Assembly: GCF_020164485.1 (NCBI RefSeq)
Contig: NZ_JAIQZA010000001.1
Location: forward strand, 124,001 to 188,000
Origin: Salegentibacter tibetensis
GTDB lineage: Bacteria; Bacteroidota; Bacteroidia; Flavobacteriales; Flavobacteriaceae
Length of the DNA stretch: 64,000 nucleotides
Direction of reading: 5' to 3'
Shown: positions 1 to 64,000 of the stretch, one piece after another
Layout: each line of letters starts with the position of its first letter
How positions within the stretch are numbered: position 1 is the first letter of the stretch
The notes under the pieces: model-generated
The model's input: only the letters and a program-made list of their open reading frames with translations
Told to the model about the DNA's origin: nothing
The model's database searches: none
Program-made: the position numbers and the translations under genes

Positions 1-3000
1 TAATTGTAGAATTTGAAGAAGATGTTGAAGTAGAAAGCGCCAAAATCAAGGTAAAAGACAAGGTAGATATGGTGAAAGCCGAGACTACCTGGCCTACCTT
101 AGATAATGGTGCAAAGGTAGAGCCCAATGTTTTTGACCTTAATATTTCAGAAGAACAACCTATTCTAAACATCAACCTAACGGGGGATTATACGGTTCAG
201 CAATTAAAAGAATATGGCGAATATCTTCAGGAACGTATAGAATTGCTTCCGCAGATAAAAGAAGCCAGTATTCGTGGGGCCGAAGAAATGGAGGTTGAAA
301 TCGCGGTAGATATCTATAAAATGACTGCTTCAAAAGTTAGTTTCACAGATATTGTAAACGCGGTTAGCGGTGAAAACAGAACAATTTCGGGTGGAAATAT
401 TATTACCAGCGGGGTTCAAAAAAATATCAGGATCATTGGGGAAATCGAAGATCCCAGCGAGCTTGACAATGTTGTTGTAAAAACAGAAGGAGGCAATATA
501 TTCCTTAAAGATATCGCAGCTATCAACTTCAGGGAAAAAGATGCTACCACTTTTGCACGCGAATATGGCGACCCCGTGGTTATGCTAGACATAAAAAAAC
601 GTGCCGGCAAGAATATGATCGAGGCTGTAGACCAGATAAAAGAAATTGTAAAAAAAGAACAGGAAGAATATCTTCCAGAAAGTCTGTACATAAGCCTAAC
701 CAACGACCTCTCCACCAATACACGAAGCCAGGTAGACGACCTGGTGAACAACATTATTTTTGGTGTGATTTTGGTGGTTCTGGTTTTAATGTTTTTCCTG
801 GGATTTAGGAATGCATTATTTGTAGGGATCGCGATTCCTTTATCTATGTTCCTTTCTTATATTATCCTGTCCAGTATGGGGTACACCTTGAATACAATGG
901 TGCTTTTTGCCCTGGTAATGGGTCTTGGGATGCTTGTTGATAACGGGATTGTGGTGGTTGAAAACGTCTACACTTTAATGGACGAAGGTATGCCGCGAAA
1001 ACTGGCTGCCAAGCAAGGTTTAGGTGAAATTGCCCGGCCTATTATCGCATCTACAGCCACAACCCTGGCCGCGTTCTTCCCGCTGGGACTCTGGCCGGGA
1101 ATTATAGGAAGTTTTATGGTAATTTTCCCAATCACACTGTCTATCGTTTTAGGTTCTTCACTTTTTGTCGCGCTAATTATCAACTCGATGCTTACCTCTC
1201 AATTTATGAGAACCGAAGAGGAAGAATTTACCAGGAAGAAACTTATAAAAATAAGTTCTATTCTGGCCGGGTTTGGATTATTATTATTAATTATAGGTTT
1301 TGTAGTTGATGCTGGTGCGCTTAGAGCTTTTGGAAATATTTTAATTCTGGCTGCCATTTTACTTTGGGCTTATAAATATTTCCTTTCCCGGGCTGTGGAA
1401 TATTTCCAATATACCGCCCTTAAGAAAATGGAAAATGCCTATGAAAAGACCTTAAAATTTGCGCTACGCGGAAAGAAAGCCTATTTCACCTTTTTCGGAA
1501 CCTTACTTTTGCTATTCCTTTCTTTTGTATTGATTGCGCTGGTTCAACCAAAAGTTTTGTTCTTTCCGGAGAATGAGCCCAACCAGGTTATAACCTATAT
1601 CGAATATCCGCAGGGAACCGATATTAATAAAACCAATGAACTCACCAAACAGGTTGAACAACGTGTTTTTGAAGCCATTAAGCAATATGAAGATGAAGAT
1701 GGCTATAATTTTATGGTTGAATCGGCTATCTCTCAGGTTGGTGAAGGTGCAGGAAATCCCCAAACCGATGGTGGTCAGCAAAATGAAATGCCTCATAAAG
1801 CTAAGATCACGCTTTCAATGCGCGAATTTACCGAAAGGCGTGGCGTGAGCAGTAGCAAAGTTTTATCTGAAGTGCGGGAAGCTGTACAGGGTTTCCCCGG
1901 TGCTTCTATTGTGGTAGAGAAAGATGCCGCCGGTCCACCAACAGGTTACCCCATAAATATGGAACTTAAAGGTGAGGATTATGAGCAAATGCTGTTAGAG
2001 GCTGAAAACTTGCGTTCCTATGTCAACAATCTTAGCATTGCAGGGATTGAAGAACTGAAAATTGACGTTAACAAATCTAAAGCTGAATTAAGTGTAAAAG
2101 TAGACCGGAGAAAAGCCGGACAGCTGGGAGTTTCGACATCTCAGGTAGGTCAGACTTTGAGAAGAGCAATTTATGGGGAAGAGGTTTCTACTTACAAAGA
2201 AGGTGATGATGATTATGAGATAAATGTAAGGTTTGCTGATGAGTACCGCTATAATGAAAACGTATTGTTTAACCAGCCAATTACTTTTAAGGATCAGAAC
2301 ACTGGTGAGATAATTCAAGTACCCATTTCGTCTTTGGTTACTACAGAATCTGCATCTTCTTTTAGTTCCATTAAAAGAAAAGATCTAAAAAGGGTGATTA
2401 CCCTCTATTCTAATGTGCTGCAAGGTTACAACGGAAACGAAATTGTAGGCCAGTTAAAAACAGCCCTTAGAAGTTATGATCTTCCGAAGAATATCACTTT
2501 AGAGTTCACCGGTGAACAGGAAGAACAGGAAGAAAATATGGCTTTTTTGCTAAAAGCATTATTAATCGCTTTAGGCGGAATTCTGCTTATTCTTGTCGCC
2601 CAGTTTAACTCACTGTCCAAACCGATCATCATCATTATGGCGGTAGTATTGAGTTTGGTGGGAGTGTTCCTTGGATTGATCATTTTCCAGATGGATTTTA
2701 TCATTATTATGACAATGATGGGAATTATCTCTCTCGCGGGGATCGTAGTTAATAATGCCATTGTACTTATTGACTATACTCAAATTCTTATAGACCGGAA
2801 AAAACGGGAACTGAATGTAGATGAAGACGAACTTTTAACCCGGGCACAGTATTTTGACTGTATTGTTAGAGGAGGAAAATCGAGGTTACGACCTGTACTG
2901 CTTACTGCGATTACTACCGTACTTGGTTTAATCCCATTGGCAGTAGGTTTGAATATAGATTTCTTTAGTTTATTTACAGATTACGATCCAAAAGTATTTA

Positions 3001-3185
3001 TTGGTGGAGACAACGTGATCTTCTGGGGGCCTCTGGCCTGGACGGTAATCTTTGGGTTGGTGTTTGCCACCTTCCTTACGCTGGTTGTTGTTCCGGTAAT
3101 GTTCTACCTGGTAAATCGCGCCAAGGTGAAAATCGCCGATAAACGCAAGGAGCGGAAACAAAGAAAGCTGGAAGCAAGAACTTAA
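1..3185 (+). CDS. RND-family efflux transporter permease subunit, 5' end outside window
   Basis: Inner-membrane proton-driven pump of the AcrB/CusA/CzcA superfamily, normally part of a tripartite export complex. The reading frame is open from base 3, so the gene starts upstream; roughly 90 N-terminal residues (first membrane helix and start of the porter domain) are missing, leaving about 1060 residues. Visible: porter domain segments, two clusters of hydrophobic helices (about 750-1400 and 2530-3110) and the TM4-type motif with GMLVDNGIVVVENV, where the Asp fits the proton relay. The adaptor and outer-membrane genes are not downstream; in this family they usually lie upstream. Substrate cannot be told. 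Family call is firm; the first ATG at 69 is internal. Confidence 0.93.
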   Translation, partial: IVEFEEDVEVESAKIKVKDKVDMVKAETTWPTLDNGAKVEPNVFDLNISEEQPILNINLTGDYTVQQLKEYGEYLQERIELLPQIKEASIRGAEEMEVEIAVDIYKMTASKVSFTDIVNAVSGENRTISGGNIITSGVQKNIRIIGEIEDPSELDNVVVKTEGGNIFLKDIAAINFREKDATTFAREYGDPVVMLDIKKRAGKNMIEAVDQIKEIVKKEQEEYLPESLYISLTNDLSTNTRSQVDDLVNNIIFGVILVVLVLMFFLGFRNALFVGIAIPLSMFLSYIILSSMGYTLNTMVLFALVMGLGMLVDNGIVVVENVYTLMDEGMPRKLAAKQGLGEIARPIIASTATTLAAFFPLGLWPGIIGSFMVIFPITLSIVLGSSLFVALIINSMLTSQFMRTEEEEFTRKKLIKISSILAGFGLLLLIIGFVVDAGALRAFGNILILAAILLWAYKYFLSRAVEYFQYTALKKMENAYEKTLKFALRGKKAYFTFFGTLLLLFLSFVLIALVQPKVLFFPENEPNQVITYIEYPQGTDINKTNELTKQVEQRVFEAIKQYEDEDGYNFMVESAISQVGEGAGNPQTDGGQQNEMPHKAKITLSMREFTERRGVSSSKVLSEVREAVQGFPGASIVVEKDAAGPPTGYPINMELKGEDYEQMLLEAENLRSYVNNLSIAGIEELKIDVNKSKAELSVKVDRRKAGQLGVSTSQVGQTLRRAIYGEEVSTYKEGDDDYEINVRFADEYRYNENVLFNQPITFKDQNTGEIIQVPISSLVTTESASSFSSIKRKDLKRVITLYSNVLQGYNGNEIVGQLKTALRSYDLPKNITLEFTGEQEEQEENMAFLLKALLIALGGILLILVAQFNSLSKPIIIIMAVVLSLVGVFLGLIIFQMDFIIIMTMMGIISLAGIVVNNAIVLIDYTQILIDRKKRELNVDEDELLTRAQYFDCIVRGGKSRLRPVLLTAITTVLGLIPLAVGLNIDFFSLFTDYDPKVFIGGDNVIFWGPLAWTVIFGLVFATFLTLVVVPVMFYLVNRAKVKIADKRKERKQRKLEART

Positions 3186-3197
3186 ATTACAAAAAAA

Positions 3198-3643
3198 GCT
3201 GTCTGAAAAGTTTTTTAAATCGTCATTCTGAACTGGTTTCAGAATCTAAGATGTTGATAATAAAATCATGTTAGAAGCTGAAACCAGTTACCATTGACGT
3301 ATTTTAATATCCTGTTATTTAGGTTTGTTTTTTATATTTCTATATTCAAAAAGAAACTTACCTGGTTTGGAAGTTTCCTTTTTCATTTTTTGCGTGTATT
3401 CCTCTCACTGCGTTCGTCGGATACAAGTAAAACGAAACAAAACCCGCCTGAACGGACGGGCAGGAAGGGCGCCTATGTGGAGGTGTTTTTTTGGCAACTG
3501 CCTTCCTCTCCCTTTTGGTCGTCGGAGGCAGAAAAAATCGCACACGGAGTTTAAAACTCGCTATGCTCGAAACGTCATTTTACTACGCTAGGTAATTTTT
3601 TATCACGGGTCTCAGCTTGACGGAATTAGACTTTTCAGACAGC
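3198..3643. repeat. 446-bp element bounded by 14-bp terminal inverted repeats
   Basis: Left end GCTGTCTGAAAAGT (3198-3211) and right end ACTTTTCAGACAGC (3630-3643) are perfect inverted copies. A related 82-bp element lies at 25235-25316, and a right-end-like sequence (AAGACAGCCTCTTTT) at 46980-46994. No transposase is inside. It could be a MITE-like non-autonomous element or a degenerate repeat assembly; no clear target duplication is visible. Confidence 0.5.
3222..3299. repeat. Paired palindromic repeat (REP/BIME-like), copy 1
   Basis: Two inverted half-units, CGTCATTCTGAACTGGTTTC onward and its mirror ending in CATTGACG, with a 12-bp perfect inverted repeat AACTGGTTTCAG (3231-3242) / CTGAAACCAGTT (3278-3289). 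The same architecture recurs at 32361, 35922, 46885 and 59471. Confidence 0.75.
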
Positions 3644-3761
3644 CTCATTTTTATTTCTACTATTTACAGGGAATTCACTTATTCCATTTTCCATTTAATT
3701 GAGGTAGCTTAAAAGATTAAACTTTTTAAAAAAAAGCTTTTAACCAATAAAACGGGAAATT

Positions 3762-4226
3762 ATGAAAATCCAACATCAGTTTACGGAAGTGAAAAGTTTT
3801 TACTTTTTACTAATGCTCTTATTATGCGGCGGAATTTTCGCCCAGGAAACTTCTGAAAACTCAATCGCGTTTTCAAAAAGCGACTCAAATCTGGAATGGG
3901 GTCCCTGCCCCGATTTTATGCCTGCAGGATGTAATATAGCAGTCTTGCACGGAAATCCTGCCGAAAAAAATGCCGACATCTTTTTTAAAGTTCCGGCTAA
4001 TGCTAACATCCCTACTCACACTCACACTTCTGCCGAGCGCATGGTACTTATCTCTGGTGAAATGGAAGTAACTTATGACGGAGAACAACCACAGACTTTA
4101 AAAGAAGGATCGTATGCTTACGGACCGGCCAATAAACCGCATTCAGCTAAATGCGGAGATTCTCCCTGCGTTCTTTTTATCGCCTTTGAAGATCCGGTAG
4201 ATGCAATACCGGTAGAGAAAGACTAA
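3762..4226 (+). CDS. Secreted cupin-domain protein
   Basis: A 154-residue protein with an N-terminal hydrophobic signal segment ending near GGIFAQE, so probably exported. The rest is one small cupin beta-barrel: HTHTSAERMVLISGEMEV carries the first metal-binding motif (histidines plus Glu) and the later segment with PANKPHSAKC carries the last histidine. Resembles the ChrR/anti-sigma-type cupin class seen in oxidative-stress and unknown-function proteins. Four cysteines (CPDF, GCN, KCGD, PCV) may form disulfides outside the cytoplasm. Monocistronic: a hairpin terminator follows and the next gene points towards it. Substrate unknown. Confidence 0.8.
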   Translation: MKIQHQFTEVKSFYFLLMLLLCGGIFAQETSENSIAFSKSDSNLEWGPCPDFMPAGCNIAVLHGNPAEKNADIFFKVPANANIPTHTHTSAERMVLISGEMEVTYDGEQPQTLKEGSYAYGPANKPHSAKCGDSPCVLFIAFEDPVDAIPVEKD

Positions 4227-4246
4227 AATTCAGATTTAATCGAATA

Positions 4247-4280
4247 AAAAAAGGCCGTCTTTTCAGACAGCCTTTAATTT
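4247..4280. terminator. Bidirectional terminator between converging genes
   Basis: Stem AAAGGCCGTCT (4250-4260) / AGACAGCCTTT (4265-4275) with one mismatch on the plus strand that becomes a G-U pair on the minus strand, A-rich on the left and T-rich on the right. Its right arm matches the terminal repeat of the 3198-3643 element, so the terminator may derive from that repeat. Confidence 0.65.
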
Positions 4281-4298
4281 TATATAGGAAATTAGCTT

Positions 4299-4658
4299 TT
4301 AGTTATCAGCTAAAGTACCATCGCTTTTCCAGGTATTCACCCCAGCGATTTGGTTATTATCGTAATCAACTTCAGTTAATTTATCTGAACTCCAGAAAAA
4401 CCATTTTCCGGTTTTCACTCCTTTAGTATAAGTAGCGATGCTTTGCTTTTTACCCTCAGCATCATAAGCAATCCATTCGCCATGAAGCTTTCCATCTTTG
4501 TAAGTTCCCATTTGTTGGACAGAACCATCTTCATAATAGAAAGTTCCTTTAATAAGATCTCCTTCTTTTTCAAATTTTGGTTCTGGACTTTCTTGCGCCA
4601 TAGCAGCTGCTCCAAAGGTAAAAATGGCAGCCATCAATATGTTTTTTATCTTTTTCAT
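4299..4658 (-). CDS. Secreted MORN-variant repeat protein (YwqK-like)
   Basis: A 119-residue protein with signal peptide (cleavage near AMAQES). The mature part is built of MORN_2-type repeats: GTFYYEDGSVQQMGTYKDGK, then LHGEWIAYDAEGKKQSIATY, then KTGKWFFWSSDKLTEVDYDN. This repeat family (YwqK) is often labelled an antitoxin by transferred annotation; nothing here supports a toxin partner. Likely a periplasmic or surface protein of unknown role, common as short single genes in Flavobacteriia. Its upstream region is a 306-base AT-rich gap shared with aspS. Confidence 0.75.
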   Translation of the reverse strand: MKKIKNILMAAIFTFGAAAMAQESPEPKFEKEGDLIKGTFYYEDGSVQQMGTYKDGKLHGEWIAYDAEGKKQSIATYTKGVKTGKWFFWSSDKLTEVDYDNNQIAGVNTWKSDGTLADN

Positions 4659-4864
4659 AGTCTTATTCTTTAAACTTTACTTTACAAATATAGCTAAATG
4701 TTTACTTTAAAACAACAATCACGTAACATTAACTTAACATTGAGGTGTTAAAAACCTAATAAACAAACACTTAAATGTGGTTTTTTAACTTAACACAGAG
4801 AGAATTCTTGATACTATACACAAAATATCAGCTAAAAACATAGGTTGATTTGGGCCACACTCAT

Positions 4865-4891
4865 GAGTATTTAAATCTCAATTGGTGAGTA
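4865..4891 (+). repeat. 27-bp palindromic motif, copy 1 (diverged)
   Basis: GAGTATTTAAATCTCAATTG then GTGAGTA. Same layout as the copies at 6769-6795 and 28950-28976, but the central palindrome is less perfect here. Confidence 0.5.
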
Positions 4892-4931
4892 TTTTCTCCG
4901 GCTATTTATCGCCAAAACCATAAGAACTTCT

Positions 4932-4939
4932 TACTTTTG
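4932..4939 (+). promoter_or_regulatory. Bacteroidota -7 box of aspS promoter
   Basis: TACTTTTG fits the TAnnTTTG consensus, 25 bases before the aspS ATG. A clear TTTG -33 box at the usual 19-22 base spacing is not obvious. Confidence 0.55.
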
Positions 4940-4964
4940 CGCTACTTAAAATTTCAGGAATATC

Positions 4965-6743
4965 ATGTATAGAAGTCACACCTGCGGGGAATTAAATGCA
5001 GCTTCAATTGGCCGGGAAGTAAAACTTTCGGGTTGGGTTCAAAAAATAAGGGACAAAGGTTTTATGGTTTGGGTAGATTTGCGCGATCGTTACGGCATCA
5101 CTCAGCTTATTTTTGATGAAGATCGTTCTTCAAAAGAACTTATGGAAAAAGCTCAAAAACTGGGTCGTGAATTTGTAATCCAGGTGAGCGGAAAAGTAAT
5201 TGAACGGGAATCTAAGAATACAAATATTCCAACCGGTGAAATTGAGGTTTTGGTTGAAGAAGTCAATATTCTCAACACCTCCCTTACTCCTCCTTTTACT
5301 ATTGAAGATGAAACCGATGGTGGCGAAGACCTAAGAATGAAATACCGTTATCTCGATATTCGTAGAAATCCGGTAAAAAATAAACTGAAATTTCGCCATA
5401 AGGTTGGGATGGAAGTTAGAAACTATCTTTCTGAACAGGATTTTATCGAGGTGGAAACGCCATACTTAATCAAATCTACACCTGAAGGTGCTCGCGATTT
5501 TGTAGTACCAAGCCGAATGAACCAAGGGCAGTTTTATGCCCTGCCCCAATCGCCACAAACTTTTAAGCAATTGCTTATGGTTGGCGGGATGGATAAATAT
5601 TTCCAGATCGTAAAGTGTTTTAGGGATGAAGACCTTAGAGCCGACAGGCAGCCGGAATTCACACAAATTGACTGTGAAATGGCTTTTGTTGAACAGGAAG
5701 ATATCCTGAATATTTTTGAAGGATTAACCACCCATTTACTAAAAGAGATCAATGGCGTGGAAGTAGCAGAATTCCCAAGAATGACCTACGCTGAAGCGAT
5801 GAAAAAATACGGAAACGACAAACCAGACATAAGGTTTGGGATGGAGTTTGCCGAATTAAACGAAATTGCTAAAAACAAAGGTTTTAATGTTTTCGATCAG
5901 CAGGAATTGGTCGTGGGAATCGCGGTTCCGGGAGCGGCTTCTTTCACAAGAAAAGAAATAGACAAATTAATATCCTGGGTTAAAAGACCACAGGTAGGCG
6001 CCAACGGACTCGTTTGGGCGAAATATAATGAAGACGGAACTTTAAAATCTTCCGTAGATAAATTTTATTCTGAAGAAAATCTAAAAACCTGGGCAGAAGC
6101 TACCAATGCAAAACCCGGAGATCTTATTCTGGTAATGGCCGGTGATGCCAATAAAACCAGGACCCAGCTAAGCGCTTTAAGAATGCACCTAGGGAACGAA
6201 TTAGGTTTGAGAAAAGCCAATGAATTCGCTCCGCTTTGGGTTGTGGATTTCCCATTACTGGAATGGGATGAAGAAACAAAACGTTTTCACGCGATGCACC
6301 ACCCCTTTACTTCACCAAAGAAGGAAGATTTTGCACTACTGGAAACCAACCCGGGAGAAGTTCGTGCCAATGCTTACGACTTGGTACTGAACGGAAATGA
6401 AATTGGCGGTGGTTCTATAAGAATTCATGACAAAGAAACTCAGGCCAAAATGTTCGATTACTTAGGTTTCACCCCGGAAGAAGCCAAAGCACAATTCGGC
6501 TTTTTAATGGATGCTTTCCAATACGGCGCACCACCTCACGGTGGAATTGCCTTTGGTTTTGACAGGTTAGTAGCCATTCTGGGCGGTCAGGAAAGCATCA
6601 GGGATTTTATTGCTTTTCCTAAAAATAACAACGGCAGGGACGTGATGATAGATGCACCGGCCACACTTGATGAAGCACAGCTCAAGGAGCTTCATCTACA
6701 GGTAAACCTGGAAGAAAGCTCAAAAAGTATCCCCGGAAAATGA
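4965..6743 (+). CDS. aspS: Aspartate--tRNA ligase
   Basis: Charges tRNA-Asp with aspartate in the cytoplasm. The 592-residue length is right for the bacterial type. N-terminal OB-fold anticodon domain ([20 protein letters not shown]), class II catalytic core with motif 1 region RYLDIRR, motif 2 [18 protein letters not shown], the bacterial GAD insertion in the middle (about residues 285-430), and motif 3 [15 protein letters not shown]. The start gives the conserved [11 protein letters not shown]-terminus. Single gene with its own promoter and a terminator after it. Confidence 0.98.
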
Positions 6744-6768
6744 TTCTTTTAATTCAAGGCAAGCACCA

Positions 6769-6795
6769 GAGCATTTAAATCTCGATTATCGAGTA
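6769..6795 (+). repeat. 27-bp palindromic motif, copy 2
   Basis: GAGCATTTAAATCTCGATTA then TCGAGTA; contains the near-perfect palindrome CTCGATTATCGAG. It lies between the aspS stop and its terminator. Copies at 4865 and 28950. Confidence 0.6.
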
Positions 6796-6810
6796 AAATT
6801 ATAATTGATG

Positions 6811-6841
6811 GAAAATCCCGGTTTCACATCGGGTTTTTTTT
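6811..6841 (+). terminator. Terminator after aspS
   Basis: CCCG (6817-6820) and CGGG (6830-6833) flank a 9-base loop, with A-rich left side and a run of eight T after the stem. Confidence 0.6.
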
Positions 6842-6865
6842 ATCTTCACTTAAATAAAATTTTGA

Positions 6866-8656
6866 GTGAGTACTAAAGTCACAAAACTTTTAACCCAATT
6901 TTCAGACTGGAGCACCAGGAATCTTAGCCATCAGCAATTCTTGATGGTGTTAAGTTCTCTTATTGGTTTCCTTGCGGGCCTCGTAGCGGTTAGTATCAAG
7001 AATTTTACCCACTATATCCAACGTTTACTGGAAGACGAATTTATTGTGAATTATCACAATGCTTTCTATTTTATTTTCCCAATCCTGGGGATTGCCATTA
7101 CCATCTTCATTATAAAATATATTATAAAAAAAGATTTAGGAAATGGTATTCCTACAGTTTTGCATGCTATTTCCAAAAGACAGGGGATTATGCGCAGGTT
7201 TCAATCTTACGCATCCTTAATTACCGCACCGCTTACGGTAGGGTTCGGGGGGTCTGTTGGTTTAGAGGCGCCTACAGTCGCTACCGGGGCCTCCATAAGC
7301 TCCAACTTATCGCGGCTGTTTAAAATGAATCAGGCCACTCGCACCCTTTTAATAGGTTGTGCTGCTGCCGGGGCGATGTCCTCTTTATTCAAGGCGCCAA
7401 TTGCCGCAATAATTTTCGCGATAGAGATATTTAGCCTGGACCTTACTCTGGTTTCCATGATCCCGTTACTTACAGCCTCGGTTTCTGCGATACTTACCTC
7501 CTATTTCTTTTTTGGCAACGATATCATTTTACATTATCAATTAAGTGATCAATTTGATGTTTCTGAAGTTCCATTTTACGTTTTACTGGGCGTAATAGCA
7601 GCGGTTTGTTCAATTTACTTCGGAAAGGTTTATTTTAAATCTGCAGAGCTATTCCGGAAAATAAAATCGGGGTTCCTCAGATTGCTTGCCGGCGGACTTG
7701 GGCTGGGAGTATTGATATTTTTTATTCCTCCACTCTACGGGGAAGGTTACGACGTGATCAATAATTTGCTTCAGGAAAATTATATGTTTGCCCTGCAAAC
7801 CAATTTATTTGATGCATATCTGGATAACATCTGGGTGGTGATTCTCCTCCTGGCGGGGCTTGTGGTTTTCAAGATTATCGCAACATCTCTAACCCTGGGT
7901 GCAGGAGGAGTTGGAGGTATTTTTGCACCAGTTTTATTTATGGGTAGCGCCATGGGACATTGTTTTGCGCTGATTGTAAATAATCTCGGACTGCTGAATA
8001 ATCCTATTTCGGTAAGTAATTTCACTTTGGTAGGAATGGCCGGGGTTATGGCGGGAGTTATGCATGCGCCGCTTACTGCAATTTTCCTTATTGCCGAACT
8101 TACCGGCGGCTATGAGCTTTTTGTTCCGCTAATGATTACCGCTGCCATTTCTTTTGTGGTAACCAGCAGGTTTCAACCGCATTCAGTATACACCATGGAA
8201 CTTGCCCAACGCGGGGAGCTACTAACCCACAATAAAGATCAGGCTGTTTTAACCCTTTTGAATATTCAGCAGATTATAGAAAAAAACTTTGTGACTCTTA
8301 ATATCGAGATGAATCTAGGCGATGTTATTCACGAAGGTGTGATAAAATCTTCCCGAAATCTTTTTCCCGTTATCGATGAAAACCGTAACTTTTTAGGTAT
8401 CATTCTTTTAGACGATATAAGGCCGATAATGTTCGACCAGAAAATGTATGAAGAGGTAAAGGTGAGCGATATTATGCAACGAGCCCCTGAAATAATAGAC
8501 CTTAGAAAAGACCGCTCAAAAGATATCATGACTAAATTTCAGGAAACAAATGCCTGGAACCTCCCGGTGGTGGAAGATGGAAAGTATATTGGTTTTATTT
8601 CAAAATCTAAACTACTCACCGCATACCGTCAAAAACTAATAGAAGTAACTGTTTAA
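6866..8656 (+). CDS. ClC-type chloride channel/antiporter with C-terminal CBS domains
   Basis: Inner-membrane chloride channel or Cl-/H+ exchanger. About 430 residues of hydrophobic helices carry the three family signatures: GNGIP (92-96), GSVGLEAP (129-136, E134 in the place of the gating glutamate) and GGIFAP (about 355). A pair of CBS domains follows (about 460-590), suggesting nucleotide-dependent control. Start is GTG at 6866: an in-frame TGA lies just before it and the next ATG would remove 26 conserved-looking residues. Four bases separate it from the next gene, so they are likely cotranscribed. The proton-glutamate position that would separate exchanger from channel was not resolved. 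Confidence 0.92.
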   Translation: MSTKVTKLLTQFSDWSTRNLSHQQFLMVLSSLIGFLAGLVAVSIKNFTHYIQRLLEDEFIVNYHNAFYFIFPILGIAITIFIIKYIIKKDLGNGIPTVLHAISKRQGIMRRFQSYASLITAPLTVGFGGSVGLEAPTVATGASISSNLSRLFKMNQATRTLLIGCAAAGAMSSLFKAPIAAIIFAIEIFSLDLTLVSMIPLLTASVSAILTSYFFFGNDIILHYQLSDQFDVSEVPFYVLLGVIAAVCSIYFGKVYFKSAELFRKIKSGFLRLLAGGLGLGVLIFFIPPLYGEGYDVINNLLQENYMFALQTNLFDAYLDNIWVVILLLAGLVVFKIIATSLTLGAGGVGGIFAPVLFMGSAMGHCFALIVNNLGLLNNPISVSNFTLVGMAGVMAGVMHAPLTAIFLIAELTGGYELFVPLMITAAISFVVTSRFQPHSVYTMELAQRGELLTHNKDQAVLTLLNIQQIIEKNFVTLNIEMNLGDVIHEGVIKSSRNLFPVIDENRNFLGIILLDDIRPIMFDQKMYEEVKVSDIMQRAPEIIDLRKDRSKDIMTKFQETNAWNLPVVEDGKYIGFISKSKLLTAYRQKLIEVTV

Positions 8657-8660
8657 TGCT

Positions 8661-8900
8661 ATGAATACCATTTTAAAGATACTGGGCATATTAATTTTAA
8701 TTGCCATTGGAGTAGGGTTTTATACCCGCACTTTTGAAGATGTTTTGCTGGGAGACCAGATAATTGGTCTAGCTGTACTGGCAAGTGCATTTATTTTAAT
8801 GCCAATTTTCCTCTATGTGAGATGGAAAGGAAAACGTCTCAAAGACTACACTCTCACTAAAGAGAACATGGATAGAATGAAAGACAAAGGCATAGATTAA
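8661..8900 (+). CDS. Small two-helix membrane protein
   Basis: A 79-residue protein with two hydrophobic segments (about 4-22 and 36-54) and a charged C-terminal tail (KGKRLKDYTLTKENMDRMKD). It begins 5 bases after the ClC channel stop, so they probably form an operon, and it may accompany the channel, but I recognise no function. Small paired-helix proteins like this are frequent in Flavobacteriia. Confidence 0.75.
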   Translation: MNTILKILGILILIAIGVGFYTRTFEDVLLGDQIIGLAVLASAFILMPIFLYVRWKGKRLKDYTLTKENMDRMKDKGID

Positions 8901-8944
8901 GCGTCTATTTTAAAAGACTTTCAAAAGAAAATTAAAAATATTGC

Positions 8945-8974
8945 ATTGTCATCAATAATATTATGCTAACTTTG
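8945..8974 (+). promoter_or_regulatory. Promoter of cold-shock gene
   Basis: -7 box TAACTTTG (8967-8974) with an ATTG at 8945-8948 eighteen bases before it as a possible -33 element. The leader is about 25-30 nt of pure A/T, as often seen in cold-shock mRNAs. Confidence 0.6.
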
Positions 8975-9005
8975 CCCTTTATTAATTATTTATTTTATTA
9001 TTACG

Positions 9006-9200
9006 ATGGAAGGTACAGTTAAATTTTTCAATGAATCAAAAGGATATGGATTCATTACCAACGACGAAACAGGAAGAGACATCTTCGTACACATTACTGG
9101 ATTAGATGGCGAGAGCTTGAACGAAGGTGATAAAGTTGAGTACGTTGAAGTAGAAGGTAGAAAAGGAGTTAACGCTGCGGAAGTACGCGTTATAGAATAA
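9006..9200 (+). CDS. Cold-shock domain protein (CspA family)
   Basis: A 64-residue single-stranded nucleic-acid binding protein, an RNA chaperone in this family. The five-stranded OB-fold is complete: MEGTVKFFNESKGYGFIT contains RNP1 (KGYGFI) and DIFVHITGL contains RNP2. Length is slightly shorter than E. coli CspA. It is monocistronic with its own promoter and a strong terminator. The paralogue cannot be assigned from sequence alone. Confidence 0.95.
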   Translation: MEGTVKFFNESKGYGFITNDETGRDIFVHITGLDGESLNEGDKVEYVEVEGRKGVNAAEVRVIE

Positions 9201-9229
9201 TATATATTATCCTATTTCAAGAACTTGAA

Positions 9230-9256
9230 AAGCCGCTGTGATAGCGGCTTTTTTTA
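9230..9256 (+). terminator. Terminator of cold-shock gene
   Basis: Perfect 8-bp stem AAGCCGCT (9230-9237) / AGCGGCTT (9243-9250), 5-base loop, then T run. Confidence 0.9.
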
Positions 9257-9380
9257 TGCTCTAATTTTAATGATTTAGATTTTTAATCTGAGTATGACTA
9301 CGACATCTTTATAGCCCGGAATTCAGGCCATTCATTATTGATTTCTCTTCTAAAATTTAAGGATATTAAAGAAGATACAG

Positions 9381-10349
9381 CTATTTCGCTGTTTTCAATT
9401 GTTCAGATACACCGTTAAGCATTTCCTTAACCAGGCTTTGTAAGTCAAAATCGTGTTCCCATTGCCAGTCTTTTCTGGCTTCAGAGTCATCTATACTGGA
9501 GGGCCAGGAATCGGCTATTTTTTGACGGAAATCGGGCTCATAAGCAATTTTAAACTCAGGAATTTCCTTTTCAATAGCTTCAGCGAGATCTTTAGGAGTA
9601 AAACTCAGGGCCGAAAGATTATAAGAGGAACGCACCTTTACTTTTTCTGAAGGTGCTTCCATAATATCTACGGTAGCCTTAATCGCATCGTCCATATACA
9701 TCATAGGAAGTCCGGTATTTTCATCTAAAAATGAAGTATAGCTTTTCTTTTTAAGCGCTTCGTGAAAAATCTCTATTGCATAATCTGTAGTTCCGCCGCC
9801 GGGAAGGGTTTTGTAACTTATAATGCCGGGATAACGCAAACTCCTTACATCTACACCGTATTTATCGTGAAAATATTCACACCATCTTTCACCGGTTTGT
9901 TTACTTATCCCGTATACCGTGGAAGGCTCCATGATTGTAGTTTGCGGGGTATCGTTTTTAGGCGTAGTGGGACCAAAAACAGCAATACTTGAGGGCCAGA
10001 AAACTTTTTCTATCTTTTTATCTTTCGCAAAATTAAGGATATGAAAAAGGGAATCCATATTAAGGTTCCAGGCTTTCATAGGGGCTTTTTCAGCAGTGGC
10101 ACTTAACATTGCGGCCATAAGGTAAACTTCAGAAACCCCGTGTTTATTAATAAGAGATTCTATTAAATCAGCATCAGTGGCGTCGGCAATTTCAAAAGGG
10201 CCAGATTCCATAAGCTCCTCGCTGCCTTCCCTAATATCACTAGCCACTACTTTATCATTTCCGTAGAGATCACGTAATTTCAAGGTTAACTCGGTTCCAA
10301 TTTGCCCACAAGCTCCTATAATTAAAATTTTCCCGGCCATCTTATTCAT
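9381..10349 (-). CDS. L-threonine 3-dehydrogenase, SDR (epimerase-like) type
   Basis: Probably oxidises threonine to 2-amino-3-ketobutyrate with NAD+. The protein is an extended short-chain dehydrogenase: nucleotide motif GACGQIG (residues 12-18), catalytic PSSIAVFG and YGISK (Y146, K150). The segments PGGGTTDYAIEIFHEALK and TGLPMMYMDDAI are typical of the epimerase-like threonine dehydrogenases described from cold-adapted Flavobacterium, which is why I prefer this to a sugar epimerase. The KBL partner gene is not adjacent. Start could also be Met-4 (10340), because the -7 box ends at 10357, almost touching the first ATG. Confidence 0.82.
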   Translation of the reverse strand: MNKMAGKILIIGACGQIGTELTLKLRDLYGNDKVVASDIREGSEELMESGPFEIADATDADLIESLINKHGVSEVYLMAAMLSATAEKAPMKAWNLNMDSLFHILNFAKDKKIEKVFWPSSIAVFGPTTPKNDTPQTTIMEPSTVYGISKQTGERWCEYFHDKYGVDVRSLRYPGIISYKTLPGGGTTDYAIEIFHEALKKKSYTSFLDENTGLPMMYMDDAIKATVDIMEAPSEKVKVRSSYNLSALSFTPKDLAEAIEKEIPEFKIAYEPDFRQKIADSWPSSIDDSEARKDWQWEHDFDLQSLVKEMLNGVSEQLKTAK

Positions 10350-10356
10350 TTTTCCG

Positions 10357-10390
10357 CAAATATATTTATTTACACAGAGGTATTTGCAAT
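10357..10390 (-). promoter_or_regulatory. Promoter of threonine dehydrogenase gene
   Basis: On the minus strand, -7 box TATATTTG (10364 to 10357) with ATTG (10390 to 10387) 22 bases upstream as a possible -33 box. Confidence 0.5.
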
Positions 10391-10532
10391 GAAATCGCCA
10401 AAACCTTTCTTTTTATTAGAAATCTTTTATCAAGCCATGGCTTTTAGACTGAATATATCAGAAATTGAAACTCACAGGTAAGGAACAAATACTTAGACCT
10501 GGGAAAGTTATTTAAATTGGAGTAATTTAGAT

Positions 10533-10540
10533 TAACTTTG
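10533..10540 (+). promoter_or_regulatory. -7 box, near-leaderless promoter
   Basis: TAACTTTG ends 7 bases before the ATG at 10548, so transcription would begin at or just before the start codon. Confidence 0.55.
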
Positions 10541-10547
10541 TAGATGT

Positions 10548-11093
10548 ATGAAGAAACCGGTATTTATAATACTTATCCTATTATTTTGGTCCTGTAATGA
10601 AAAATCCAAAACTGAGGACAATTCAGGCAGGCAATTAGATTCTATTACTTTAAACAAGCCTATAGAAACCACTAACCAGGAAATAGTCTTACTTCCTGAA
10701 GCAAGAAAACATGTAATACAATGGCTGGCTTATATTGCGGCACAAAATGAAGTAGACCAGTTAAAAAATTATAACCTGCAACAAACCATAGAAAGTTCGC
10801 GACCTATCTCGCAGGTTATGGAATCCCTTTCGGCCAGTATTCCAGATTCTTTAAGTTCTAATGCGATTAGAGCCCGTGCCAATGTTCTGGCTACCAAAGC
10901 GAAAGTTTTAGAACAACTTTCGCATCGCCGGCGGTTAGATGCCGATGCCATTACTGAGGTTGCCCGTGAAATCCCAGACGAATTCAATAATTTAAAGATT
11001 CAGCTTAATGAGCTTTTCCTGAAAACCCTGGAAGATTTTGAAGATGAGCTGGATGAATTTAGGGTTGAAAGGGATACTATTTCAGCAGAGTAA
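10548..11093 (+). CDS. Putative lipoprotein of unknown function
   Basis: A 181-residue protein. The N-terminal MKKPVFIILILLFWSCNEK is a lipoprotein signal with Cys-16 as the acylation site. The mature part is predicted helical and charged, with an arginine-rich segment (LSHRRRLDADAITEVAREIP) and an acidic C-terminus, which suggests a helical bundle facing the periplasm or surface. I recognise no domain. It stands alone with its own promoter. Confidence 0.75.
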   Translation: MKKPVFIILILLFWSCNEKSKTEDNSGRQLDSITLNKPIETTNQEIVLLPEARKHVIQWLAYIAAQNEVDQLKNYNLQQTIESSRPISQVMESLSASIPDSLSSNAIRARANVLATKAKVLEQLSHRRRLDADAITEVAREIPDEFNNLKIQLNELFLKTLEDFEDELDEFRVERDTISAE

Positions 11094-11150
11094 CTTGCCC
11101 CCTATTCTTTATTTAGAAATACCTAAAAATTTGGTGGCTTCAATCAGGAA

Positions 11151-11193
11151 CCTCGGGGCAATCCCGCCTGAATGATTCGGGCAGGCCTCGGGG
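11151..11193. repeat. Hairpin repeat flanked by CCTCGGGG direct repeats
   Basis: Two CCTCGGGG copies (11151-11158, 11186-11193) flank CCCGCCTGAATGATTCGGGC + AGG (11163-11185), a hairpin-forming unit of the same kind as 3443-3464 (CCCGCCTGAACGGACGGGCA + GG). Confidence 0.5.
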
Positions 11194-11231
11194 AATTAAA
11201 CCCTCAATGAGGGATTAAAAAAATTATCAGA

Positions 11232-11714
11232 ATGAAAATGAATATAGCACTGTTTTTTCTAATGTTCAGTATAGGAATATCTGCGCAGGAAAAATCTAAT
11301 ATAGATACCGTTCTAACCCAATGGCACAATACCGCTGCGGAAGCTGATTTTGATAAGTATTTCAGCTTAATGACCGAAGACGGCATTTTTATAGGTACCG
11401 ATGCTACCGAAAACTGGCAGAACGATGATTTTCGGGAATTTTCAAAACCTTATTTTGATCGTGGAAAAGCCTGGAATTTCACAAATCTGGAACGCAATAT
11501 CTATACGCAAGAAAATAGCAAAATCGCCTGGTTTGATGAGTTGCTGGACACACAAATGGGCATTTGCCGCGGCTCTGGAGTGCTTCATAAAACTGAAGAA
11601 GGCTGGAAAATTGTACATTATGTACTTTCTATCACGATCCCAAACGAGAACGTGGAAAAAGTAACTAGGCTAAAGAAAGAATTTGATCAAAAATTAATCA
11701 ATGAAATTGATTAA
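11232..11714 (+). CDS. Secreted SnoaL-like (NTF2-fold) protein
   Basis: A 160-residue protein with a signal peptide (cleavage near ISAQEKS). The mature domain has the NTF2-like/DUF4440 pattern: helix VLTQWHNTAAEADFDKYFSL, then MTEDGIFIGTDATENW, the central AWFDELLDTQMGICRGSGVL strands and GWKIVHYVLSITIPN near the end. Such domains bind small ligands or act as small isomerase or hydrolase scaffolds; no specific activity can be inferred. It stands alone, with repeat-derived sequence directly upstream. Confidence 0.8.
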   Translation: MKMNIALFFLMFSIGISAQEKSNIDTVLTQWHNTAAEADFDKYFSLMTEDGIFIGTDATENWQNDDFREFSKPYFDRGKAWNFTNLERNIYTQENSKIAWFDELLDTQMGICRGSGVLHKTEEGWKIVHYVLSITIPNENVEKVTRLKKEFDQKLINEID

Positions 11715-11849
11715 ACTTCACAGAAATAGTGTTAGGAATTGCATCCAGACTATGAAATTCAATTCGTTTATAGCTTCAAATAATCTTCGGCTAAATAGCC
11801 TATTTTTTAGTACTTTAGCGCGATAATTCATAATAATCTTAAACCACAC

Positions 11850-13916
11850 ATGAAAAAAATAACGAATGTGCTCTTTTTATCGATTTTGGGAGCTGCAACT
11901 ATTACAAGTTGTCAAAACGACGATAAAGAAAGTAAAAAAGAAGAGGTGCACGGTATTAACCTAGCCTATATGGACACTACCGTTACACCTCAAGAAGATT
12001 TCTTTAGATATGTAAACGGAAAATGGGTAGATTCTACCGAAATCCCTTCAGACCAAACTACCTGGGGAAGTTTTATGGAATTGCGTGAGCGTACCGATGA
12101 GGATGCGATGGCGATTTTAGAAGGTGCTTCTGCAAACGACAGTTTAGATCCGTCAAGCGACCAGGCCAAAGCCGTTTACCTTTATAATACAATTATGGAT
12201 ACCGTTGCCCGAAATGAAAAAGGCGTGGAACCGGTAAAACCATATTTAGCCAAAGTAAATGCTATTGAAGATAAAGAAGACTTACAGGAATTCCTTACCG
12301 AAATGCAAGAATACGGCGGTGCCGGATTTTTCTCTTTCGGAGTTCGTGCAGACGCAAAGAACAGTAATATGAACGCTGCATACCTTTATCCTGCAGGATT
12401 AGGTTTACCAGATCGTGATTACTACGTTGCCGATGACTCAGATTCCAAAGAAAAAAGAGAAAAATACAAGCAACACATCACCAGGATGCTTCAATATATA
12501 GAGTATTCTGAAGTAGAAGCTGCAGCAGCCGCAGAGCGTATTCTTGCTTTTGAAACCAGCCTTGCAGAACCTCAACTGGATAAAGTAGAGCGTCGTGATG
12601 CGCGTAATACTTATAATCCAAGAACAGTAGCTGAGCTTAAAAATATGGTTCCTGCGATTGAGTGGGATACTTATTTTGAAGAAATTGGAGCTACAGATCT
12701 TGATACCATTATCGTTGCTCAACCAAAATATATGGAATCCCTTCAGGGTATTTTCGCTGAAAATTCTGTTGAAGATTGGAAAGATTATTTGAAGTGGAGC
12801 ATTTTCAACGATGCAGCCAGCACGCTTTCTACAGAAATTGAAGAAGCTAACTGGGAGTTCTACAGTAAGACTTTGCAAGGTGCGCAGGAGCAACGCCCAA
12901 GAAAAGAACGTGCTTTACAGACTGTAAACGGTACTGTAGGTGAAGCTTTAGGTAAATTATATGTAGACAAACATTTCCCGGCTGAAGCTAAAGAAAAAGC
13001 TCAGGAAATGATCTCTAATCTTATTAAGGCTTACGAGAACAGGATAGACAACCTAAGCTGGATGGGTGAAGAAACCAAGAAAAAAGCGAAAGAAAAACTG
13101 GGGACCACTACTATTAAAGTTGGTTATCCAGATGAGTGGAAAGACTACAGCGATCTTGAAATTGTAAAAGTTGAAGATGGTGGATCTTATTTCCAGAATA
13201 TGATGAACTCCAGCAAATGGAGAGTAGCCGATAATATGACCGATCTTGGCCAGCCGGTAGACAAAACCGAATGGTTTATGCCTCCGCAAACCGTAAACGC
13301 ATATTACAACCCAAGCTATAACGAAATTGTATTTCCGGCGGCTATTCTTCAGCCACCGTTTTACGATTACAAAGCCGATGCGGCTGTAAATTACGGCGGA
13401 ATTGGGGCAGTAATTGGCCATGAGATCTCTCACGGGTTTGACGATAGCGGCTCCCGTTTTGATGCTGAAGGAAACCTGAATAACTGGTGGACAGATGAAG
13501 ACCTTGAGCAATTTGAAGCGCTTGGAAAAGACCTTGCAGATCAATACAGCAACATTGAAGTTTTAGACAGTGTTTTTATTAACGGTCAATTTACTTTAGG
13601 TGAAAATATAGGTGACCTTGGTGGCGTTAATGCGGCATACGACGGATTACAAATTCATTTAGAAGAACACGGAGATCCGGGTAAAATAGATGGATTTACG
13701 CCAGAAGAACGTTTCTTTATGTCCTGGGCTACTGTTTGGAGAACAAAAATGCGTGACGAAGCCTTAAAAAACAGGATCAAGACCGATCCGCATTCTCCGG
13801 GAATGTACAGAGCTTACGTACCACTTCAAAATATCGATGCTTTTTATACCACATTTAATATTGAAGAAGGGGATAAAATGTATGTAGCTCCAGAAGATCG
13901 AGTAAAAATCTGGTAA
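11850..13916 (+). CDS. pepO: M13-family zinc metallopeptidase (neprilysin/PepO-like), lipoprotein
   Basis: A 688-residue oligopeptidase, probably anchored in the envelope: the signal ends in TITSC, a lipobox. Zinc site: HEISH (about residues 524-528) with the third ligand in ENIGDLGG (about 585). The N-terminal M13 domain (DTTVTPQEDFFRYVNGKW) and C-terminal FFMSWATVWRTKMRDEALK with substrate-binding NAYYNPSYNEIVFPA are complete. It would cleave short peptides outside the cytoplasm. Single gene with a terminator. Confidence 0.95.
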   Translation: MKKITNVLFLSILGAATITSCQNDDKESKKEEVHGINLAYMDTTVTPQEDFFRYVNGKWVDSTEIPSDQTTWGSFMELRERTDEDAMAILEGASANDSLDPSSDQAKAVYLYNTIMDTVARNEKGVEPVKPYLAKVNAIEDKEDLQEFLTEMQEYGGAGFFSFGVRADAKNSNMNAAYLYPAGLGLPDRDYYVADDSDSKEKREKYKQHITRMLQYIEYSEVEAAAAAERILAFETSLAEPQLDKVERRDARNTYNPRTVAELKNMVPAIEWDTYFEEIGATDLDTIIVAQPKYMESLQGIFAENSVEDWKDYLKWSIFNDAASTLSTEIEEANWEFYSKTLQGAQEQRPRKERALQTVNGTVGEALGKLYVDKHFPAEAKEKAQEMISNLIKAYENRIDNLSWMGEETKKKAKEKLGTTTIKVGYPDEWKDYSDLEIVKVEDGGSYFQNMMNSSKWRVADNMTDLGQPVDKTEWFMPPQTVNAYYNPSYNEIVFPAAILQPPFYDYKADAAVNYGGIGAVIGHEISHGFDDSGSRFDAEGNLNNWWTDEDLEQFEALGKDLADQYSNIEVLDSVFINGQFTLGENIGDLGGVNAAYDGLQIHLEEHGDPGKIDGFTPEERFFMSWATVWRTKMRDEALKNRIKTDPHSPGMYRAYVPLQNIDAFYTTFNIEEGDKMYVAPEDRVKIW

Positions 13917-13950
13917 TAAATTTCTTCGGAAATCTTATAAAATGATAAAT

Positions 13951-13990
13951 CTCACAGTTACGATTTGAATCGGAACTGTGAGGTTTTTTT
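13951..13990 (+). terminator. Terminator after M13 peptidase
   Basis: CTCACAGTT (13951-13959) pairs with AACTGTGAG (13974-13982); an inner CGATT/AATCG pair extends the stem; seven T follow. Confidence 0.85.
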
Positions 13991-14005
13991 ATTCTAATAA
14001 TGCTC

Positions 14006-14369
14006 TTACTCAAAATGCAGAAAAGCATCTTCAAGATGTTCTACCTGTATTCCTGCCTTATTTTTTATAATCGCAACAATATCAAACCGCACTTCCAGGT
14101 CTAATTGATTATCATTTAAAAAAAAAATCGGCAGCCTTTACGAGCTGCCGAATTTGTTTAGGCTTTACAAAACTTTGTGGGTCCCCAAAATCAGGAGTGC
14201 TTCTTGTTTTTACTTCTACTACCACCAAAGTGTTATGCTTCCGGGCTAAAATGTCTATTTCCGCTTTGTTATAAACATAATTTTCAGCCAGAATTTCATA
14301 ACCTTGTTTTATAAGGTGTTTCACAGCGAGGCGTTCACCCAATTCCCCCAAAGCATTATGCTTAGCCAT
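14006..14369 (-). pseudogene. yraN: YraN (UPF0102) family nuclease-like protein, frameshifted
   Basis: YraN-family proteins have a Holliday-junction-resolvase/endonuclease-like fold. The first 85 codons read well (GELGERLAVKHLIKQGYEIL, then AEIDILARKHNTLVVVEVKTR with the D and ExK residues of the fold) and stop at 14112. The stop follows a run of ten A/T (14118-14127). Dropping one base restores a frame reading DNQLDLEVRFDIVAI...VEHLEDAFLHFE and ending at 14006, giving about 120 residues, the normal family length. So this is either a recent frameshift, slippage or a sequencing error. The short product would lack the C-terminal strand. Confidence 0.82.
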
Positions 14370-14427
14370 AAGTGAATTTAGGTTTTATTCAAGATTTTTA
14401 AACCGGGGGGTTTCCTGTAAAAAACAA

Positions 14428-14997
14428 CTAATTCATCAACATAATGCTGGTTACTTTTAGGTTCAGTTTTTCAATTTCTTCTTCACTTGCTTCTATAATG
14501 CGGTCCCCGTAAAACTTATCGGCAACTTCTCCCTCAGGCGCGAGAAACACTCTCAGGTTTGAATTTTCAAGTTTTCCATCGTTCCACATCACAGCGCCGC
14601 CGTAATCCCATCCAAATCCATAAAACGAAATCTCTTTTCCGTTAATTTGATTCAGAGCTTCATAGGGAGTTCCAATTTCAATTCCTTCAGCAGATTTCCA
14701 TTTTCCCTTTTCAGAAAACCGAATATCAAAAATTTCCTCACGTTCCTCAGTTTTCCAGGTAACATGCAATTCATCCGGACTATCTGGATACATGACTGTA
14801 TATGCCCTTTCTACCGATCCTTCTTCAAACAACCCGGAATCTTCATACATATTTGCATCAGGATAATTTTCATTCAACTCTTCAGCATCAAAATCTGTAA
14901 GGTTTTCAGCTACAAATTTATCTTTAGACATTTTGCTATTAGAACTTCCGCAGGCCGCGAGAGTAAGTACAACAATTATTAAGCTTAATTTTTTCAT
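14428..14997 (-). CDS. Putative lipoprotein, unknown function
   Basis: A 189-residue protein starting MKKLSLIIVVLTLAACGSS, a clear lipoprotein signal (LAAC). The mature part has alternating strands (AYTVMYPDSPDELHVTWKTE, EIFDIRFSEKGKWKSAEGIE) and IEIGTPYEALNQINGKEISF, which resembles the 'start-of-domain' pattern of small beta-rich periplasmic proteins. No domain name can be given. It is about 60 bases upstream of yraN on the same strand; cotranscription is possible. Confidence 0.75.
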   Translation of the reverse strand: MKKLSLIIVVLTLAACGSSNSKMSKDKFVAENLTDFDAEELNENYPDANMYEDSGLFEEGSVERAYTVMYPDSPDELHVTWKTEEREEIFDIRFSEKGKWKSAEGIEIGTPYEALNQINGKEISFYGFGWDYGGAVMWNDGKLENSNLRVFLAPEGEVADKFYGDRIIEASEEEIEKLNLKVTSIMLMN

Positions 14998-15134
14998 CTG
15001 TTGGTTAGGTTTTATTTCCGAATATATTTATTTCAATAATCCTATCGGAAGATTTTAAAGGCTAAAATGAGGAACATTTACTTTAGTCGCCCTGTGTTTT
15101 ACAAGAATTTAACGCGTATTTTTAAGGAGTTGCT

Positions 15135-15142
15135 TACCTTTG
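15135..15142 (+). promoter_or_regulatory. -7 box of metG promoter
   Basis: TACCTTTG matches TAnnTTTG, 25 bases before the metG ATG. Confidence 0.55.
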
Positions 15143-15167
15143 CGCCTTCATAAAAGTTATACGATAA

Positions 15168-17255
15168 ATGAGCAATACTCCACAGCGATACACCATTACC
15201 GCAGCATTACCATACACCAACGGCCCCCTACATATTGGGCATCTTGCCGGTGTTTATGTCCCAGCCGATATTTATGCCCGCTATTTGCGAATGCAGGGCA
15301 ATGATGTTGCTTTTGTTTGCGGAAGTGATGAGCACGGAGTACCAATTACCATAAAAGCAAAAAAAGAGGGAGTTACCCCGCAGGATATCGTTGATAAATA
15401 CGACGGAATTATCAGAAAATCTTTTAAAGATTTCGGGGTTTCTTTTGATAATTACTCCAGGACTTCAGCAAAAGTTCACCATGATACAGCTTCGGCTTTT
15501 TTCAAAAAAATGTATGAAGACGGAAAGTTTATTGAAGAAACAACCCAGCAACTTTACGATGAAAAAGCAGGGCAATTTCTTGCCGATAGATTTGTGACTG
15601 GAACCTGCCCAAAATGTGGGAACGAAGAAGCCTACGGTGACCAGTGTGAAAGCTGCGGAACTTCGTTAAACGCCACCGATCTTATTAATCCTAAGTCGGC
15701 AATCACAGGTGAAATTCCTAGTTTAAAAGAAACCCGCCACTGGTTTTTACCTTTAGACCAATACCAGGAATGGCTGGACGAATGGATCGTAAAAGGCCAT
15801 GCGCACGATTGGAAAAGCAATGTACACGGACAAGTGAAATCCTGGTTAAACGATGGTTTACGCGCCCGTGCTGTAACCCGCGATTTAGACTGGGGAATTC
15901 CAGTTCCTGTAGAAGGCGGTGACGGCAAAGTGCTTTACGTTTGGTTCGATGCACCTATTGGCTATATTTCTTCTACCAAAGAATGGGCCGAGCGCGAAGG
16001 CAAAGACTGGGAGCCATACTGGAAAGACGAGAATACGAAACTCGTACATTTTATAGGAAAAGATAACATCGTTTTTCACTGTATTATTTTCCCGGTGATG
16101 CTGAAAGCACACGGCGAATACATTTTGCCAGAAAATGTTCCGGCAAACGAATTTCTTAATTTGGAAGGGAAAAAACTTTCTACTTCCAAAAACTGGGCGG
16201 TTTGGTTGCACGAATACCTTGAGGAATTTCCAAATCAGCAGGATGTTTTGCGTTACGTTTTAACAGCAAATGCCCCGGAAGCCAAAGACAACGATTTTAC
16301 CTGGAAAGATTTTCAGGCTCGTAACAATAACGAATTGGTTGCTATTTTCGGGAACTTTATTAACCGCGTGGTGGTATTGACCAATAAGTATTACTCCGGA
16401 ATTGTTCCAAAGCCACATGATTATTCTGAAGTGGACGAGCAAACTATTGCGGAACTAAAAGCTTACCCCGCGGTTATTGCAAGTTCTATTGAAAAATACC
16501 GTTTTCGTGAAGCCCAGGGGGAATTGATGAATCTGGCCCGCTTAGGAAACAAATATTTAGCCGATGAAGAACCCTGGAAACTGATTAAAACTGATGAAGA
16601 AAGGGTAAAAACCGTTATGTACGTGGCTTTGCAAATCGCTTCGGCTTTAGCGACTTTAAGCGAACCGTTTTTGCCATTTTCATCGGTAAAACTTCAAAAA
16701 ATGCTGAATTTCACTGATGCTGAAAGTAAACTTTCCGGGGAAGAATTTTCTCAGTGGGACAAAATTTCCACCAGGGATTCTTTACTCCCGGCAGGGCACC
16801 AAATTGGAAAAGCAAAATTGCTTTTCAGTAAAATAGAAGACTCACAAATGCAGGAACAATTGGATAAACTGGAAGCTACAAAAACCGCAAACGCGGCCGA
16901 GAACAATAAGCTAGAACCACAAAAAGAAACTGCTACTTTTGAAGATTTCATCAAAATGGATTTGCGTGTGGGGACCATAATCGAAGCCCATAAAATGCCC
17001 AAAACCAAAAAACTGATGGTAATTAAGGTAGATACCGGTTTAGATAAAAGAACCGTAGTTTCAGGAATTGCCGAGCATTACAAAGCAGAAGAAATTATAG
17101 GAAAAAAAGTAACCGTTTTAGCTAATCTAGCACCAAGAAAACTTCGCGGTGTGGAAAGCGAGGGAATGATCTTAATGACAGAGAATTCAGCCGGAAAACT
17201 GGTATTTGTTAACCCTGATGAAGATGGTGTAAAACCGGGGACGACGATAAATTAG
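15168..17255 (+). CDS. metG: Methionine--tRNA ligase with C-terminal tRNA-binding domain
   Basis: Charges initiator and elongator tRNA-Met. Class I synthetase: HIGH at residues 22-25, zinc knuckle [18 protein letters not shown] (about 147-164), KMSKS-type loop KLSTSKNW (about 335-343), then the helical anticodon domain. Residues about 590-695 form the EMAP-II-like tRNA-binding domain ([20 protein letters not shown]), which drives dimerisation and tRNA binding in this family. Length (695) is normal for the two-domain type. Own promoter and terminator. Confidence 0.98.
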
Positions 17256-17282
17256 CAGTTACTATTATAAAACTTACAGCTT

Positions 17283-17336
17283 AACCTTTAGCTTTCTGAA
17301 AATAAATTATTCATCACAAAGCTAAAGGTTTTTTAT
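17283..17336 (+). terminator. Terminator after metG
   Basis: 13-bp perfect stem AACCTTTAGCTTT (17283-17295) / AAAGCTAAAGGTT (17318-17330), 22-base loop, then T run. Confidence 0.85.
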
Positions 17337-17497
17337 TTCCTAATTATTTAAGGAATCAAAATAAATAACACAATTTCCTTACCTATACCTATTTAAAACC
17401 ACTTAATTATTAATTTTTTGTGCATAATCACAAGAAATATATAATTTCGGTATATTGTTTGATGAGATTTTAAAGATTCATCAATAAAACCGCTTTT

Positions 17498-19900
17498 ATG
17501 AAAATAATTCTACAATCAATCATCCCTTTATTCTTAATCATTGCAGTTTCATCTGGCGTAAACAGCCAATCCACCAAAGAAAATTTAATAGAAAAATTAT
17601 CCAATTACAAAGTTGTAAAGAAAGAAATAGCTTATTTACACCTCAACAAATCTCTCCTGCTTAAGGGAGAACAACTTGGTTTTGCAGCATACGTATTAAA
17701 TGAATCTACTCATAAACCAAATATTTCAAATTCGAATTTATACGTAACGGTTAAAAACGAAAAAGATAGCCTGATTAAAAAGGAAATGTACCGTGTAGAA
17801 GATGGCAATACCTTTGGAGTAATAGATATAGATTCTACATTTCAGGCCGGAAATTATACTTTAACTGCTTTTACTAACCAGATGCAGAACTTTGAAGAGC
17901 CTTATCATTTTTCTGAAAGCTTCAAAATTTTAAATTCCAGTTATGTAGCTCAAGAACCACGGGGCTTTCCTGATAAAATTGATATTCAATTTTTACCCGA
18001 AAGCGGTCATTATTTAAATAACACTATAAATAGTGTTGGAGTTATAGCAACAGACAGTTTAGGGCTTGGCATAGGGAATGCTAAAATAATTATTAAAAAT
18101 AGCAGTGAAGAATTAATAGGAATAGTTGAATTAAATGATTTTGGAATCGGGAAATTTTCGTTTATACCTAATAGAAATGAAAACTACACTGCAATTTTTA
18201 AATATGGTGGAGAAGAACTTCCAGTAGAGTTCTCGCCGGAGATTGAATATAAAGGAATAGTATTATCTGTTAATGAAAAGAAAACTCAACTGGAGATTTT
18301 ATTAAAGACTAATGCTAATAGCCTTTCTTTGTTTCAATCTAAAAAATTCTTTCTTATCGCCCAGGGAAGTGAAACATTTCAGAGCTTTAATATTGAATTC
18401 AAAGATCACAAAACAGCCTTAGTAGTTTTCGATTTAAAAGAACTGGCTCCCGGAATGAATGTTTTTACATTATTCAATGAAAAAATGCAACCTATCGCAG
18501 AGCGCCTATATTTTAACCACGAAAATTTTGTCGTGGAAACATCAAGAAATTTGCATACCACTTCAAAAAAGGATTCACTCCATATAAGCATCCCGTTTGG
18601 GGCTCAAAAAGAAGGAAAGTTGAGTATCTCGATTTTGCCAGAAAATACAATTTCCTATCAACGAAATCATAATATACTATCCTATATCAATCTAAAACCA
18701 TACATCAAAGGCAACATAGAGAATGCTGCCAGGTATTTTACAAATGTTACGCCAGAAAGAAAAAGAGATTTAGACAACCTCTTATTAACGCAGGGCTGGA
18801 GTAGTTATAACTGGAAAAATATTTTTGAGAATAATCTACAGTTAAGCTATAATCAACATAAGTTTTCTTTTAAAGCTTACATCCCAACAAATGATGTCAA
18901 CCAAAAAAAATTAAGCTATTTGATACATGGGGTTGGTGTTAATGCCCCACAGGTAATTGAAATTCCGGAAGGATTCACATCTTTTGTTTTTGATGAATAT
19001 GTTCCGGTTAAAGGTGAAAAACTTAAGATTTCCAGAATTAAATCTAATGAAAATTTAGTCCCGGCAAACCTTAACATTCGTTTTCTACCAAATAAATTTC
19101 CCGATTTTGAGTCGCAGACAAAGCCACTCCCTTTACGAATTCTGTCTCAGGCCGAAAATCAAACTCAGCAATTTAATATGTATGAAGGCTTGAATACCGA
19201 AGCTGAACTTTTAAATGAAGTCCATCTCTCTGCAAAAGTTGAAAGGCCTGTTGATAGAGCCCGGAAACTAGGGAAGCATCGTTTTGGCCGGGTCTCAGTA
19301 ATTTCAGAACAGGATATAAATTTATTTCATTATTTAGCAGATTTCCTGAAAAGCCAGGCACTTAATGTAAATGATAGCCCCAATTTTTGGGTTACATCAA
19401 ACTTCGCCACAAATACATCCACACGGGAACGAGATAGTGAGGACCCCGATTTTGGAATGAGTATGTATCTTGACGATGTTCCTATGGCGGATAAGGGAAT
19501 GTTTTATAATTTTCCCTTAACACAGGTAGACTATGTTGAAATAAATAAAACAGGAATGGGTGCTGGATTCCGGGATTCAAGGGGTAGTATAAAAGTTTAT
19601 ACAAAACATGACTCTCATTTTAGCTCAAAATCGTTTGATCGTATTCAAGAGATCGATATCCCCCTTGCCTATGCTGAAGAAAAGCAATATTATGTACCAA
19701 GGTATGAGAATACTTCAGATGAATTTTTTCAAAAATTTGGGGTTATAGACTGGATCCCCAAAGTGAGTTTCGAAAAAGGAGAAGCAGCAGTCATTACAAT
19801 CAAAAAACCTGAAGTTGGTTTCCAGTTAATCATAGAAGGAGTTACCAGCGAAGGGGATTTAATTCATGACGTGCAGCAACTTTCAGCAGATTCAATATAA
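17498..19900 (+). CDS. Large exported protein with MG2-like domain and TonB-plug-like C-terminus, no barrel
   Basis: An 800-residue protein with signal peptide (cleavage near VNSQS). The N-terminal part (about 40-150) looks like an alpha-2-macroglobulin MG2-type domain (YLHLNKSLLLKGEQLGFAAY; later FQAGNYTLTAFTNQMQNFEE). The middle has beta-rich repeats, and LLTQGWSSYNWKNIF is a signature I know from flavobacterial proteins of this kind. The C-terminal third (LNEVHLSAKVERP, DVPMADKGMFYNFPLTQVDYVEI) resembles a TonB-receptor plug, but no 22-strand barrel follows. Probably a surface or periplasmic protein; transport partner unknown. Monocistronic. Family placement is from pattern memory. Confidence 0.7.
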   Translation: MKIILQSIIPLFLIIAVSSGVNSQSTKENLIEKLSNYKVVKKEIAYLHLNKSLLLKGEQLGFAAYVLNESTHKPNISNSNLYVTVKNEKDSLIKKEMYRVEDGNTFGVIDIDSTFQAGNYTLTAFTNQMQNFEEPYHFSESFKILNSSYVAQEPRGFPDKIDIQFLPESGHYLNNTINSVGVIATDSLGLGIGNAKIIIKNSSEELIGIVELNDFGIGKFSFIPNRNENYTAIFKYGGEELPVEFSPEIEYKGIVLSVNEKKTQLEILLKTNANSLSLFQSKKFFLIAQGSETFQSFNIEFKDHKTALVVFDLKELAPGMNVFTLFNEKMQPIAERLYFNHENFVVETSRNLHTTSKKDSLHISIPFGAQKEGKLSISILPENTISYQRNHNILSYINLKPYIKGNIENAARYFTNVTPERKRDLDNLLLTQGWSSYNWKNIFENNLQLSYNQHKFSFKAYIPTNDVNQKKLSYLIHGVGVNAPQVIEIPEGFTSFVFDEYVPVKGEKLKISRIKSNENLVPANLNIRFLPNKFPDFESQTKPLPLRILSQAENQTQQFNMYEGLNTEAELLNEVHLSAKVERPVDRARKLGKHRFGRVSVISEQDINLFHYLADFLKSQALNVNDSPNFWVTSNFATNTSTRERDSEDPDFGMSMYLDDVPMADKGMFYNFPLTQVDYVEINKTGMGAGFRDSRGSIKVYTKHDSHFSSKSFDRIQEIDIPLAYAEEKQYYVPRYENTSDEFFQKFGVIDWIPKVSFEKGEAAVITIKKPEVGFQLIIEGVTSEGDLIHDVQQLSADSI

Positions 19901-19951
19901 TATTTGATCTTTGCATCAAATTTATGATTCAACCAGTTTTTTTGGATAATA

Positions 19952-20854
19952 ATGCTAAAAATAGCCTATCACCCCATCTATAAACATCCCTTACCGGAAG
20001 GCCACCGTTTCCCGATGGAAAAATATGAATTGTTGCCCCGCCAATTAATTCACGAAGGTACTTGTAGCGACGCTAATTTTTTTGAACCCGAATTTCCTGA
20101 TGAAAAATATATCCTAAATGTTCACGAAACCGATTATTTTAAACGATTACGTGATTTAAAACTCAGTAAAAAAGAAATTCGTAAAAGTGGATTCCCACTT
20201 TCGGCAGCGCTTGTGAAGAGGGAAATGATCATTGCCGATGGTACGATGAAAGCCGTTCATTATTCCCTGGAAAATGGGATTTCTTTTAATATTGCAGGAG
20301 GTACACATCACGCTTATACAAACCGCGCAGAAGCATTTTGTTTACTTAATGATCAGGCGATTGCCGCCAGGTATCTTCAGCAGGAAAATTTGGCGAAAAG
20401 GATACTTATCATAGACCTGGACGTTCACCAGGGCAACGGTACGGCAGAAATCTTTCAGAATGATCCATCGATTTTTACTTTTTCAATGCACGGGAAAGGA
20501 AATTATCCCTTTAAAAAAGAAGAATCAGATCTCGATATTGAAGTCCCCGATGGAAGTGGTGATGCTGAATATCTTAAATTGTTAAAAGACACCTTGCCCG
20601 GTTTAATCAAAGAGCAAAAACCCGATTTTATCTTTTACTTAAGCGGCGTGGATATTTTAGAAACCGATAAACTCGGCCGACTTTCCTGTTCGGTAAACGG
20701 CTGTAAAGAAAGGGACAGGTTCGTTTTACAAACCTGTCACGATCTAAATATTCCGGTGCAATGCAGTATGGGTGGTGGTTATTCCAAAGAAATAAGGGTT
20801 ATTATTGAAGCCCACGCTAATACCTACCGGTTGGCTAAGGAAATTTACTTTTAG
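19952..20854 (+). CDS. Histone deacetylase-family (AcuC/APAH-like) hydrolase
   Basis: A 300-residue zinc-dependent deacetylase of the arginase/deacetylase fold; bacterial members act on acetylated polyamines, acetoin-pathway proteins or other small amides. Catalytic signatures: GGTHHAY (about 115-121, paired histidines), IDLDVHQGNGTAEIF (about 152-166, Asp and His zinc ligands) and FSMHGKGNYPF (about 177-187). LDIEVPDGSGDAEYL and the SGVDILETDKLGRLS segment (last Asp ligand) follow. The length fits the small bacterial class. The start is the only in-frame ATG giving the conserved AYHPIYKHPLPEGHRFPM N-terminus. Confidence 0.88.
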   Translation: MLKIAYHPIYKHPLPEGHRFPMEKYELLPRQLIHEGTCSDANFFEPEFPDEKYILNVHETDYFKRLRDLKLSKKEIRKSGFPLSAALVKREMIIADGTMKAVHYSLENGISFNIAGGTHHAYTNRAEAFCLLNDQAIAARYLQQENLAKRILIIDLDVHQGNGTAEIFQNDPSIFTFSMHGKGNYPFKKEESDLDIEVPDGSGDAEYLKLLKDTLPGLIKEQKPDFIFYLSGVDILETDKLGRLSCSVNGCKERDRFVLQTCHDLNIPVQCSMGGGYSKEIRVIIEAHANTYRLAKEIYF

Positions 20855-20956
20855 CCCCTATAAAATTTTATAGAAAACTGAGCACCAGAAGATTAAATTA
20901 TTATATTTATTGGGCCTCACCCTATTATTCATTTATTCATCTTAAAATTATTCATC

Positions 20957-21427
20957 ATGAAGAAATTAGCTTTCCTCGTATGTCTGCTTGTATTTCCGGT
21001 ACAGACTTATTTTGCTCAGAATTTTAAAGTCGATAACATTAATATTGATTTTGAACGCTTTGAATTACCGAACGGTCTAAAACTACTGGTGCACGAAGAC
21101 CATAAAGCACCGATCGTAGCGGTAAACGTTTGGTACCATGTTGGCTCAAAAAATGAAAAACCGGGAAAAAGTGGTTTTGCCCATCTTTTTGAACATTTAA
21201 TGTTTAACGGTAGTGAGAACTTTAACGACGATTACTTTCAGGCTATTGAAAGAATTGGCGGGACCGATGTAAACGGAACAACCAATCAGGATCGCACCAA
21301 TTATTTTCAAAATGTACCAGTTTCGGCCTTAGACCAGGTGCTTTTTCTGGAATCAGACCGAATGGGGCACATGCTTGGAGCCGTAGACCAGGATTTGCTT
21401 GACGAACAACGTGGTGTTGTTCAGAAT
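20957..21427 (+). pseudogene. M16 zinc protease, 5' fragment upstream of IS110 insertion
   Basis: Codes for the first 157 residues of an insulinase-family (M16) peptidase: signal peptide MKKLAFLVCLLVFPVQTYFA, then VHEDHKAPIVAVNVWYHVGS and the inverted zinc motif HLFEH (residues 76-80). The frame is intact to DEQRGVVQN, then enters the IS and stops at 21485-21487 after 19 foreign codons. The Glu that serves as third zinc ligand in the family is normally the residue right after this point, so the fragment alone cannot form the zinc site. No terminator or start downstream suggests rescue. Confidence 0.9.
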
Positions 21428-21487
21428 CCCTCCTATACCACACCATTAACTCCCCAAGCTAACGGTGCGCATTTATCTTTTTCATAA

Positions 21488-21670
21488 ATTAGAGAAGCTC
21501 TTTGCAAGGCCGATTTTTCAACTGTTGCTCCCTTGGGAAGCACGAGCGCAATCCTGGTTGAGATGTTTGCGATGACTCCAGTGGCGGTCCTGATCTGTCA
21601 GGAACCCCGATCAGAATATTTTCTTGCCAAAAGCACATTTCCTTAGAGCTACTTTAAAATTTATATAATT
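21488..21670 (+). ncRNA. Candidate bridge-type guide RNA in the IS110 left end
   Basis: For the IS110 subgroup a non-coding RNA from the left end pairs with target and donor DNA (established for IS621). Here the left end has a hairpin TCCTGA-TCTG-TCAGGA (21588-21603), a third copy of the junction 7-mer TCAGAAT (21611-21617), and ATGTTTGCGA (21563-21572), which matches ATGTTCACGA at the right junction (23058-23067) at 8 of 10 bases, both differences being G-U compatible transitions. Limits of the RNA and loop assignments are inference. Confidence 0.4.
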
Positions 21671-23044
21671 ATGGAAGCATCTATTTCAATGGAAATTGTC
21701 AATCCCAATGCTGCGGGAATTGACATTGGAAGCCGTTCTCATTGGGTGGCCATTGGCCAATCCGAACAGGATGTTCGGGAGTTCGGTGTTTTTAATCAGG
21801 ATCTTTTTACCATGGCTGATTGGTTGGAAGAAAGACACATCAAAACTGTCGCCATGGAAAGTACGGGAACTTACTGGCAAAATCTTTATGCTGTGCTTAT
21901 TGCCAGGGGTTTTCATGTAATTCTTTGTAATGGAAAATTCACTAAGAATATCAAAGGAAAAAAAAGTGATGTAATGGACTGTCAGTGGATTCAAAAATTA
22001 CATACGTTAGGACTGCTTACCGGTAGTTTTCTTCCCGATGGTAAAACTGAACAATTACGCACTTACTGCAGGCACAGGTCCAATCTTTTACATGCTGCCG
22101 CGTCTACGTCCAAGAAAATGCAAAAGTATCTTAGATTACTTAATTTTCGCTTGGATGTGGTAGTAAAAGATATTTGCGGACTTACAGGCTTACTGATCAT
22201 CCGTGCAATTTGTAATGGAGAAACTAATCCCCAAAAGCTTGCTTCACTGCGCCATGGGAATTGTCGCAAAAGCGAAGAAGAAATAGTGAGTGCTTTACAA
22301 TCCAATGGAAGAAAAGATTATTTGTTTGCCTTGGGACAGGAGTTAGAAACCTACGACCATCTACAACTAAAAATAGGACAGTGTGACAAAGAAATTGCAA
22401 AAATGCTGGAAGAGATCATTGGTACAGATGATAATAAGAGACAGCATTATATAGAACCCAAGCCCCATAAAAGAATAAACAAAAACACTCCTAAAGACAT
22501 CGACTTAAATCTAAAGTCTTACCAGATGTTTGAGGGCACAGATTTGCTGGCCATTGAAGGGATGAGTTATTCCACTGTATTGGCTTTAATGAGCGAAGTA
22601 GGCATTGAAGGGATTAGGAAATTTCCAACTGCTAAACACTTTGCAAGCTGGCTACGTCTGGCTCCAAATAATAAAGTAAGTGGCGGCAAGGTACTTTCAA
22701 GTAAAGTACCCAAAGGCAGCAACAGGCTAAAAATTGCCCTGCGAAATGCAGCCAATGCAATAGGGAATTTAAAAGAATCTACTCCTTTAAGAGATTTCTT
22801 TCACAGAGTAAATTTTAGGAAAGGACGCGTATCGGCTATAAGTGCCACGGCTCGTAAATTGGCAGTGATTATTTGGAATATGATTGTCAAAGGTGTGCCT
22901 TATATAAATCCTGAAGGTTACTTATTTCTGGATCAGAAAAGAAAGCTGGATTTGGTAAAGCGTATTAGAAAACAAATCGATAAATTCGGTTTGACTAATG
23001 AAGATATTGGCTTTAAAAATAGCTTGATAATCAACAACTTATAA
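21671..23044 (+). CDS. IS110-family transposase (DEDD recombinase)
   Basis: A 457-residue recombinase. The N-terminal DEDD/RuvC-like domain carries D18 (AGIDIGSRSHWVAI), E63 (AMESTGTYWQNLY), and D100/D103 (KKSDVMDCQWIQKLH). The C-terminal Transposase_20 domain (LLAIEGMSYSTVLALMSEVG ... SWLRLAPNNKVSGGKV) includes S337 at the expected catalytic serine. All key residues are present, so the enzyme is probably active. The ATG at 21671 gives the full N-terminus; Met-7 is an alternative. It is in the same reading frame as the interrupted host gene, and its stop is 15 bases before the right junction. Confidence 0.96.
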   Translation: MEASISMEIVNPNAAGIDIGSRSHWVAIGQSEQDVREFGVFNQDLFTMADWLEERHIKTVAMESTGTYWQNLYAVLIARGFHVILCNGKFTKNIKGKKSDVMDCQWIQKLHTLGLLTGSFLPDGKTEQLRTYCRHRSNLLHAAASTSKKMQKYLRLLNFRLDVVVKDICGLTGLLIIRAICNGETNPQKLASLRHGNCRKSEEEIVSALQSNGRKDYLFALGQELETYDHLQLKIGQCDKEIAKMLEEIIGTDDNKRQHYIEPKPHKRINKNTPKDIDLNLKSYQMFEGTDLLAIEGMSYSTVLALMSEVGIEGIRKFPTAKHFASWLRLAPNNKVSGGKVLSSKVPKGSNRLKIALRNAANAIGNLKESTPLRDFFHRVNFRKGRVSAISATARKLAVIIWNMIVKGVPYINPEGYLFLDQKRKLDLVKRIRKQIDKFGLTNEDIGFKNSLIINNL

Positions 23045-23059
23045 AACGTTAGTCAGAAT

Positions 23060-25225
23060 GTTCACGAATGGTTTAAATCGTATTACGGTGCCGCAAATGC
23101 GGTTATAGCCATAGCCGGAGACATCACTCCCGATGAGGCTTATGAAAAAGTTTTAAAATATTTTGGGGATATTCCTTCCGGGCCAACTATAGAGCGACAG
23201 GAGGTAAATATTCCCGTAAAAAACAATGACACTTACCAGGTATATGAAGATCGTGTTCCCGAAAGTCGGGTTTTATTTGCCTGGAATACTCCGCAATTTG
23301 GTGATCGGGAAGACATTCATTTTGATCTACTTGCCGCAATTTTAAGTAGTGGAAAAAACTCCCGACTATACAAGAAACTGGTTTATGAAGATCAAACAGC
23401 CAGTTATATTTCGGCTTATCAGGCCTCGGGTGAAATTGCCAGCCGTTTTATTGCAATGGCAAATTTAAAGCCTGAAGCAGAAGTTGAAAAAGTAAAAGAA
23501 ACTTTACTCACAGAAATTGAAGACCTAATTAAAAACGGGCCCACTGAAGCAGAATTGAAACGGATAAAAGCCGAGTATTTTGCCAACTTTATAAAAGGGT
23601 TGGAACGTATTGGCGGTTTTGGAGGGGTTTCAGACATCCTGGCTTCAAACGAAACTTATTTTGGCGATCCCGCATATTACCAAACTGTTTTAAAATATGC
23701 CGAAGAAGCCACTCCTGAAGATCTTAAAGCTACTGCCCAAAAGTGGTTAACCCAGGGAAAACATATTTTAGTTGCCAATCCTTTTCCGGAATATACCACT
23801 ACTGAGTCTACGGTAGACCGATCTAAGCTACCGGAATTGGGACCAACAAAAAGCAGTAAATTTCCAGATTTACAACGAGCAACCCTTTCAAACGGAATGA
23901 ATATCCTTCTGGCTAAAAGAGAGGGTGTTCCTACAATTGTGATGGATCTAATGTTTGATGCCGGCTACAAAACCGATATTCTAGCAAAACCGGGAACTGC
24001 TTCACTTGCGATGAGTTTACTTGATGAAGGCACTGATAACTTAAACGCACTTCAAATTAGTGAAAAGTTACAAATGCTTGGAGCAGATTTATATACCAGT
24101 TCTGATCAGGATATTTCCAGCGTTAGTATGCGAACTTTAAAGCCGAGTTTGGACGAAAGTCTGGATCTGTTTGCCGAGGTAATTCAAAACCCTGCTTTCC
24201 CTGAAAATGAATTTCAACGCTTAAAAACGGAACAACTAAATAGTATAAAAAGGGAAAAATCGCAACCTATAGGTATGGCACTTAGGGTGATCAACAAATA
24301 CCTTTATGGTGAAGGCCACCCATATAGCAATCCGTATACCGGCACCGGTTATGAAAATACCGTTGAAAGTTTGATTCGTGACGAGGTGGTAAACTTTTAT
24401 CAATCCTGCCTCAAACCAAATAACGCAACATTAGTGGTTACCGGGGATGTGGAAATGGACGAACTTCAAAGTAAACTTGAAAAAAGCCTCAGCAACTGGA
24501 AAAAGGGTGATGTACCACAGGTAAGTTTTAAAAAGCCAGAAACCGGGACTAAAAATACTTTATATTTAATAGACCGACCGGAATCTCAACAATCTGTAAT
24601 CATCGCAGGTCACCTTACCGAAAAATATGGAGCTCTTTCAGAAATTGCTGTAGAACAAATGGTAAACATCCTTGGAGGGGAGTTCACATCCCGAATCAAT
24701 ATGAATTTACGCGAAGATAAGCACTGGGCTTATGGCGCCGGAGGTTTTGTTATGGGAGCTAAACAGGAAAGACCATTTATTGTTTACGCCCCGGTACAAA
24801 CCGATAAATCAGCTGAATCGGTTACGGAGCTTAGAAAGGAACTAGCCGATTTCGTTACATCAAGGCCGGCAACCAGGGAAGAGCTTGAAAAAGTAAAAAC
24901 CAATCAAATCCTTGGGCTTCCGGGACAATGGGAAACCAATGCCGCGGTAAACAGTTCGCTAAGAAATCTGGTAAAATATAATCTGCCAGATAATTATTAT
25001 CAGGAATACGATAGCAATGTGCGAAACCTGAGCCTGGATGAATTGCACGATGTAAGTAATACCGTGGTAAAACCTGAAAATGTGAACTGGTTTATTGTTG
25101 GCGATAAAGCCAAAATTGAAGAAAATCTTAATGAAATTGGCTTTGATCAAATTATAGAAATCGACGCCGATGGCAACCGCTTATCATCTTCTATAGAAAA
25201 CCAACAAGTTGAATTAAAAGATTAA
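23060..25225 (+). pseudogene. M16 zinc protease, 3' fragment downstream of IS110 insertion
   Basis: About 721 codons continue the M16 peptidase frame from VHEWFKSYYGAANAVIAIAG through the second domain pair (KLPELGPTKSSKFPDLQRAT; FTSRINMNLREDKHWAYGAG). Compared with the family as I know it, about 45 residues between DEQRGVVQNE and VHEWF, including the segment with the third zinc ligand and the conserved QGENQPYGR region, are absent from both fragments. The fragment has no start at its beginning; the first in-frame ATG is 23456, which would skip most of the first domain's end. Probably not a functional enzyme. Confidence 0.88.
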
Positions 25226-25234
25226 TTTAAAAGA

Positions 25235-25316
25235 GGCTGTTTGAGAAGTTTTATAATCCTCATCCTGTTCCGAAGCTTCGGGACAGCTTGACGAAATTAC
25301 TTTTTCTCAAACAGCC
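25235..25316. repeat. 82-bp element with 12-bp inverted ends; possible bidirectional terminator
   Basis: GGCTGTTTGAGA (25235-25246) and TCTCAAACAGCC (25305-25316) are perfect inverted copies and resemble the ends of the 3198-3643 element. Inside is a near-perfect palindrome CTGTTCCGAAGCTTCGGGAC + AG (25265-25286). It lies between converging genes and could end transcription both ways. Confidence 0.65.
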
Positions 25317-25352
25317 ACTTCTTTATTGATTTTCTTCTTATAGACCATAGGC

Positions 25353-25691
25353 CTAACTCTTACTTCCCATTAACAGTAACTCATTGCAAACAACTTCGGT
25401 TATATAACGTTTAGTCCCGTCTTTATCATCCCAGCTGCGGCTGGTAAGTTTCCCTTCTACCCCAACTTCTTTGCCTTTATTTACATATTTCTCCACCAAC
25501 TCTGCGGTCTTTCCCCAGGCTACGATGTTATGCCATTGGGTATCGGTTACGCGTTCGCCGTTGCCATTTTTGTAACTTTCATTGGTGGCTACCGAAAATT
25601 TAGCCAGTTTTTTACCAGAGTCCAGGTTTACGATCTCAGGCTCTCTTCCAACATTCCCGATCAATTGTACTTTGTTTCTAATAGTGCTCAT
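25353..25691 (-). CDS. ssb: Single-stranded DNA-binding protein, short form
   Basis: A 112-residue OB-fold SSB: NKVQLIGNVGREPEIVNLDS, KLAKFSVATNESY, TQWHNIVAWGKTAELVEKYV and EVGVEGKLTSRSWDDKDGTK are all typical. It ends right after the last strand (VCNELLLMGSKS) and lacks the flexible linker and acidic DDxPF tip that recruits partner proteins in the main replication SSB. It is therefore likely a second, specialised SSB, with the full-length one elsewhere. No gene partner; transcription begins in the gap before an acetyltransferase on the other strand. Confidence 0.93.
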   Translation of the reverse strand: MSTIRNKVQLIGNVGREPEIVNLDSGKKLAKFSVATNESYKNGNGERVTDTQWHNIVAWGKTAELVEKYVNKGKEVGVEGKLTSRSWDDKDGTKRYITEVVCNELLLMGSKS

Positions 25692-25876
25692 AACGTATTA
25701 ATTTAAAAAGCTGAAAATCGTTAGTTCATTTCAACAGGACAAACATAGAACGGAAATTCAGCAGTAATCGGTTGGGAATTATTTGTTTACGTTTATAGGC
25801 GTTTGTAAACGTTTGGAAATAGTTAACTCCACTTAAAAATTTTGTAATATTAACTTCAACTTTATAAGCACTTAAA

Positions 25877-26440
25877 ATGACCGAAAAAGAGAAAATGCTC
25901 TCCGGGCAATTATACCTGGGTTCAGAAAAAGAAATCGCCAATGACCGGCATAACGCCAGACTAATATTTCAAAAGGCAAATAAGCTGGGTGAAGAAAAAG
26001 CAGATGAAAGAACTGAACTTTTTTATTCCCTGTTTGGAAAAGCCGGAAAGGGACTTTGGATAGAGCCACCGTTTTATTGCGATTATGGTTATAATATAAA
26101 AATGGGCGATCAGGTTTTTATGAATTTTAATTGCTGTATTTTAGACGTTGTAGAAGTCAAAATTGGTAATAATGTATTTCTAGCGCCTAACGTCCACATT
26201 TATACCGCAACACATCCTCTAAATGCTAAAACGAGAAATTCCCTCTTAGAATATGGTAAACCGGTAACAATCGGCAACAGCGTTTGGATAGGCGGTGGAG
26301 CCATTATTTGTCCGGGGGTTAGTATTGGCGATGGAAGCGTTGTTGCTGCGGGTACGGTGGTGGTAAAGGATGTTCCACCAAATGTTTTGGTTGGTGGAAA
26401 TCCAGCTAAAATCATTAAACCTTTAGAAAATACCTATTAG
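25877..26440 (+). CDS. Maltose/galactoside O-acetyltransferase-like hexapeptide enzyme
   Basis: A 187-residue acyl-CoA-dependent O-acetyltransferase of the left-handed beta-helix family. N-terminal Mac domain ([20 protein letters not shown]), then hexapeptide repeats ([33 protein letters not shown]) and the catalytic His region YTATHPLNA. The insert loop and final coil [20 protein letters not shown] plus [10 protein letters not shown] fit maltose/galactoside acetyltransferases. Substrate (sugar) not determined. Single gene. Confidence 0.9.
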
Positions 26441-26571
26441 GACAATAAAAAACGTCGCGAAATACTGAGAAGTTATTTTTAATAATACATTTTATAGACC
26501 TTTTTAGCAGAAAAATCACCGGCTTTAGAGGTTGCTATTCTCTGTAAGAAAGCTTTTCTTGTAGAAAAAAG

Positions 26572-27207
26572 ATGCCACAAGAAGAACCCAAAGTCTGGTA
26601 TGCCTGTTACGGCTCCAATTTATTAAAAGAACGCTTTAGTTGTTATATTGGTGGTGGCCGGCCGGCAAATGCAAAACGCGTTTATCCGGGGTGTACCAAC
26701 AAAACCCTGCCCGAAAAATCTAAAGGAATCACTATTAACGGCGAACTTTATTTTGCTAAATCCTCCAAAACCTGGAGTGGCGGTGGCGCCGGATTTATAA
26801 AATCTGATTTTGATAAAAACACCAAAACCCTGGGCAGAATGTACCTCATCGCCCAACAACAATTTGTGGACCTGGTGCAACAGGAGATAAAATTTGAAGG
26901 CGATTTTGATATCGATCTTGAGCAGGTAATTAAAAACCGCAGCCTGGACATGAAAAACAATTCCTGGTACGGGAAAATTATCTACCTGGGCGAAGATGAA
27001 GACTATCCTATTTTCAGTTTCACTAATGAAGATTATTTAAAAGATGAAATTAACCCGCCCCACGCATTTTACCTGAAAATAATTATTGAAGGTTTAAAAG
27101 AAACTTATAATATGACCGATGCTGAAATTGAAACTTACTTAAAGACCAAAGAAGGCATCAAAGGTTTCCCAATTGAAGCTAAAATATCCCAACTCACTAA
27201 AAGCTAA
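26572..27207 (+). CDS. Gamma-glutamylcyclotransferase-like fold protein
   Basis: A 211-residue cytoplasmic protein beginning with VWYACYGSNLLKERFSCYIG, which matches the Y-GSNL substrate-binding loop of the gamma-glutamylcyclotransferase-like superfamily. Next come strands TINGELYFAKSSKTWSGGGA and a long insertion not seen in the small bacterial GGCTs. The catalytic Glu could not be assigned with confidence. It sits 23 bases upstream of a cupin gene on the same strand, so the two are probably cotranscribed. Activity unproven. Confidence 0.72.
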   Translation: MPQEEPKVWYACYGSNLLKERFSCYIGGGRPANAKRVYPGCTNKTLPEKSKGITINGELYFAKSSKTWSGGGAGFIKSDFDKNTKTLGRMYLIAQQQFVDLVQQEIKFEGDFDIDLEQVIKNRSLDMKNNSWYGKIIYLGEDEDYPIFSFTNEDYLKDEINPPHAFYLKIIIEGLKETYNMTDAEIETYLKTKEGIKGFPIEAKISQLTKS

Positions 27208-27230
27208 TTGTAATTTTTAATTTAGAAACT

Positions 27231-27596
27231 ATGAACTTAGAAAAAGTAAACTTAAAAGATAAATTCAAGCTTTTTAATGAACATTGGACACCCAAAATTA
27301 TTGGTGAACTAAATGGGCAACAGGTTAAATTAGCAAAATTAAAAGGTGAATTTGTCTGGCACGATCATAAAGATGAAGATGAAATGTTCCTTGTTATTAA
27401 AGGGAAACTGAATATTGAATTTCGTGATAAAACGATAAGTCTAAGTGAAGGCGAAATGTATATCGTTCCCAGAGGAGTTGAGCACAACCCTGTAGCTCCA
27501 GAAGAGGCCTGGATCTTACTTTTTGAACCCGCCACTACCAAACATACCGGTGAGGTAAAAGATAAGTTGACTATTGAAAATCCAGACTGGATTTAA
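27231..27596 (+). CDS. Small cytoplasmic cupin protein
   Basis: A 121-residue single cupin domain: FVWHDHKDEDEMFLVIKGKL is the first metal motif (two His and a Glu) and MYIVPRGVEHNPVAPEEAW the second (His). No signal peptide. This class (mannose-6-phosphate-isomerase-like cupins) has many small proteins of unknown activity. Starts 23 bases after the preceding gene and is likely in one operon with it. Confidence 0.85.
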   Translation: MNLEKVNLKDKFKLFNEHWTPKIIGELNGQQVKLAKLKGEFVWHDHKDEDEMFLVIKGKLNIEFRDKTISLSEGEMYIVPRGVEHNPVAPEEAWILLFEPATTKHTGEVKDKLTIENPDWI

Positions 27597-27740
27597 TGGT
27601 TCAAACTTATTGATCAAATTGTCTAAAAGCAATAATATGTTTTTAGCACTTTAATTATTGGGAAAACTATCTTTGTAAACTTCAGAAGCTTTTGGTTTTT
27701 TGTTGAAAGATTGAAAATTAATTGCTCTAAAATAAATTTT

Positions 27741-28358
27741 ATGTCGTTTAAGAAACTAAATGCTTCGCTTAAAGAAGCCCTGGAAAGACTGGAAATTGAA
27801 ACACCACTTCCTTTTCAGAAACAAATTTTACCCAAAATAAAAAGCGGAAGAGACCTTTTTATAGTGGCTCCCGAAGGAACAGGGAAAACTACAGCGCTGG
27901 TAATAAGCACAATTCAAAAATTGGAAAGTGCTGCTTTTGAAGATGCTCCCCGTGCACTTATTTTTGTACAGGACAAAGAAGCCGCGCTGGCCCTAGAAGA
28001 AGAATTCAATAGATTCACAAGGTATATGGATTTGCGAATCTTTAGCGCCTTCGATGCTCCCGATATAGAAAAACAAAAAAATGAAATTTACGATGGGGTA
28101 GATATCGTAATCGCTACGCCAAAGAAGTTATTCAAACTTTTCAAAATTACCGGGATTAATGTGAGTCAGTTGAAGATCCTTGCCGTAGAAGACGCTGAAT
28201 TTCTAACCAAAAATAGTGATTATAACGATTTGATTAGGATACCGCAGCATATTACCAAGTGCCAATACCTGGTTTTTGCTTCTACGATGAACCCAAAAAT
28301 TGAGCGTCTAAAAGATTCATTTATGAGCCGGGCTGAAATGCTAAGATTAAAGGTATAG
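27741..28358 (+). CDS. Single-domain, degenerate DEAD/DEAH-type helicase-like protein
   Basis: A 205-residue RecA-like domain 1 only. Q-motif-like PLPFQKQILP, Walker A APEGTGKTTA and a 'FASTM' in place of SAT are present. The Walker B is VEDAEFL rather than DEAD, and there is no second RecA domain, so unwinding as in normal DEAD-box enzymes is unlikely. ATP binding is plausible. I place the start at 27741 (MSFKKLNASL); an ATG 30 bases earlier gives an unlikely N-terminus. The gene ends cleanly, so it looks like a short family rather than a recent truncation. Confidence 0.78.
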   Translation: MSFKKLNASLKEALERLEIETPLPFQKQILPKIKSGRDLFIVAPEGTGKTTALVISTIQKLESAAFEDAPRALIFVQDKEAALALEEEFNRFTRYMDLRIFSAFDAPDIEKQKNEIYDGVDIVIATPKKLFKLFKITGINVSQLKILAVEDAEFLTKNSDYNDLIRIPQHITKCQYLVFASTMNPKIERLKDSFMSRAEMLRLKV

Positions 28359-28380
28359 GGGATTTTTCGTAATTTAGACT

Positions 28381-28810
28381 ATGCTAAAATCTGCAAGTCT
28401 TTTTCTACTAATCCTCTTAAGTGCTATGAGTTTAAATGCGCAAGACCTTTCTAAGCACCGATGGAAAGACCGCCTGATTTTGATTGTTGCTGAAGATGAA
28501 AACAACGAAAAACTTCAGCAGCAACTTACGGAACTCCAGAAACACCAAAAAGGACTAAAAGATCGAAAACTGGTTATTTACAGAATCCTCCCCGAAAAAT
28601 ATAATACCGGTTTTCAGAATAAAATCTGGAAAAATTCTGCCGAACTGTATAAAAAACATAAAGCTGAAAAAAAATGAATTTCGAGTTACTCTTATTGGCT
28701 TGGATGGCCGGGAAAAACTGGTTCAAAATGAAGTGCTTTCCGCCGAAAAACTTTTGAATATCATAGACAGGATGCCGATGCGGCAAGCAGAAATGCGGAA
28801 AAACAGATAA
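28381..28810 (+). pseudogene. Secreted DUF4174 protein, frameshifted
   Basis: The first 98 codons give a signal peptide (cleavage near SLNAQDLSKH) and the start of a DUF4174 domain (KHRWKDRLILIVAEDENNEK), then stop at 28677. The stop falls right after a run of eight A (28667-28674). With seven A the frame continues as NEFRVTLIGLDGREKLVQNE, then ...IIDRMPMRQAEMRKNR, ending at 28810. That is the usual end of the domain and a total of about 142 residues. A real frameshift, slippage site or sequence error is possible. Confidence 0.82.
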
Positions 28811-28949
28811 CTTCAAAACAGTATAAAAACCTGAATTTCAACAATTATTCAGGATTTTCTTTATATTTATTGTGAAAACAAGCAAACGGCCCTAAAACAA
28901 GCTCGCAAGGTGTTATAAATAATAAGAATCAATTTCGAGGTAAGTCCTG

Positions 28950-28976
28950 GAGTATCTAAATCTCGATTATCGAGTA
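28950..28976 (+). repeat. 27-bp palindromic motif, copy 3
   Basis: GAGTATCTAAATCTCGATTA then TCGAGTA. Ends 2 bases before the ATG at 28979, so it is at the translation start of that gene. Copies at 4865 and 6769. Confidence 0.6.
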
Positions 28977-28978
28977 GA

Positions 28979-29326
28979 ATGGAAAAATCCTGTTTGGAAT
29001 GTGGCGAAAAAATTGTTGGTCGTGTAGATAAAAAATTCTGCAGCGATTACTGCCGTAATGCACATCACAATAACCTCAACAAAGACAGGAAAAACCTGGT
29101 TAGAAATGTAAATAACCTGCTTCGCAAAAATTACCGGATTTTGGAAGAATTCAATCCAAACGAAAAAACCACGATTAGTAAAAATAAATTACTAGCCCGT
29201 GGTTTTAACTTTGAATACCATACCAGCATTTATACTACTAAAACAGGTAAGGTCTATTATTTTGTATACGATCAGGGATATCTTCCTTTAGAAAATGGGA
29301 TTTACGCTTTGGTAAAACGCAATTAA
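28979..29326 (+). CDS. Small zinc-ribbon-like protein of unknown function
   Basis: A 115-residue basic protein starting MEKSCLECGEKIVGRVDKKF then CSDYCRNAHHNN: two CxxC/CxxxC pairs suitable for one zinc. The rest is basic and helical, then YHTSIYTTKTGKVYYFVYDQ near the end. I know this as a family in Flavobacteriia without assigned role; a nucleic-acid-binding function is only a guess. Its stop overlaps the stop of the CBS gene by 4 bases on the other strand. Confidence 0.78.
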   Translation: MEKSCLECGEKIVGRVDKKFCSDYCRNAHHNNLNKDRKNLVRNVNNLLRKNYRILEEFNPNEKTTISKNKLLARGFNFEYHTSIYTTKTGKVYYFVYDQGYLPLENGIYALVKRN

Positions 29327-29793
29327 CCAATATGCCAGTTGTTGCTTTTTAAACGAACCGCGGCCCGTAAAACATCGCTCTGGCTAATTTGTCCTATAAG
29401 TTTTCCGTGCTCTACAATTGGAAATCGCCTAAAACGCTTTTCAATAAAGAGTTTCGCGGCATCCATCACGTTCATATTGCCATCTATAGTATCTACATTA
29501 CAGGTCATTCGTTTTCCCACCGTAGCATCCTCCAAAGGCATATTATAATAGCGACTATCTGAAATTTGTTTCATACAATCCCCTTCAGAAATTATACCTA
29601 ACAATTTATTATGATCGTCTACCACACACCCACCCGAAATCTTATTTTTGGTGAGTTTTTCAGCAACATCCATAATATTCTCGTGTTCTTTAAAGGTAAC
29701 AAGCGAGGTGCTCATATAATCCCTAACCAACATTGGATCGCTTTTTGGCTTTTCTGGCGCCGCCCTTTTTCCCTGAAAACTTTTAATACCCAT
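29323..29793 (-). CDS. CBS-domain pair protein
   Basis: A 156-residue protein of two tandem CBS motifs: MLVRDYMSTSLVTFKEHENI ... GGCVVDDHNKLLGIISEGDC, then RRFPIVEHGKLIGQISQSDV. Such pairs bind adenosyl nucleotides and act as energy or redox sensors, often on a partner protein. No enzyme domain is attached and no neighbour is an obvious client. The N-terminal 20 residues are basic and disordered. It converges with the preceding gene. Confidence 0.85.
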   Translation of the reverse strand: MGIKSFQGKRAAPEKPKSDPMLVRDYMSTSLVTFKEHENIMDVAEKLTKNKISGGCVVDDHNKLLGIISEGDCMKQISDSRYYNMPLEDATVGKRMTCNVDTIDGNMNVMDAAKLFIEKRFRRFPIVEHGKLIGQISQSDVLRAAVRLKSNNWHIG

Positions 29794-29929
29794 ACCCTAA
29801 ATTTTTGATTCCTAATTACTTAAATATAGGAAAAATTTAATTATCCTGAAAGCAGGTCGCCTGGTAATACCATTCCTTAAAATCTTAAGTATCTTTAAAT
29901 CCTGTAAACCTTTTGTTTTTTTCTGAATT

Positions 29930-32245
29930 ATGTTGAAAAATATACCTCGCTTTTTCTCACTTATTTTTATTGCTGTTGCTGTTTGGTTCAGCTTTTACAG
30001 CAGTCAGCCAAAAACTATTGAAACCGAAGACGCGCCTGAAACCACTTTTTCTACCCAACGTGCTTTTAAACATGTTGAAGCGATTGCACAGAAACCACAT
30101 TATGTAGGTACTGAAGCGCATAGCCGGGTAAGAAATTATATAGTTGGTGAGCTGCAGGAAATGGGATTACAGGCTCAAACTCACGAAGATTACAGCCTCA
30201 CCAAAAACGGAACCCTGGTTCGCCCCCAAAATATTTTGGCGCGTTTAGAAGGAAACGGAAGCGGCGAAGCCATTGTAATTATGACGCATTACGACAGTAA
30301 TCCGCATTCTTCTCACGGTGCCAGTGACGCAGGCAGCGGAGTGGGTACAATTTTAGAAGGAATTCGTGCTTTTTTAGCTGATAATAAAGAGTACAAGAAC
30401 GATATCATCATTTTATTTACCGATGCCGAAGAACTCGGCTTAAACGGTGCCGAGCTTTTTATAAAAGACCATCCCTGGGCAAAAGACGCAAAACTTGCGC
30501 TAAATTTTGAAGCACGCGGCAGCGACGGCAATTCCTTAATGTTTTTGGAAACAAATTCCGGAAACGCCGGACTCATTAATTCCTTTAAAGAAGCAAATCC
30601 TGAATTTCCTGTTACAAATTCGCTTTTTTATAGCGTTTACAAAATGCTACCCAATGATACCGACCTTACGGTTTTACGCGAACAAGGCGATATTCCCGGG
30701 TATAATTTTGCATTTATAGACGATCATTTTGATTATCACACCGCTACCGATACCCCTGAGAATCTGGATAAAGAGACCCTTGCGCACCAAGGCAGTTATT
30801 TAATGCCACTGCTTGATTATTTTAAGGATGCCGATTTAACCAAAGTTAAAGCTGAAGAAGAAGTATTGTTTTTTAATATTCCCGGCGGGGAAATAATTAG
30901 CTATCCGTTTTCCTGGATTTTCCCGATGCTTATTATCGCTTTTATCCTATATATAATAATCCTGGGCTACGGATTTACCCAAAACCGACTTCAGCTAAAG
31001 CCTGTTCTAAAAAGCATTATTCCGTTCGTGGTGAGTTTAGCTTTTTCCGGTTTATTAGTTTTTTTTCTATGGAAATTCCTCTTATTCAGCTACCCGGAAT
31101 ATTCTGAGATGGAGCAAGGCTTCACCTATAACGGGTATTACTATATCGCAGCGTTTATCTCCCTGAGTTTATTGATTTCATTTTTCACTTATCATCGCTT
31201 TAGACATATTGAAAACAAAGCCAACCTATTTGTTGTTCCATTATTTTTCTGGTTTCTGCTATGCGGTTTGCTTGCATTCTTTTTAAAAGGCGCGGCCTAT
31301 TTTATTATTCCGGGATATTTTGCGCTTTTTCAGCTTTTAATAATGATAAGGCAAAAAGCACCTAATACGTTACTTATGGCATTTTTAGGACTGCCGGCAG
31401 TTTTTATTTTAGCGCTGTTTATTAAAATGTTTCCGGTAGCTTTAGGCTTAAAAAGCTTATTTGTTTCAGCTTTGCTAACTGTTCTGTTGTTTCAGCTTTT
31501 GTTACCTGTTTTTGCCTATTTCAAAAGCAATAAAAAAATTGCGGTTTTCTTCTTTTTAGTGTTTAACATCCTTCTTATTACCGCGCATTTTAAGGCCGAT
31601 TTTACTGAGGATCGCCCCAAACCGAACTCCCTGGTATATTTAGTCGATGCTGATAATAATACCACTAATTGGTATTCCTACGACAAAATGCCCGATGAAT
31701 GGACTAAAAAGTATTTTGGTGAAGAACCACTTATTGCACCTTCTGAAGGCAATACCCTTAGCAGTAAATATGGATCCCGATTTACCTGGAAAACCAATGC
31801 GCCAAAAATCGATCTGAAAGAGCCCTCTATTATTTGGAAGAAAACAGATTCTTCTGAAACTATAAACTCCTATCTTCTTAAGATCGCGCCCAATCGGAAT
31901 ATTAACCGAATTGAGCTTTTCGCACACCGGAATATCGATTTTGAAACGTTTAAAATCAATAATAAAATAGCCGATAGCCTTTATCTTGGACAAAATAAAT
32001 TTCATATTCACACCCGGCGTTGGCACGAAAGGCTGCTGACTTACCACGTTTCCAATCGGGATACGCTAAGATTGGAATTCAGTTTAAAAAACGATAAAAA
32101 ACCTGAATTCACCATTTATGAATCGAGCTATGATTTGCTGAAAAACAAGGCCTTAAATGTACCGCCAAGACCAGAAACAATGATTCCGAGACCTTTTGTT
32201 CTCAACGATGCTGTAATATTTAAGAAAACCATAAGCCCAGAGTAG
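29930..32245 (+). CDS. Membrane-anchored M28-family zinc aminopeptidase
   Basis: A 771-residue protein: N-terminal hydrophobic anchor (about 5-22), then an M28 peptidase domain (about 40-300) with metal-binding residues in MTHYDSNPHSSHGASDAGSG, DAEELG (catalytic Glu/zinc Glu) and DDHFDYHTATDTPENLDKET (His). After it come several hydrophobic helices (about 325-560) and a C-terminal beta-rich part. The architecture matches the Ermp1-like/Bacteroidota M28 peptidases. Active site should face the periplasm. Substrates unknown; monocistronic. Confidence 0.9.
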   Translation: MLKNIPRFFSLIFIAVAVWFSFYSSQPKTIETEDAPETTFSTQRAFKHVEAIAQKPHYVGTEAHSRVRNYIVGELQEMGLQAQTHEDYSLTKNGTLVRPQNILARLEGNGSGEAIVIMTHYDSNPHSSHGASDAGSGVGTILEGIRAFLADNKEYKNDIIILFTDAEELGLNGAELFIKDHPWAKDAKLALNFEARGSDGNSLMFLETNSGNAGLINSFKEANPEFPVTNSLFYSVYKMLPNDTDLTVLREQGDIPGYNFAFIDDHFDYHTATDTPENLDKETLAHQGSYLMPLLDYFKDADLTKVKAEEEVLFFNIPGGEIISYPFSWIFPMLIIAFILYIIILGYGFTQNRLQLKPVLKSIIPFVVSLAFSGLLVFFLWKFLLFSYPEYSEMEQGFTYNGYYYIAAFISLSLLISFFTYHRFRHIENKANLFVVPLFFWFLLCGLLAFFLKGAAYFIIPGYFALFQLLIMIRQKAPNTLLMAFLGLPAVFILALFIKMFPVALGLKSLFVSALLTVLLFQLLLPVFAYFKSNKKIAVFFFLVFNILLITAHFKADFTEDRPKPNSLVYLVDADNNTTNWYSYDKMPDEWTKKYFGEEPLIAPSEGNTLSSKYGSRFTWKTNAPKIDLKEPSIIWKKTDSSETINSYLLKIAPNRNINRIELFAHRNIDFETFKINNKIADSLYLGQNKFHIHTRRWHERLLTYHVSNRDTLRLEFSLKNDKKPEFTIYESSYDLLKNKALNVPPRPETMIPRPFVLNDAVIFKKTISPE

Positions 32246-32360
32246 GTTTTGGTTTTGTAGCTTTGGTAGAGTGTGAATCTGTTTGGTTTTTTTGCCACGA
32301 ATACATGAATATTTTTATTTAAATCATTAATAAACGGTAGTCTATAAAGTTTCCTGGTTT

Positions 32361-32439
32361 CGTCAAGCTGTATTTATTTCAGCTTCTAACATAATATTAA
32401 TTTTAATAGAGTTAGATCCTGAAATGAATTCAGGATGAC
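32361..32439. repeat. Paired palindromic repeat, copy 2
   Basis: CGTCAAGCTGTATTTATTTC half followed about 50 bases on by its inverse TTAGATCCTGAAATGAATTC; each half folds as a hairpin and the two are inverted relative to each other. Confidence 0.7.
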
Positions 32440-32482
32440 TTTCTAATAAGCTTTTAGATAACCTCCCACAGGAATATTAACT

Positions 32483-33283
32483 ATGAACATATCAATATTA
32501 GGAACCGGTTGGTTGGGATTGCCTTTGGCAAAAAAGCTGGCGGAAAAACATACAGTAAAAGGCTCTGTAACCAGTCGGGAAAAAATGCAGCAATTGCGCG
32601 ATGCCGGAATTACACCATACCAGATTAAAATTTTTACGGAAGGAGTTCAGGGCGATCTCACTTCTTTCCTGGCCCATTCTGAAATTCTGATTATCGATAT
32701 CCCGCCGGGATTGCGTAGCGATCCTGAAGCCGATTTCGTAGGAAAAATAGGCAGGATTATGGATTATATAGAAAAATCCCCAATTGAAAAAGTGATTTTT
32801 GTGAGTTCTACTTCAGTTTATAAAGACGAAGAAGGTTTCCCGGAATATACCGAAGAGAACGAAGCTAACAGTACTATTGAAGCAGCCAAACAAATTATTT
32901 CCTCAGAAAAAATGCTGCTGAATAATGAACATTTTCAAACTGCTGTTATCAGGTTTGGCGGGTTAATTGGCCCGGGGAGGCATCCGGTAAAATACCTTGC
33001 CAACAAAACCGGAATTAAAAACCCTAAGGCCCCGGTTAATCTAATTCAGCAAAAAGATTGTATTGAAATTATATACCAGATCATAAAAAAAGAAGCCTGG
33101 AATAAAGTCTTTAACGCCGCTTATCCCGATCATACAACCAAAGAAGCTTACTATACCAAAACCGCAAAAGAAATGAACTTAAACCTCCCTGAATTTGACC
33201 AAAATGGGGTTTCTAAAGGAAAAAAGATAAGTTCCATGAATTTAAAGGAGGTTTTGGGGTATGAATTTGAAGAAGCGATTTAA
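32483..33283 (+). CDS. NAD(P)-binding SDR protein (YeeZ-like)
   Basis: A 266-residue Rossmann protein starting MNISILGTGWLGLPLAKKL, whose GxGxxG is nearer to the YeeZ/'atypical SDR' group than to classical epimerases. VIFVSSTSVYKDEEG keeps the Ser and Tyr of the SDR active site, but the YxxxK Lys is not in the usual place. RFGGLIGPGRHPVKYLANK follows. Cytoplasmic, unknown substrate. It begins a stretch where mfd reads in the opposite direction; a terminator lies between them. Confidence 0.82.
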   Translation: MNISILGTGWLGLPLAKKLAEKHTVKGSVTSREKMQQLRDAGITPYQIKIFTEGVQGDLTSFLAHSEILIIDIPPGLRSDPEADFVGKIGRIMDYIEKSPIEKVIFVSSTSVYKDEEGFPEYTEENEANSTIEAAKQIISSEKMLLNNEHFQTAVIRFGGLIGPGRHPVKYLANKTGIKNPKAPVNLIQQKDCIEIIYQIIKKEAWNKVFNAAYPDHTTKEAYYTKTAKEMNLNLPEFDQNGVSKGKKISSMNLKEVLGYEFEEAI

Positions 33284-33293
33284 TCTAACAGCT

Positions 33294-33335
33294 TAGATTC
33301 TGAAACGATTCCGAAAGCATTCGGGACAGAATGAC
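33294..33335. repeat. Single palindromic half-repeat
   Basis: ATTCTGAAACGATTCCGAAA then GCATTCGGGACAGAATGACG: one half of the CGTCA-type palindrome, with an inner GATTCCGAAAGCATTCGGGA stem. Confidence 0.5.
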
Positions 33336-33347
33336 GTAATACAAAAA

Positions 33348-33380
33348 AGACCTCACAGGTTTTGAAAACCTGTGAGGTCT
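33348..33380. terminator. 16-bp perfect hairpin between converging genes
   Basis: AGACCTCACAGGTTTT (33348-33363) and AAAACCTGTGAGGTCT (33365-33380) are exact inverted copies. It separates the SDR gene from mfd, which face each other, and could terminate both. A nearly identical hairpin lies at 40518-40550. Confidence 0.75.
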
Positions 33381-33489
33381 AATATATTCAAGCTCCTTAC
33401 CTTCTCAAGGAAGGAAGGTGGTATTCTGAAGGAATGACGGAAGCGTTCAACCACCCCGGCCTAACGGCCACCCTTAAATAGGGAAGCTT

Positions 33490-36400
33490 TTATGAAGCTT
33501 TTTCGACTTCTTCTTCCTTCATCCTAAAATCCAATGGCTCTAAAACCTGTAAAGCAATTTCAATTGAATTAATTTTTTCAAAAGTTAGTAGCAAACGCAA
33601 ACCGTTCCGGGTTTTCTTTTCCTTCATCGTGCATTTGTGCCTATGCGTTTGCACGTATTGCAGCACTTTGGTAAACGTATTGGTTTGGTAAAACCTGGAT
33701 TGCTGATCAGCTATGAAATAGCCTATTAATTTACCTTGCTTTAAAATAATTTTCTCTAAACCTATACCCGCCGCGATCCATTTTATCCTCACGCTATTCA
33801 ATAAATCTACAGCCTGAGTTGGCAATTCCCCAAAACGGTCTACAAGTTCGGTTTCAAATTTCTGCAATTCCTCTTCCGAAGTAATTTTATTCAGCTGCGT
33901 ATAAAGGTTCAACCTTTCAGTAATACTATTGATATAATCATCGGGGAATAAGATCTCAAAATCGGTATCAATTTGCGTATCCTTTACGAAAGTCTTGTCT
34001 TCAATATTTTCAGATTCGCTATACAGTTCCTGGAATTCGTTTTCCTTTAATTCCTCAATAGCTTCATTCAGAATTTTCTGATAAGTATCAAAACCTATTT
34101 CATTTATAAACCCACTTTGTTCGCCGCCCAGTAAATCTCCAGCACCACGAATTTCCAGATCTTTCATCGCGATATTTATTCCGCTTCCCAGTTCAGAAAA
34201 TTGCTCAAGGGCGCTAATTCGCTTTCGTGCATCTTCGGTCATTACGGAATATGGCGGCGTTATAAAGTAGCAAAACGCTTTTTTATTACTTCGGCCTACT
34301 CTACCCCGCATTTGGTGCAAATCGGACACTCCGAAATTATTCGCATTATTGATAAAAATGGTGTTCGCGTTGGTCACATCGAGCCCGCTTTCTACGATCG
34401 TAGTAGAAACAAGCACATCAAATTCGCCGTTAATAAAACTCAGCATCAGTTTTTCCAGTTTCTTACCTTCCATCTGGCCGTGCCCCACACCTATTTTTGC
34501 ATCTGGAACCACACGCTGAATCATACCGGCGACTTCCTTAATATTTTCAATTCTGTTATGAATAAAGAAAACCTGCCCTCCACGTTGAATTTCATAAGAA
34601 ACCGCATCCCGAATTGTTTCTTCGGAAAAACGGATCACATTCGTTTCTATTGGATAACGGTTTGGTGGCGGTGTGGTAATGGTAGACAAATCTCGCGCGG
34701 CCATTAAACTAAACTGAAGCGTTCGTGGAATAGGCGTTGCCGTGAGCGTGAGCGTATCTACATTTTCTTTTATGGTTTTGAGCTTATCTTTTACCGAAAC
34801 CCCAAATTTTTGCTCCTCGTCTACAATCAGCAGGCCCAGGTCTTTAAATTTCACCGCTTTATTCACCAACTGGTGCGTACCAATAACAATATCAACTTTT
34901 CCACTCTCTAAATCGGCCAGGGTTTCGCGGCGTTCTTTTGCAGTCCTAAACCTGTTTAAATAATCCACCGTAACCGGAAAATCTTTTAAACGTTCAGAAA
35001 AAGTTTGGTGATGCTGAAAAGCCAAAATGGTGGTTGGCACTAAGACCGCGACCTGTTTTCCATTATCTACCGCCTTAAAAGCAGCCCGAATCGCAACCTC
35101 GGTTTTCCCGAAACCAACATCCCCACAAACCAAACGGTCCATTGGGCGCTCGTTTTCCATATCTTCTTTTACTGCCTGGGTTGCGGTACTTTGATCTGGT
35201 GTGTCTTCATATATAAAAGAAGCTTCCAGCTCGTGCTGTAAATAAGAATCAGGACCAAAAGCAAAACCTTTTTGCAGGCGGCGTTTGGCATAAAGTTCAA
35301 TTAAATTGTAGGCAATATGCTTAACGCGGGCCTTGGTTTTTTGCTTTAGTTTTTTCCAGGCGTTGCTGCCCAATTTAAACATCTTGGGTTCTTTTCCGTC
35401 TTTTCCGTTGTATTTCGAAATTTTATGCAGCGAATGTATGCTGAGATACAAAATATCCCGTTCACCATAGAAAAGTTTAATGGCTTCCTGCATCTTACCT
35501 TCCACATCAATTTTCTGAAGGCCGCCAAATTTTCCAATTCCATGGTCAATATGGGTTACGTAATCGCCGACTTCCAGGTTGGTAAGTTCCTTTAGCGTAA
35601 TCGCCTGTTTCTTGGCGTAACCGTTTTTGAGATGAAATTTATGATAGCGCTCAAAAATCTGGTGATCGGTGTAACAAACATTCTTACCCGTTTCATCTAT
35701 AAACCCCTGAAAAAGGGCTAAAGTTATAGTTTGGTATTTTACTTTCTGCTCCTGGTCGTCAAAAATATCGTGGAAACGCTTGGCCTGTTGTTCGCTAACA
35801 CAGAAAATATAATTGGTATACCCGTTCTCCTGATTTTCAATTAAATTATCGATTAGTAAATCGAATTGCTTATTGAATGAAGGCTGTGGTTTGGTTTGGA
35901 ATTCTATAAGTTTTACCCCACCGTCACCCTGAACTTGTTTCAGGGTCTCATTCGACTTAGATCCTGAAATAAATTCAGGAAGACGAAAGTAAGATTGGTT
36001 GCTCCATTCAACTACTGAAAAAAGCTCGAGCTGCTCTTTAATCAACTGGCCGTTACAAAACAACTCATTGGGTTCGCTGTGTTTAACCTCTTCCGAAAGT
36101 TTCTTAAAAGCTTCTTCTGCTTTACTGAAAAGCTTATCGGCCTGCGCAGTGAGCAAATCGAGGTTTTTTACAAAAACCACCGTTTTTTCTGAAATATATC
36201 TTAGAAAACTGTCTCTTATTTCATCCAAATGTTTGTTTTCAACATTCGGCATCACCGAAATTTTCTTCACTTTATCTGTAGAAAGCTGGGTTTCCACATC
36301 GAAACTCCTAATGCTGTCCACCTCATCACCAAAAAACTCGATTCGATAAGGCTCGTCGTTACTAAAGGAAAAAACATCTATGATCCCACCACGAACTGAG

Positions 36401-36939
36401 AATTCCCCCGGTTCGGTTACAAAATCTACCCGCTTGAATTTATATTCAAACAGTACTTCGTTCACAAAATCTATAGAAAGTTCATCTTCCACAGAGATTT
36501 TCAGCGTACTTCTGTCCAGTTCTTTACGTGTAACAACTTTTTCAAATAAAGCATCGGGATAGGTGACGATTATCGCCGGTTTTTTACGGGAATTAATTCG
36601 ATTTAAAACCTCGGCCCGTAATAGTACGTTGGCATTATCGGTTTCCTCAATTTGATAAGGACGGCGGTAACTTCCGGGATAAAAAAGCACATTTTTTTCC
36701 CCCACCAATTGTTCCAAATCATTTAAATAATAGGCGGCTTCTTCTTTATCATTAAAAATCAGCAAAAAGGGTTTTTCGGCTTCTTTAAATGCATTGGCAG
36801 CAACAAAAGAAAACGAAGAACCAATAAGGCCTTTCAGTTGGATTTTAGTACGATTTTTTTCAGAAGAGACAAGGGAGTCCCTCAATTCCTGCTGTTGCGG
36901 GGATTGTGCAAAGCTTTGGGCGATAATAGTTTTACTCAT
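33490..36939 (-). CDS. mfd: Transcription-repair coupling factor
   Basis: An ATP-driven translocase that removes RNA polymerase stalled at DNA damage and recruits UvrA. 1149 residues: N-terminal UvrB-like region, RNAP-binding CarD-like domain (LEVGDYVTHIDHGIGKFGGL), RecA-like motor with Walker A GDVGFGKTE (about 601-609) and DEEQ box (about 705), and the TRCF C-terminal domain. Start chosen at 36939 (MSKTIIAQSF): the -7 box at 36945-36952 lies just before it, so the ATG at 36975 is upstream of the promoter. Residues about 319-340 are encoded by a palindromic repeat. Confidence 0.96.
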   Translation of the reverse strand: MSKTIIAQSFAQSPQQQELRDSLVSSEKNRTKIQLKGLIGSSFSFVAANAFKEAEKPFLLIFNDKEEAAYYLNDLEQLVGEKNVLFYPGSYRRPYQIEETDNANVLLRAEVLNRINSRKKPAIIVTYPDALFEKVVTRKELDRSTLKISVEDELSIDFVNEVLFEYKFKRVDFVTEPGEFSVRGGIIDVFSFSNDEPYRIEFFGDEVDSIRSFDVETQLSTDKVKKISVMPNVENKHLDEIRDSFLRYISEKTVVFVKNLDLLTAQADKLFSKAEEAFKKLSEEVKHSEPNELFCNGQLIKEQLELFSVVEWSNQSYFRLPEFISGSKSNETLKQVQGDGGVKLIEFQTKPQPSFNKQFDLLIDNLIENQENGYTNYIFCVSEQQAKRFHDIFDDQEQKVKYQTITLALFQGFIDETGKNVCYTDHQIFERYHKFHLKNGYAKKQAITLKELTNLEVGDYVTHIDHGIGKFGGLQKIDVEGKMQEAIKLFYGERDILYLSIHSLHKISKYNGKDGKEPKMFKLGSNAWKKLKQKTKARVKHIAYNLIELYAKRRLQKGFAFGPDSYLQHELEASFIYEDTPDQSTATQAVKEDMENERPMDRLVCGDVGFGKTEVAIRAAFKAVDNGKQVAVLVPTTILAFQHHQTFSERLKDFPVTVDYLNRFRTAKERRETLADLESGKVDIVIGTHQLVNKAVKFKDLGLLIVDEEQKFGVSVKDKLKTIKENVDTLTLTATPIPRTLQFSLMAARDLSTITTPPPNRYPIETNVIRFSEETIRDAVSYEIQRGGQVFFIHNRIENIKEVAGMIQRVVPDAKIGVGHGQMEGKKLEKLMLSFINGEFDVLVSTTIVESGLDVTNANTIFINNANNFGVSDLHQMRGRVGRSNKKAFCYFITPPYSVMTEDARKRISALEQFSELGSGINIAMKDLEIRGAGDLLGGEQSGFINEIGFDTYQKILNEAIEELKENEFQELYSESENIEDKTFVKDTQIDTDFEILFPDDYINSITERLNLYTQLNKITSEEELQKFETELVDRFGELPTQAVDLLNSVRIKWIAAGIGLEKIILKQGKLIGYFIADQQSRFYQTNTFTKVLQYVQTHRHKCTMKEKKTRNGLRLLLTFEKINSIEIALQVLEPLDFRMKEEEVEKAS
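35922..35985 (-). repeat. Palindromic repeat translated inside mfd
   Basis: 64 bases made of two inverted half-units (CGTCACCCTGAACTTGTTTC and its mirror ending GGAAGACG) with the same design as intergenic copies. It is read in frame in mfd as RLPEFISGS then KSNETLKQVQGDG, adding about 21 residues between the damage-recognition part and the RNAP-binding part. Confidence 0.85.
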
Positions 36940-36944
36940 TGGCG

Positions 36945-36952
36945 CAAAGATA
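36945..36952 (-). promoter_or_regulatory. -7 box of mfd, near-leaderless
   Basis: TATCTTTG on the minus strand ends 5 bases before the ATG at 36939, which decides the start. Confidence 0.6.
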
Positions 36953-37005
36953 ATTGCAGAAATTTTGCCCCGCAACTCCCCAACAATTATTTAACGTTAG
37001 TTGGT

Positions 37006-37295
37006 TTAACTATTTTTCTTTGAAGGATTTCGCCAGGTATTAAATACGGAGTAAACAATTACCTCATTCTCCAAAACTTCATAGATAATGAGATACGGAA
37101 AGCGTTTAATTACGGCCTCCCTATATGGTTTTCTCATCTCTGAAAAATGAAATGGATAGTTCTTTATCCATTTAAAATAAGAATCTAGATGATCTAAAAA
37201 TGACTCGCCCAAGCCTTCTTTTTTCCCTCATAATAAATAAAAGCTTCAATTATCTCTAACTGGGCTTCTTCTTTTATTATAAGTTCAAATGTCAT
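37006..37295 (-). pseudogene. RelE/ParE-type toxin, frameshifted
   Basis: The frame from the ATG at 37295 gives MTFELIIKEEAQLEIIEAFI then YYEGKK and hits a run of six A (37219-37224). With seven A the frame would continue EGLGESFLDHLDSYFKWIKN and end at 37006 with RFPYLIIYEVLENEVIVYSV and FNTWRNPSKKNS, giving about 96 residues, the normal ParE length and fold. As written the product would be scrambled after the run. Its start overlaps the antitoxin stop by 4 bases (ATGA), typical of this module. Confidence 0.82.
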
Positions 37296-37528
37296 CCTTT
37301 TAATGCATTTTTAGCTTTTTGCTGAACTTCCTCCCAGGAATAGGACTCGCTTTTATCATTTAAATGATCCATTCTTCGCTGATCCATTTCCTGATAATCT
37401 GCTTCGGTAAGAACTGAAGATGATTTATCCTCGTAATTCTCGACAAGTGAAAGCATCATTTCCAAAAGACGCTCATCTGCTTCATCTACATATTTCAGCA
37501 CCGTTTTTTTGAGTTCTACCGCTTCCAT
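37292..37528 (-). CDS. Antitoxin of a type II RelE/ParE module
   Basis: A 78-residue acidic protein: VELKKTVLKYVDEADERLLE is an N-terminal helix and SESYSWEEVQQKAKNALKG an C-terminal helix suited to binding the toxin, while the middle is charged. This form is common as the partner of ParE/RelE toxins in Bacteroidota. It is translated just before the toxin with a 4-base overlap. Binding of the module's own promoter is usual in such systems, but no operator was identified. The toxin reading frame is broken, so the antitoxin may be an orphan. Confidence 0.82.
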   Translation of the reverse strand: MEAVELKKTVLKYVDEADERLLEMMLSLVENYEDKSSSVLTEADYQEMDQRRMDHLNDKSESYSWEEVQQKAKNALKG

Positions 37529-37667
37529 AATTATCTATAGTTAGTCTTATAAATTTACAAATTTTAAATTTTTGAACGCTCAGCTATACTTTCATTTTTA
37601 AGATTTACCATTTCCATAACAGCTAAAACGCCCACAGATGGCTAATTTGCTATAAGAAATTATAATT

Positions 37668-39026
37668 ATGGCATTTGAGCATTTTGATGTATTTGTAATA
37701 GGCACCGGCACCGCCGGAAAAGGGGTGGCCAAAGATTGTGCGCAGGGAGGTTTAAAAGTAGCCATTGCCGATAATCGGGAATATGGCGGCACCTGCCCAA
37801 ACCGGGGTTGTGATCCCAAAAAAGTATTGACGGGTTTTACTGAAATTTTAGACCAGGCTACGAAAATGCAGGGAAAAGGTATCACCAAAATGCCTGAAGC
37901 AAACTGGAGCGATCTTATAACTTTTAAAGAAACTTTTGTAGATGCTATTCCCGCAGCTACCGAGAAAGACCTTGCCGATCTTGATATTAAAATGTATCAT
38001 CAATCTCCAAAATTTTTAGATAAAAACACCCTTTCTGTAGAAGGTAAAACAATAACTGCCGATAAGATCGTGATCGCGACCGGTCACAAACCTATGCCGT
38101 TAAAAATACCGGGCGAAGAACACGCTCTCTTTAGTGAAGATTTCCTTGAGTTAGAAGAATTACCGGAAACGATGATTTTCATTGGCGCCGGTTATATAGG
38201 GATGGAGTTTGCCCATATCGCTGCCCGTTTTGGAGTTAAAGTAACGATGATAGATTATACACCCCGCCCGTTATTCAATTTCGATGAAGATATGGTAAAA
38301 TATATCCAGCAGGTTTCTGAAGAGGAGCTGGGAATCAAATTTATTTTTAATGCTGAAGTAAATGAAATTGAAAAACTTCAGAAAAATTTTCGGGTAAAGG
38401 CAAACCAGAATGGAAAAGAAGTTTCGGCTAAAGCTGAAATGATTTTTAATTCTGCCGGAAGAGTTCCGTCTATTGAAGATTTAGACCTCGAAAAAGGAAA
38501 GGTGGCTTTTTCTAAAAAAGGAATTACCGTGAACGAATTTCTGCAAAATACCACCAATAAAAATGTATATGCCTGTGGCGATGTTTCCAACAGTGAAGGT
38601 TTGCCATTAACTCCGCTTTCTTCCCAGGAAGCTAAAGTAGTTTCAGCAAATTTACTCAGTAAAAAAGAACCCAAAAAAGCACACTATCCGCCGCAGCCTA
38701 CAGCTGTTTTCACATTGCCTAAATTAGCTTCCGTAGGACTTTCTGAAAAAGAAGCTAAAGAACAAGGCTACGATTATACGCTAGAACATAAATTTGTTCC
38801 AGATTGGTTTAACGCCAAACATATTAATGAAAAGATCTACGCCTATAAAACCCTGGTGGACAAAAAAACCGGACTGGTCATTGGCGCGCACCTGGTAGGA
38901 CCGGAAGCTTCAGAAATAATTAATATGTTTGTGATGGCGATGTGTGGGGAACTTGATTGTGGGACTCTAAAAAAGATGATTTTTACCTACCCAAGCTGGG
39001 CAAGCGATATTAAGGGAATGGTTTAA
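37668..39026 (+). CDS. FAD-dependent pyridine-nucleotide disulfide oxidoreductase-like protein
   Basis: A 452-residue class I flavoprotein: FAD-binding GTGTAGKGVA (residues 12-21), redox disulfide GGTCPNRGCDPKK, NAD(P)-binding FIGAGYIGMEFAHIAARFGV, FAD contact YACGDV. The C-terminal dimerisation domain is present but the catalytic HPTxxE is replaced by TYPSWASD, so the His-Glu proton relay of glutathione or lipoamide reductase is missing. It likely handles another substrate, perhaps a thiol or metal, or a quinone. Single gene, divergent from the toxin-antitoxin operon. Confidence 0.88.
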   Translation: MAFEHFDVFVIGTGTAGKGVAKDCAQGGLKVAIADNREYGGTCPNRGCDPKKVLTGFTEILDQATKMQGKGITKMPEANWSDLITFKETFVDAIPAATEKDLADLDIKMYHQSPKFLDKNTLSVEGKTITADKIVIATGHKPMPLKIPGEEHALFSEDFLELEELPETMIFIGAGYIGMEFAHIAARFGVKVTMIDYTPRPLFNFDEDMVKYIQQVSEEELGIKFIFNAEVNEIEKLQKNFRVKANQNGKEVSAKAEMIFNSAGRVPSIEDLDLEKGKVAFSKKGITVNEFLQNTTNKNVYACGDVSNSEGLPLTPLSSQEAKVVSANLLSKKEPKKAHYPPQPTAVFTLPKLASVGLSEKEAKEQGYDYTLEHKFVPDWFNAKHINEKIYAYKTLVDKKTGLVIGAHLVGPEASEIINMFVMAMCGELDCGTLKKMIFTYPSWASDIKGMV

Positions 39027-39073
39027 AAAGCCTCTCCCCGACCCTTCCAAAAGACGGAAGATAACGGTAATAT

Positions 39074-39871
39074 TTAAGATTTCTTTTTCTTCAAAAGTCT
39101 CGTCATAGGATTTGTTTCCTTATTCAACCAACCGTGATAAATGATATTTGAAAATATGGCCACAGCGCCAATTAACGCAGAATAAGTTATAAGCGGAATT
39201 TCTCCAAAATGCCTAAAATAAATTGCAATTAAAGCCCAAACCCCAACCGCGGCAAACTCCCGCATGTTTCTACGCCAGATTATTGCGATATTTATGAAAA
39301 CGGCTACGGCAATCATAATAACCGTCCAGAGCTCTTCCCCGAAGAAAGGCGCTGTCCAGTTAATTTTTGCAAGGTAAGCCGAAACATTGGCGATAGTTGC
39401 CACGGCAATCCATCCTGAATAAAGGCAAATAGGCCACCAACTAAAAGCAAGGATTTTTAAAGGCGCATCCCAACGTTCCATGTTCGTGTTCAGGATTATT
39501 TTTATAAGGGAGAATAGGATTAAAAACATCAGTAAAACTGAAAGTCCGGTGTATTCATACAACCACGTAAACACCCAGGCGGCATTGGCCAGGTTTGCGG
39601 TTAAAAACCAAAAACCAGATTTGCCAAGGAAATCTAAATCCTTTTTTGCTGAAAATGCCTGGAAAAGCTGATAGGCTGAAAAGACTAAAAGCGAAAGAAA
39701 TATCACGCCCCAAATTGCAAAAGCGTAACCTGCCGGGGTGAATAAATTATAATATTCAGCGCTAAGGCTGCCCATGGTATTGCCGTTAATTATTCCGGTT
39801 TGAGAAATATAACTCACTACAATAATCAGAATCACCGAGATAAAATTCAGGACTGCAAGACGTTTTTCCAT
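39074..39871 (-). CDS. TspO/MBR-related tryptophan-rich membrane protein
   Basis: A 265-residue integral membrane protein with about seven to eight hydrophobic segments, longer than the five-helix TspO core. LFTPAGYAFAIWGVIFLSLL and WPICLYSGWIAVATIANVSA carry the tryptophan/proline pattern seen in the TspO/MBR-like family. Possible small-molecule sensing or tetrapyrrole binding is family inference; the residues needed could not be checked. Its start is 2 bases after the pdeM stop, so the two are cotranscribed. Confidence 0.78.
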   Translation of the reverse strand: MEKRLAVLNFISVILIIVVSYISQTGIINGNTMGSLSAEYYNLFTPAGYAFAIWGVIFLSLLVFSAYQLFQAFSAKKDLDFLGKSGFWFLTANLANAAWVFTWLYEYTGLSVLLMFLILFSLIKIILNTNMERWDAPLKILAFSWWPICLYSGWIAVATIANVSAYLAKINWTAPFFGEELWTVIMIAVAVFINIAIIWRRNMREFAAVGVWALIAIYFRHFGEIPLITYSALIGAVAIFSNIIYHGWLNKETNPMTRLLKKKKS

Positions 39872-39873
39872 TT

Positions 39874-40509
39874 TTAGCTGTTTTCTATTAAAATTACTTC
39901 ATTTTGAGTAATCGCGTAAGCTTTTTCCCCTTCATTTAATTTCATCATAAAATTCCCGGTAAATTCTCCAAAAGCAGGAAATATCAACTGATCTTTTCTT
40001 TGGAAAAAACACGGTAATTTAAGGCTTTGTCTTGCTTTTCCATTAAGTCTGTAACCCGGGTGGATATGACCGCAAAGGTTGAAAAAACCTTCTCTGGTTT
40101 CGGGATGATGGGTGAGTAAAAACCCATTTAGTTGCCATTCTGAATGAATTTTCACGCCTAATTCCTCATATTTTAAAGGAGAAATTATATCGTGGTTTCC
40201 GGCGATTAAGACTACTTCGGCTTCTACAAAACCAAGCCAGTTTTCAAAGAATTTCCATTCGCTATTTAGATCGCTATGAAAAAGATCGCCTAAAAAGCAG
40301 ACCGCCTTTGGTTGAAATTTACCTACAACTTCACTCAGCCTAAGAAAATTAGCATTAATCGCTTTATGAGGCACTGCGCTTCCAAATTTCCTGAAATGGG
40401 AAATCTTCCCTAAATGTACATCACTAATTAAGAGGATTTCTTCTTCTTTCCAGAAAGCGGCACCGCTAGGATGAAGTTCAAAAGTTTGGTTTTGGAGGTT
40501 TATCGTCAT
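39874..40509 (-). CDS. pdeM: Ligase-associated DNA-damage-response phosphoesterase PdeM
   Basis: A 211-residue metallophosphoesterase. All metal motifs are present: DVHLGK (block 1), GDLFHS (block 2), GNHD (block 3), THHPE and GHIHPG (blocks 4/5). The short length and the C-terminal strand-rich end fit the PdeM family, usually encoded beside an ATP-dependent ligase, an exonuclease-like protein and a Lhr-type helicase. Those partners are not in this window, so the label rests on the protein alone. Likely role: nuclease in end processing; unproven. Confidence 0.82.
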   Translation of the reverse strand: MTINLQNQTFELHPSGAAFWKEEEILLISDVHLGKISHFRKFGSAVPHKAINANFLRLSEVVGKFQPKAVCFLGDLFHSDLNSEWKFFENWLGFVEAEVVLIAGNHDIISPLKYEELGVKIHSEWQLNGFLLTHHPETREGFFNLCGHIHPGYRLNGKARQSLKLPCFFQRKDQLIFPAFGEFTGNFMMKLNEGEKAYAITQNEVILIENS

Positions 40510-40517
40510 CTAATTTA

Positions 40518-40556
40518 AGACCTCACAGGTTTCAAAAACCTGTGAGGTCTTTTTTG
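40518..40556 (-). terminator. Hairpin terminator after aminotransferase gene
   Basis: AGACCTCACAGGTTT (40518-40532) / AAACCTGTGAGGTCT (40536-40550), 15-bp perfect stem, loop of 3. Runs of T/A on both sides make it suitable in either direction. Nearly identical to the hairpin at 33348-33380. Confidence 0.75.
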
Positions 40557-40559
40557 TTT

Positions 40560-41714
40560 TTATAGTTTATGTAAAATCTCTGCTGCCTTTTCCAGGGTCT
40601 CATCGGTTTTAGCGAAGCAGAAACGCAATTGTTTGTGGTCTTTTCCTTCTTTATGAAATACTGACACAGGAATCGTAGCCAGGCCGTATTCAGTAATTAG
40701 TCTTTTTGCGAAATCGACATCGTGTTCATCCGTGATTTCAGAATAGTCCATCACCTGGAAATAAGTTCCTTTTGAAGGAGTTCCCTTAAAATTTGAGCCT
40801 TCCATTAACTCAAGAAATTTATCCCGTTTCTCCTGATAAAAATCGCCGAGTTGCAGGTAATGTTCAGGTTTTTTTAGGTATTCAGCAAAAGCTCTTTGCA
40901 TAGGATGATTTACACAAAAGACAGTGGCCTGGTGGAATTTTATGATTTCTTTCATTAAAACTTCGGGAGCTATGCAATAACCCATTTTCCAACCGGTATT
41001 GTGAAAGGTTTTCCCAAAGGAAGCACAAACGATCGCCCTTTCGGCTAAACCGGGATATTTGGAAGCGCTCTGGTGATCTTCATTATCAAAAATAAGATGC
41101 TCGTAAACCTCATCACTCAAAAGAATAATATTAGTATTGCTCAATAATTTTTCCAGCCGCTGCATATCGCTTTTCGAAAGGATGGTTCCGGTAGGGTTAT
41201 GCGGTGTATTTATAATAATCATCCTGGTTTTGGCTGTGATTTTTTCTTCCACTTCCTGCCAGTCAATTGTAAAGTCTTTCCCTTTTAATTCTATCAAAAC
41301 GGGTTTCCCTCCGGCCAGTTTAATATCGGGTTCGTAAGAATCGTAAGCCGGTTTAAAGACAATAACTTCATCGCCGGGATGAACAAACGCGCTTATCGCG
41401 CAATATAATGCCTGGGTGGCACCTGCCGTAAAAATGATTTCAGAAGCTTCGTTATATTTCTTGCCGTAGAGGTTTTCTATTTTTGCAACTATTTGTTCCC
41501 TTAATTCGGGAATGCCATTCATTGGGGGATACTGGTTGTATCCATCTTTCATCGCTTCGCAAACCAGTTCTTTTAGATGATTGTCGGTTTCAAAATTCGG
41601 AAAACCCTGAGAAAGATCTATAGCATCATGTTTCCTTGCCAACCCACTCATTATAGAAAATATACTCGTTTTTCCGGCGGGCAGTTTTGAAGGAAGGTTG
41701 TTGAAATCTGGCAT
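40560..41714 (-). CDS. PLP-dependent aminotransferase, methionine aminotransferase (YbdL-like)
   Basis: A 384-residue fold-type I aminotransferase. KHDAIDLSQGFPNFETD opens the domain; NTPHNPTGTIL is the Asn that contacts PLP; the Lys lies in SFGKTFHNTGWKMGYCI (about residue 233), and RFCFAKTDETLEKA holds the final Arg that binds the substrate carboxylate. The sequence resembles the YbdL/kynurenine-aminotransferase group that accepts methionine. Substrate is inferred only from family. It is separated from sdhB by a terminator. Confidence 0.87.
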   Translation of the reverse strand: MPDFNNLPSKLPAGKTSIFSIMSGLARKHDAIDLSQGFPNFETDNHLKELVCEAMKDGYNQYPPMNGIPELREQIVAKIENLYGKKYNEASEIIFTAGATQALYCAISAFVHPGDEVIVFKPAYDSYEPDIKLAGGKPVLIELKGKDFTIDWQEVEEKITAKTRMIIINTPHNPTGTILSKSDMQRLEKLLSNTNIILLSDEVYEHLIFDNEDHQSASKYPGLAERAIVCASFGKTFHNTGWKMGYCIAPEVLMKEIIKFHQATVFCVNHPMQRAFAEYLKKPEHYLQLGDFYQEKRDKFLELMEGSNFKGTPSKGTYFQVMDYSEITDEHDVDFAKRLITEYGLATIPVSVFHKEGKDHKQLRFCFAKTDETLEKAAEILHKL

Positions 41715-41740
41715 TGTTCTATTTTTAAATAAGTTGCATA

Positions 41741-41772
41741 AAAAATCCCAAATTCAAAAAGAATTTGGGATT
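41741..41772 (-). terminator. Terminator of the sdh operon
   Basis: Perfect 12-bp stem AATCCCAAATTC (41744-41755) / GAATTTGGGATT (41761-41772), loop of 5, followed on the minus strand by a T run. Confidence 0.85.
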
Positions 41773-41796
41773 GATTTATTCGTATTTAAGGAAGTT

Positions 41797-42543
41797 TTAT
41801 CCTTTTACACTGGCTGCAAGATATTCACGGTTCATACGCGCGATATTCTCCAAAGAAATTCCTTTAGGACATTCTATTTCACAGGCTCCTGTATTACTAC
41901 AGTTTCCAAATCCTTCTTCATCCATTTGTCTAACCATCGCTTTAACTCGCTCGGTAGCTTCTACACGTCCTTGAGGAAGCAATGCATACTGAGAAACTTT
42001 AGCTGAAGTAAACAGCATAGCACTTGCATTTTTACAAGCCGCTACACAAGCTCCACAACCAATACAGGTTGCAGCGTTAAACGACTCATCAGCTTTTTCC
42101 TTTTCAACAGGAATGGTATTCGCATCTACGGTATTTCCGGAAGTATTTACCGAAACATATCCCCAGGCTTGCTGAATCCTGTCAAAAGCAGTACGATCTA
42201 CAATAAGGTCTTTTATAACCGGAAATGCTTTTGCGCGGAAAGGTTCTATATAAATGGTATCGCCATCTTTAAAAGAACGCATATGCAACTGGCAAGTAGC
42301 AATAAGTTTATCGGGGCCGTGAGGCTCACCGTTAATTTGCAAAGAACAGGAACCACAAATTCCCTCACGGCAATCGTGATCAAACTGAATGGTATCTTCT
42401 CCCTTTTCTACCAACTGCTCGTTAAGGATATCCAGCATTTCAAGAAAAGACATATCCCCGTCTATCCCGTCTACAGGATAATCTACTATTTTTCCTTTAG
42501 CAGTGGCATTTTCCTGACGCCATATTTTTAAGTTAAGCTTCAT
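41797..42543 (-). CDS. sdhB: Succinate dehydrogenase / fumarate reductase iron-sulfur subunit
   Basis: A 248-residue subunit passing electrons from the flavin to the quinone. Three cluster motifs: [2Fe-2S] region [19 protein letters not shown] with the later Cys in ATCQLHM, [4Fe-4S] [13 protein letters not shown], and [3Fe-4S] [16 protein letters not shown]. Last gene of the sdhC-sdhA-sdhB operon; the 68-base gap after sdhA holds a hairpin. Confidence 0.97.
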
Positions 42544-42569
42544 ATCTTAAAAGTATTGAGTAGTGAGTA

Positions 42570-42602
42570 TTTAGTATTGAGCACTTAATACCCAATACTA
42601 AA
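42570..42602 (-). repeat. Hairpin between sdhA and sdhB
   Basis: TTTAGTATTG (42570-42579) and CAATACTAAA (42593-42602), 10-bp stem, 13-base loop, without a strong T run. It may tune sdhA/sdhB expression or mRNA stability rather than end transcription. Confidence 0.5.
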
Positions 42603-42611
42603 ATCTCAATT

Positions 42612-44615
42612 CTATTTATAACTTCTTGTTTTCAATTCAATATTTTCAAATACCAGTTCTTCTTTGTGAAGAACAGCATCTGCAGGTTTACCTTTATGTT
42701 CCCATGCGGCGACATATCTAAAATTCTCATCGTCCCTTAAGGCTTCCCCTTCTTCGGTTTGGTATTCTTCTCTAAAATGCCCTCCACAAGATTCATTTCT
42801 ATGTAAAGCATCTTTAGCGAATAACTCTCCCAGTTCAAGGAAATCTGCTACCCTACCTGCTTTTTCAAGCTCGGCATTTTTGGAGGTTGCGGTCCCGGGA
42901 ACTTTTACGTTCTTCCAAAAATCTTCTCTTAAAGCTGCAATTTCTTCAATTGCCTCTTTTAATCCTTCTGCATTACGGGCCATTCCGCATTTGTTCCACA
43001 TAATCAGTCCTAATTCCTTGTGATAGGAATCAACCGATTTGCTTCCATTGGCATTCATCAATTTATCCATTCGCTCTTTCACCGCATTTTCAGTTTCTTC
43101 AAATTCAGGAGAATCTGTAGAAATTGCACCGGTACGAATATCATCTGATAAATAATTACCAATAGTGTAAGGCAGTACAAAATAACCATCTGCCAAGCCC
43201 TGCATTAATGCGGAAGCTCCAAGCCTGTTAGCACCGTGATCTGAGAAGTTAGCTTCTCCGGCTGCGTAACAACCTGGAATAGTAGTCTGTAAATTATAAT
43301 CTACCCAAAGTCCACCCATTGTGTAGTGAACGGCAGGATATATCATCATTGGGGTTTCATACGGGTTCTGATCTACGATCTTCTGATACATATCGAAAAG
43401 GTTTCCGTATTTAGCAGCTACTACTTCTTTCCCTAATTTTATAATTTCTTCCTTTGAAGCATCTTTATTGCCGGCGGTAAAAGCTTTTTCTTTTCCGTAG
43501 CGCTCAATCGCGTCAGAGAAATCCAGGTAAACTGCCTGTCCTGTTTTATTTACTCCAAAACCTGCATCACAACGCTCTTTAGCAGCTCTGGAAGCCACAT
43601 CACGTGGCACCAGGTTACCAAAAGCAGGATAACGACGTTCCAGGTAATAATCCCTGTCTTCTTCTGCAAGTTGAGTTGGTTTTTTCTTGCCACTTCTGAT
43701 TGCTTCGGCGTCTTCTTTTCTCTTTGGCACCCAGATTCGTCCATCATTCCGAAGGGATTCAGACATCAACGTAAGTTTAGACTGATGATCTCCAGAAACC
43801 GGAATACAGGTTGGGTGAATCTGTGTATAGCAAGGGTTGGCAAAATATGCACCTCTACGGTGAGCTCTCCAGGCAGCAGTTACATTACTTCCCATCGCGT
43901 TTGTAGAAAGGAAGAAAACATTACCGTAACCACCGGAAGCCAATACCACGGCGTGAGCCGAGTGGCGTTCAATTTCACCGGTAATCATATTTCTGGCGAT
44001 AATTCCACGGGCTTTTCCATCTACCAAAACCAAATCCATCATTTCGTGACGGTTGTAAGGTTTGATTTTCCCACGGTTAATCTGGCGGTTCATTGCCGAA
44101 TAAGCTCCAAGCAATAACTGCTGTCCGGTTTGTCCTTTAGCATAAAAAGTACGGGATACTAAAACCCCACCAAAAGAACGGTTATCTAAATAACCTCCAT
44201 ATTCACGGGCAAAAGGAACTCCCTGTGCCACACATTGATCTATAATATTCCCCGAAACTTCAGCTAAACGATATACATTTCCTTCGCGGGAACGGTAATC
44301 GCCACCTTTTACGGTATCGTAAAATAAACGATAATCTGAATCGCCGTCTCCCTGGTAATTTTTTGAAGCGTTAATCCCTCCCTGTGCGGCGATAGAGTGC
44401 GCACGTCTTGGAGAATCCTGGTAGCAAAATGTTTTTACATTATAACCTAATTCAGCAAGAGTTGCAGCTGCACTACCTCCGGCAAGTCCTGTTCCTATTA
44501 CAATAACGTCTATATTACGTTTGTTGGCAGGATTAACAAGATTGATATTGTTTTTATGATTGGTCCACTTTTCTTTTAGAGGCCCTTTAGGTATTTTTGA
44601 ATCTAAAACTGACAT
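42612..44615 (-). CDS. sdhA: Succinate dehydrogenase / fumarate reductase flavoprotein subunit
   Basis: Catalytic FAD subunit, 667 residues. FAD site [20 protein letters not shown]; covalent flavin histidine in [20 protein letters not shown]; active-site region [20 protein letters not shown] with the Arg/His set; [16 protein letters not shown]. The sequence and gene order sdhC-A-B match the Bacteroidota type B enzyme. It is translated 12 bases after sdhC. Confidence 0.97.
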
Positions 44616-44627
44616 AAATCTTACGTA

Positions 44628-45290
44628 TTAAAGGTTATTAATATAGTGAAAAAGGGCTATAAAAATAAATCCTAGTGGTATGATGATCGCATAAGCTTGA
44701 GTAAATCCTCTAAGACCTTTGGCGTACTTATTTCTCCATCCCACAGATTGAAATGAGGAAGAAAAGCCATGATAAAGGTGAAGGGCTAAAAATACAAATG
44801 AGACTACATATAATATTGTTCTAATCGGGCTTTGAAATTTCGCTACCAACTCGTCATAATAACGAGCAGCATCCTCGGGATGAGACTCTATATATTTATG
44901 AATCATTTCCGGAAACCAGAAATCATAGAAGTGTAAAGCTAAAAAAGCCAAAACCACAAGACCGGTATAAATCATATTCCTTGATACCCAGCTGGAGTTT
45001 TCATTTCCATTAAATTTTACATATTTAATATTTCTTGCACTACGGTTTTTCGCCTCCAGGATAAAACCCATTACAAAGTGAAAAATCACTCCAAAAATTA
45101 GAACCGGTTGTAATAAAGCCTGCACAAAAAAGTTGGTTCCCATAAAATGGGAAATTTCATTAAACAGATCTTTACTGAATACTGAAATAAAATTGATACT
45201 GAAATGCTGAGCTAAAAATAAGACCAGAAAAAGTCCCGATAAGGCCATAGCAACTTTTCTTGCTATGGTTGAATTTAGAAATCCACCCAT
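44628..45290 (-). CDS. sdhC: Succinate dehydrogenase cytochrome b subunit (type B)
   Basis: A 220-residue membrane anchor with five hydrophobic helices. KVAMALSGLFLVLFLAQHFS holds the first helix with a His; HFVMG, ALHFYDFWFP and ALHLYHGFSS contribute the other heme-ligand histidines of the two-heme type B anchor. I start it at 45290 (MGGFLNSTIARK) because the -7 box at 45321-45328 lies over the only earlier ATG (45323). First gene of the sdh operon. Confidence 0.93.
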   Translation of the reverse strand: MGGFLNSTIARKVAMALSGLFLVLFLAQHFSINFISVFSKDLFNEISHFMGTNFFVQALLQPVLIFGVIFHFVMGFILEAKNRSARNIKYVKFNGNENSSWVSRNMIYTGLVVLAFLALHFYDFWFPEMIHKYIESHPEDAARYYDELVAKFQSPIRTILYVVSFVFLALHLYHGFSSSFQSVGWRNKYAKGLRGFTQAYAIIIPLGFIFIALFHYINNL

Positions 45291-45320
45291 TGGTTTGATT
45301 ATTTTATAGAAATTTAACCG

Positions 45321-45328
45321 CAAAAATA
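45321..45328 (-). promoter_or_regulatory. -7 box of the sdh operon promoter
   Basis: TATTTTTG on the minus strand, giving a leader of about 25 bases to the ATG at 45290 and ruling out a start at 45323. Confidence 0.5.
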
Positions 45329-45567
45329 CATCTCAAAAGAGTTACTCACAAACTTTGAGATGTATTTTACCCGCTATTTAGAACTAATACAAAGAAGTTT
45401 AATAATTGTTGAATTGATTTTTTAAGAAATTCAGGTATAAGCTTCGAAAACGTATTCAAATTGATATTTATCACTAGTTCCCCGATTTTGCAAAAAGTTA
45501 ACGGGAAGTAAGCCAGCTTTTTAGTAATTTCAGGGGATAGAATTTCATCACTAATTCATAAGTTTTA

Positions 45568-46509
45568 ATGGCTTTTATAGACTACTACAAATTACTGGAA
45601 TTAGACAAATCTGCCAGCCAGGCCGATATTAAGAAGGCCTACAGAAAACTGGCCAGAAAAAATCATCCAGACCTTAACCCAAACGACAAAGAGGCGCAGC
45701 TCAGGTTTCAGCAAATAAATGAAGCAAACGAGGTATTAAGCGATCCTGAAAAACGAAAAAAATACGATCAATACGGAAAAGACTGGGAACACGCTGATGC
45801 ATACGAAGAGGCAAGAAAGCAGCACCAAACATCGGGCAGCAGAGCTTATTCTGGTGGCCACCAAGGCTCCGGGTTTGGTGGTGGCCAGGGTGGATACTCC
45901 TATTCAGGAAATTTTGAAAATGATACTTTTTCCGATTTTTTTGAGGAAATGTTTGGCGGCAACGCAAGGGCTCAAGGTTCCGGTCGCGGACAACATTTTA
46001 AAGGTCAGGATTTTAATGCTCAACTACAGCTAAACCTAAGCGATGTTTACAGCAGTCACAAACAAACTCTTACAGTAAACGGAAAAAATATTCGACTTAC
46101 TATTCCTGCAGGAGTTGAAAACGGACAAACCATTAAAATTAAAGGCCACGGAGGGCCTGGCGTTCAGGGTGGACCCAAAGGCGATCTTTATATCACTTTT
46201 AATATTATAAACAACACAAAATTCAAAAGAGAAAAAGAGAATTTGTTTGCCAATATTGAGATCGATCTATACACCGCTTTACTCGGCGGGGAAATCACCG
46301 CAGACACTTTTAGCGGAAAAGTGAAACTAAATGTAAAACCCGAAACCCAACCCGGAACTCAAGTGAAATTAAAAGGCAAGGGTTTCCCGAAATACAAAAA
46401 GGAAGGCCAGTTTGGAGATTTAATCATAACCTATAATATTAAAATGCCCACCAACCTAAGCGCCCGGGAAAAAGAACTGTTTAAAGAACTTCAAAAATTA
46501 GGCTCATGA
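45568..46509 (+). CDS. cbpA: J-domain co-chaperone of the CbpA type
   Basis: A 313-residue Hsp40. J domain at residues 1-70 (YKLLELDKSASQADIKKAYR, HPD in KNHPDLNPND), then a Gly-rich linker (GSGFGGGQGGYSYSGNFEND), then the two C-terminal substrate-binding domains. The zinc finger of DnaJ is absent, so it is the CbpA class that works with DnaK and often binds the nucleoid. It overlaps the next gene (CbpM) by 4 bases, fitting the CbpA-CbpM pair. Confidence 0.95.
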   Translation: MAFIDYYKLLELDKSASQADIKKAYRKLARKNHPDLNPNDKEAQLRFQQINEANEVLSDPEKRKKYDQYGKDWEHADAYEEARKQHQTSGSRAYSGGHQGSGFGGGQGGYSYSGNFENDTFSDFFEEMFGGNARAQGSGRGQHFKGQDFNAQLQLNLSDVYSSHKQTLTVNGKNIRLTIPAGVENGQTIKIKGHGGPGVQGGPKGDLYITFNIINNTKFKREKENLFANIEIDLYTALLGGEITADTFSGKVKLNVKPETQPGTQVKLKGKGFPKYKKEGQFGDLIITYNIKMPTNLSAREKELFKELQKLGS

Positions 46510-46796
46510 ATTTAGAAGATTTAATCCCCACCGATGAGATTTGCACCCGGTATAAGGTTGAACGTACTTTTGTTAGCTCACTCTACGAAAGTGGTTTAAT
46601 TGAAATCATTACAGTAGAAGAGACCCAATATGTGCATTGCGATGAAATTTCAGAATTTGAAAGGTTATGGCGGTTGCATTATGACCTTGATATAAATTTA
46701 GAAGGCCTGGAAGCAATTCAGCACTTACTGGAACAGGTGAAGAAATTGCAAAAGCAAAACCTACGGCTTAAAAACCGGTTGGGATTATATGAGTAA
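46506..46796 (+). CDS. cbpM: Chaperone modulator CbpM
   Basis: A 96-residue MerR-type winged-helix-like protein (LIPTDEICTRYKVERTFVSS then LYESGLIEIITVEET) with a C-terminal coiled coil (LLEQVKKLQKQNLRLKNRLG). In the CbpM family this binds the J domain of CbpA and blocks DnaK stimulation. Its start overlaps the cbpA stop by 4 bases (ATGA), indicating translational coupling. Confidence 0.9.
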   Translation: MNLEDLIPTDEICTRYKVERTFVSSLYESGLIEIITVEETQYVHCDEISEFERLWRLHYDLDINLEGLEAIQHLLEQVKKLQKQNLRLKNRLGLYE

Positions 46797-46884
46797 GCCG
46801 GGAACTTTTTACTCTGTTAGATATTGATAACTTTGCAGGCACAACTATAAAAACCAGAGATACTGTTCCCAATAGTCATGTTTT

Positions 46885-46962
46885 CGTCAAGCTGAACTTG
46901 TTTCAGCTTCTAACTTGTTCTGATTCTCACAAACTTAGATCCTGAAACAAGTTCAGGATGAC
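46885..46962. repeat. Paired palindromic repeat, copy 3
   Basis: CGTCAAGCTGAACTTGTTTC half-unit and its inverse CTTAGATCCTGAAACAAGTT ending CAGGATGACG. Followed at 46980 by AAGACAGCCTCTTTT, like the right end of the 3198-3643 element. It lies in the gap upstream of the aminopeptidase gene and its last bases contain an unused ATG (46958). Confidence 0.75.
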
Positions 46963-47005
46963 GCCTTCAATTACTTTTAAGACAGCCTCTTTTATAAATA
47001 ACAAT

Positions 47006-48298
47006 ATGAGATACGATCAAATAGACAGTAAATTATTTATAAAAAATCGCAAAAGTTTTATGGCCGGGATGAAAGCCAACAGCCTTGCGGTTTTTAATGC
47101 CAACGATATTTTCCCGATTGGCGCAGACAGCACGATGCCTTTTCAGCAAAATCGCGATCTTTTTTATTTAAGTGGCGTGGACCAGGAAGAAGCGATTTTA
47201 GTACTTTTCCCCGATGCCCCAAAACCCGAACATCGTGAGATTTTATTTCTTACAGAAACCAATCCGCATATTGCAGTTTGGGAAGGCGCAAAATTGGATA
47301 AGGAAAAAGCACTGAAAGTTAGTGGTATAGATACGGTTTACTGGCTTCAGGATTTTGAAAAGATTTTCTTTGAAGTCATGTCCCAGTGCGAAACGGTGTA
47401 TTTTAACACCAACGAGCATTATCGCGCAAATGTACAGACAGAAACCCGCGATGACCGATTTATAAAATGGTGTAAAGAGAAATATCCGGCGCATCAGGTA
47501 GCAAAAAGCAATCCTATTTTGCAACGCTTACGTTCGGTGAAAGACCCGATTGAACTGGATTTGATGCAAAAAGCCTGTGATATTACCGAAAAAGCTTTCC
47601 GCAGAGCTTTAAAATTCACAAAACCCGGAGTTTGGGAGCACGAAATTGAAGCCGAATACTGGCACGAAATGATAAGAAATCGTAGTCGTGGGTTTTCCTA
47701 TACGCCAATTATTGCTAGCGGAAACAACGCAAATGTGCTGCATTACACCGAGAATAATCAGCAATGCAAAGAAGGAGAACTAATCCTTATAGATACCGGA
47801 GCTGAATACGCCAATTATTCCAGCGATATGACCAGGACAATTCCGGTTTCAGGAAAATTCTCCGATCGCCAGAAGCAGATTTATAACACTGTAAACAAGG
47901 TTAAAAAAGAAGCTACAAAATGGCTGATTCCCGGAACGATTTGGGCAGAATATCATAAAGAGGTCGGTAAATTAATGACTTCAGAACTATTGGATTTAGG
48001 GCTACTCGACAAAGCCGATGTTCAAAATGAGGATCCTAAATGGCCGGCTTATAAAAAATATTTTATGCACGGTACCGCGCATAATATTGGTTTAGACACT
48101 CACGATTACGGGATTTTAACCGAACCCATGAAACCCAACCAGGTTTTCACTGTAGAACCGGGAATTTATTTACCCGATGAAGGCTTCGGAATTCGTTTGG
48201 AAGACGATGTGGTAATTCAGAAAGAAGGCGAGCCTTTTAACCTGATGCGAAATATCCCGATTGAAGTTGAGGAGATTGAGGAAATTATGAATTCTTAG
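47006..48298 (+). CDS. pepP: Xaa-Pro aminopeptidase (aminopeptidase P, M24B)
   Basis: A 430-residue metalloprotease that removes an N-terminal residue before proline. N-terminal creatinase-like domain (about 1-170), then the pita-bread catalytic domain with dimetal ligands in LILIDTGAEYANYSSDMTRT (two Asp), HGTAHNIGLDTHD (His), FTVEPGIYLP (Glu) and GIRLEDDVVI (Glu). Start set at 47006 (MRYDQIDSKL): the earlier ATG at 46958 lies inside an intergenic repeat and would add an unrelated 16-residue extension. Monocistronic; terminator downstream. Confidence 0.95.
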   Translation: MRYDQIDSKLFIKNRKSFMAGMKANSLAVFNANDIFPIGADSTMPFQQNRDLFYLSGVDQEEAILVLFPDAPKPEHREILFLTETNPHIAVWEGAKLDKEKALKVSGIDTVYWLQDFEKIFFEVMSQCETVYFNTNEHYRANVQTETRDDRFIKWCKEKYPAHQVAKSNPILQRLRSVKDPIELDLMQKACDITEKAFRRALKFTKPGVWEHEIEAEYWHEMIRNRSRGFSYTPIIASGNNANVLHYTENNQQCKEGELILIDTGAEYANYSSDMTRTIPVSGKFSDRQKQIYNTVNKVKKEATKWLIPGTIWAEYHKEVGKLMTSELLDLGLLDKADVQNEDPKWPAYKKYFMHGTAHNIGLDTHDYGILTEPMKPNQVFTVEPGIYLPDEGFGIRLEDDVVIQKEGEPFNLMRNIPIEVEEIEEIMNS

Positions 48299-48314
48299 TT
48301 TTCAAAACTTTGAA

Positions 48315-48432
48315 CGTCATTGCGAGCGACCTTAGGGAGCGCGGCAATCTTTTGTTTGAAAATGGATTTTCTTAAAAGTTGTTATATTTTTATGAAGAGA
48401 TTGCTTCAGTCGTTTCCTCCTTCGCAATGACG
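48315..48432. repeat. CGTCATTGCGAG-type paired inverted repeat
   Basis: Starts CGTCATTGCGAGCGACCTTA and ends with its inverse CTTCGCAATGACG; AATCT and AGATT appear inside in opposite orientation. A second palindrome type, different from the CTGAA/TTCAG family, of a sort common across Bacteroidota. Confidence 0.65.
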
Positions 48433-48469
48433 CTTTTCAGTAGAACTATTCCAACAAGTCATTAAAACT

Positions 48470-48506
48470 AAAGCCACGAATTTTTAAAAAGATTCGTGGC
48501 TTTTTG
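48470..48506 (+). terminator. Terminator after aminopeptidase P
   Basis: AAGCCACGAAT (48471-48481) / ATTCGTGGCTT (48492-48502), 11-bp perfect stem, A-rich before and T-rich after. Confidence 0.9.
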
Positions 48507-48520
48507 TATTTTAAAAGCCA

Positions 48521-49291
48521 ATGAAAGTAACCTACAAAAACACACTTATCTCATTTACCAGCCAGGGTACCGGAAATCCATTAGTCCTACTCCACGGATT
48601 TTTAGAATCAAAAGAAATATGGAAGGATTTCGCTGAAGAACTTTCCATAAACCGACAGGTAATCTGCATAGACCTTCCCGGCCACGGAGAATCGGGGAAT
48701 ATCTCTGAAATTCACACGATGACAGATATGGCCGAAGCGGTGAAGTATATTTTAGATGAACTCAATATTAAAAAAGCTTCTTTTGTAGGTCATTCCATGG
48801 GTGGCTATGTGAGTTTGGAATTCCAAAATATTTTTCCTACAATATGCCATAGCTTGGTGTTGGTAAATTCTACCCCGCAGGCAGATTCTGAAGAACGCAA
48901 AGCCAATCGCGATCGTGCGGCTGCTTTAGTTCTTAAAAACAAAAGGGCTTTTGTGAGTATGGCCATCTCAAATTTGTTAACGCCGGAAAACAATAAGGTC
49001 TTCAAATCTCAAATTGAAGAATTAAAGAACCGGGCCCTGGAGTTTTCTACTGAGGGAATCTACGCCGCTATCAAGGGTATGAAAATTCGTACAGATCATA
49101 CCGGGCTTTTTGCAAAATTTAAAGGACAAAAAATTATTGTGGCCGGAAAACAGGATCCTGTTTTAGACTTTAATACAATTAAAATCATAGCTCTACGCTG
49201 TGGCAGTGAGTTTAAAAGTCTTCCAGACGGGCATTTATCCTTTATGGAAAACACAAAAGAATTCCAAAAAATTTTGCGTTTTGTCGATTAA
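48521..49291 (+). CDS. Alpha/beta-fold hydrolase
   Basis: A 256-residue serine hydrolase-like protein: HG in LVLLHGFLESKEIWKDFAEE (oxyanion region), nucleophile elbow GHSMGG (about residues 88-93, Ser-90), Asp in AGKQDPVLDF and the catalytic His in DGHLSFME. Active-site layout fits esterases of the carboxylesterase/acyl-transferase group; the exact substrate is not known. No signal peptide. Single gene. Confidence 0.88.
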   Translation: MKVTYKNTLISFTSQGTGNPLVLLHGFLESKEIWKDFAEELSINRQVICIDLPGHGESGNISEIHTMTDMAEAVKYILDELNIKKASFVGHSMGGYVSLEFQNIFPTICHSLVLVNSTPQADSEERKANRDRAAALVLKNKRAFVSMAISNLLTPENNKVFKSQIEELKNRALEFSTEGIYAAIKGMKIRTDHTGLFAKFKGQKIIVAGKQDPVLDFNTIKIIALRCGSEFKSLPDGHLSFMENTKEFQKILRFVD

Positions 49292-49365
49292 TTTTAACTT
49301 TTTATCGAAAGTTTAACTTTTTTTTTTATACTTTAGACTTTCAGAAACAAGAAAATCAAGCTCTT

Positions 49366-49617
49366 ATGAAAAAAAGAAACCCTACTTTATTTTCGTTCGG
49401 AAAGGTTTTTTGCAGCATTTTTGGACATAAACTACGCGTTTCAAAAAATGTTACAGATCACGTACACGAATACAAATGCGAGAAATGCGGAATGGAAATG
49501 ACCGATACCGCAAATGGTTTTTTGGCCCGCTTAACCCCTAAATTTAGAGAAACCAACGATTACATTTCTAAAATCCATAAAAAAAGAAAGCGCAAACATT
49601 TCGCCCAGGCTTCTTAG
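49366..49617 (+). CDS. Small basic protein with one CxxC zinc-like motif
   Basis: An 83-residue basic protein. It has CSIFGHKL (an early Cys/His pair) and EYKCEKCGME (CxxC) which could bind a zinc, then a Lys-rich C-terminus (SKIHKKRKRKHFAQAS). The pattern suggests binding to nucleic acid or another protein, but no family name can be given. The gene has its own short leader after a T-rich stretch. Confidence 0.65.
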   Translation: MKKRNPTLFSFGKVFCSIFGHKLRVSKNVTDHVHEYKCEKCGMEMTDTANGFLARLTPKFRETNDYISKIHKKRKRKHFAQAS

Positions 49618-49648
49618 TTTTTATCTATGAATGAATTTTTCAGAAAAT

Positions 49649-50722
49649 TTATTCCTTTTTTTCAGAATTATCACTTTTATCTTCCATAGAATTCCAGCCA
49701 CGGGCAATTAGTGGTAGTTTTTGATTGGCACGGGTTATTAGATGCATCCCTTCTTTTTCCTCTGTCATATGACCAATAACGCTTAAATTAGGATTTGCTT
49801 TTATTTTATCATAATCCTTCTGGGAAATGGTGAAAAGCAATTCATAATCTTCGCCGCCGCTTAATGCGATGGTGGTACTATCTATATCAAACTCCTCACA
49901 TACGGAAATCACAGCAGGATCTAACGGGATTTTCTCTTCGAATAAATTTGCACCAACCTGGGAGTTTTTACATAAATGGATAATTTCAGAAGAAAGTCCG
50001 TCACTAATATCTATCATAGAAGTTGGCTTTACACCAAGTTCTTTCAATAATGGCGCAATGTCTTTTCGGGCTTCAGGCTTTAATTGCCTTTCAATTAAAT
50101 AAGTATAAGAATCAAGATCTGGTTGCGCGTTAGGATTAGCTTTAAAAACCTCTTTTTCACGTTCCAAAATTTGCAAGCCCATATAGGCCGCACCAATATC
50201 ACCGGTAACAACTAAAAGATCGTTCGGTTTTGCGCCGCTTCGATATACTATATCTTCCTTTTCAGCTATTCCAATCGCGGTAATACTTATTAATAATCCC
50301 GAGGTTGAAGAAGTGGTATCACCGCCAACAACATCGATATTATATAATTTTGCAGCCAAATCGATTCCAGAATATAATTCTTCCAAAGCTTCTACGGGAA
50401 AACGATTAGAAGCAGCAATAGAAACCGTGATTTGGGTGGCCTTCGCATTCATCGCATAAACATCAGATAAATTCACCATTACCGCTTTATAACCCAGATG
50501 TTTCAGCGGCATATAAGCCAGGTCAAAATGCACTCCTTCAACCAAAAGATCGGTGGTAACCACGGTGTGCAGTTTGTCAAAATTCAATACCGCAGCATCG
50601 TCTCCAATTGCTTTTACTGTGGAAGAAAGTTTGGGTTCAAAACCTTTGGTGAGGTGATCTATTAATCCAAATTCACCTAATTCTGAAAGGTTTGTGCGCA
50701 TATCCTGACTATCTTGAAACAT
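49649..50722 (-). CDS. thiL: Thiamine-phosphate kinase
   Basis: Last step of thiamine diphosphate synthesis: ATP + thiamine phosphate gives TPP. A 357-residue AIRS/PurM-fold kinase. Visible: GEFGLIDHLTKGFE, the metal and substrate binding IGDDAAVL and TTDLLVEGVHF, VNLSDVYAMNAKATQI, GGDTTSS, VTGDIGAAYMGLQIL, and SMIDISDGLSSEIIHL. Monocistronic; no THI-box seen upstream. Start could be Met-8 (50701), but the longer form is kept. Confidence 0.95.
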   Translation of the reverse strand: MFQDSQDMRTNLSELGEFGLIDHLTKGFEPKLSSTVKAIGDDAAVLNFDKLHTVVTTDLLVEGVHFDLAYMPLKHLGYKAVMVNLSDVYAMNAKATQITVSIAASNRFPVEALEELYSGIDLAAKLYNIDVVGGDTTSSTSGLLISITAIGIAEKEDIVYRSGAKPNDLLVVTGDIGAAYMGLQILEREKEVFKANPNAQPDLDSYTYLIERQLKPEARKDIAPLLKELGVKPTSMIDISDGLSSEIIHLCKNSQVGANLFEEKIPLDPAVISVCEEFDIDSTTIALSGGEDYELLFTISQKDYDKIKANPNLSVIGHMTEEKEGMHLITRANQKLPLIARGWNSMEDKSDNSEKKE

Positions 50723-50956
50723 AACTTATCATTTTAATTTGCAAAATAACTGAATATTATTCAACTGCCCTTATAAAGATAGACATAGATTAAAAAACGG
50801 TGCCTATTGATTTAACAAACAGAAACAAAATAATACAAAACTGGTTAATTTACAGATATTTATAAGTTTTAAAATAGTTGAAATAGTAATTGGCAGGGCT
50901 TATCAACTCATTCTTAAAACATATACCGCCTCTATGGTAAACCGCTTGTTTTGTAG

Positions 50957-50964
50957 TATATTTG
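50957..50964 (+). promoter_or_regulatory. -7 box of the SUF operon promoter
   Basis: TATATTTG, 29 bases before the ATG at 50994. It places the ATG at 50934 upstream of the transcript, so the shorter A-type carrier start is chosen. Confidence 0.55.
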
Positions 50965-50993
50965 TAACCAATTTAGAATTAATCTTTTTAGCT

Positions 50994-51323
50994 ATGATAA
51001 AAGTAAGCGAAAGCGCTAAAAAAAAGATTGCCGCACTTATGAGCGAAGAGGGTTTTGACAATTTGCAAGACTTTGTTCGAGTGGGTGTGAAAAGCGGAGG
51101 CTGTTCTGGTTTGTCTTATGAATTGAATTTTGACAAAGCAAAAGCCGAAGACGACAAACTTTTTGAAGACAACGAAATAAAGATAGTAGTAGATAAACGC
51201 AGCGTTTTATACCTGGCCGGAACTGTTTTAGAATTCTCTGGCGGCTTAAACGGCAAAGGATTTGTATTTAACAATCCCAACGCCCAAAGAACCTGTGGAT
51301 GCGGAGAAAGTTTTTCTCTGTAG
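50994..51323 (+). CDS. A-type Fe-S carrier (HesB/IscA/SufA family)
   Basis: A 109-residue carrier that passes Fe-S clusters to targets. Three conserved cysteines are present: VKSGGCSGLSYELNF and the C-terminal RTCGCGESF. The start MIKVSESAKKKIA is the usual N-terminus; the longer form from 50934 would add a strange 20-residue leader from upstream of the promoter. First gene of the SUF cluster, 89 bases before sufB. Whether it is SufA- or IscA-type cannot be decided from sequence. Confidence 0.92.
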   Translation: MIKVSESAKKKIAALMSEEGFDNLQDFVRVGVKSGGCSGLSYELNFDKAKAEDDKLFEDNEIKIVVDKRSVLYLAGTVLEFSGGLNGKGFVFNNPNAQRTCGCGESFSL

Positions 51324-51412
51324 AATTTGGTTTAAGGTTTAAAATTTGAAGGCAGAAACTAAGCTTTGAGTTTTCAACCTGTGAACCTTGAATAATTTTA
51401 GAAAAAATTGAG

Positions 51413-52858
51413 ATGGCATATACTGAAGATGACTTAAAAAAAGAGCTCGAAACTAAAGAATATGAGTATGGGTTTTATACCGATATTGAATCGGATACAT
51501 TTCCCGTGGGATTAAATGAAGATATTGTTAGAGCGATCTCTAAAAAGAAAGAAGAACCCGAATGGATGACCGAATGGCGATTGGAAGCATATCGCCATTG
51601 GGAAACTATGAAAGAGCCGGAATGGGCCAATGTACATTACGAAAAGCCTAATTTTCAGAACATTTCTTACTATTCGGCCCCCAACAAAAAACCGAAATAT
51701 GATAGTTTAGATGAAGTAGATCCGGAATTGTTGGATACCTTCAAAAAGCTGGGTATTTCTGTAGATGAGCAGAAAAAACTTGCCGGCGTTGCCGTAGATA
51801 TCGTTATGGACTCTGTTTCGGTAACCACTACATTCAAGAAAACTTTAGCTGAAAAAGGAATTATTTTCTGTTCTATTTCTGAAGCAATAAGGGAACATCC
51901 TGAGCTTGTAAAGAAATATATTGGCTCGGTAGTCCCTAAAACGGACAATTTCTATGCGGCATTAAATTCCGCAGTATTTAGTGATGGTTCATTTTGCTAC
52001 ATTCCAAAAGGCGTAAGATGCCCAATGGAACTTTCAACTTATTTTAGAATTAACCAGGCCGGCACCGGGCAATTTGAGCGGACGCTTGTTGTTGCAGAGC
52101 CGGGAAGTTATGTAAGCTATCTTGAAGGTTGTACAGCACCAACCCGTGATGAAAATCAATTGCACGCGGCGGTTGTAGAATTGGTTGCAATGGACGACGC
52201 CGAAATTAAATACAGTACCGTACAAAACTGGTTTCCGGGAAGTAAGGAAGGTAAAGGCGGAGTTTACAACTTCGTAACTAAACGTGGAATTTGCGAAAAA
52301 GGAGCGAAGATTTCCTGGACGCAGGTTGAAACCGGATCGGCAGTAACCTGGAAATATCCTTCCTGTATCTTAAAAGGAGATAATTCAATCGGAGAATTTT
52401 ATTCCATCGCGGTTACCAACAATCACCAGCAGGCAGATACCGGTACAAAAATGGTCCACCTTGGCAAAAACACCAAAAGTACCATTATCTCCAAAGGAAT
52501 CTCGGCAGGACAATCGCAAAACTCTTACCGGGGATTAGTACAGATAAATGGAAGAGCACAAAATGCCCGTAACTTTTCGCAATGTGATTCCCTTTTAATG
52601 GGGAATAAATGTGGTGCGCATACCTTCCCATATATTGAAGTTAAAAACAAAACCGGCCAGGTAGAACACGAGGCTACCACCAGTAAAATTGGGGAAGACC
52701 AGATTTTTTACTGTAACCAGCGTGGTATTGATACCGAAAAAGCTATCGCCCTTATTGTAAATGGGTTTAGCAAAGAAGTGTTGAACAAATTACCTATGGA
52801 GTTTGCTGTGGAAGCACAAAAACTATTAGAAATTTCCCTTGAAGGATCTGTGGGATAA
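51413..52858 (+). CDS. sufB: Fe-S cluster assembly scaffold SufB
   Basis: A 481-residue scaffold that builds the cluster with SufC and SufD. The beta-helix core has [53 protein letters not shown] and the C-terminal end [20 protein letters not shown]. Length fits the family. First of the large SUF proteins in the operon; a small lipoprotein gene follows before sufC. Confidence 0.97.
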
Positions 52859-52867
52859 ACAGGGAAA

Positions 52868-53272
52868 ATGAAGATTGAACAAATGAAGAAGTTTTTGCTA
52901 ATCCTTAGCCTTGCCGTTACGGCTTTTTCCTGCCAGGACGAAGGCCGCCAGGATCTTATGAATCAACCTGAAACAGAAAAAATTCCCGATAGCATTCAAA
53001 CGCTGACCGGGGAAATTATCTATGCAGGAGATGCTGCAATTCTAAGGGGAAGCGATTTTGTTTACGGCGTAACCATAGATTCGATGTCTAAAGTACTCGC
53101 CGAACAAATACGTCCATTTCAGAAAGAAGAGTTTGATATGGTTACGGTAAAAGTGAGAGGAAAGATTGTTCCAAACCTCAGACAAATAGGTTGGGACGAG
53201 AATATAGAAATAAGAGAAATTTTAGAAATTCCGGATACTGTAAAGGTTCCGGAACAACAAAAAGAAGAATAA
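52868..53272 (+). CDS. Putative lipoprotein embedded between sufB and sufC
   Basis: A 134-residue protein. MKKFLLILSLAVTAFSCQDE (Met-6 onward, 52883) is a clear lipoprotein signal, and 52883 may be the true start. The mature part (SIQTLTGEIIYAGDAAILRG, then VTVKVRGKIVPNLRQIGWDE) looks like a small beta-rich domain of the NlpE-N or OB-like size. It begins 9 bases after sufB and 42 bases before sufC, so it is cotranscribed, yet it must leave the cytoplasm, which is odd for a cytosolic assembly pathway. Function unknown. Confidence 0.72.
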   Translation: MKIEQMKKFLLILSLAVTAFSCQDEGRQDLMNQPETEKIPDSIQTLTGEIIYAGDAAILRGSDFVYGVTIDSMSKVLAEQIRPFQKEEFDMVTVKVRGKIVPNLRQIGWDENIEIREILEIPDTVKVPEQQKEE

Positions 53273-53279
53273 TAAACCA

Positions 53280-53299
53280 ATCCCGGTTTTAATCGGGAT
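53280..53299 (+). repeat. Hairpin between lipoprotein gene and sufC
   Basis: ATCCCG (53280-53285) / CGGGAT (53294-53299). No T run, so more likely an mRNA processing or stability element than a terminator. Confidence 0.45.
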
Positions 53300-53314
53300 G
53301 CATACATAGAATTT

Positions 53315-54067
53315 ATGCTAAAAGTAAAGAATTTACACGCAACGATAGAAGGTAAGGAAATCCTAAAAGGAATTAATCTTGAAATTAATCCGGGAGAAGT
53401 TCACGCTATTATGGGACCCAACGGTTCAGGAAAAAGCACACTTTCTTCGGTAATTGCCGGGAAAGAAGAATTTGAACAAACTGAAGGAGAAATCCTTTTT
53501 GAAAACACAGAGATTTCAGAAATGGATCCTGAAGAAAGAGCTCATAAAGGCATCTTTCTTTCTTTTCAATATCCGGTGGAAATTCCAGGAGTTTCGGTTA
53601 CCAATTTTATGAAAACCGCGATTAACGCCCATAGAAAAGCCAACGGACTTGAAGATATGCCGGCTAATGAAATGTTGAAAAAGATTCGCGAGAAATCTGA
53701 AAGTTTGGAAATTGACCGTAAATTCCTATCCAGATCTCTAAACGATGGATTTTCAGGAGGAGAGAAGAAAAGAAACGAGATTTTCCAGATGGCTATGTTA
53801 GAGCCAAAATTAGCTATTCTTGATGAAACCGATTCAGGTTTGGATATTGATGCGCTAAAAATTGTTGCCGACGGAGTGAACAAATTAAGAAGCAAAGACA
53901 ATGCGGTATTGCTAATTACTCACTACCAGCGTTTGCTTAATTATATCGTACCAGATGTGGTTCACGTAATGATAGACGGTCAAATTGTGAAATCTGGCGG
54001 AAAAGAACTTGCTCTCGAGCTAGAGGAAAGAGGTTATGAATGGGTAAAAGCTGAAAAAGCAGTTTAA
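53315..54067 (+). CDS. sufC: Fe-S assembly ATPase SufC
   Basis: A 250-residue cytosolic ABC ATPase. Walker A GPNGSGKSTL (about residues 34-43), Q-loop SFQYPVEIPG, signature FSGGEKKRNE, Walker B LAILDETDSGLD, H-loop TH. It binds SufB-SufD and supplies energy for cluster assembly. Length and motifs are normal. Confidence 0.97.
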   Translation: MLKVKNLHATIEGKEILKGINLEINPGEVHAIMGPNGSGKSTLSSVIAGKEEFEQTEGEILFENTEISEMDPEERAHKGIFLSFQYPVEIPGVSVTNFMKTAINAHRKANGLEDMPANEMLKKIREKSESLEIDRKFLSRSLNDGFSGGEKKRNEIFQMAMLEPKLAILDETDSGLDIDALKIVADGVNKLRSKDNAVLLITHYQRLLNYIVPDVVHVMIDGQIVKSGGKELALELEERGYEWVKAEKAV

Positions 54068-54161
54068 AAACTTATTCCGAAAAGAAAGTAAGAAAAGCTA
54101 TTTGGTCTTTTAAAGACTGGCAAAGTTTCCCGCCTACACGGGAAAGACAAAATATAGTATA

Positions 54162-55478
54162 ATGGAATTAAAAGAGAAATTAGTATCATCTTTCCTGGCT
54201 TTTGAAGAAGAGTACACAGGAGCCAACGATGATCTTCATAAAATAAGAAATCAGGCGATTAAGGATTTCGAAACTATAGGTTTCCCAAGCCGAAAGGAAG
54301 AAGATTACAAATACACTTCCCTAAAATCGGTTTTGAAAGAAAACTACAGTCTTTTTCCGAAGAAGGAAAACACTATAGAATACAAAGACATTAAAAAGTA
54401 CCTTATCCACGAGATAGATACTTATGATCTGGTGTTTATAGATGGTATTTACTCATCGCACTTATCCAGCACTACACACGATAAGATTGATGTTTGTCTA
54501 ATGTCATCGGCCTTGAATAAAGATCTTTACAAGCCGGTAATTGATAATTATTTCAATAAAATTGCTCCAAAAAACGGGCTAAATGCGTTGAATACTGCTT
54601 TTACTAAAGAAGGGGCATTTATCCATATTCACAAAAATACAATGGCCGATAAACCAATCCAGATTATTAATTTCTCTACCGGAAATGAATCATCTTTATT
54701 GCTACAGCCCCGTAATTTAATCGTGGTAGACGAGAATTCTCATTGCCAGATTATTGAGAGACATCAGAGTTTAACCGAGCATCCGGTACTTACCAATTCG
54801 GTTACTGAAATATTTGCCGATAAACGTGCTATCGTAGATTATTATAAGATTCAGAACGATAAACTTTCTGCTTCTTTAATAGATAATACTTACATCCAAC
54901 AGAAATCTGAAAGTTTCTGCTCGGTACACACTTTTTCTTTCGGCGGAAAATTAACCCGAAACAACCTTAACTTCTACCAAAGAGGGGAACGTATAGATTC
55001 AACAATGAAAGGTGTGACCATAATTGAAGGGAAACAACACGTAGACCATAATACTTTGGTACATCATATCGAACCAAATTGTGAATCCCACCAGGATTAC
55101 AAAGGTATTTTTGATGAAAAATCGGTTGGTGTTTTTAACGGTAAAGTGGTTGTTGAAAAAGAAGCGCAAAAAACAAACGCATATCAGTCTAACAATAATA
55201 TTTTATTAGACGATAAGGCAACCATAAACTCAAAACCTCAGCTGGAAATTTTTGCAGATGATGTAAAATGTAGCCACGGTTGTACAATTGGTCAGTTAGA
55301 TGAAGAAGCTTTATTTTATCTTCAGTCTCGTGGAATCCCAAGAAAAGAAGCAGGCGGACTTTTAATGTACGCTTTTGCCAACAATGTACTGGAAAGTGTG
55401 AAAATTCCGGAGATTAAAAAGAGAATCAATAAACTTATAGCCCTTAAGCTGGGTGTAGAATTAGGATTCAATCTATAA
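54162..55478 (+). CDS. sufD: Fe-S cluster assembly protein SufD
   Basis: A 438-residue SufB paralogue. N-terminal helical part, then the beta-helix (SSLLLQPRNLIVVDENSHCQ ... NLNFYQRGERIDSTMKGVTI, NTLVHHIEPNCESHQDYKGI), ending in KCSHGCTIGQLDEEALFYLQ and SRGIPRKEAGGLLMYAF. Fits SufD in size and order. A 94-base gap separates it from sufC. Confidence 0.96.
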   Translation: MELKEKLVSSFLAFEEEYTGANDDLHKIRNQAIKDFETIGFPSRKEEDYKYTSLKSVLKENYSLFPKKENTIEYKDIKKYLIHEIDTYDLVFIDGIYSSHLSSTTHDKIDVCLMSSALNKDLYKPVIDNYFNKIAPKNGLNALNTAFTKEGAFIHIHKNTMADKPIQIINFSTGNESSLLLQPRNLIVVDENSHCQIIERHQSLTEHPVLTNSVTEIFADKRAIVDYYKIQNDKLSASLIDNTYIQQKSESFCSVHTFSFGGKLTRNNLNFYQRGERIDSTMKGVTIIEGKQHVDHNTLVHHIEPNCESHQDYKGIFDEKSVGVFNGKVVVEKEAQKTNAYQSNNNILLDDKATINSKPQLEIFADDVKCSHGCTIGQLDEEALFYLQSRGIPRKEAGGLLMYAFANNVLESVKIPEIKKRINKLIALKLGVELGFNL

Positions 55479-55526
55479 ATCGCTATTTAAAGTAGCATTA
55501 AATGGAATCCTCAAATCAGTATAAAA

Positions 55527-56765
55527 ATGAGCATTGCTACTAATAATATAGCTTTTAACGTTGAAGAAATCAGAAAAGACTTCCCTATCCTGAATAGGGA
55601 AGTTAATGGTTATCCGCTGGTTTACCTGGATAATGCAGCCACTTCGCAAACTCCAAAACAGGTAATGGATGCGATCGTAGATTATTATTCTAACTACAAT
55701 GCCAACATTCACCGCGGTGTGCACAGCCTATCACAGGAAGCAACCGATAAATATGAAGGTGCCAGAAAAAAAATTCAGCAACACTTTAATGCTGAAAAAA
55801 CGCACGAAATCATTTTTACTTCAGGCACCACTCACGGAATCAATCTCGTGGCAAGTGGCTTCGCTTCTATTTTGAAAAAAGGTGATGAAATTTGGGTTTC
55901 AGCATTAGAGCATCATTCCAATATTGTGCCCTGGCAAATGCTTTGCGAAAAGACGGGAGCTATCCTGAAGGTTATTCCTATGAATGAGCAGGGAGAACTC
56001 ATTTATGAATCTTTTGAAGAATTGCTTTCAGAAAAGACAAAAATGGTTTTTCTAAATCACGTTTCAAATGCTTTGGGGACAATAAATCCTATTAAAAAGA
56101 TCATAGATAAAGCCCACGAAAAAGGCGCAGCCGTTTTAATCGACGGCGCACAGGCAGCCCCCCATATTAAAGCAGATGTTCAGGCCCTGGATGTTGATTT
56201 TTACGTGGTTTCTGCCCATAAAATGTGTGGTCCAACAGGAGTTGGAGTTTTGTATGGAAAAGAAGAATGGCTCAATAAACTTCCGCCCTATCAGGGTGGC
56301 GGCGAGATGATCGCTACGGTTAGTTTTGAAAAAACTACTTATGCTGAACTTCCGCATAAATTTGAAGCTGGTACACCAAATATTTGTGGCGGTATCGCTT
56401 TTGGCGCTGCCATAGATTATATGAACGCTATAGGGTTTGAAGCCATTGCCCGCTATGAAGAAGAACTGTTGGATTATGCCACTATAAAACTTCAGGAAAT
56501 TGAGGGAATGAAACTTTACGGAACGTCGAGAGAAAAAACCGCTGTAATTTCTTTTAATATTGAAAGCCTTCATCCGTATGATATTGGCACACTTCTCGAC
56601 AAAATGGGTATAGCTGTAAGAACCGGACACCATTGCGCACAGCCTATTATGGATTTTTATAAGATTCCGGGCACGGTAAGGGCTTCTTTTTCGTTTTACA
56701 ATACAAAAGAAGAGATTAACCGATTTATTGAAGCGGTTAAAAAAGCTAAATCAATGCTCTCGTAA
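55527..56765 (+). CDS. sufS: Cysteine desulfurase SufS
   Basis: A 412-residue PLP enzyme that takes sulfur from cysteine. N-terminal FPILNREVNGYPLVYLDNAA, then NANIHRGVHSLSQEATDKYE, PLP lysine in SAHKMCGPTGVGVLYG, and the persulfide Cys in RTGHHCAQPIM near the C-terminus. The short loop at the catalytic Cys fits the group II type that uses SufE, which is two genes downstream. Confidence 0.97.
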   Translation: MSIATNNIAFNVEEIRKDFPILNREVNGYPLVYLDNAATSQTPKQVMDAIVDYYSNYNANIHRGVHSLSQEATDKYEGARKKIQQHFNAEKTHEIIFTSGTTHGINLVASGFASILKKGDEIWVSALEHHSNIVPWQMLCEKTGAILKVIPMNEQGELIYESFEELLSEKTKMVFLNHVSNALGTINPIKKIIDKAHEKGAAVLIDGAQAAPHIKADVQALDVDFYVVSAHKMCGPTGVGVLYGKEEWLNKLPPYQGGGEMIATVSFEKTTYAELPHKFEAGTPNICGGIAFGAAIDYMNAIGFEAIARYEEELLDYATIKLQEIEGMKLYGTSREKTAVISFNIESLHPYDIGTLLDKMGIAVRTGHHCAQPIMDFYKIPGTVRASFSFYNTKEEINRFIEAVKKAKSMLS

Positions 56766-56775
56766 ATAGTAAAAG

Positions 56776-57204
56776 ATGAAGAAAATCTTACTCTTAATCA
56801 GTGCGTTCGTAATTGTTTCCTGCGGAAATTCAGAAGAGAAAATTTCAGAAGATCCTGCAGATTTAAAATCCCTTAAGGGCGACTATGAATTACTGGAAAT
56901 GGATGGGGAAGATATTTCTTCCGAAGGATTTATTTTAATTTTTAATGGAGAAGAACAAATACTTTCAGGAAAAACCGGTTGCAATAATTTTGTAGCGACT
57001 TATAAAATTGAAGATTCAATTGTGAAATTCAATCCGCCGCTGGGAACAAAAATGTACTGCGAAGGGCAAATGGAATATGAAGAGATTTTTGGAGAGGTAA
57101 TTCCGGAGATCAGAAATGTTAGAATTAGCGATAAAGATTTAATATTTTTATCTGGAGAAAATCAGGAACTTTTAAACCTGCAAAAAACAGAAGACAGTGA
57201 GTAA
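56776..57204 (+). CDS. META-domain lipoprotein within the SUF operon
   Basis: A 142-residue lipoprotein: MKKILLLISAFVIVSCGNSE has the lipobox, and the rest is a META (HslJ-like) domain with the typical SGKTGCNNFVATYKIEDSIV and GTKMYCEGQMEYEEIF. META domains in enterics are outer-membrane proteins linked to stress or envelope state. The gene lies between sufS and sufE and its last 8 bases overlap the sufE start, so it is translationally coupled. Why a lipoprotein is coupled to Fe-S assembly is not known. Confidence 0.82.
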   Translation: MKKILLLISAFVIVSCGNSEEKISEDPADLKSLKGDYELLEMDGEDISSEGFILIFNGEEQILSGKTGCNNFVATYKIEDSIVKFNPPLGTKMYCEGQMEYEEIFGEVIPEIRNVRISDKDLIFLSGENQELLNLQKTEDSE

Positions 57205-57625
57205 GACGATACAGGAAATACAGGAAGAAATTGTAGACGAGTTCGCGATGTTCGACGACTGGATGCAGCGTTATGAATATATGATAGAACTTGGCAAAGC
57301 ACTTCCTTTAATTGACGAAAAGTACAAAATTGACGAAAACCTTATTAAAGGATGTCAAAGCAAAGTGTGGGTTCACGCTGAACTGGAAGATGAAAAACTG
57401 GTTTTTACCGCAGATAGTGACGCGATAATCACCAAAGGAATAGTGGCCATTTTAATAAGGGCTTTTTCCAATCATCATCCTTCAGCAATAATTGAAGCCA
57501 ACACGAAATTTATTGATGATATTGGCCTTAAAGAGCATTTGTCTCCTACCCGCGCCAATGGTTTGGTGAGTATGATCAAACAACTTAAAATGTATGCCGT
57601 GGCATACCAAACACAACTCAATTAA
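57197..57625 (+). CDS. sufE: Sulfur acceptor SufE
   Basis: A 142-residue partner that accepts persulfide sulfur from SufS. The conserved Cys is in LIKGCQSKVWVHAELEDEKL (about residue 55). FAMFDDWMQRYEYMIELGKA and FSNHHPSAIIEANTKFIDDI fit the family. It starts inside the preceding lipoprotein gene (8-base overlap) with the initiator GTG, and sufT follows 1 base after its stop. Confidence 0.95.
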   Translation: MSKTIQEIQEEIVDEFAMFDDWMQRYEYMIELGKALPLIDEKYKIDENLIKGCQSKVWVHAELEDEKLVFTADSDAIITKGIVAILIRAFSNHHPSAIIEANTKFIDDIGLKEHLSPTRANGLVSMIKQLKMYAVAYQTQLN

Positions 57626-57626
57626 G

Positions 57627-57950
57627 ATGGAAAAAGAAATAAACACCGAGGAATTAGGAGAAAAGATCGTAAAGGTTTTAAAAACCATTTATGATCCTGA
57701 AATTCCAGTAGATATATACGAATTAGGACTTATTTACGATGTAATGGTAAATACCGATTACGAGGTGAAAATCCTAATGACCCTAACCACACCAAACTGC
57801 CCGGTAGCCGAAAGTTTACCACAGGAAGTAAAGGAGAGAGTGGCTTCTATAGATACGGTTAAAGATGCCGAGGTAGAGATCACTTTCGATCCGCCGTGGA
57901 ATCAGGACCTTATTAGCGAAGAAGCAAAACTGGAATTGGGACTTTTATAA
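57627..57950 (+). CDS. sufT: SufT/MIP18-type DUF59 Fe-S assembly factor
   Basis: A 107-residue DUF59 protein that helps mature Fe-S clusters. It has YDPEIPVDIYELGLIYDVMV and MTLTTPNCPVAESLPQEVKE with the conserved Cys, then FDPPWNQDLIS. The start at 57627 directly follows the sufE stop (57625) and gives the usual length; a longer frame from 57594 overlaps sufE and adds an odd leader. Confidence 0.93.
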   Translation: MEKEINTEELGEKIVKVLKTIYDPEIPVDIYELGLIYDVMVNTDYEVKILMTLTTPNCPVAESLPQEVKERVASIDTVKDAEVEITFDPPWNQDLISEEAKLELGLL

Positions 57951-58036
57951 AAAAGCCCCTAACCCCCTATGGGGAAATTAAAACTTTAGCTTCAAAAATT
58001 ATATAAATCAATAACTTTTAACTCTTAACTTCATTT

Positions 58037-58549
58037 ATGGCTGAGGAAATAGTAAACCGGATAGCCAACAGCAAACTTATCACCTTTAACCTTGAGGATT
58101 ATTATCCTGAAGGGGAACGCGTTTTGTTTGATATAAAAGACTGGCTCCTGGAAGGTTTTGTATTGCGCGAGGGGGAATTTAGGGAACAGGCAAAAAATCA
58201 CGATTGGAGCCTATACGAAGGCAAATACCTAGCCCTTACCTGCTCCAGCGATGCGATAATCCCGGCCTGGGCATTTATGTTACTGGCCATTTATTTGCAG
58301 CCTTATGCAAAAAAAGTGATAACTGGAGACCTGGAAACCCTGGAAACGGTTCTATATACCGAAGTCATTCAAAAAATGGACCTGAGCAAATTTCAGGACA
58401 AACCCGTGATCATTAAGGGTTGTTCCCATAAGCCGGTTCCAAAAAATGCCTATTTACTTTTAATAGAAAAACTACAACCTGTAGTTAAAAGTTTAATGTA
58501 TGGCGAGGCCTGCTCGTCGGTACCTTTGTATAAAAAACCAAAAAAATAA
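58037..58549 (+). CDS. DUF2480 family protein
   Basis: A 170-residue cytosolic protein of the DUF2480 family, found next to SUF genes in Bacteroidota. It has a conserved RIANSKLITFNLEDYYPEGE start, SSDAIIPAWAFMLLAIYLQP in the middle, IIKGCSHKPVPKNAYLLLIE with a Cys/His pair, and a late Cys (GEACSS). A role in Fe-S biogenesis is suggested by neighbourhood only. The 86-base gap upstream contains a CCCCTAACCCCCTATGGGG stretch. Confidence 0.85.
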   Translation: MAEEIVNRIANSKLITFNLEDYYPEGERVLFDIKDWLLEGFVLREGEFREQAKNHDWSLYEGKYLALTCSSDAIIPAWAFMLLAIYLQPYAKKVITGDLETLETVLYTEVIQKMDLSKFQDKPVIIKGCSHKPVPKNAYLLLIEKLQPVVKSLMYGEACSSVPLYKKPKK

Positions 58550-58550
58550 G

Positions 58551-59444
58551 ATGAAGAAATTAGTACTTGCCCTCGCTTTGTTCAGCGGGGTTTTTAACGT
58601 TAATGCCCAGGAAGAGGAAGAAGAACAAAAAGAAGGATGGACTACAGAAGGAAATATTTCTTTACTTTTTAACCAATCGGCCTTTAATGATGAATGGACA
58701 GGTGGCGGAACCTCCAACCTGGCAGGAAACTTTCTTTTTAACTACGATTTCAATTACTTAAAAGACGATTTTACCTGGGATAGTAAAATATTATTAGACT
58801 ACGGTCTTACCAAACAACAAGGTGATGACTTTGCCCGAAAAACCAGTGATAGGTTGGAGTTCAATTCAATTGCTGGAAAACAGGTACAGGATTCCAACTG
58901 GTTTTATTCCCTTTTCTTAAATTTCAGGACACAAATAGCAAAAGGTTATAACTTTAGTGAAGATGCCGAAACCGGCCAAACCATAAGAACAGAATATACT
59001 AATTTCTTATCCCCAGCTTACCTTCAGTTTGGTCCCGGTATGTTATGGAAAAAAAGCGAGAATTTCTATGTGAATATTGCACCGGCTACCGGAAGGATGG
59101 TATTTGTAGATAAAGACTTCACCACCGCACCGGGCTATGTAGATGGCGATTATTTTGGCGTGGATGCCGATAAAGCAATGCGTTTTGAATTTGGTACTTC
59201 AGTTTCAGGATATGCTAAATTTAATATTATTGAAAATGTTAAAATGGAGAATATGCTGAACCTCTATTCCAATTACCTGGAAGACACGAAAAATGTAGAT
59301 ATCGATTATACGATGAACATGAAAATGAAAATTAACGATTACCTCTCTACTAACCTTATTTTCCAGGCTATTTACGACGATAATGCCGTAAAAGGATTCC
59401 AGATTAGGGAAGTATTCGGTTTAGGGTTTAATTATGGGTTTTAA
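58551..59444 (+). CDS. DUF3078 outer-membrane-like protein
   Basis: A 297-residue secreted protein: the signal peptide MKKLVLALALFSGVFNVNAQ is clear from the ATG at 58551. The mature protein is beta-strand rich, with aromatic-ended strands and the final NYGF, a pattern of outer-membrane barrels, and fits DUF3078 (TTEGNISLLFNQSAFNDEWT, NLAGNFLFNYDFNYLKDDFT). An earlier ATG at 58500 would place 17 basic residues from inside the previous gene before the signal, so it is rejected. Starts 1 base after the DUF2480 stop, hence the end of the SUF-linked operon. Confidence 0.88.
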   Translation: MKKLVLALALFSGVFNVNAQEEEEEQKEGWTTEGNISLLFNQSAFNDEWTGGGTSNLAGNFLFNYDFNYLKDDFTWDSKILLDYGLTKQQGDDFARKTSDRLEFNSIAGKQVQDSNWFYSLFLNFRTQIAKGYNFSEDAETGQTIRTEYTNFLSPAYLQFGPGMLWKKSENFYVNIAPATGRMVFVDKDFTTAPGYVDGDYFGVDADKAMRFEFGTSVSGYAKFNIIENVKMENMLNLYSNYLEDTKNVDIDYTMNMKMKINDYLSTNLIFQAIYDDNAVKGFQIREVFGLGFNYGF

Positions 59445-59470
59445 ACATATTACAATAAACTAACCCGTAA

Positions 59471-59540
59471 CGTCATGCTGACTTATTTCAGCATCTATTA
59501 TGATTTGAAATTTAGACACTGAAATAAATTCAGCGTGACG
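59471..59540. repeat. Paired palindromic repeat, copy 4
   Basis: CGTCATGCTGACTTATTTCA half-unit and its inverse TTAGACACTGAAATAAATTC ending CAGCGTGACG. It follows the DUF3078 stop. Confidence 0.7.
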
Positions 59541-59565
59541 GTAAACAGACGATAAAATAAATATA

Positions 59566-59597
59566 ACCTGCCTTAATCCGGCAGGTCTTTTGTTTTT
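59566..59597 (+). terminator. Terminator downstream of the SUF-linked operon
   Basis: ACCTGCC (59566-59572) / GGCAGGT (59580-59586), 7-bp stem, then TCTTTTGTTTTT. Confidence 0.75.
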
Positions 59598-59664
59598 ATA
59601 AGATTTTTTAGTTAAATATATGTTGAAATAATTTGCGCAAAAATCGCAGTAGCAATCTATTGTG

Positions 59665-59672
59665 TAACTTTG
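59665..59672 (+). promoter_or_regulatory. -7 box of hflX, near-leaderless
   Basis: TAACTTTG ends 5 bases before the ATG at 59678, showing that the earlier ATG at 59633 is not the start. Confidence 0.6.
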
Positions 59673-59677
59673 TATTT

Positions 59678-60898
59678 ATGATTGAAAAAACCGACCTAAC
59701 CCACGAAAAAGCTGTTCTAATTGGTATTGTCACCAAAGATCAGGGGCATGATAAATTAGAAGAATACCTGGACGAATTAGAATTTCTTACCTATACCGCA
59801 GGTGGCGAAGTTATAAAGCGTTTTAGCCAGAATATGGACAAACCCAATCCCAAAACTTTTATAGGGACCGGGAAGATGAACGAATTAAAGGAATTCGTAG
59901 ACGAAAATGAGGTAGGTACCGCTATTTTTGATGACGAACTCTCTCCTGCGCAGCAAAAGAATATTGAGAAAATCCTGAAATGTAAAGTTTTAGATAGAAC
60001 TACACTTATCCTGGATATTTTTGCGCAAAGAGCACAAACCAGTTATGCCAGAACACAGGTAGAGTTGGCACAGTACGAATACTTACTACCAAGACTTGCC
60101 GGAATGTGGACTCACCTTGAGCGCCAGAGAGGTGGGATTGGAATGCGTGGTCCCGGGGAAACGGAAATTGAAACCGACCGTAGGATTGTTCGGGATAAAA
60201 TTGCGCTTTTAAAGAAGAAACTCGAAATTATAGACAAGCAAATGGAAGTGCAGCGCGGTAACCGTGGGCAATTGGTTAGAGTAGCACTTGTGGGTTATAC
60301 CAATGTTGGAAAATCTACCTTAATGAATACCATTAGTAAAAGTGAGGTTTTTGCCGAAAATAAACTTTTTGCAACTTTAGATACCACAGTAAGAAAAGTG
60401 GTAATTCGCAATTTACCCTTCCTTTTAACCGATACGGTAGGATTTATAAGGAAACTCCCCACACAGCTGGTAGAGTCTTTTAAATCGACTCTAGATGAAG
60501 TTAGGGAAGCCGATTTATTGCTACACGTAGTAGATATATCGCATCCCAATTTTGAAGATCATATAGAATCTGTAAACCAGATTATGAGCGAGATAAAGAG
60601 TAATGACAAACCAACCATAATGGTTTTTAATAAAATTGATCAATATGAAGCCGAAGAGATTGAAGACGACGATTTAATTACTGAAAAGACAAAGGCTCAT
60701 TACTCCCTTAAGGAATGGAAACAAACCTGGATGAACAAAATGGGCGATAATGTGTTGTTTATTTCAGCTTTGAATAAGGAGAATATGGAAGATTTCCACA
60801 GAAAAGTTTATGAAGCGGTTCGCAAAATCCATATTACCCGCTTCCCATATAACAACTTCCTCTATCCGGAATATGATAAATACGGAGAAGAAAAATAA
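59678..60898 (+). CDS. hflX: GTPase HflX
   Basis: A 406-residue ribosome-associated GTPase that splits stalled or hibernating ribosomes. N-terminal HflX domain with KTFIGTGKMNELKEFVDENE, then the linker GGIGMRGPGETEIETDRRIV, and the G domain: G1 GYTNVGKSTL, G3 DTVGFI, G4 NKID. C-terminal end is normal. Start chosen by the adjacent promoter box. Ends with a terminator, so it is monocistronic. Confidence 0.96.
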   Translation: MIEKTDLTHEKAVLIGIVTKDQGHDKLEEYLDELEFLTYTAGGEVIKRFSQNMDKPNPKTFIGTGKMNELKEFVDENEVGTAIFDDELSPAQQKNIEKILKCKVLDRTTLILDIFAQRAQTSYARTQVELAQYEYLLPRLAGMWTHLERQRGGIGMRGPGETEIETDRRIVRDKIALLKKKLEIIDKQMEVQRGNRGQLVRVALVGYTNVGKSTLMNTISKSEVFAENKLFATLDTTVRKVVIRNLPFLLTDTVGFIRKLPTQLVESFKSTLDEVREADLLLHVVDISHPNFEDHIESVNQIMSEIKSNDKPTIMVFNKIDQYEAEEIEDDDLITEKTKAHYSLKEWKQTWMNKMGDNVLFISALNKENMEDFHRKVYEAVRKIHITRFPYNNFLYPEYDKYGEEK

Positions 60899-60906
60899 GA
60901 AAATAT

Positions 60907-60932
60907 AACCCCGAAAGTTTCGGGGTTTTTTA
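60907..60932 (+). terminator. Terminator after hflX
   Basis: AACCCCGAAA (60907-60916) / TTTCGGGGTT (60918-60927) followed by a T run. Confidence 0.9.
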
Positions 60933-60975
60933 TTGGTATTTTTAGTAAATTAGGCTAGACCAATAACTTAATACA

Positions 60976-61704
60976 ATGAAAAAATTAATCTTACTACCCC
61001 TTCTATTTTGCTTCGGAATAATTACAGCTCAGGAACTGGATGGAGCCTGGAAATTAATCGAAAAAGACGGTGAAACTGTTACAGATCGTGAAGTTATTAA
61101 AATAATACAGGATGGCTATTTTGCCCTGGGCTCTAAAGACCTTAGCAATAACGAATTCTTGGGGGCTGCGGGTGGAGAACTCAGCCTGGGAGATGAAACC
61201 TTTACCGAAATAAGAGATTTTGATACCTATGATGCTGATGAAATTGGCGCAGAACACGAATATAATATTATCTGGCAAGGTGATAATAAGGTGGAAATCT
61301 CTGACGGGATTACCACAAAAATTTGGGAAAGGATCTCTGAAAAAACCAATGACCTTACTGGTAACTGGGTAATTACCGGACGGGAAAGAAATGGCGAAAT
61401 GAACACAATGACTCCAGGCGACAGGCGTACGGTAAAAATTTTAAGTGGTGGCAGGTTTCAATGGATAGCTTTTAATTCGGCTACCAAAGAATTTAATGGT
61501 ACCGGCGGGGGAACCTATACTGCAGAAGACGGGAAGTACACCGAAAACATTGAATTTTTCTCCAGGGATGCAAGTCGTGTAGGAGCCAGCCTGGAATTTC
61601 AATATGAAGTGAAAGATGGCAAATGGCACCACAAAGGAAAAAGCTCTAAAGGAGATCCTATTTACGAAATCTGGTCGCCATATAGTGAAGCTTATCAAAA
61701 ATAA
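60976..61704 (+). CDS. Secreted protein made of two tandem lipocalin-like domains
   Basis: A 242-residue protein with signal peptide (cleavage near IITAQELDG). Residues about 20-120 and 125-240 are two copies of one domain: GAWKLIEKDGETVTDREVIK matches GNWVITGRERNGEMNTMTPG in place; NNEFLGAAGGELSLGDETFT matches KEFNGTGGGTYTAEDGKYTE; and the ends DGITTKIWERI and GDPIYEIWSPY are alike. It looks like a lipocalin-type fold used twice. Role unknown. Confidence 0.75.
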   Translation: MKKLILLPLLFCFGIITAQELDGAWKLIEKDGETVTDREVIKIIQDGYFALGSKDLSNNEFLGAAGGELSLGDETFTEIRDFDTYDADEIGAEHEYNIIWQGDNKVEISDGITTKIWERISEKTNDLTGNWVITGRERNGEMNTMTPGDRRTVKILSGGRFQWIAFNSATKEFNGTGGGTYTAEDGKYTENIEFFSRDASRVGASLEFQYEVKDGKWHHKGKSSKGDPIYEIWSPYSEAYQK

Positions 61705-61729
61705 TTACAGCTTCTGGACTAATAAAAAA

Positions 61730-62137
61730 TTATCTAATCAGGAATGCCTCCTTCGGCATATAAAATTTGCCAGGGGGCACTTCTTTTAGATAAAAGCGAA
61801 TCGCTTTTTCGCTGTCAATATATTGCAAACGTATTTTCCCGGAAGTATAACTTACTGCACTTTCTATTGTACCATCGTATACACCTTCGGCAATTTTAAC
61901 CAGATTGATCGTAAAGGCATTTCCATTCTTCCTTTTACAATCGGTATTTTCACCCTGGAAGAAGGTCACGCAATGGTTACCCCTAATACTATTCTGATTC
62001 TCATATTCCAGCTGTAATTCCATAGTGTTTTGCCCATCTGGAGATTCCCAAAACCAATTACCAGCAAAATCCTGGGAATGCTGAGCAAAGCCTAAAGTAG
62101 TAGTAAACAAGAATAGAAAGAGTAAAGTTTGCTTCAT
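61730..62137 (-). CDS. Small secreted protein of unknown function
   Basis: A 135-residue protein with signal peptide (cleavage near GFAQHSQD). The mature part is beta-rich: GNWFWESPDGQNTMELQLEY, GNHCVTFFQGENTDCKRKNG (two Cys, possible disulfide), VYDGTIESAVSYTSGKIRLQ. It resembles a small single-domain family common in Flavobacteriia. It lies 31 bases after the DUF5689 stop on the same strand and may be cotranscribed with it. Confidence 0.72.
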   Translation of the reverse strand: MKQTLLFLFLFTTTLGFAQHSQDFAGNWFWESPDGQNTMELQLEYENQNSIRGNHCVTFFQGENTDCKRKNGNAFTINLVKIAEGVYDGTIESAVSYTSGKIRLQYIDSEKAIRFYLKEVPPGKFYMPKEAFLIR

Positions 62138-62168
62138 TTTTCACTTTTAAAATAACCTTCTAATTTAC

Positions 62169-63551
62169 TCAATTCTCAATTACCCGTATGTTATCAATAT
62201 CATAAGTTGTGGTTTTATCCGGTGCTGCGCCCAAATACCTGAAAGCAAAATGAATTTCACCCTTTAAACAGGAAATATCGATCTCGCTTTTTACAAACCG
62301 CTTTCCATATTGCCTGGTTGGCCCTATGGGAATTACAGCATCTAAAGGAGTCCAGTTGGTAGTTAATACATTGCCGGTAAAATCTTCTGTGATTAGAAGA
62401 CTTAAAATAGTAGCATTATCATAAGAAGCCATAATCTCAAAGGACAAAAGGGCTCCTGAAATACTGTCTAAATCTATGGACGGACTAACCAGCCAGGCTT
62501 CCATAGGAGTTTCCTGGGTATTATATGCAGAAACCCGAATATACCGGTTACCATCAAAAGTTCCGGGTTCAAATGCCTTACCGCCATTTACATTTAGGTT
62601 AGTCCACCCTTTATTCTTCAAAGCGGTAAGACTCGTTACATTGGTGAAATCTTCTTCAAAAAAGACTTCTCCACCACCAGCATTATTACTTTCGCATTTT
62701 AGAAATTCGGGATCACAACGTTCGCTGTCAAAGCTGAAATCATCAGGCGAATTTACCGCGATCACAAAATAATCGTCGTAAAAATTTCTAGATAGAACTC
62801 CCTTTACACTTCCAGAATTTTTAGGCAAATACAAAGACTTAAATCCGGAAAAAGTACTGGTACTTAACATTGCACTGGCACCGGTTCGGCAACTTTCCAG
62901 CTGCCGTTCGCCATCATATTCATCGGTCACTTCTCCAGCGAAGGTATAGTGATGTTGTTCCCTGAGCAGGTTTCGGTTGAATTGAACATTTTCCACTTCA
63001 ATAAATAAATTCTCGTGTGCTTCTTTAAATTCTGAAATTTCAAGCTTTAACGGAACGATTTCAGCGGTTTCCGAGGTTCTGATTATATGATCATCTATCC
63101 TGGAAGATGGGATTTGCACTACGTCTCCCCTATTTTGAACACCCAACTGATGCACACCGTTATTAGACCATAAAGCAAGCCCATCTAATTTTACATAAAT
63201 CTTTCTACCAAAATTATAGGTTTCAAATAAGGAGTTATCATTCACCAACAGAAGAATTCCAGCGATGGGATTTTCAGGTTTATCCTGCAAAACCAATTCT
63301 TTATAAAAATTGCCACCCTCATCACTGGAAACAACATAAGCTTCCATTAAAGTATTGGTTTCGGAAAAAACATAAATATCTTCAGTTTCGGGTTTAAAAC
63401 TGCTCTTAACCGCAGAAATTCCCGTAATATCACCTTCAATATTTATCTCTTCGGTTTTGGATTCCGGCAGCTGGAAATCATCGGTTTTCACACAAGAAAT
63501 AGCTGCTAAATTCACCAAAACAACAATCTTCACAAAGTTAAAATTTTTCAT
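62169..63551 (-). CDS. DUF5689 lipoprotein with choice-of-anchor domain
   Basis: A 460-residue lipoprotein: signal NLAAISCVKTDD with the lipobox Cys. The N-terminal half (about 35-270) is a DUF5689 domain (ITGISAVKSSFKPETEDIYV ... YNFGRKIYVKLDGLALWSNN). The C-terminal part (about 295-460) is a jelly-roll-like choice-of-anchor J domain (EEDFTNVTSLTALKNKGWTN, MEAWLVSPSIDLDSISGALL, DIDNIRVIEN). It follows a TonB-receptor gene on the same strand, a pairing often seen in Flavobacteriia. Probably a surface lipoprotein serving that receptor. Confidence 0.85.
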   Translation of the reverse strand: MKNFNFVKIVVLVNLAAISCVKTDDFQLPESKTEEINIEGDITGISAVKSSFKPETEDIYVFSETNTLMEAYVVSSDEGGNFYKELVLQDKPENPIAGILLLVNDNSLFETYNFGRKIYVKLDGLALWSNNGVHQLGVQNRGDVVQIPSSRIDDHIIRTSETAEIVPLKLEISEFKEAHENLFIEVENVQFNRNLLREQHHYTFAGEVTDEYDGERQLESCRTGASAMLSTSTFSGFKSLYLPKNSGSVKGVLSRNFYDDYFVIAVNSPDDFSFDSERCDPEFLKCESNNAGGGEVFFEEDFTNVTSLTALKNKGWTNLNVNGGKAFEPGTFDGNRYIRVSAYNTQETPMEAWLVSPSIDLDSISGALLSFEIMASYDNATILSLLITEDFTGNVLTTNWTPLDAVIPIGPTRQYGKRFVKSEIDISCLKGEIHFAFRYLGAAPDKTTTYDIDNIRVIEN

Positions 63552-63683
63552 ATGCTTATATTATTATTCCCCTTTTTGGGAATTTATTAAAGGCTTACAA
63601 TCATCTCCCTCCTGAATTAATCAAGACGAGTTATTTGTACTAATTTTTACGTCCGGCATCATGCTGGTTTCATCGCTATAGTC

Positions 63684-64000
63684 TTAAAATCGCACGTAGA
63701 GCATAGCAAAATAGGAAGCACCGGTGCCATACCAGTATTTGGGTCCAAAAATGGGGTTTTCCCTCTCCCGATCTTGTTTTAGGGTGCGGTAATTTGCGTT
63801 TCGGGACTGTTCAAAACCACCGGTTTTATAGAGCTTATCAAAAATATTGTTGAGGCTTACAAAAAAACCGATAAACTTACCTTTTATTAACCAGGACTTT
63901 CCGCCTATGGCATTTACGAGCATATAATTACCAAACTGCTCTTGTTTAAGAAGATTGGAGGCAATATTTTCATCGTAATTCAGAATAGGTAAGCCATCGG
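63684..64000 (-). CDS. TonB-dependent receptor, C-terminal part (partial)
   Basis: The frame is open through the right edge of the window, so only the last 105 residues are visible. FFVSLNNIFDKLYKTGGFEQ is the classic penultimate-strand motif of TonB receptors, and the protein ends in an aromatic (TGASYFAMLYVRF). The rest (plug, TonB box, most of the barrel) is beyond 64000. The next gene on the same strand is a DUF5689 lipoprotein, so a receptor/lipoprotein pair is likely. The substrate is unknown. Confidence 0.85.
   Translation of the reverse strand, partial: DGLPILNYDENIASNLLKQEQFGNYMLVNAIGGKSWLIKGKFIGFFVSLNNIFDKLYKTGGFEQSRNANYRTLKQDRERENPIFGPKYWYGTGASYFAMLYVRF

Follow-up and report, generated by a model that had tools for sequence, protein, structure and literature searches.

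The window, a 64,000-nt stretch of DNA from Salegentibacter tibetensis, contains an intact mfd gene on the minus strand (33490..36939), which encodes a transcription-repair coupling factor of 1149 amino acids. The protein carries the Pfam domains UvrB_inter (residues 146-232) and the RNAP-binding CarD_TRCF_RID (residues 455-510), followed by DEAD, Helicase_C and TRCF. Among the best 80 of 586 confirmed loci, the S. lacus locus shows the highest identity to the window Mfd. A 64-nt CGTC-tagged palindrome pair lies in frame within the gene (35922..35985, minus strand) and encodes Mfd residues 319-339 plus the first base of codon 340, in the linker that joins the UvrB-like part to the RNAP-binding part. 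The first-pass annotation had described a 64-bp paired palindrome read in frame as about 21 extra residues between these two parts, and the domain boundaries and reading frame bear it out. Two CGTC-tagged hairpins, inverted with respect to each other and face to face, make up the repeat, with an unpaired CGTC tag at both ends. Unit 1 (35922..35949, plus strand) contains the tag at 35922-35925, a perfect 8-bp stem (35926-35933/35939-35946) whose second pair is C-G, a 5-nt loop and the tail CTC. Unit 2 (35957..35985, minus strand), with its tag GACG at 35982-35985, has one stem mismatch in S. tibetensis and is perfect in three other Salegentibacter genomes (G004, G005 and G008).

The mfd repeat belongs to a dispersed family. 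The paired CGTC pattern matched 44 times in the 4.2-Mb S. tibetensis genome and the reversed control had no matches, so the mfd pair is not a product of chance. The pattern was found in 31 of 149 family genomes, and Salegentibacter genomes (G000-G014) contain from 0 to 76 CTGAA pairs each. The left end is exactly CGTC in 34 of the 44 pairs and the right end exactly GACG in 41; the tags point outward in 43 and inward in one (L208). The units have an 8-bp stem and a 5-nt loop, and the tails are mostly CTA, with CTC in the mfd copy. Other members in the window are a pair that does not lie in a long open frame (46885..46963), two relatives with a degenerate second (3221..3299) or first (32361..32439) unit, and a single hairpin unit (59500..59539). 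As the first-pass annotation had proposed, the family is mostly intergenic, 43 of the 44 pairs being outside any long frame. Over the full element, thirty-nine pairs have stops in all six frames, and five can be read through in one frame or more; the mfd copy is the sole one within an open frame with at least 50 codons on each side. What closes the frames is the common inner sequence TCTAA..TTAGA; in the mfd copy TGAGA replaces one TTAGA. Coding is thus not a designed property of the family, and the copy in mfd is one that survived. The earlier suggestion that at least one orientation is readable does not hold as a property of the family in this genome.

Some members have a more elaborate organization. 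Thirteen of 43 pairs in this genome, including one in the window (46885-46987), have a 15-nt arm at a nearly fixed distance from the core, either a GGCTGTCTGAAAAGT-like arm about 30 nt before it, ACTTTTCAGACAGCC about 15 nt after it, or both (six pairs, with up to 2 mismatches). Judged by sequence, these armed pairs resemble a MITE-like form of the CGTC pair or a nested hairpin of larger size. Outer arms of this type also surround a different inner palindrome, with no CTGAA pair, elsewhere in the window (25218-25333, arms GGCTGTTTGAGAAGT..TTCTCAAACAGCC). In a relative (G136), three CTGAA pairs overlap in tandem at a spacing of 48 nt (C1:2485316-2485474).

We compared the family with the superfamily of CGTC-tagged repetitive extragenic palindromes (REPs) defined by Di Nocera, De Gregorio and Rocco in 2013 (PMC3733652), whose reported hosts include Bacteroidetes, with G. 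forsetii named as positive. As laid out in the sections of that paper used here, such REPs have an 8-9 bp stem that begins with two A/T pairs, a 4-5 nt loop and a 3-nt tail, which is CCA in most but not all cases; the tag variants TGTC and CCTC are allowed, and inverted dimers predominate (HH in the notation of the source, which may or may not denote the outward tags seen here) (PMC3733652). The same sections describe no transposase beside these REPs, report REPs in the coding frames of repair genes, and ask whether the repair genes that host REPs are hit by accident (PMC3733652). By its features, the Salegentibacter pair fits this superfamily except in the tail. Shared are the unpaired CGTC tag at one end of each unit, stem and loop lengths within its range, basal A/T pairs, the arrangement as inverted dimers, the mostly intergenic location, the lack of a flanked transposase gene and the occasional in-frame copy in a repair gene. 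G. forsetii, a Gramella, is a relative. The Salegentibacter tails differ in being mostly CTA or CTC rather than CCA. The main text of PMC3733652 does not name mfd, nor does it, in the sections used here, describe different palindromes returning to a single linker in several genera, as we report below. The nearest precedent there is recB of Xanthomonas campestris and X. oryzae, in which REPs occur at about the same site (PMC3733652). In both cases a repair gene has received different REPs at a single site; for recB this concerns two species of one genus, for mfd several genera and two or more classes of palindrome. Among the papers listed in our literature search, none, judged by title and abstract opening, deals with REPs in Mfd; one of them, on cyanobacterial termination (PMC13289151), contains both words.

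We examined the structural context of the insert with AlphaFold2, using an alignment of 35 sequences (35 of the 80 loci passed the filter and 34 were used, L163 being left out). Residues 320-339 have pLDDT values below 50 and are flanked by strands at residues 308-312 and 343-346, in a model that is weak as a whole (mean pLDDT 62.9), with residues 142-237 likewise low. In a Foldseek search with this model the top matches were Mfd structures, at a large rmsd. PDB sequence searches gave no alignment of residues 234-409 of the window Mfd to E. coli Mfd. From the order along the chain and the AlphaFold2 model, the insert-bearing stretch is probably the linker between domains D1b and D3, and the 21-residue insert is predicted to be disordered. 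D3 has been described as swinging by about 47 Å on flexible linkers to D1b and D4 (in the part of PMC7385628 consulted) and as non-conserved and lineage-specific (in that of PMC7864632).

To follow the insert across the genus, we aligned Mfd from 15 Salegentibacter genomes including that of S. tibetensis. A match was found in 14, the sole exception being a genome that is 61% complete (G014). The alignment, which the first-pass annotation had called for, revealed the insert in six of these 14 (G000, which is S. tibetensis, G004, G005, G008, G009 and G013) and an empty site in the other eight. The empty-site linkers resemble the insert-free linkers of related genera, e.g. NQAYLEPEKS. Because the site is empty in eight Salegentibacter genes and in other genera, the palindrome pair in mfd is an insertion. 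The linker is 12 residues long in the eight empty-site genes, 33 in G000, G004, G005 and G008, 29 in G013 and 41 in G009; S. tibetensis Mfd thus has a net gain of 21 residues over the empty-site proteins. The longer first unit of G009 contains an inner hairpin, and this long form occurs at 10 further places among the loci compared (up to 3 mismatches). Together with its junction codons the repeat spans 35914..35994 (minus strand), with TCT TAC TTT before it and GGT GGG GTA after it, where the empty sites have codons of the type GCN TAT TTA GAA CCT GAA. We considered precise excision as the origin of the empty alleles and rejected it, since empty and filled alleles do not have the same codons around the insert.

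The insert is patchy across species. On an mfd tree calculated with the insert left out, the carriers do not form a clade (p-AU 4e-6), and four insert changes are needed, three of them forced by well-supported branches. The same applies to a tree of metG, located about 16 kb from mfd (p-AU 7.8e-8), with six changes, two of them forced. A single, vertically inherited insertion with the carriers as a clade is rejected by these trees. The carriers share their junction, namely a Ser codon TCT (TCC in G009) and TTT preceding the tag (ATT in G004), and five of the six have a tail of the GGCGGGGTA type. They also have in common the spacer AAGTCGAATGAGA, which is absent from the other 43 pairs of the S. 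tibetensis genome. From the shared junction codons and spacer, the insert looks identical by descent. Between carriers, the pooled pS is 0.14 in the insert, on only about 17 synonymous sites, versus 0.60 in the flanks and an expectation of 0.55-0.60, so that the insert is less diverged than its surroundings. G000, G005 and G008 differ at 1 to 3 positions over the compared insert codons and are identical in the last six codons before it; overall, the flanks of carriers are just slightly more alike than those of other genes. Such a low pS is hard to reconcile with simple, long-standing neutral carriage of the insert unless recombination or selection played a part. Our guess is that short-tract recombination produced both the low divergence and the patchy set of carriers; selection on the insert could also do so. 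The pN/pS ratio between carriers is 0.75 in the insert, again on few sites, compared to 0.09 for the flanks (100 codons per side) and 0.06 for mfd as a whole. This indicates that Mfd is constrained and that the insert evolves nearly freely.

To get a broader picture, we compared 89 mfd genes, comprising the 80 best loci without five duplicates (L107-L110 and L114) plus the 14 Salegentibacter genes; the selection leans to near relatives, mostly Flavobacteriaceae by title. The linker varies among them, from about 9 to 47 residues (larger computed values are parsing errors), and its DNA is palindromic in many genera. Salinimicrobium has palindromic linker DNA encoding RHPELVSGS (CTGAACTTGTTTCAG), and Winogradskyella, Psychroserpens, Lutibacter and Polaribacter have palindromic linkers of the LKQVQND type. 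By eye, other linker palindromes are seen in Aquimarina, Flaviramulus, Wocania, Algibacter, Flavivirga and others. For the scans we defined the zone as the 45 codons before the motif QPSFN, since delimiting the linker by a regular expression led to erroneous lengths in several genes and to no length at all in L183. A strict CGTC-hairpin detector found 11 matches in the zones of nine genes (0.05 on average after codon shuffling) and one match in the rest of mfd, at an A/T-rich place (2.9 on average after shuffling). In 693,723 nt of open frames of at least 150 codons (the window and 88 loci) there were 12 strict matches, all of them in mfd, and none in the roughly 0.39 Mb of non-mfd open frames; the 112,763 nt outside such frames contained 47.

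In 14 of the 89 genes the zone contains the strongest hairpin found anywhere in the DNA of the gene, compared to 3.64 expected (P 1.5e-5), a generous value in that the genes are related and six of the 14 are Salegentibacter carriers or near chance cases; two of the 14 (L115 and L117) have short linkers and probably ordinary hairpins. Windows from the zone match non-mfd DNA in 15 of 89 genes, two of them at noise level (L128 and L137, E 8.6e-4; for these we rely on the genome search below), versus 29 of 2050 control windows, several of which hit what looks like mfd left unmasked in other loci. Searching for inverted repeats in general had no specificity (zone, 16 versus 2.9 in shuffled sequences; rest, 89 versus 56.6). 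The elements are not all at one codon: in L123 the element begins near the start of the linker, and in L126, L127, L139 and L148 it stops close to the far side. Palindromes of at least two classes are firmly established in the linker and about five sequence types can be told apart by eye; these are counts of kinds, not events, as neighboring genera may have insertions in common by descent. The linker of Psychroserpens mesophilus (L127) contains a hybrid pair, with a left unit of the TCGAG type and a right unit of the CTGAA type. The Mfd linker is thus a recurrent landing site of palindromes, a finding that goes beyond the first-pass annotation.

The linker elements also have relatives elsewhere in their host genomes. 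A joined query of six linker elements matched in all 14 genomes searched, with at least 2 to 45 matches listed per genome and up to 40 candidates scored in each. Linker residues similar to those of S. tibetensis occur in other genera, but the DNA there has a palindrome of its own. The refuting observation named in the first-pass annotation, the same residues in distant relatives that lack the repeat family, was thus not made. Winogradskyella (L158) has at least four further copies of its own linker element and Lutibacter (L128) at least three; in Psychroserpens (L127) both halves have further copies. Wocania (L137) has a second full-length copy, provided that contig 1 shares the coordinates of the named record, and in Flavivirga (L181) just the mfd copy is among the matches listed. 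For the remaining nine genomes, whose own linker element was not in the query, the matches are related elements.

We considered a RAYT-like gene encoded on contig C153 of the S. tibetensis genome as the mover of these repeats. Like REPINs, the CGTC elements are short palindromes in inverted pairs. The gene itself has palindromes on both sides and dispersed copies of them, which resembles subclass 2.6 of the TnpA-REP elements of Bacteroidetes as outlined in the portion of PMC6006769 used here. However, the palindrome that flanks it and its homologues is an approximately 33-nt AGACCT..AGGTCT type or a relative thereof, not the CGTC type of mfd, and no cognate RAYT flanked by the CGTC palindrome was found at the loci examined. 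Of 19 RAYT-like loci, 14 were tested (the partial matches L074 and L077-L080 were left out) against 48 control stretches, which scored at most 9. Nine have such palindromes on both sides, among them L071, one flank of which scores just 9, the control maximum; L065, L068 and L072 have one on one side and L073 has none. L070 has two strong flanking palindromes of another sequence. The strong flanking palindromes of loci L062-L076 differ by genome (AGACCTCACAGG, AGACCCTTCAGG, GACCTGCAAGG, ACCCTTTCAGGG), which suggests, at the level of sequence, that the gene and its flanking palindrome change together. The AGACCT..AGGTCT type has 17 copies in S. tibetensis and 0 to 17 among Salegentibacter genomes; the window contains two, just past the end of mfd (33347..33380) and at 40517..40550.

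In 54 loci around Y1_Tnp and RAYT-like matches (L053-L106), exact CTGAA-type units occur in two, one of which, in L090, is about 125 nt from an IS200-type fragment, and none is at a RAYT-like gene. The RAYT-like gene was rejected as the mover of the CGTC pairs, given that its homologues are flanked by other palindromes and that G001, G005, G007 and G009 have 33-71 CTGAA pairs and no match to this RAYT-like gene; G001 has no Y1_Tnp match at all. Against this rejection, all five genomes of the family sample with at least ten pairs (G000, G097, G126, G136 and G151) contain Y1_Tnp matches, which are found in 59 of 149 family genomes. By reading, the in-frame linker palindrome of Lutibacter (L128) is of the RAYT-flanking type, and that of Polaribacter porphyrae (L148), beside a CTGAA unit, resembles it more loosely. 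That one and the same linker has received different elements speaks for tolerance rather than for the target choice of a single element.

We consider it probable that a REP pair landed in a permissive, flexible linker of Mfd and persists as an in-frame passenger of the protein. A dimer of CGTC-tagged REPs would have landed in the linker from the UvrB-homology module (D1b) to D3, and would have been kept for a net length divisible by three, the lack of stops in the needed frame and the tolerance of a long disordered loop at this place; in related genera this linker has likewise taken up in-frame palindromes, which differ in sequence. Counting for this reading are the empty sites, the restriction of strict CGTC hairpins to the linker, the position of the strongest hairpins, the further genomic copies, the second palindrome class, the near-neutral pN/pS of the insert within a constrained gene, the low pLDDT and the flexible linkers described on both sides of D3 (PMC7385628, in part). 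Counting against it are carriers that are not a clade and yet share a junction, the low divergence of the insert, the weak AlphaFold2 model and the stretch unaligned to E. coli Mfd. That the same element was inserted independently in each carrier, as opposed to one insertion passed on by descent and recombination, would account for the mfd and metG trees and for the low insert divergence; the junction changes common to the carriers and their private spacer make it quite unlikely. Least probable of all is a family that spreads as readable modules in the manner of the Rickettsia protein-coding palindromic elements. The parallel drawn in the first-pass annotation is sound in that R. conorii CGTC repeats have been equated with RPE-6 and RPE-4 (PMC3733652, in the sections used here), which share the tag, and in that RPE-4, RPE-6 and RPE-1 are likewise palindromes translated in frame inside a working gene, here also at a linker. 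Members of a family of that kind would be readable and occur in many genes. The Salegentibacter family, in this genome, is almost unreadable, only a single member of the 44 being coding. The consulted part of a Rickettsia genome paper (PMC2635572) does not mention mfd.

Two further readings concern the linker itself, and we regard both as unlikely, if slightly less so than independent insertion. In one, the elements are drawn in by the DNA of the linker or by transcription or repair taking place at mfd, and the recurrence reflects landing and not only survival. It would explain recurrence within about 4% of one gene, and repair genes are frequent REP hosts, with the shared recB site of two Xanthomonas species as an example (PMC3733652, same sections); however, the elements sit at differing codons and belong to at least two classes, and the same pattern is expected if copies that are out of frame or do damage are simply lost. 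We infer that tolerance rather than targeting causes the recurrence. In the other, a longer D1b-D3 linker changes the movement of D3, the exposure of UvrA or the removal of RNAP, and is selected. Such an adaptive insert would explain the recurrence, the spread between species and the low divergence. It draws on the patchy and little-diverged insert, the 47 Å movement of D3 on its flanking linkers (PMC7385628, in part) and the speculation of Di Nocera et al. that REP-tagged repair proteins favor mutators (PMC3733652, same sections). The pN/pS of 0.75, the deviating insert lengths of G009 and G013, the different peptides of other genera and the eight Salegentibacter genes that lack the insert speak against it, and the insert is presumably without function. 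A bolder version, to which we give an equally small chance, has the D1b-D3 linker as a repeatedly exploited tuning site, lengthened by palindromic mobile DNA in Flavobacteriaceae so as to alter transcription-coupled repair or the mutation rate, with the allele spreading between species via very short recombination tracts.

REPs in repair genes have been known since 2013, and the question of whether they are there by accident is helped here by one linker followed through 89 genes. The evidence that helps to separate the possibilities is the confinement of the hairpins to a linker predicted to be disordered, the presence of more than one palindrome class and, where the insert can be compared, its nearly neutral evolution. 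The relatives provide a natural series of Mfd linker lengths, from about 9 to 47 residues, that could serve to test how far the linker stretches, and Salegentibacter offers a ready set of empty and filled mfd alleles within one genus. The linker is thus a natural record of the insertions that a repair protein can tolerate.
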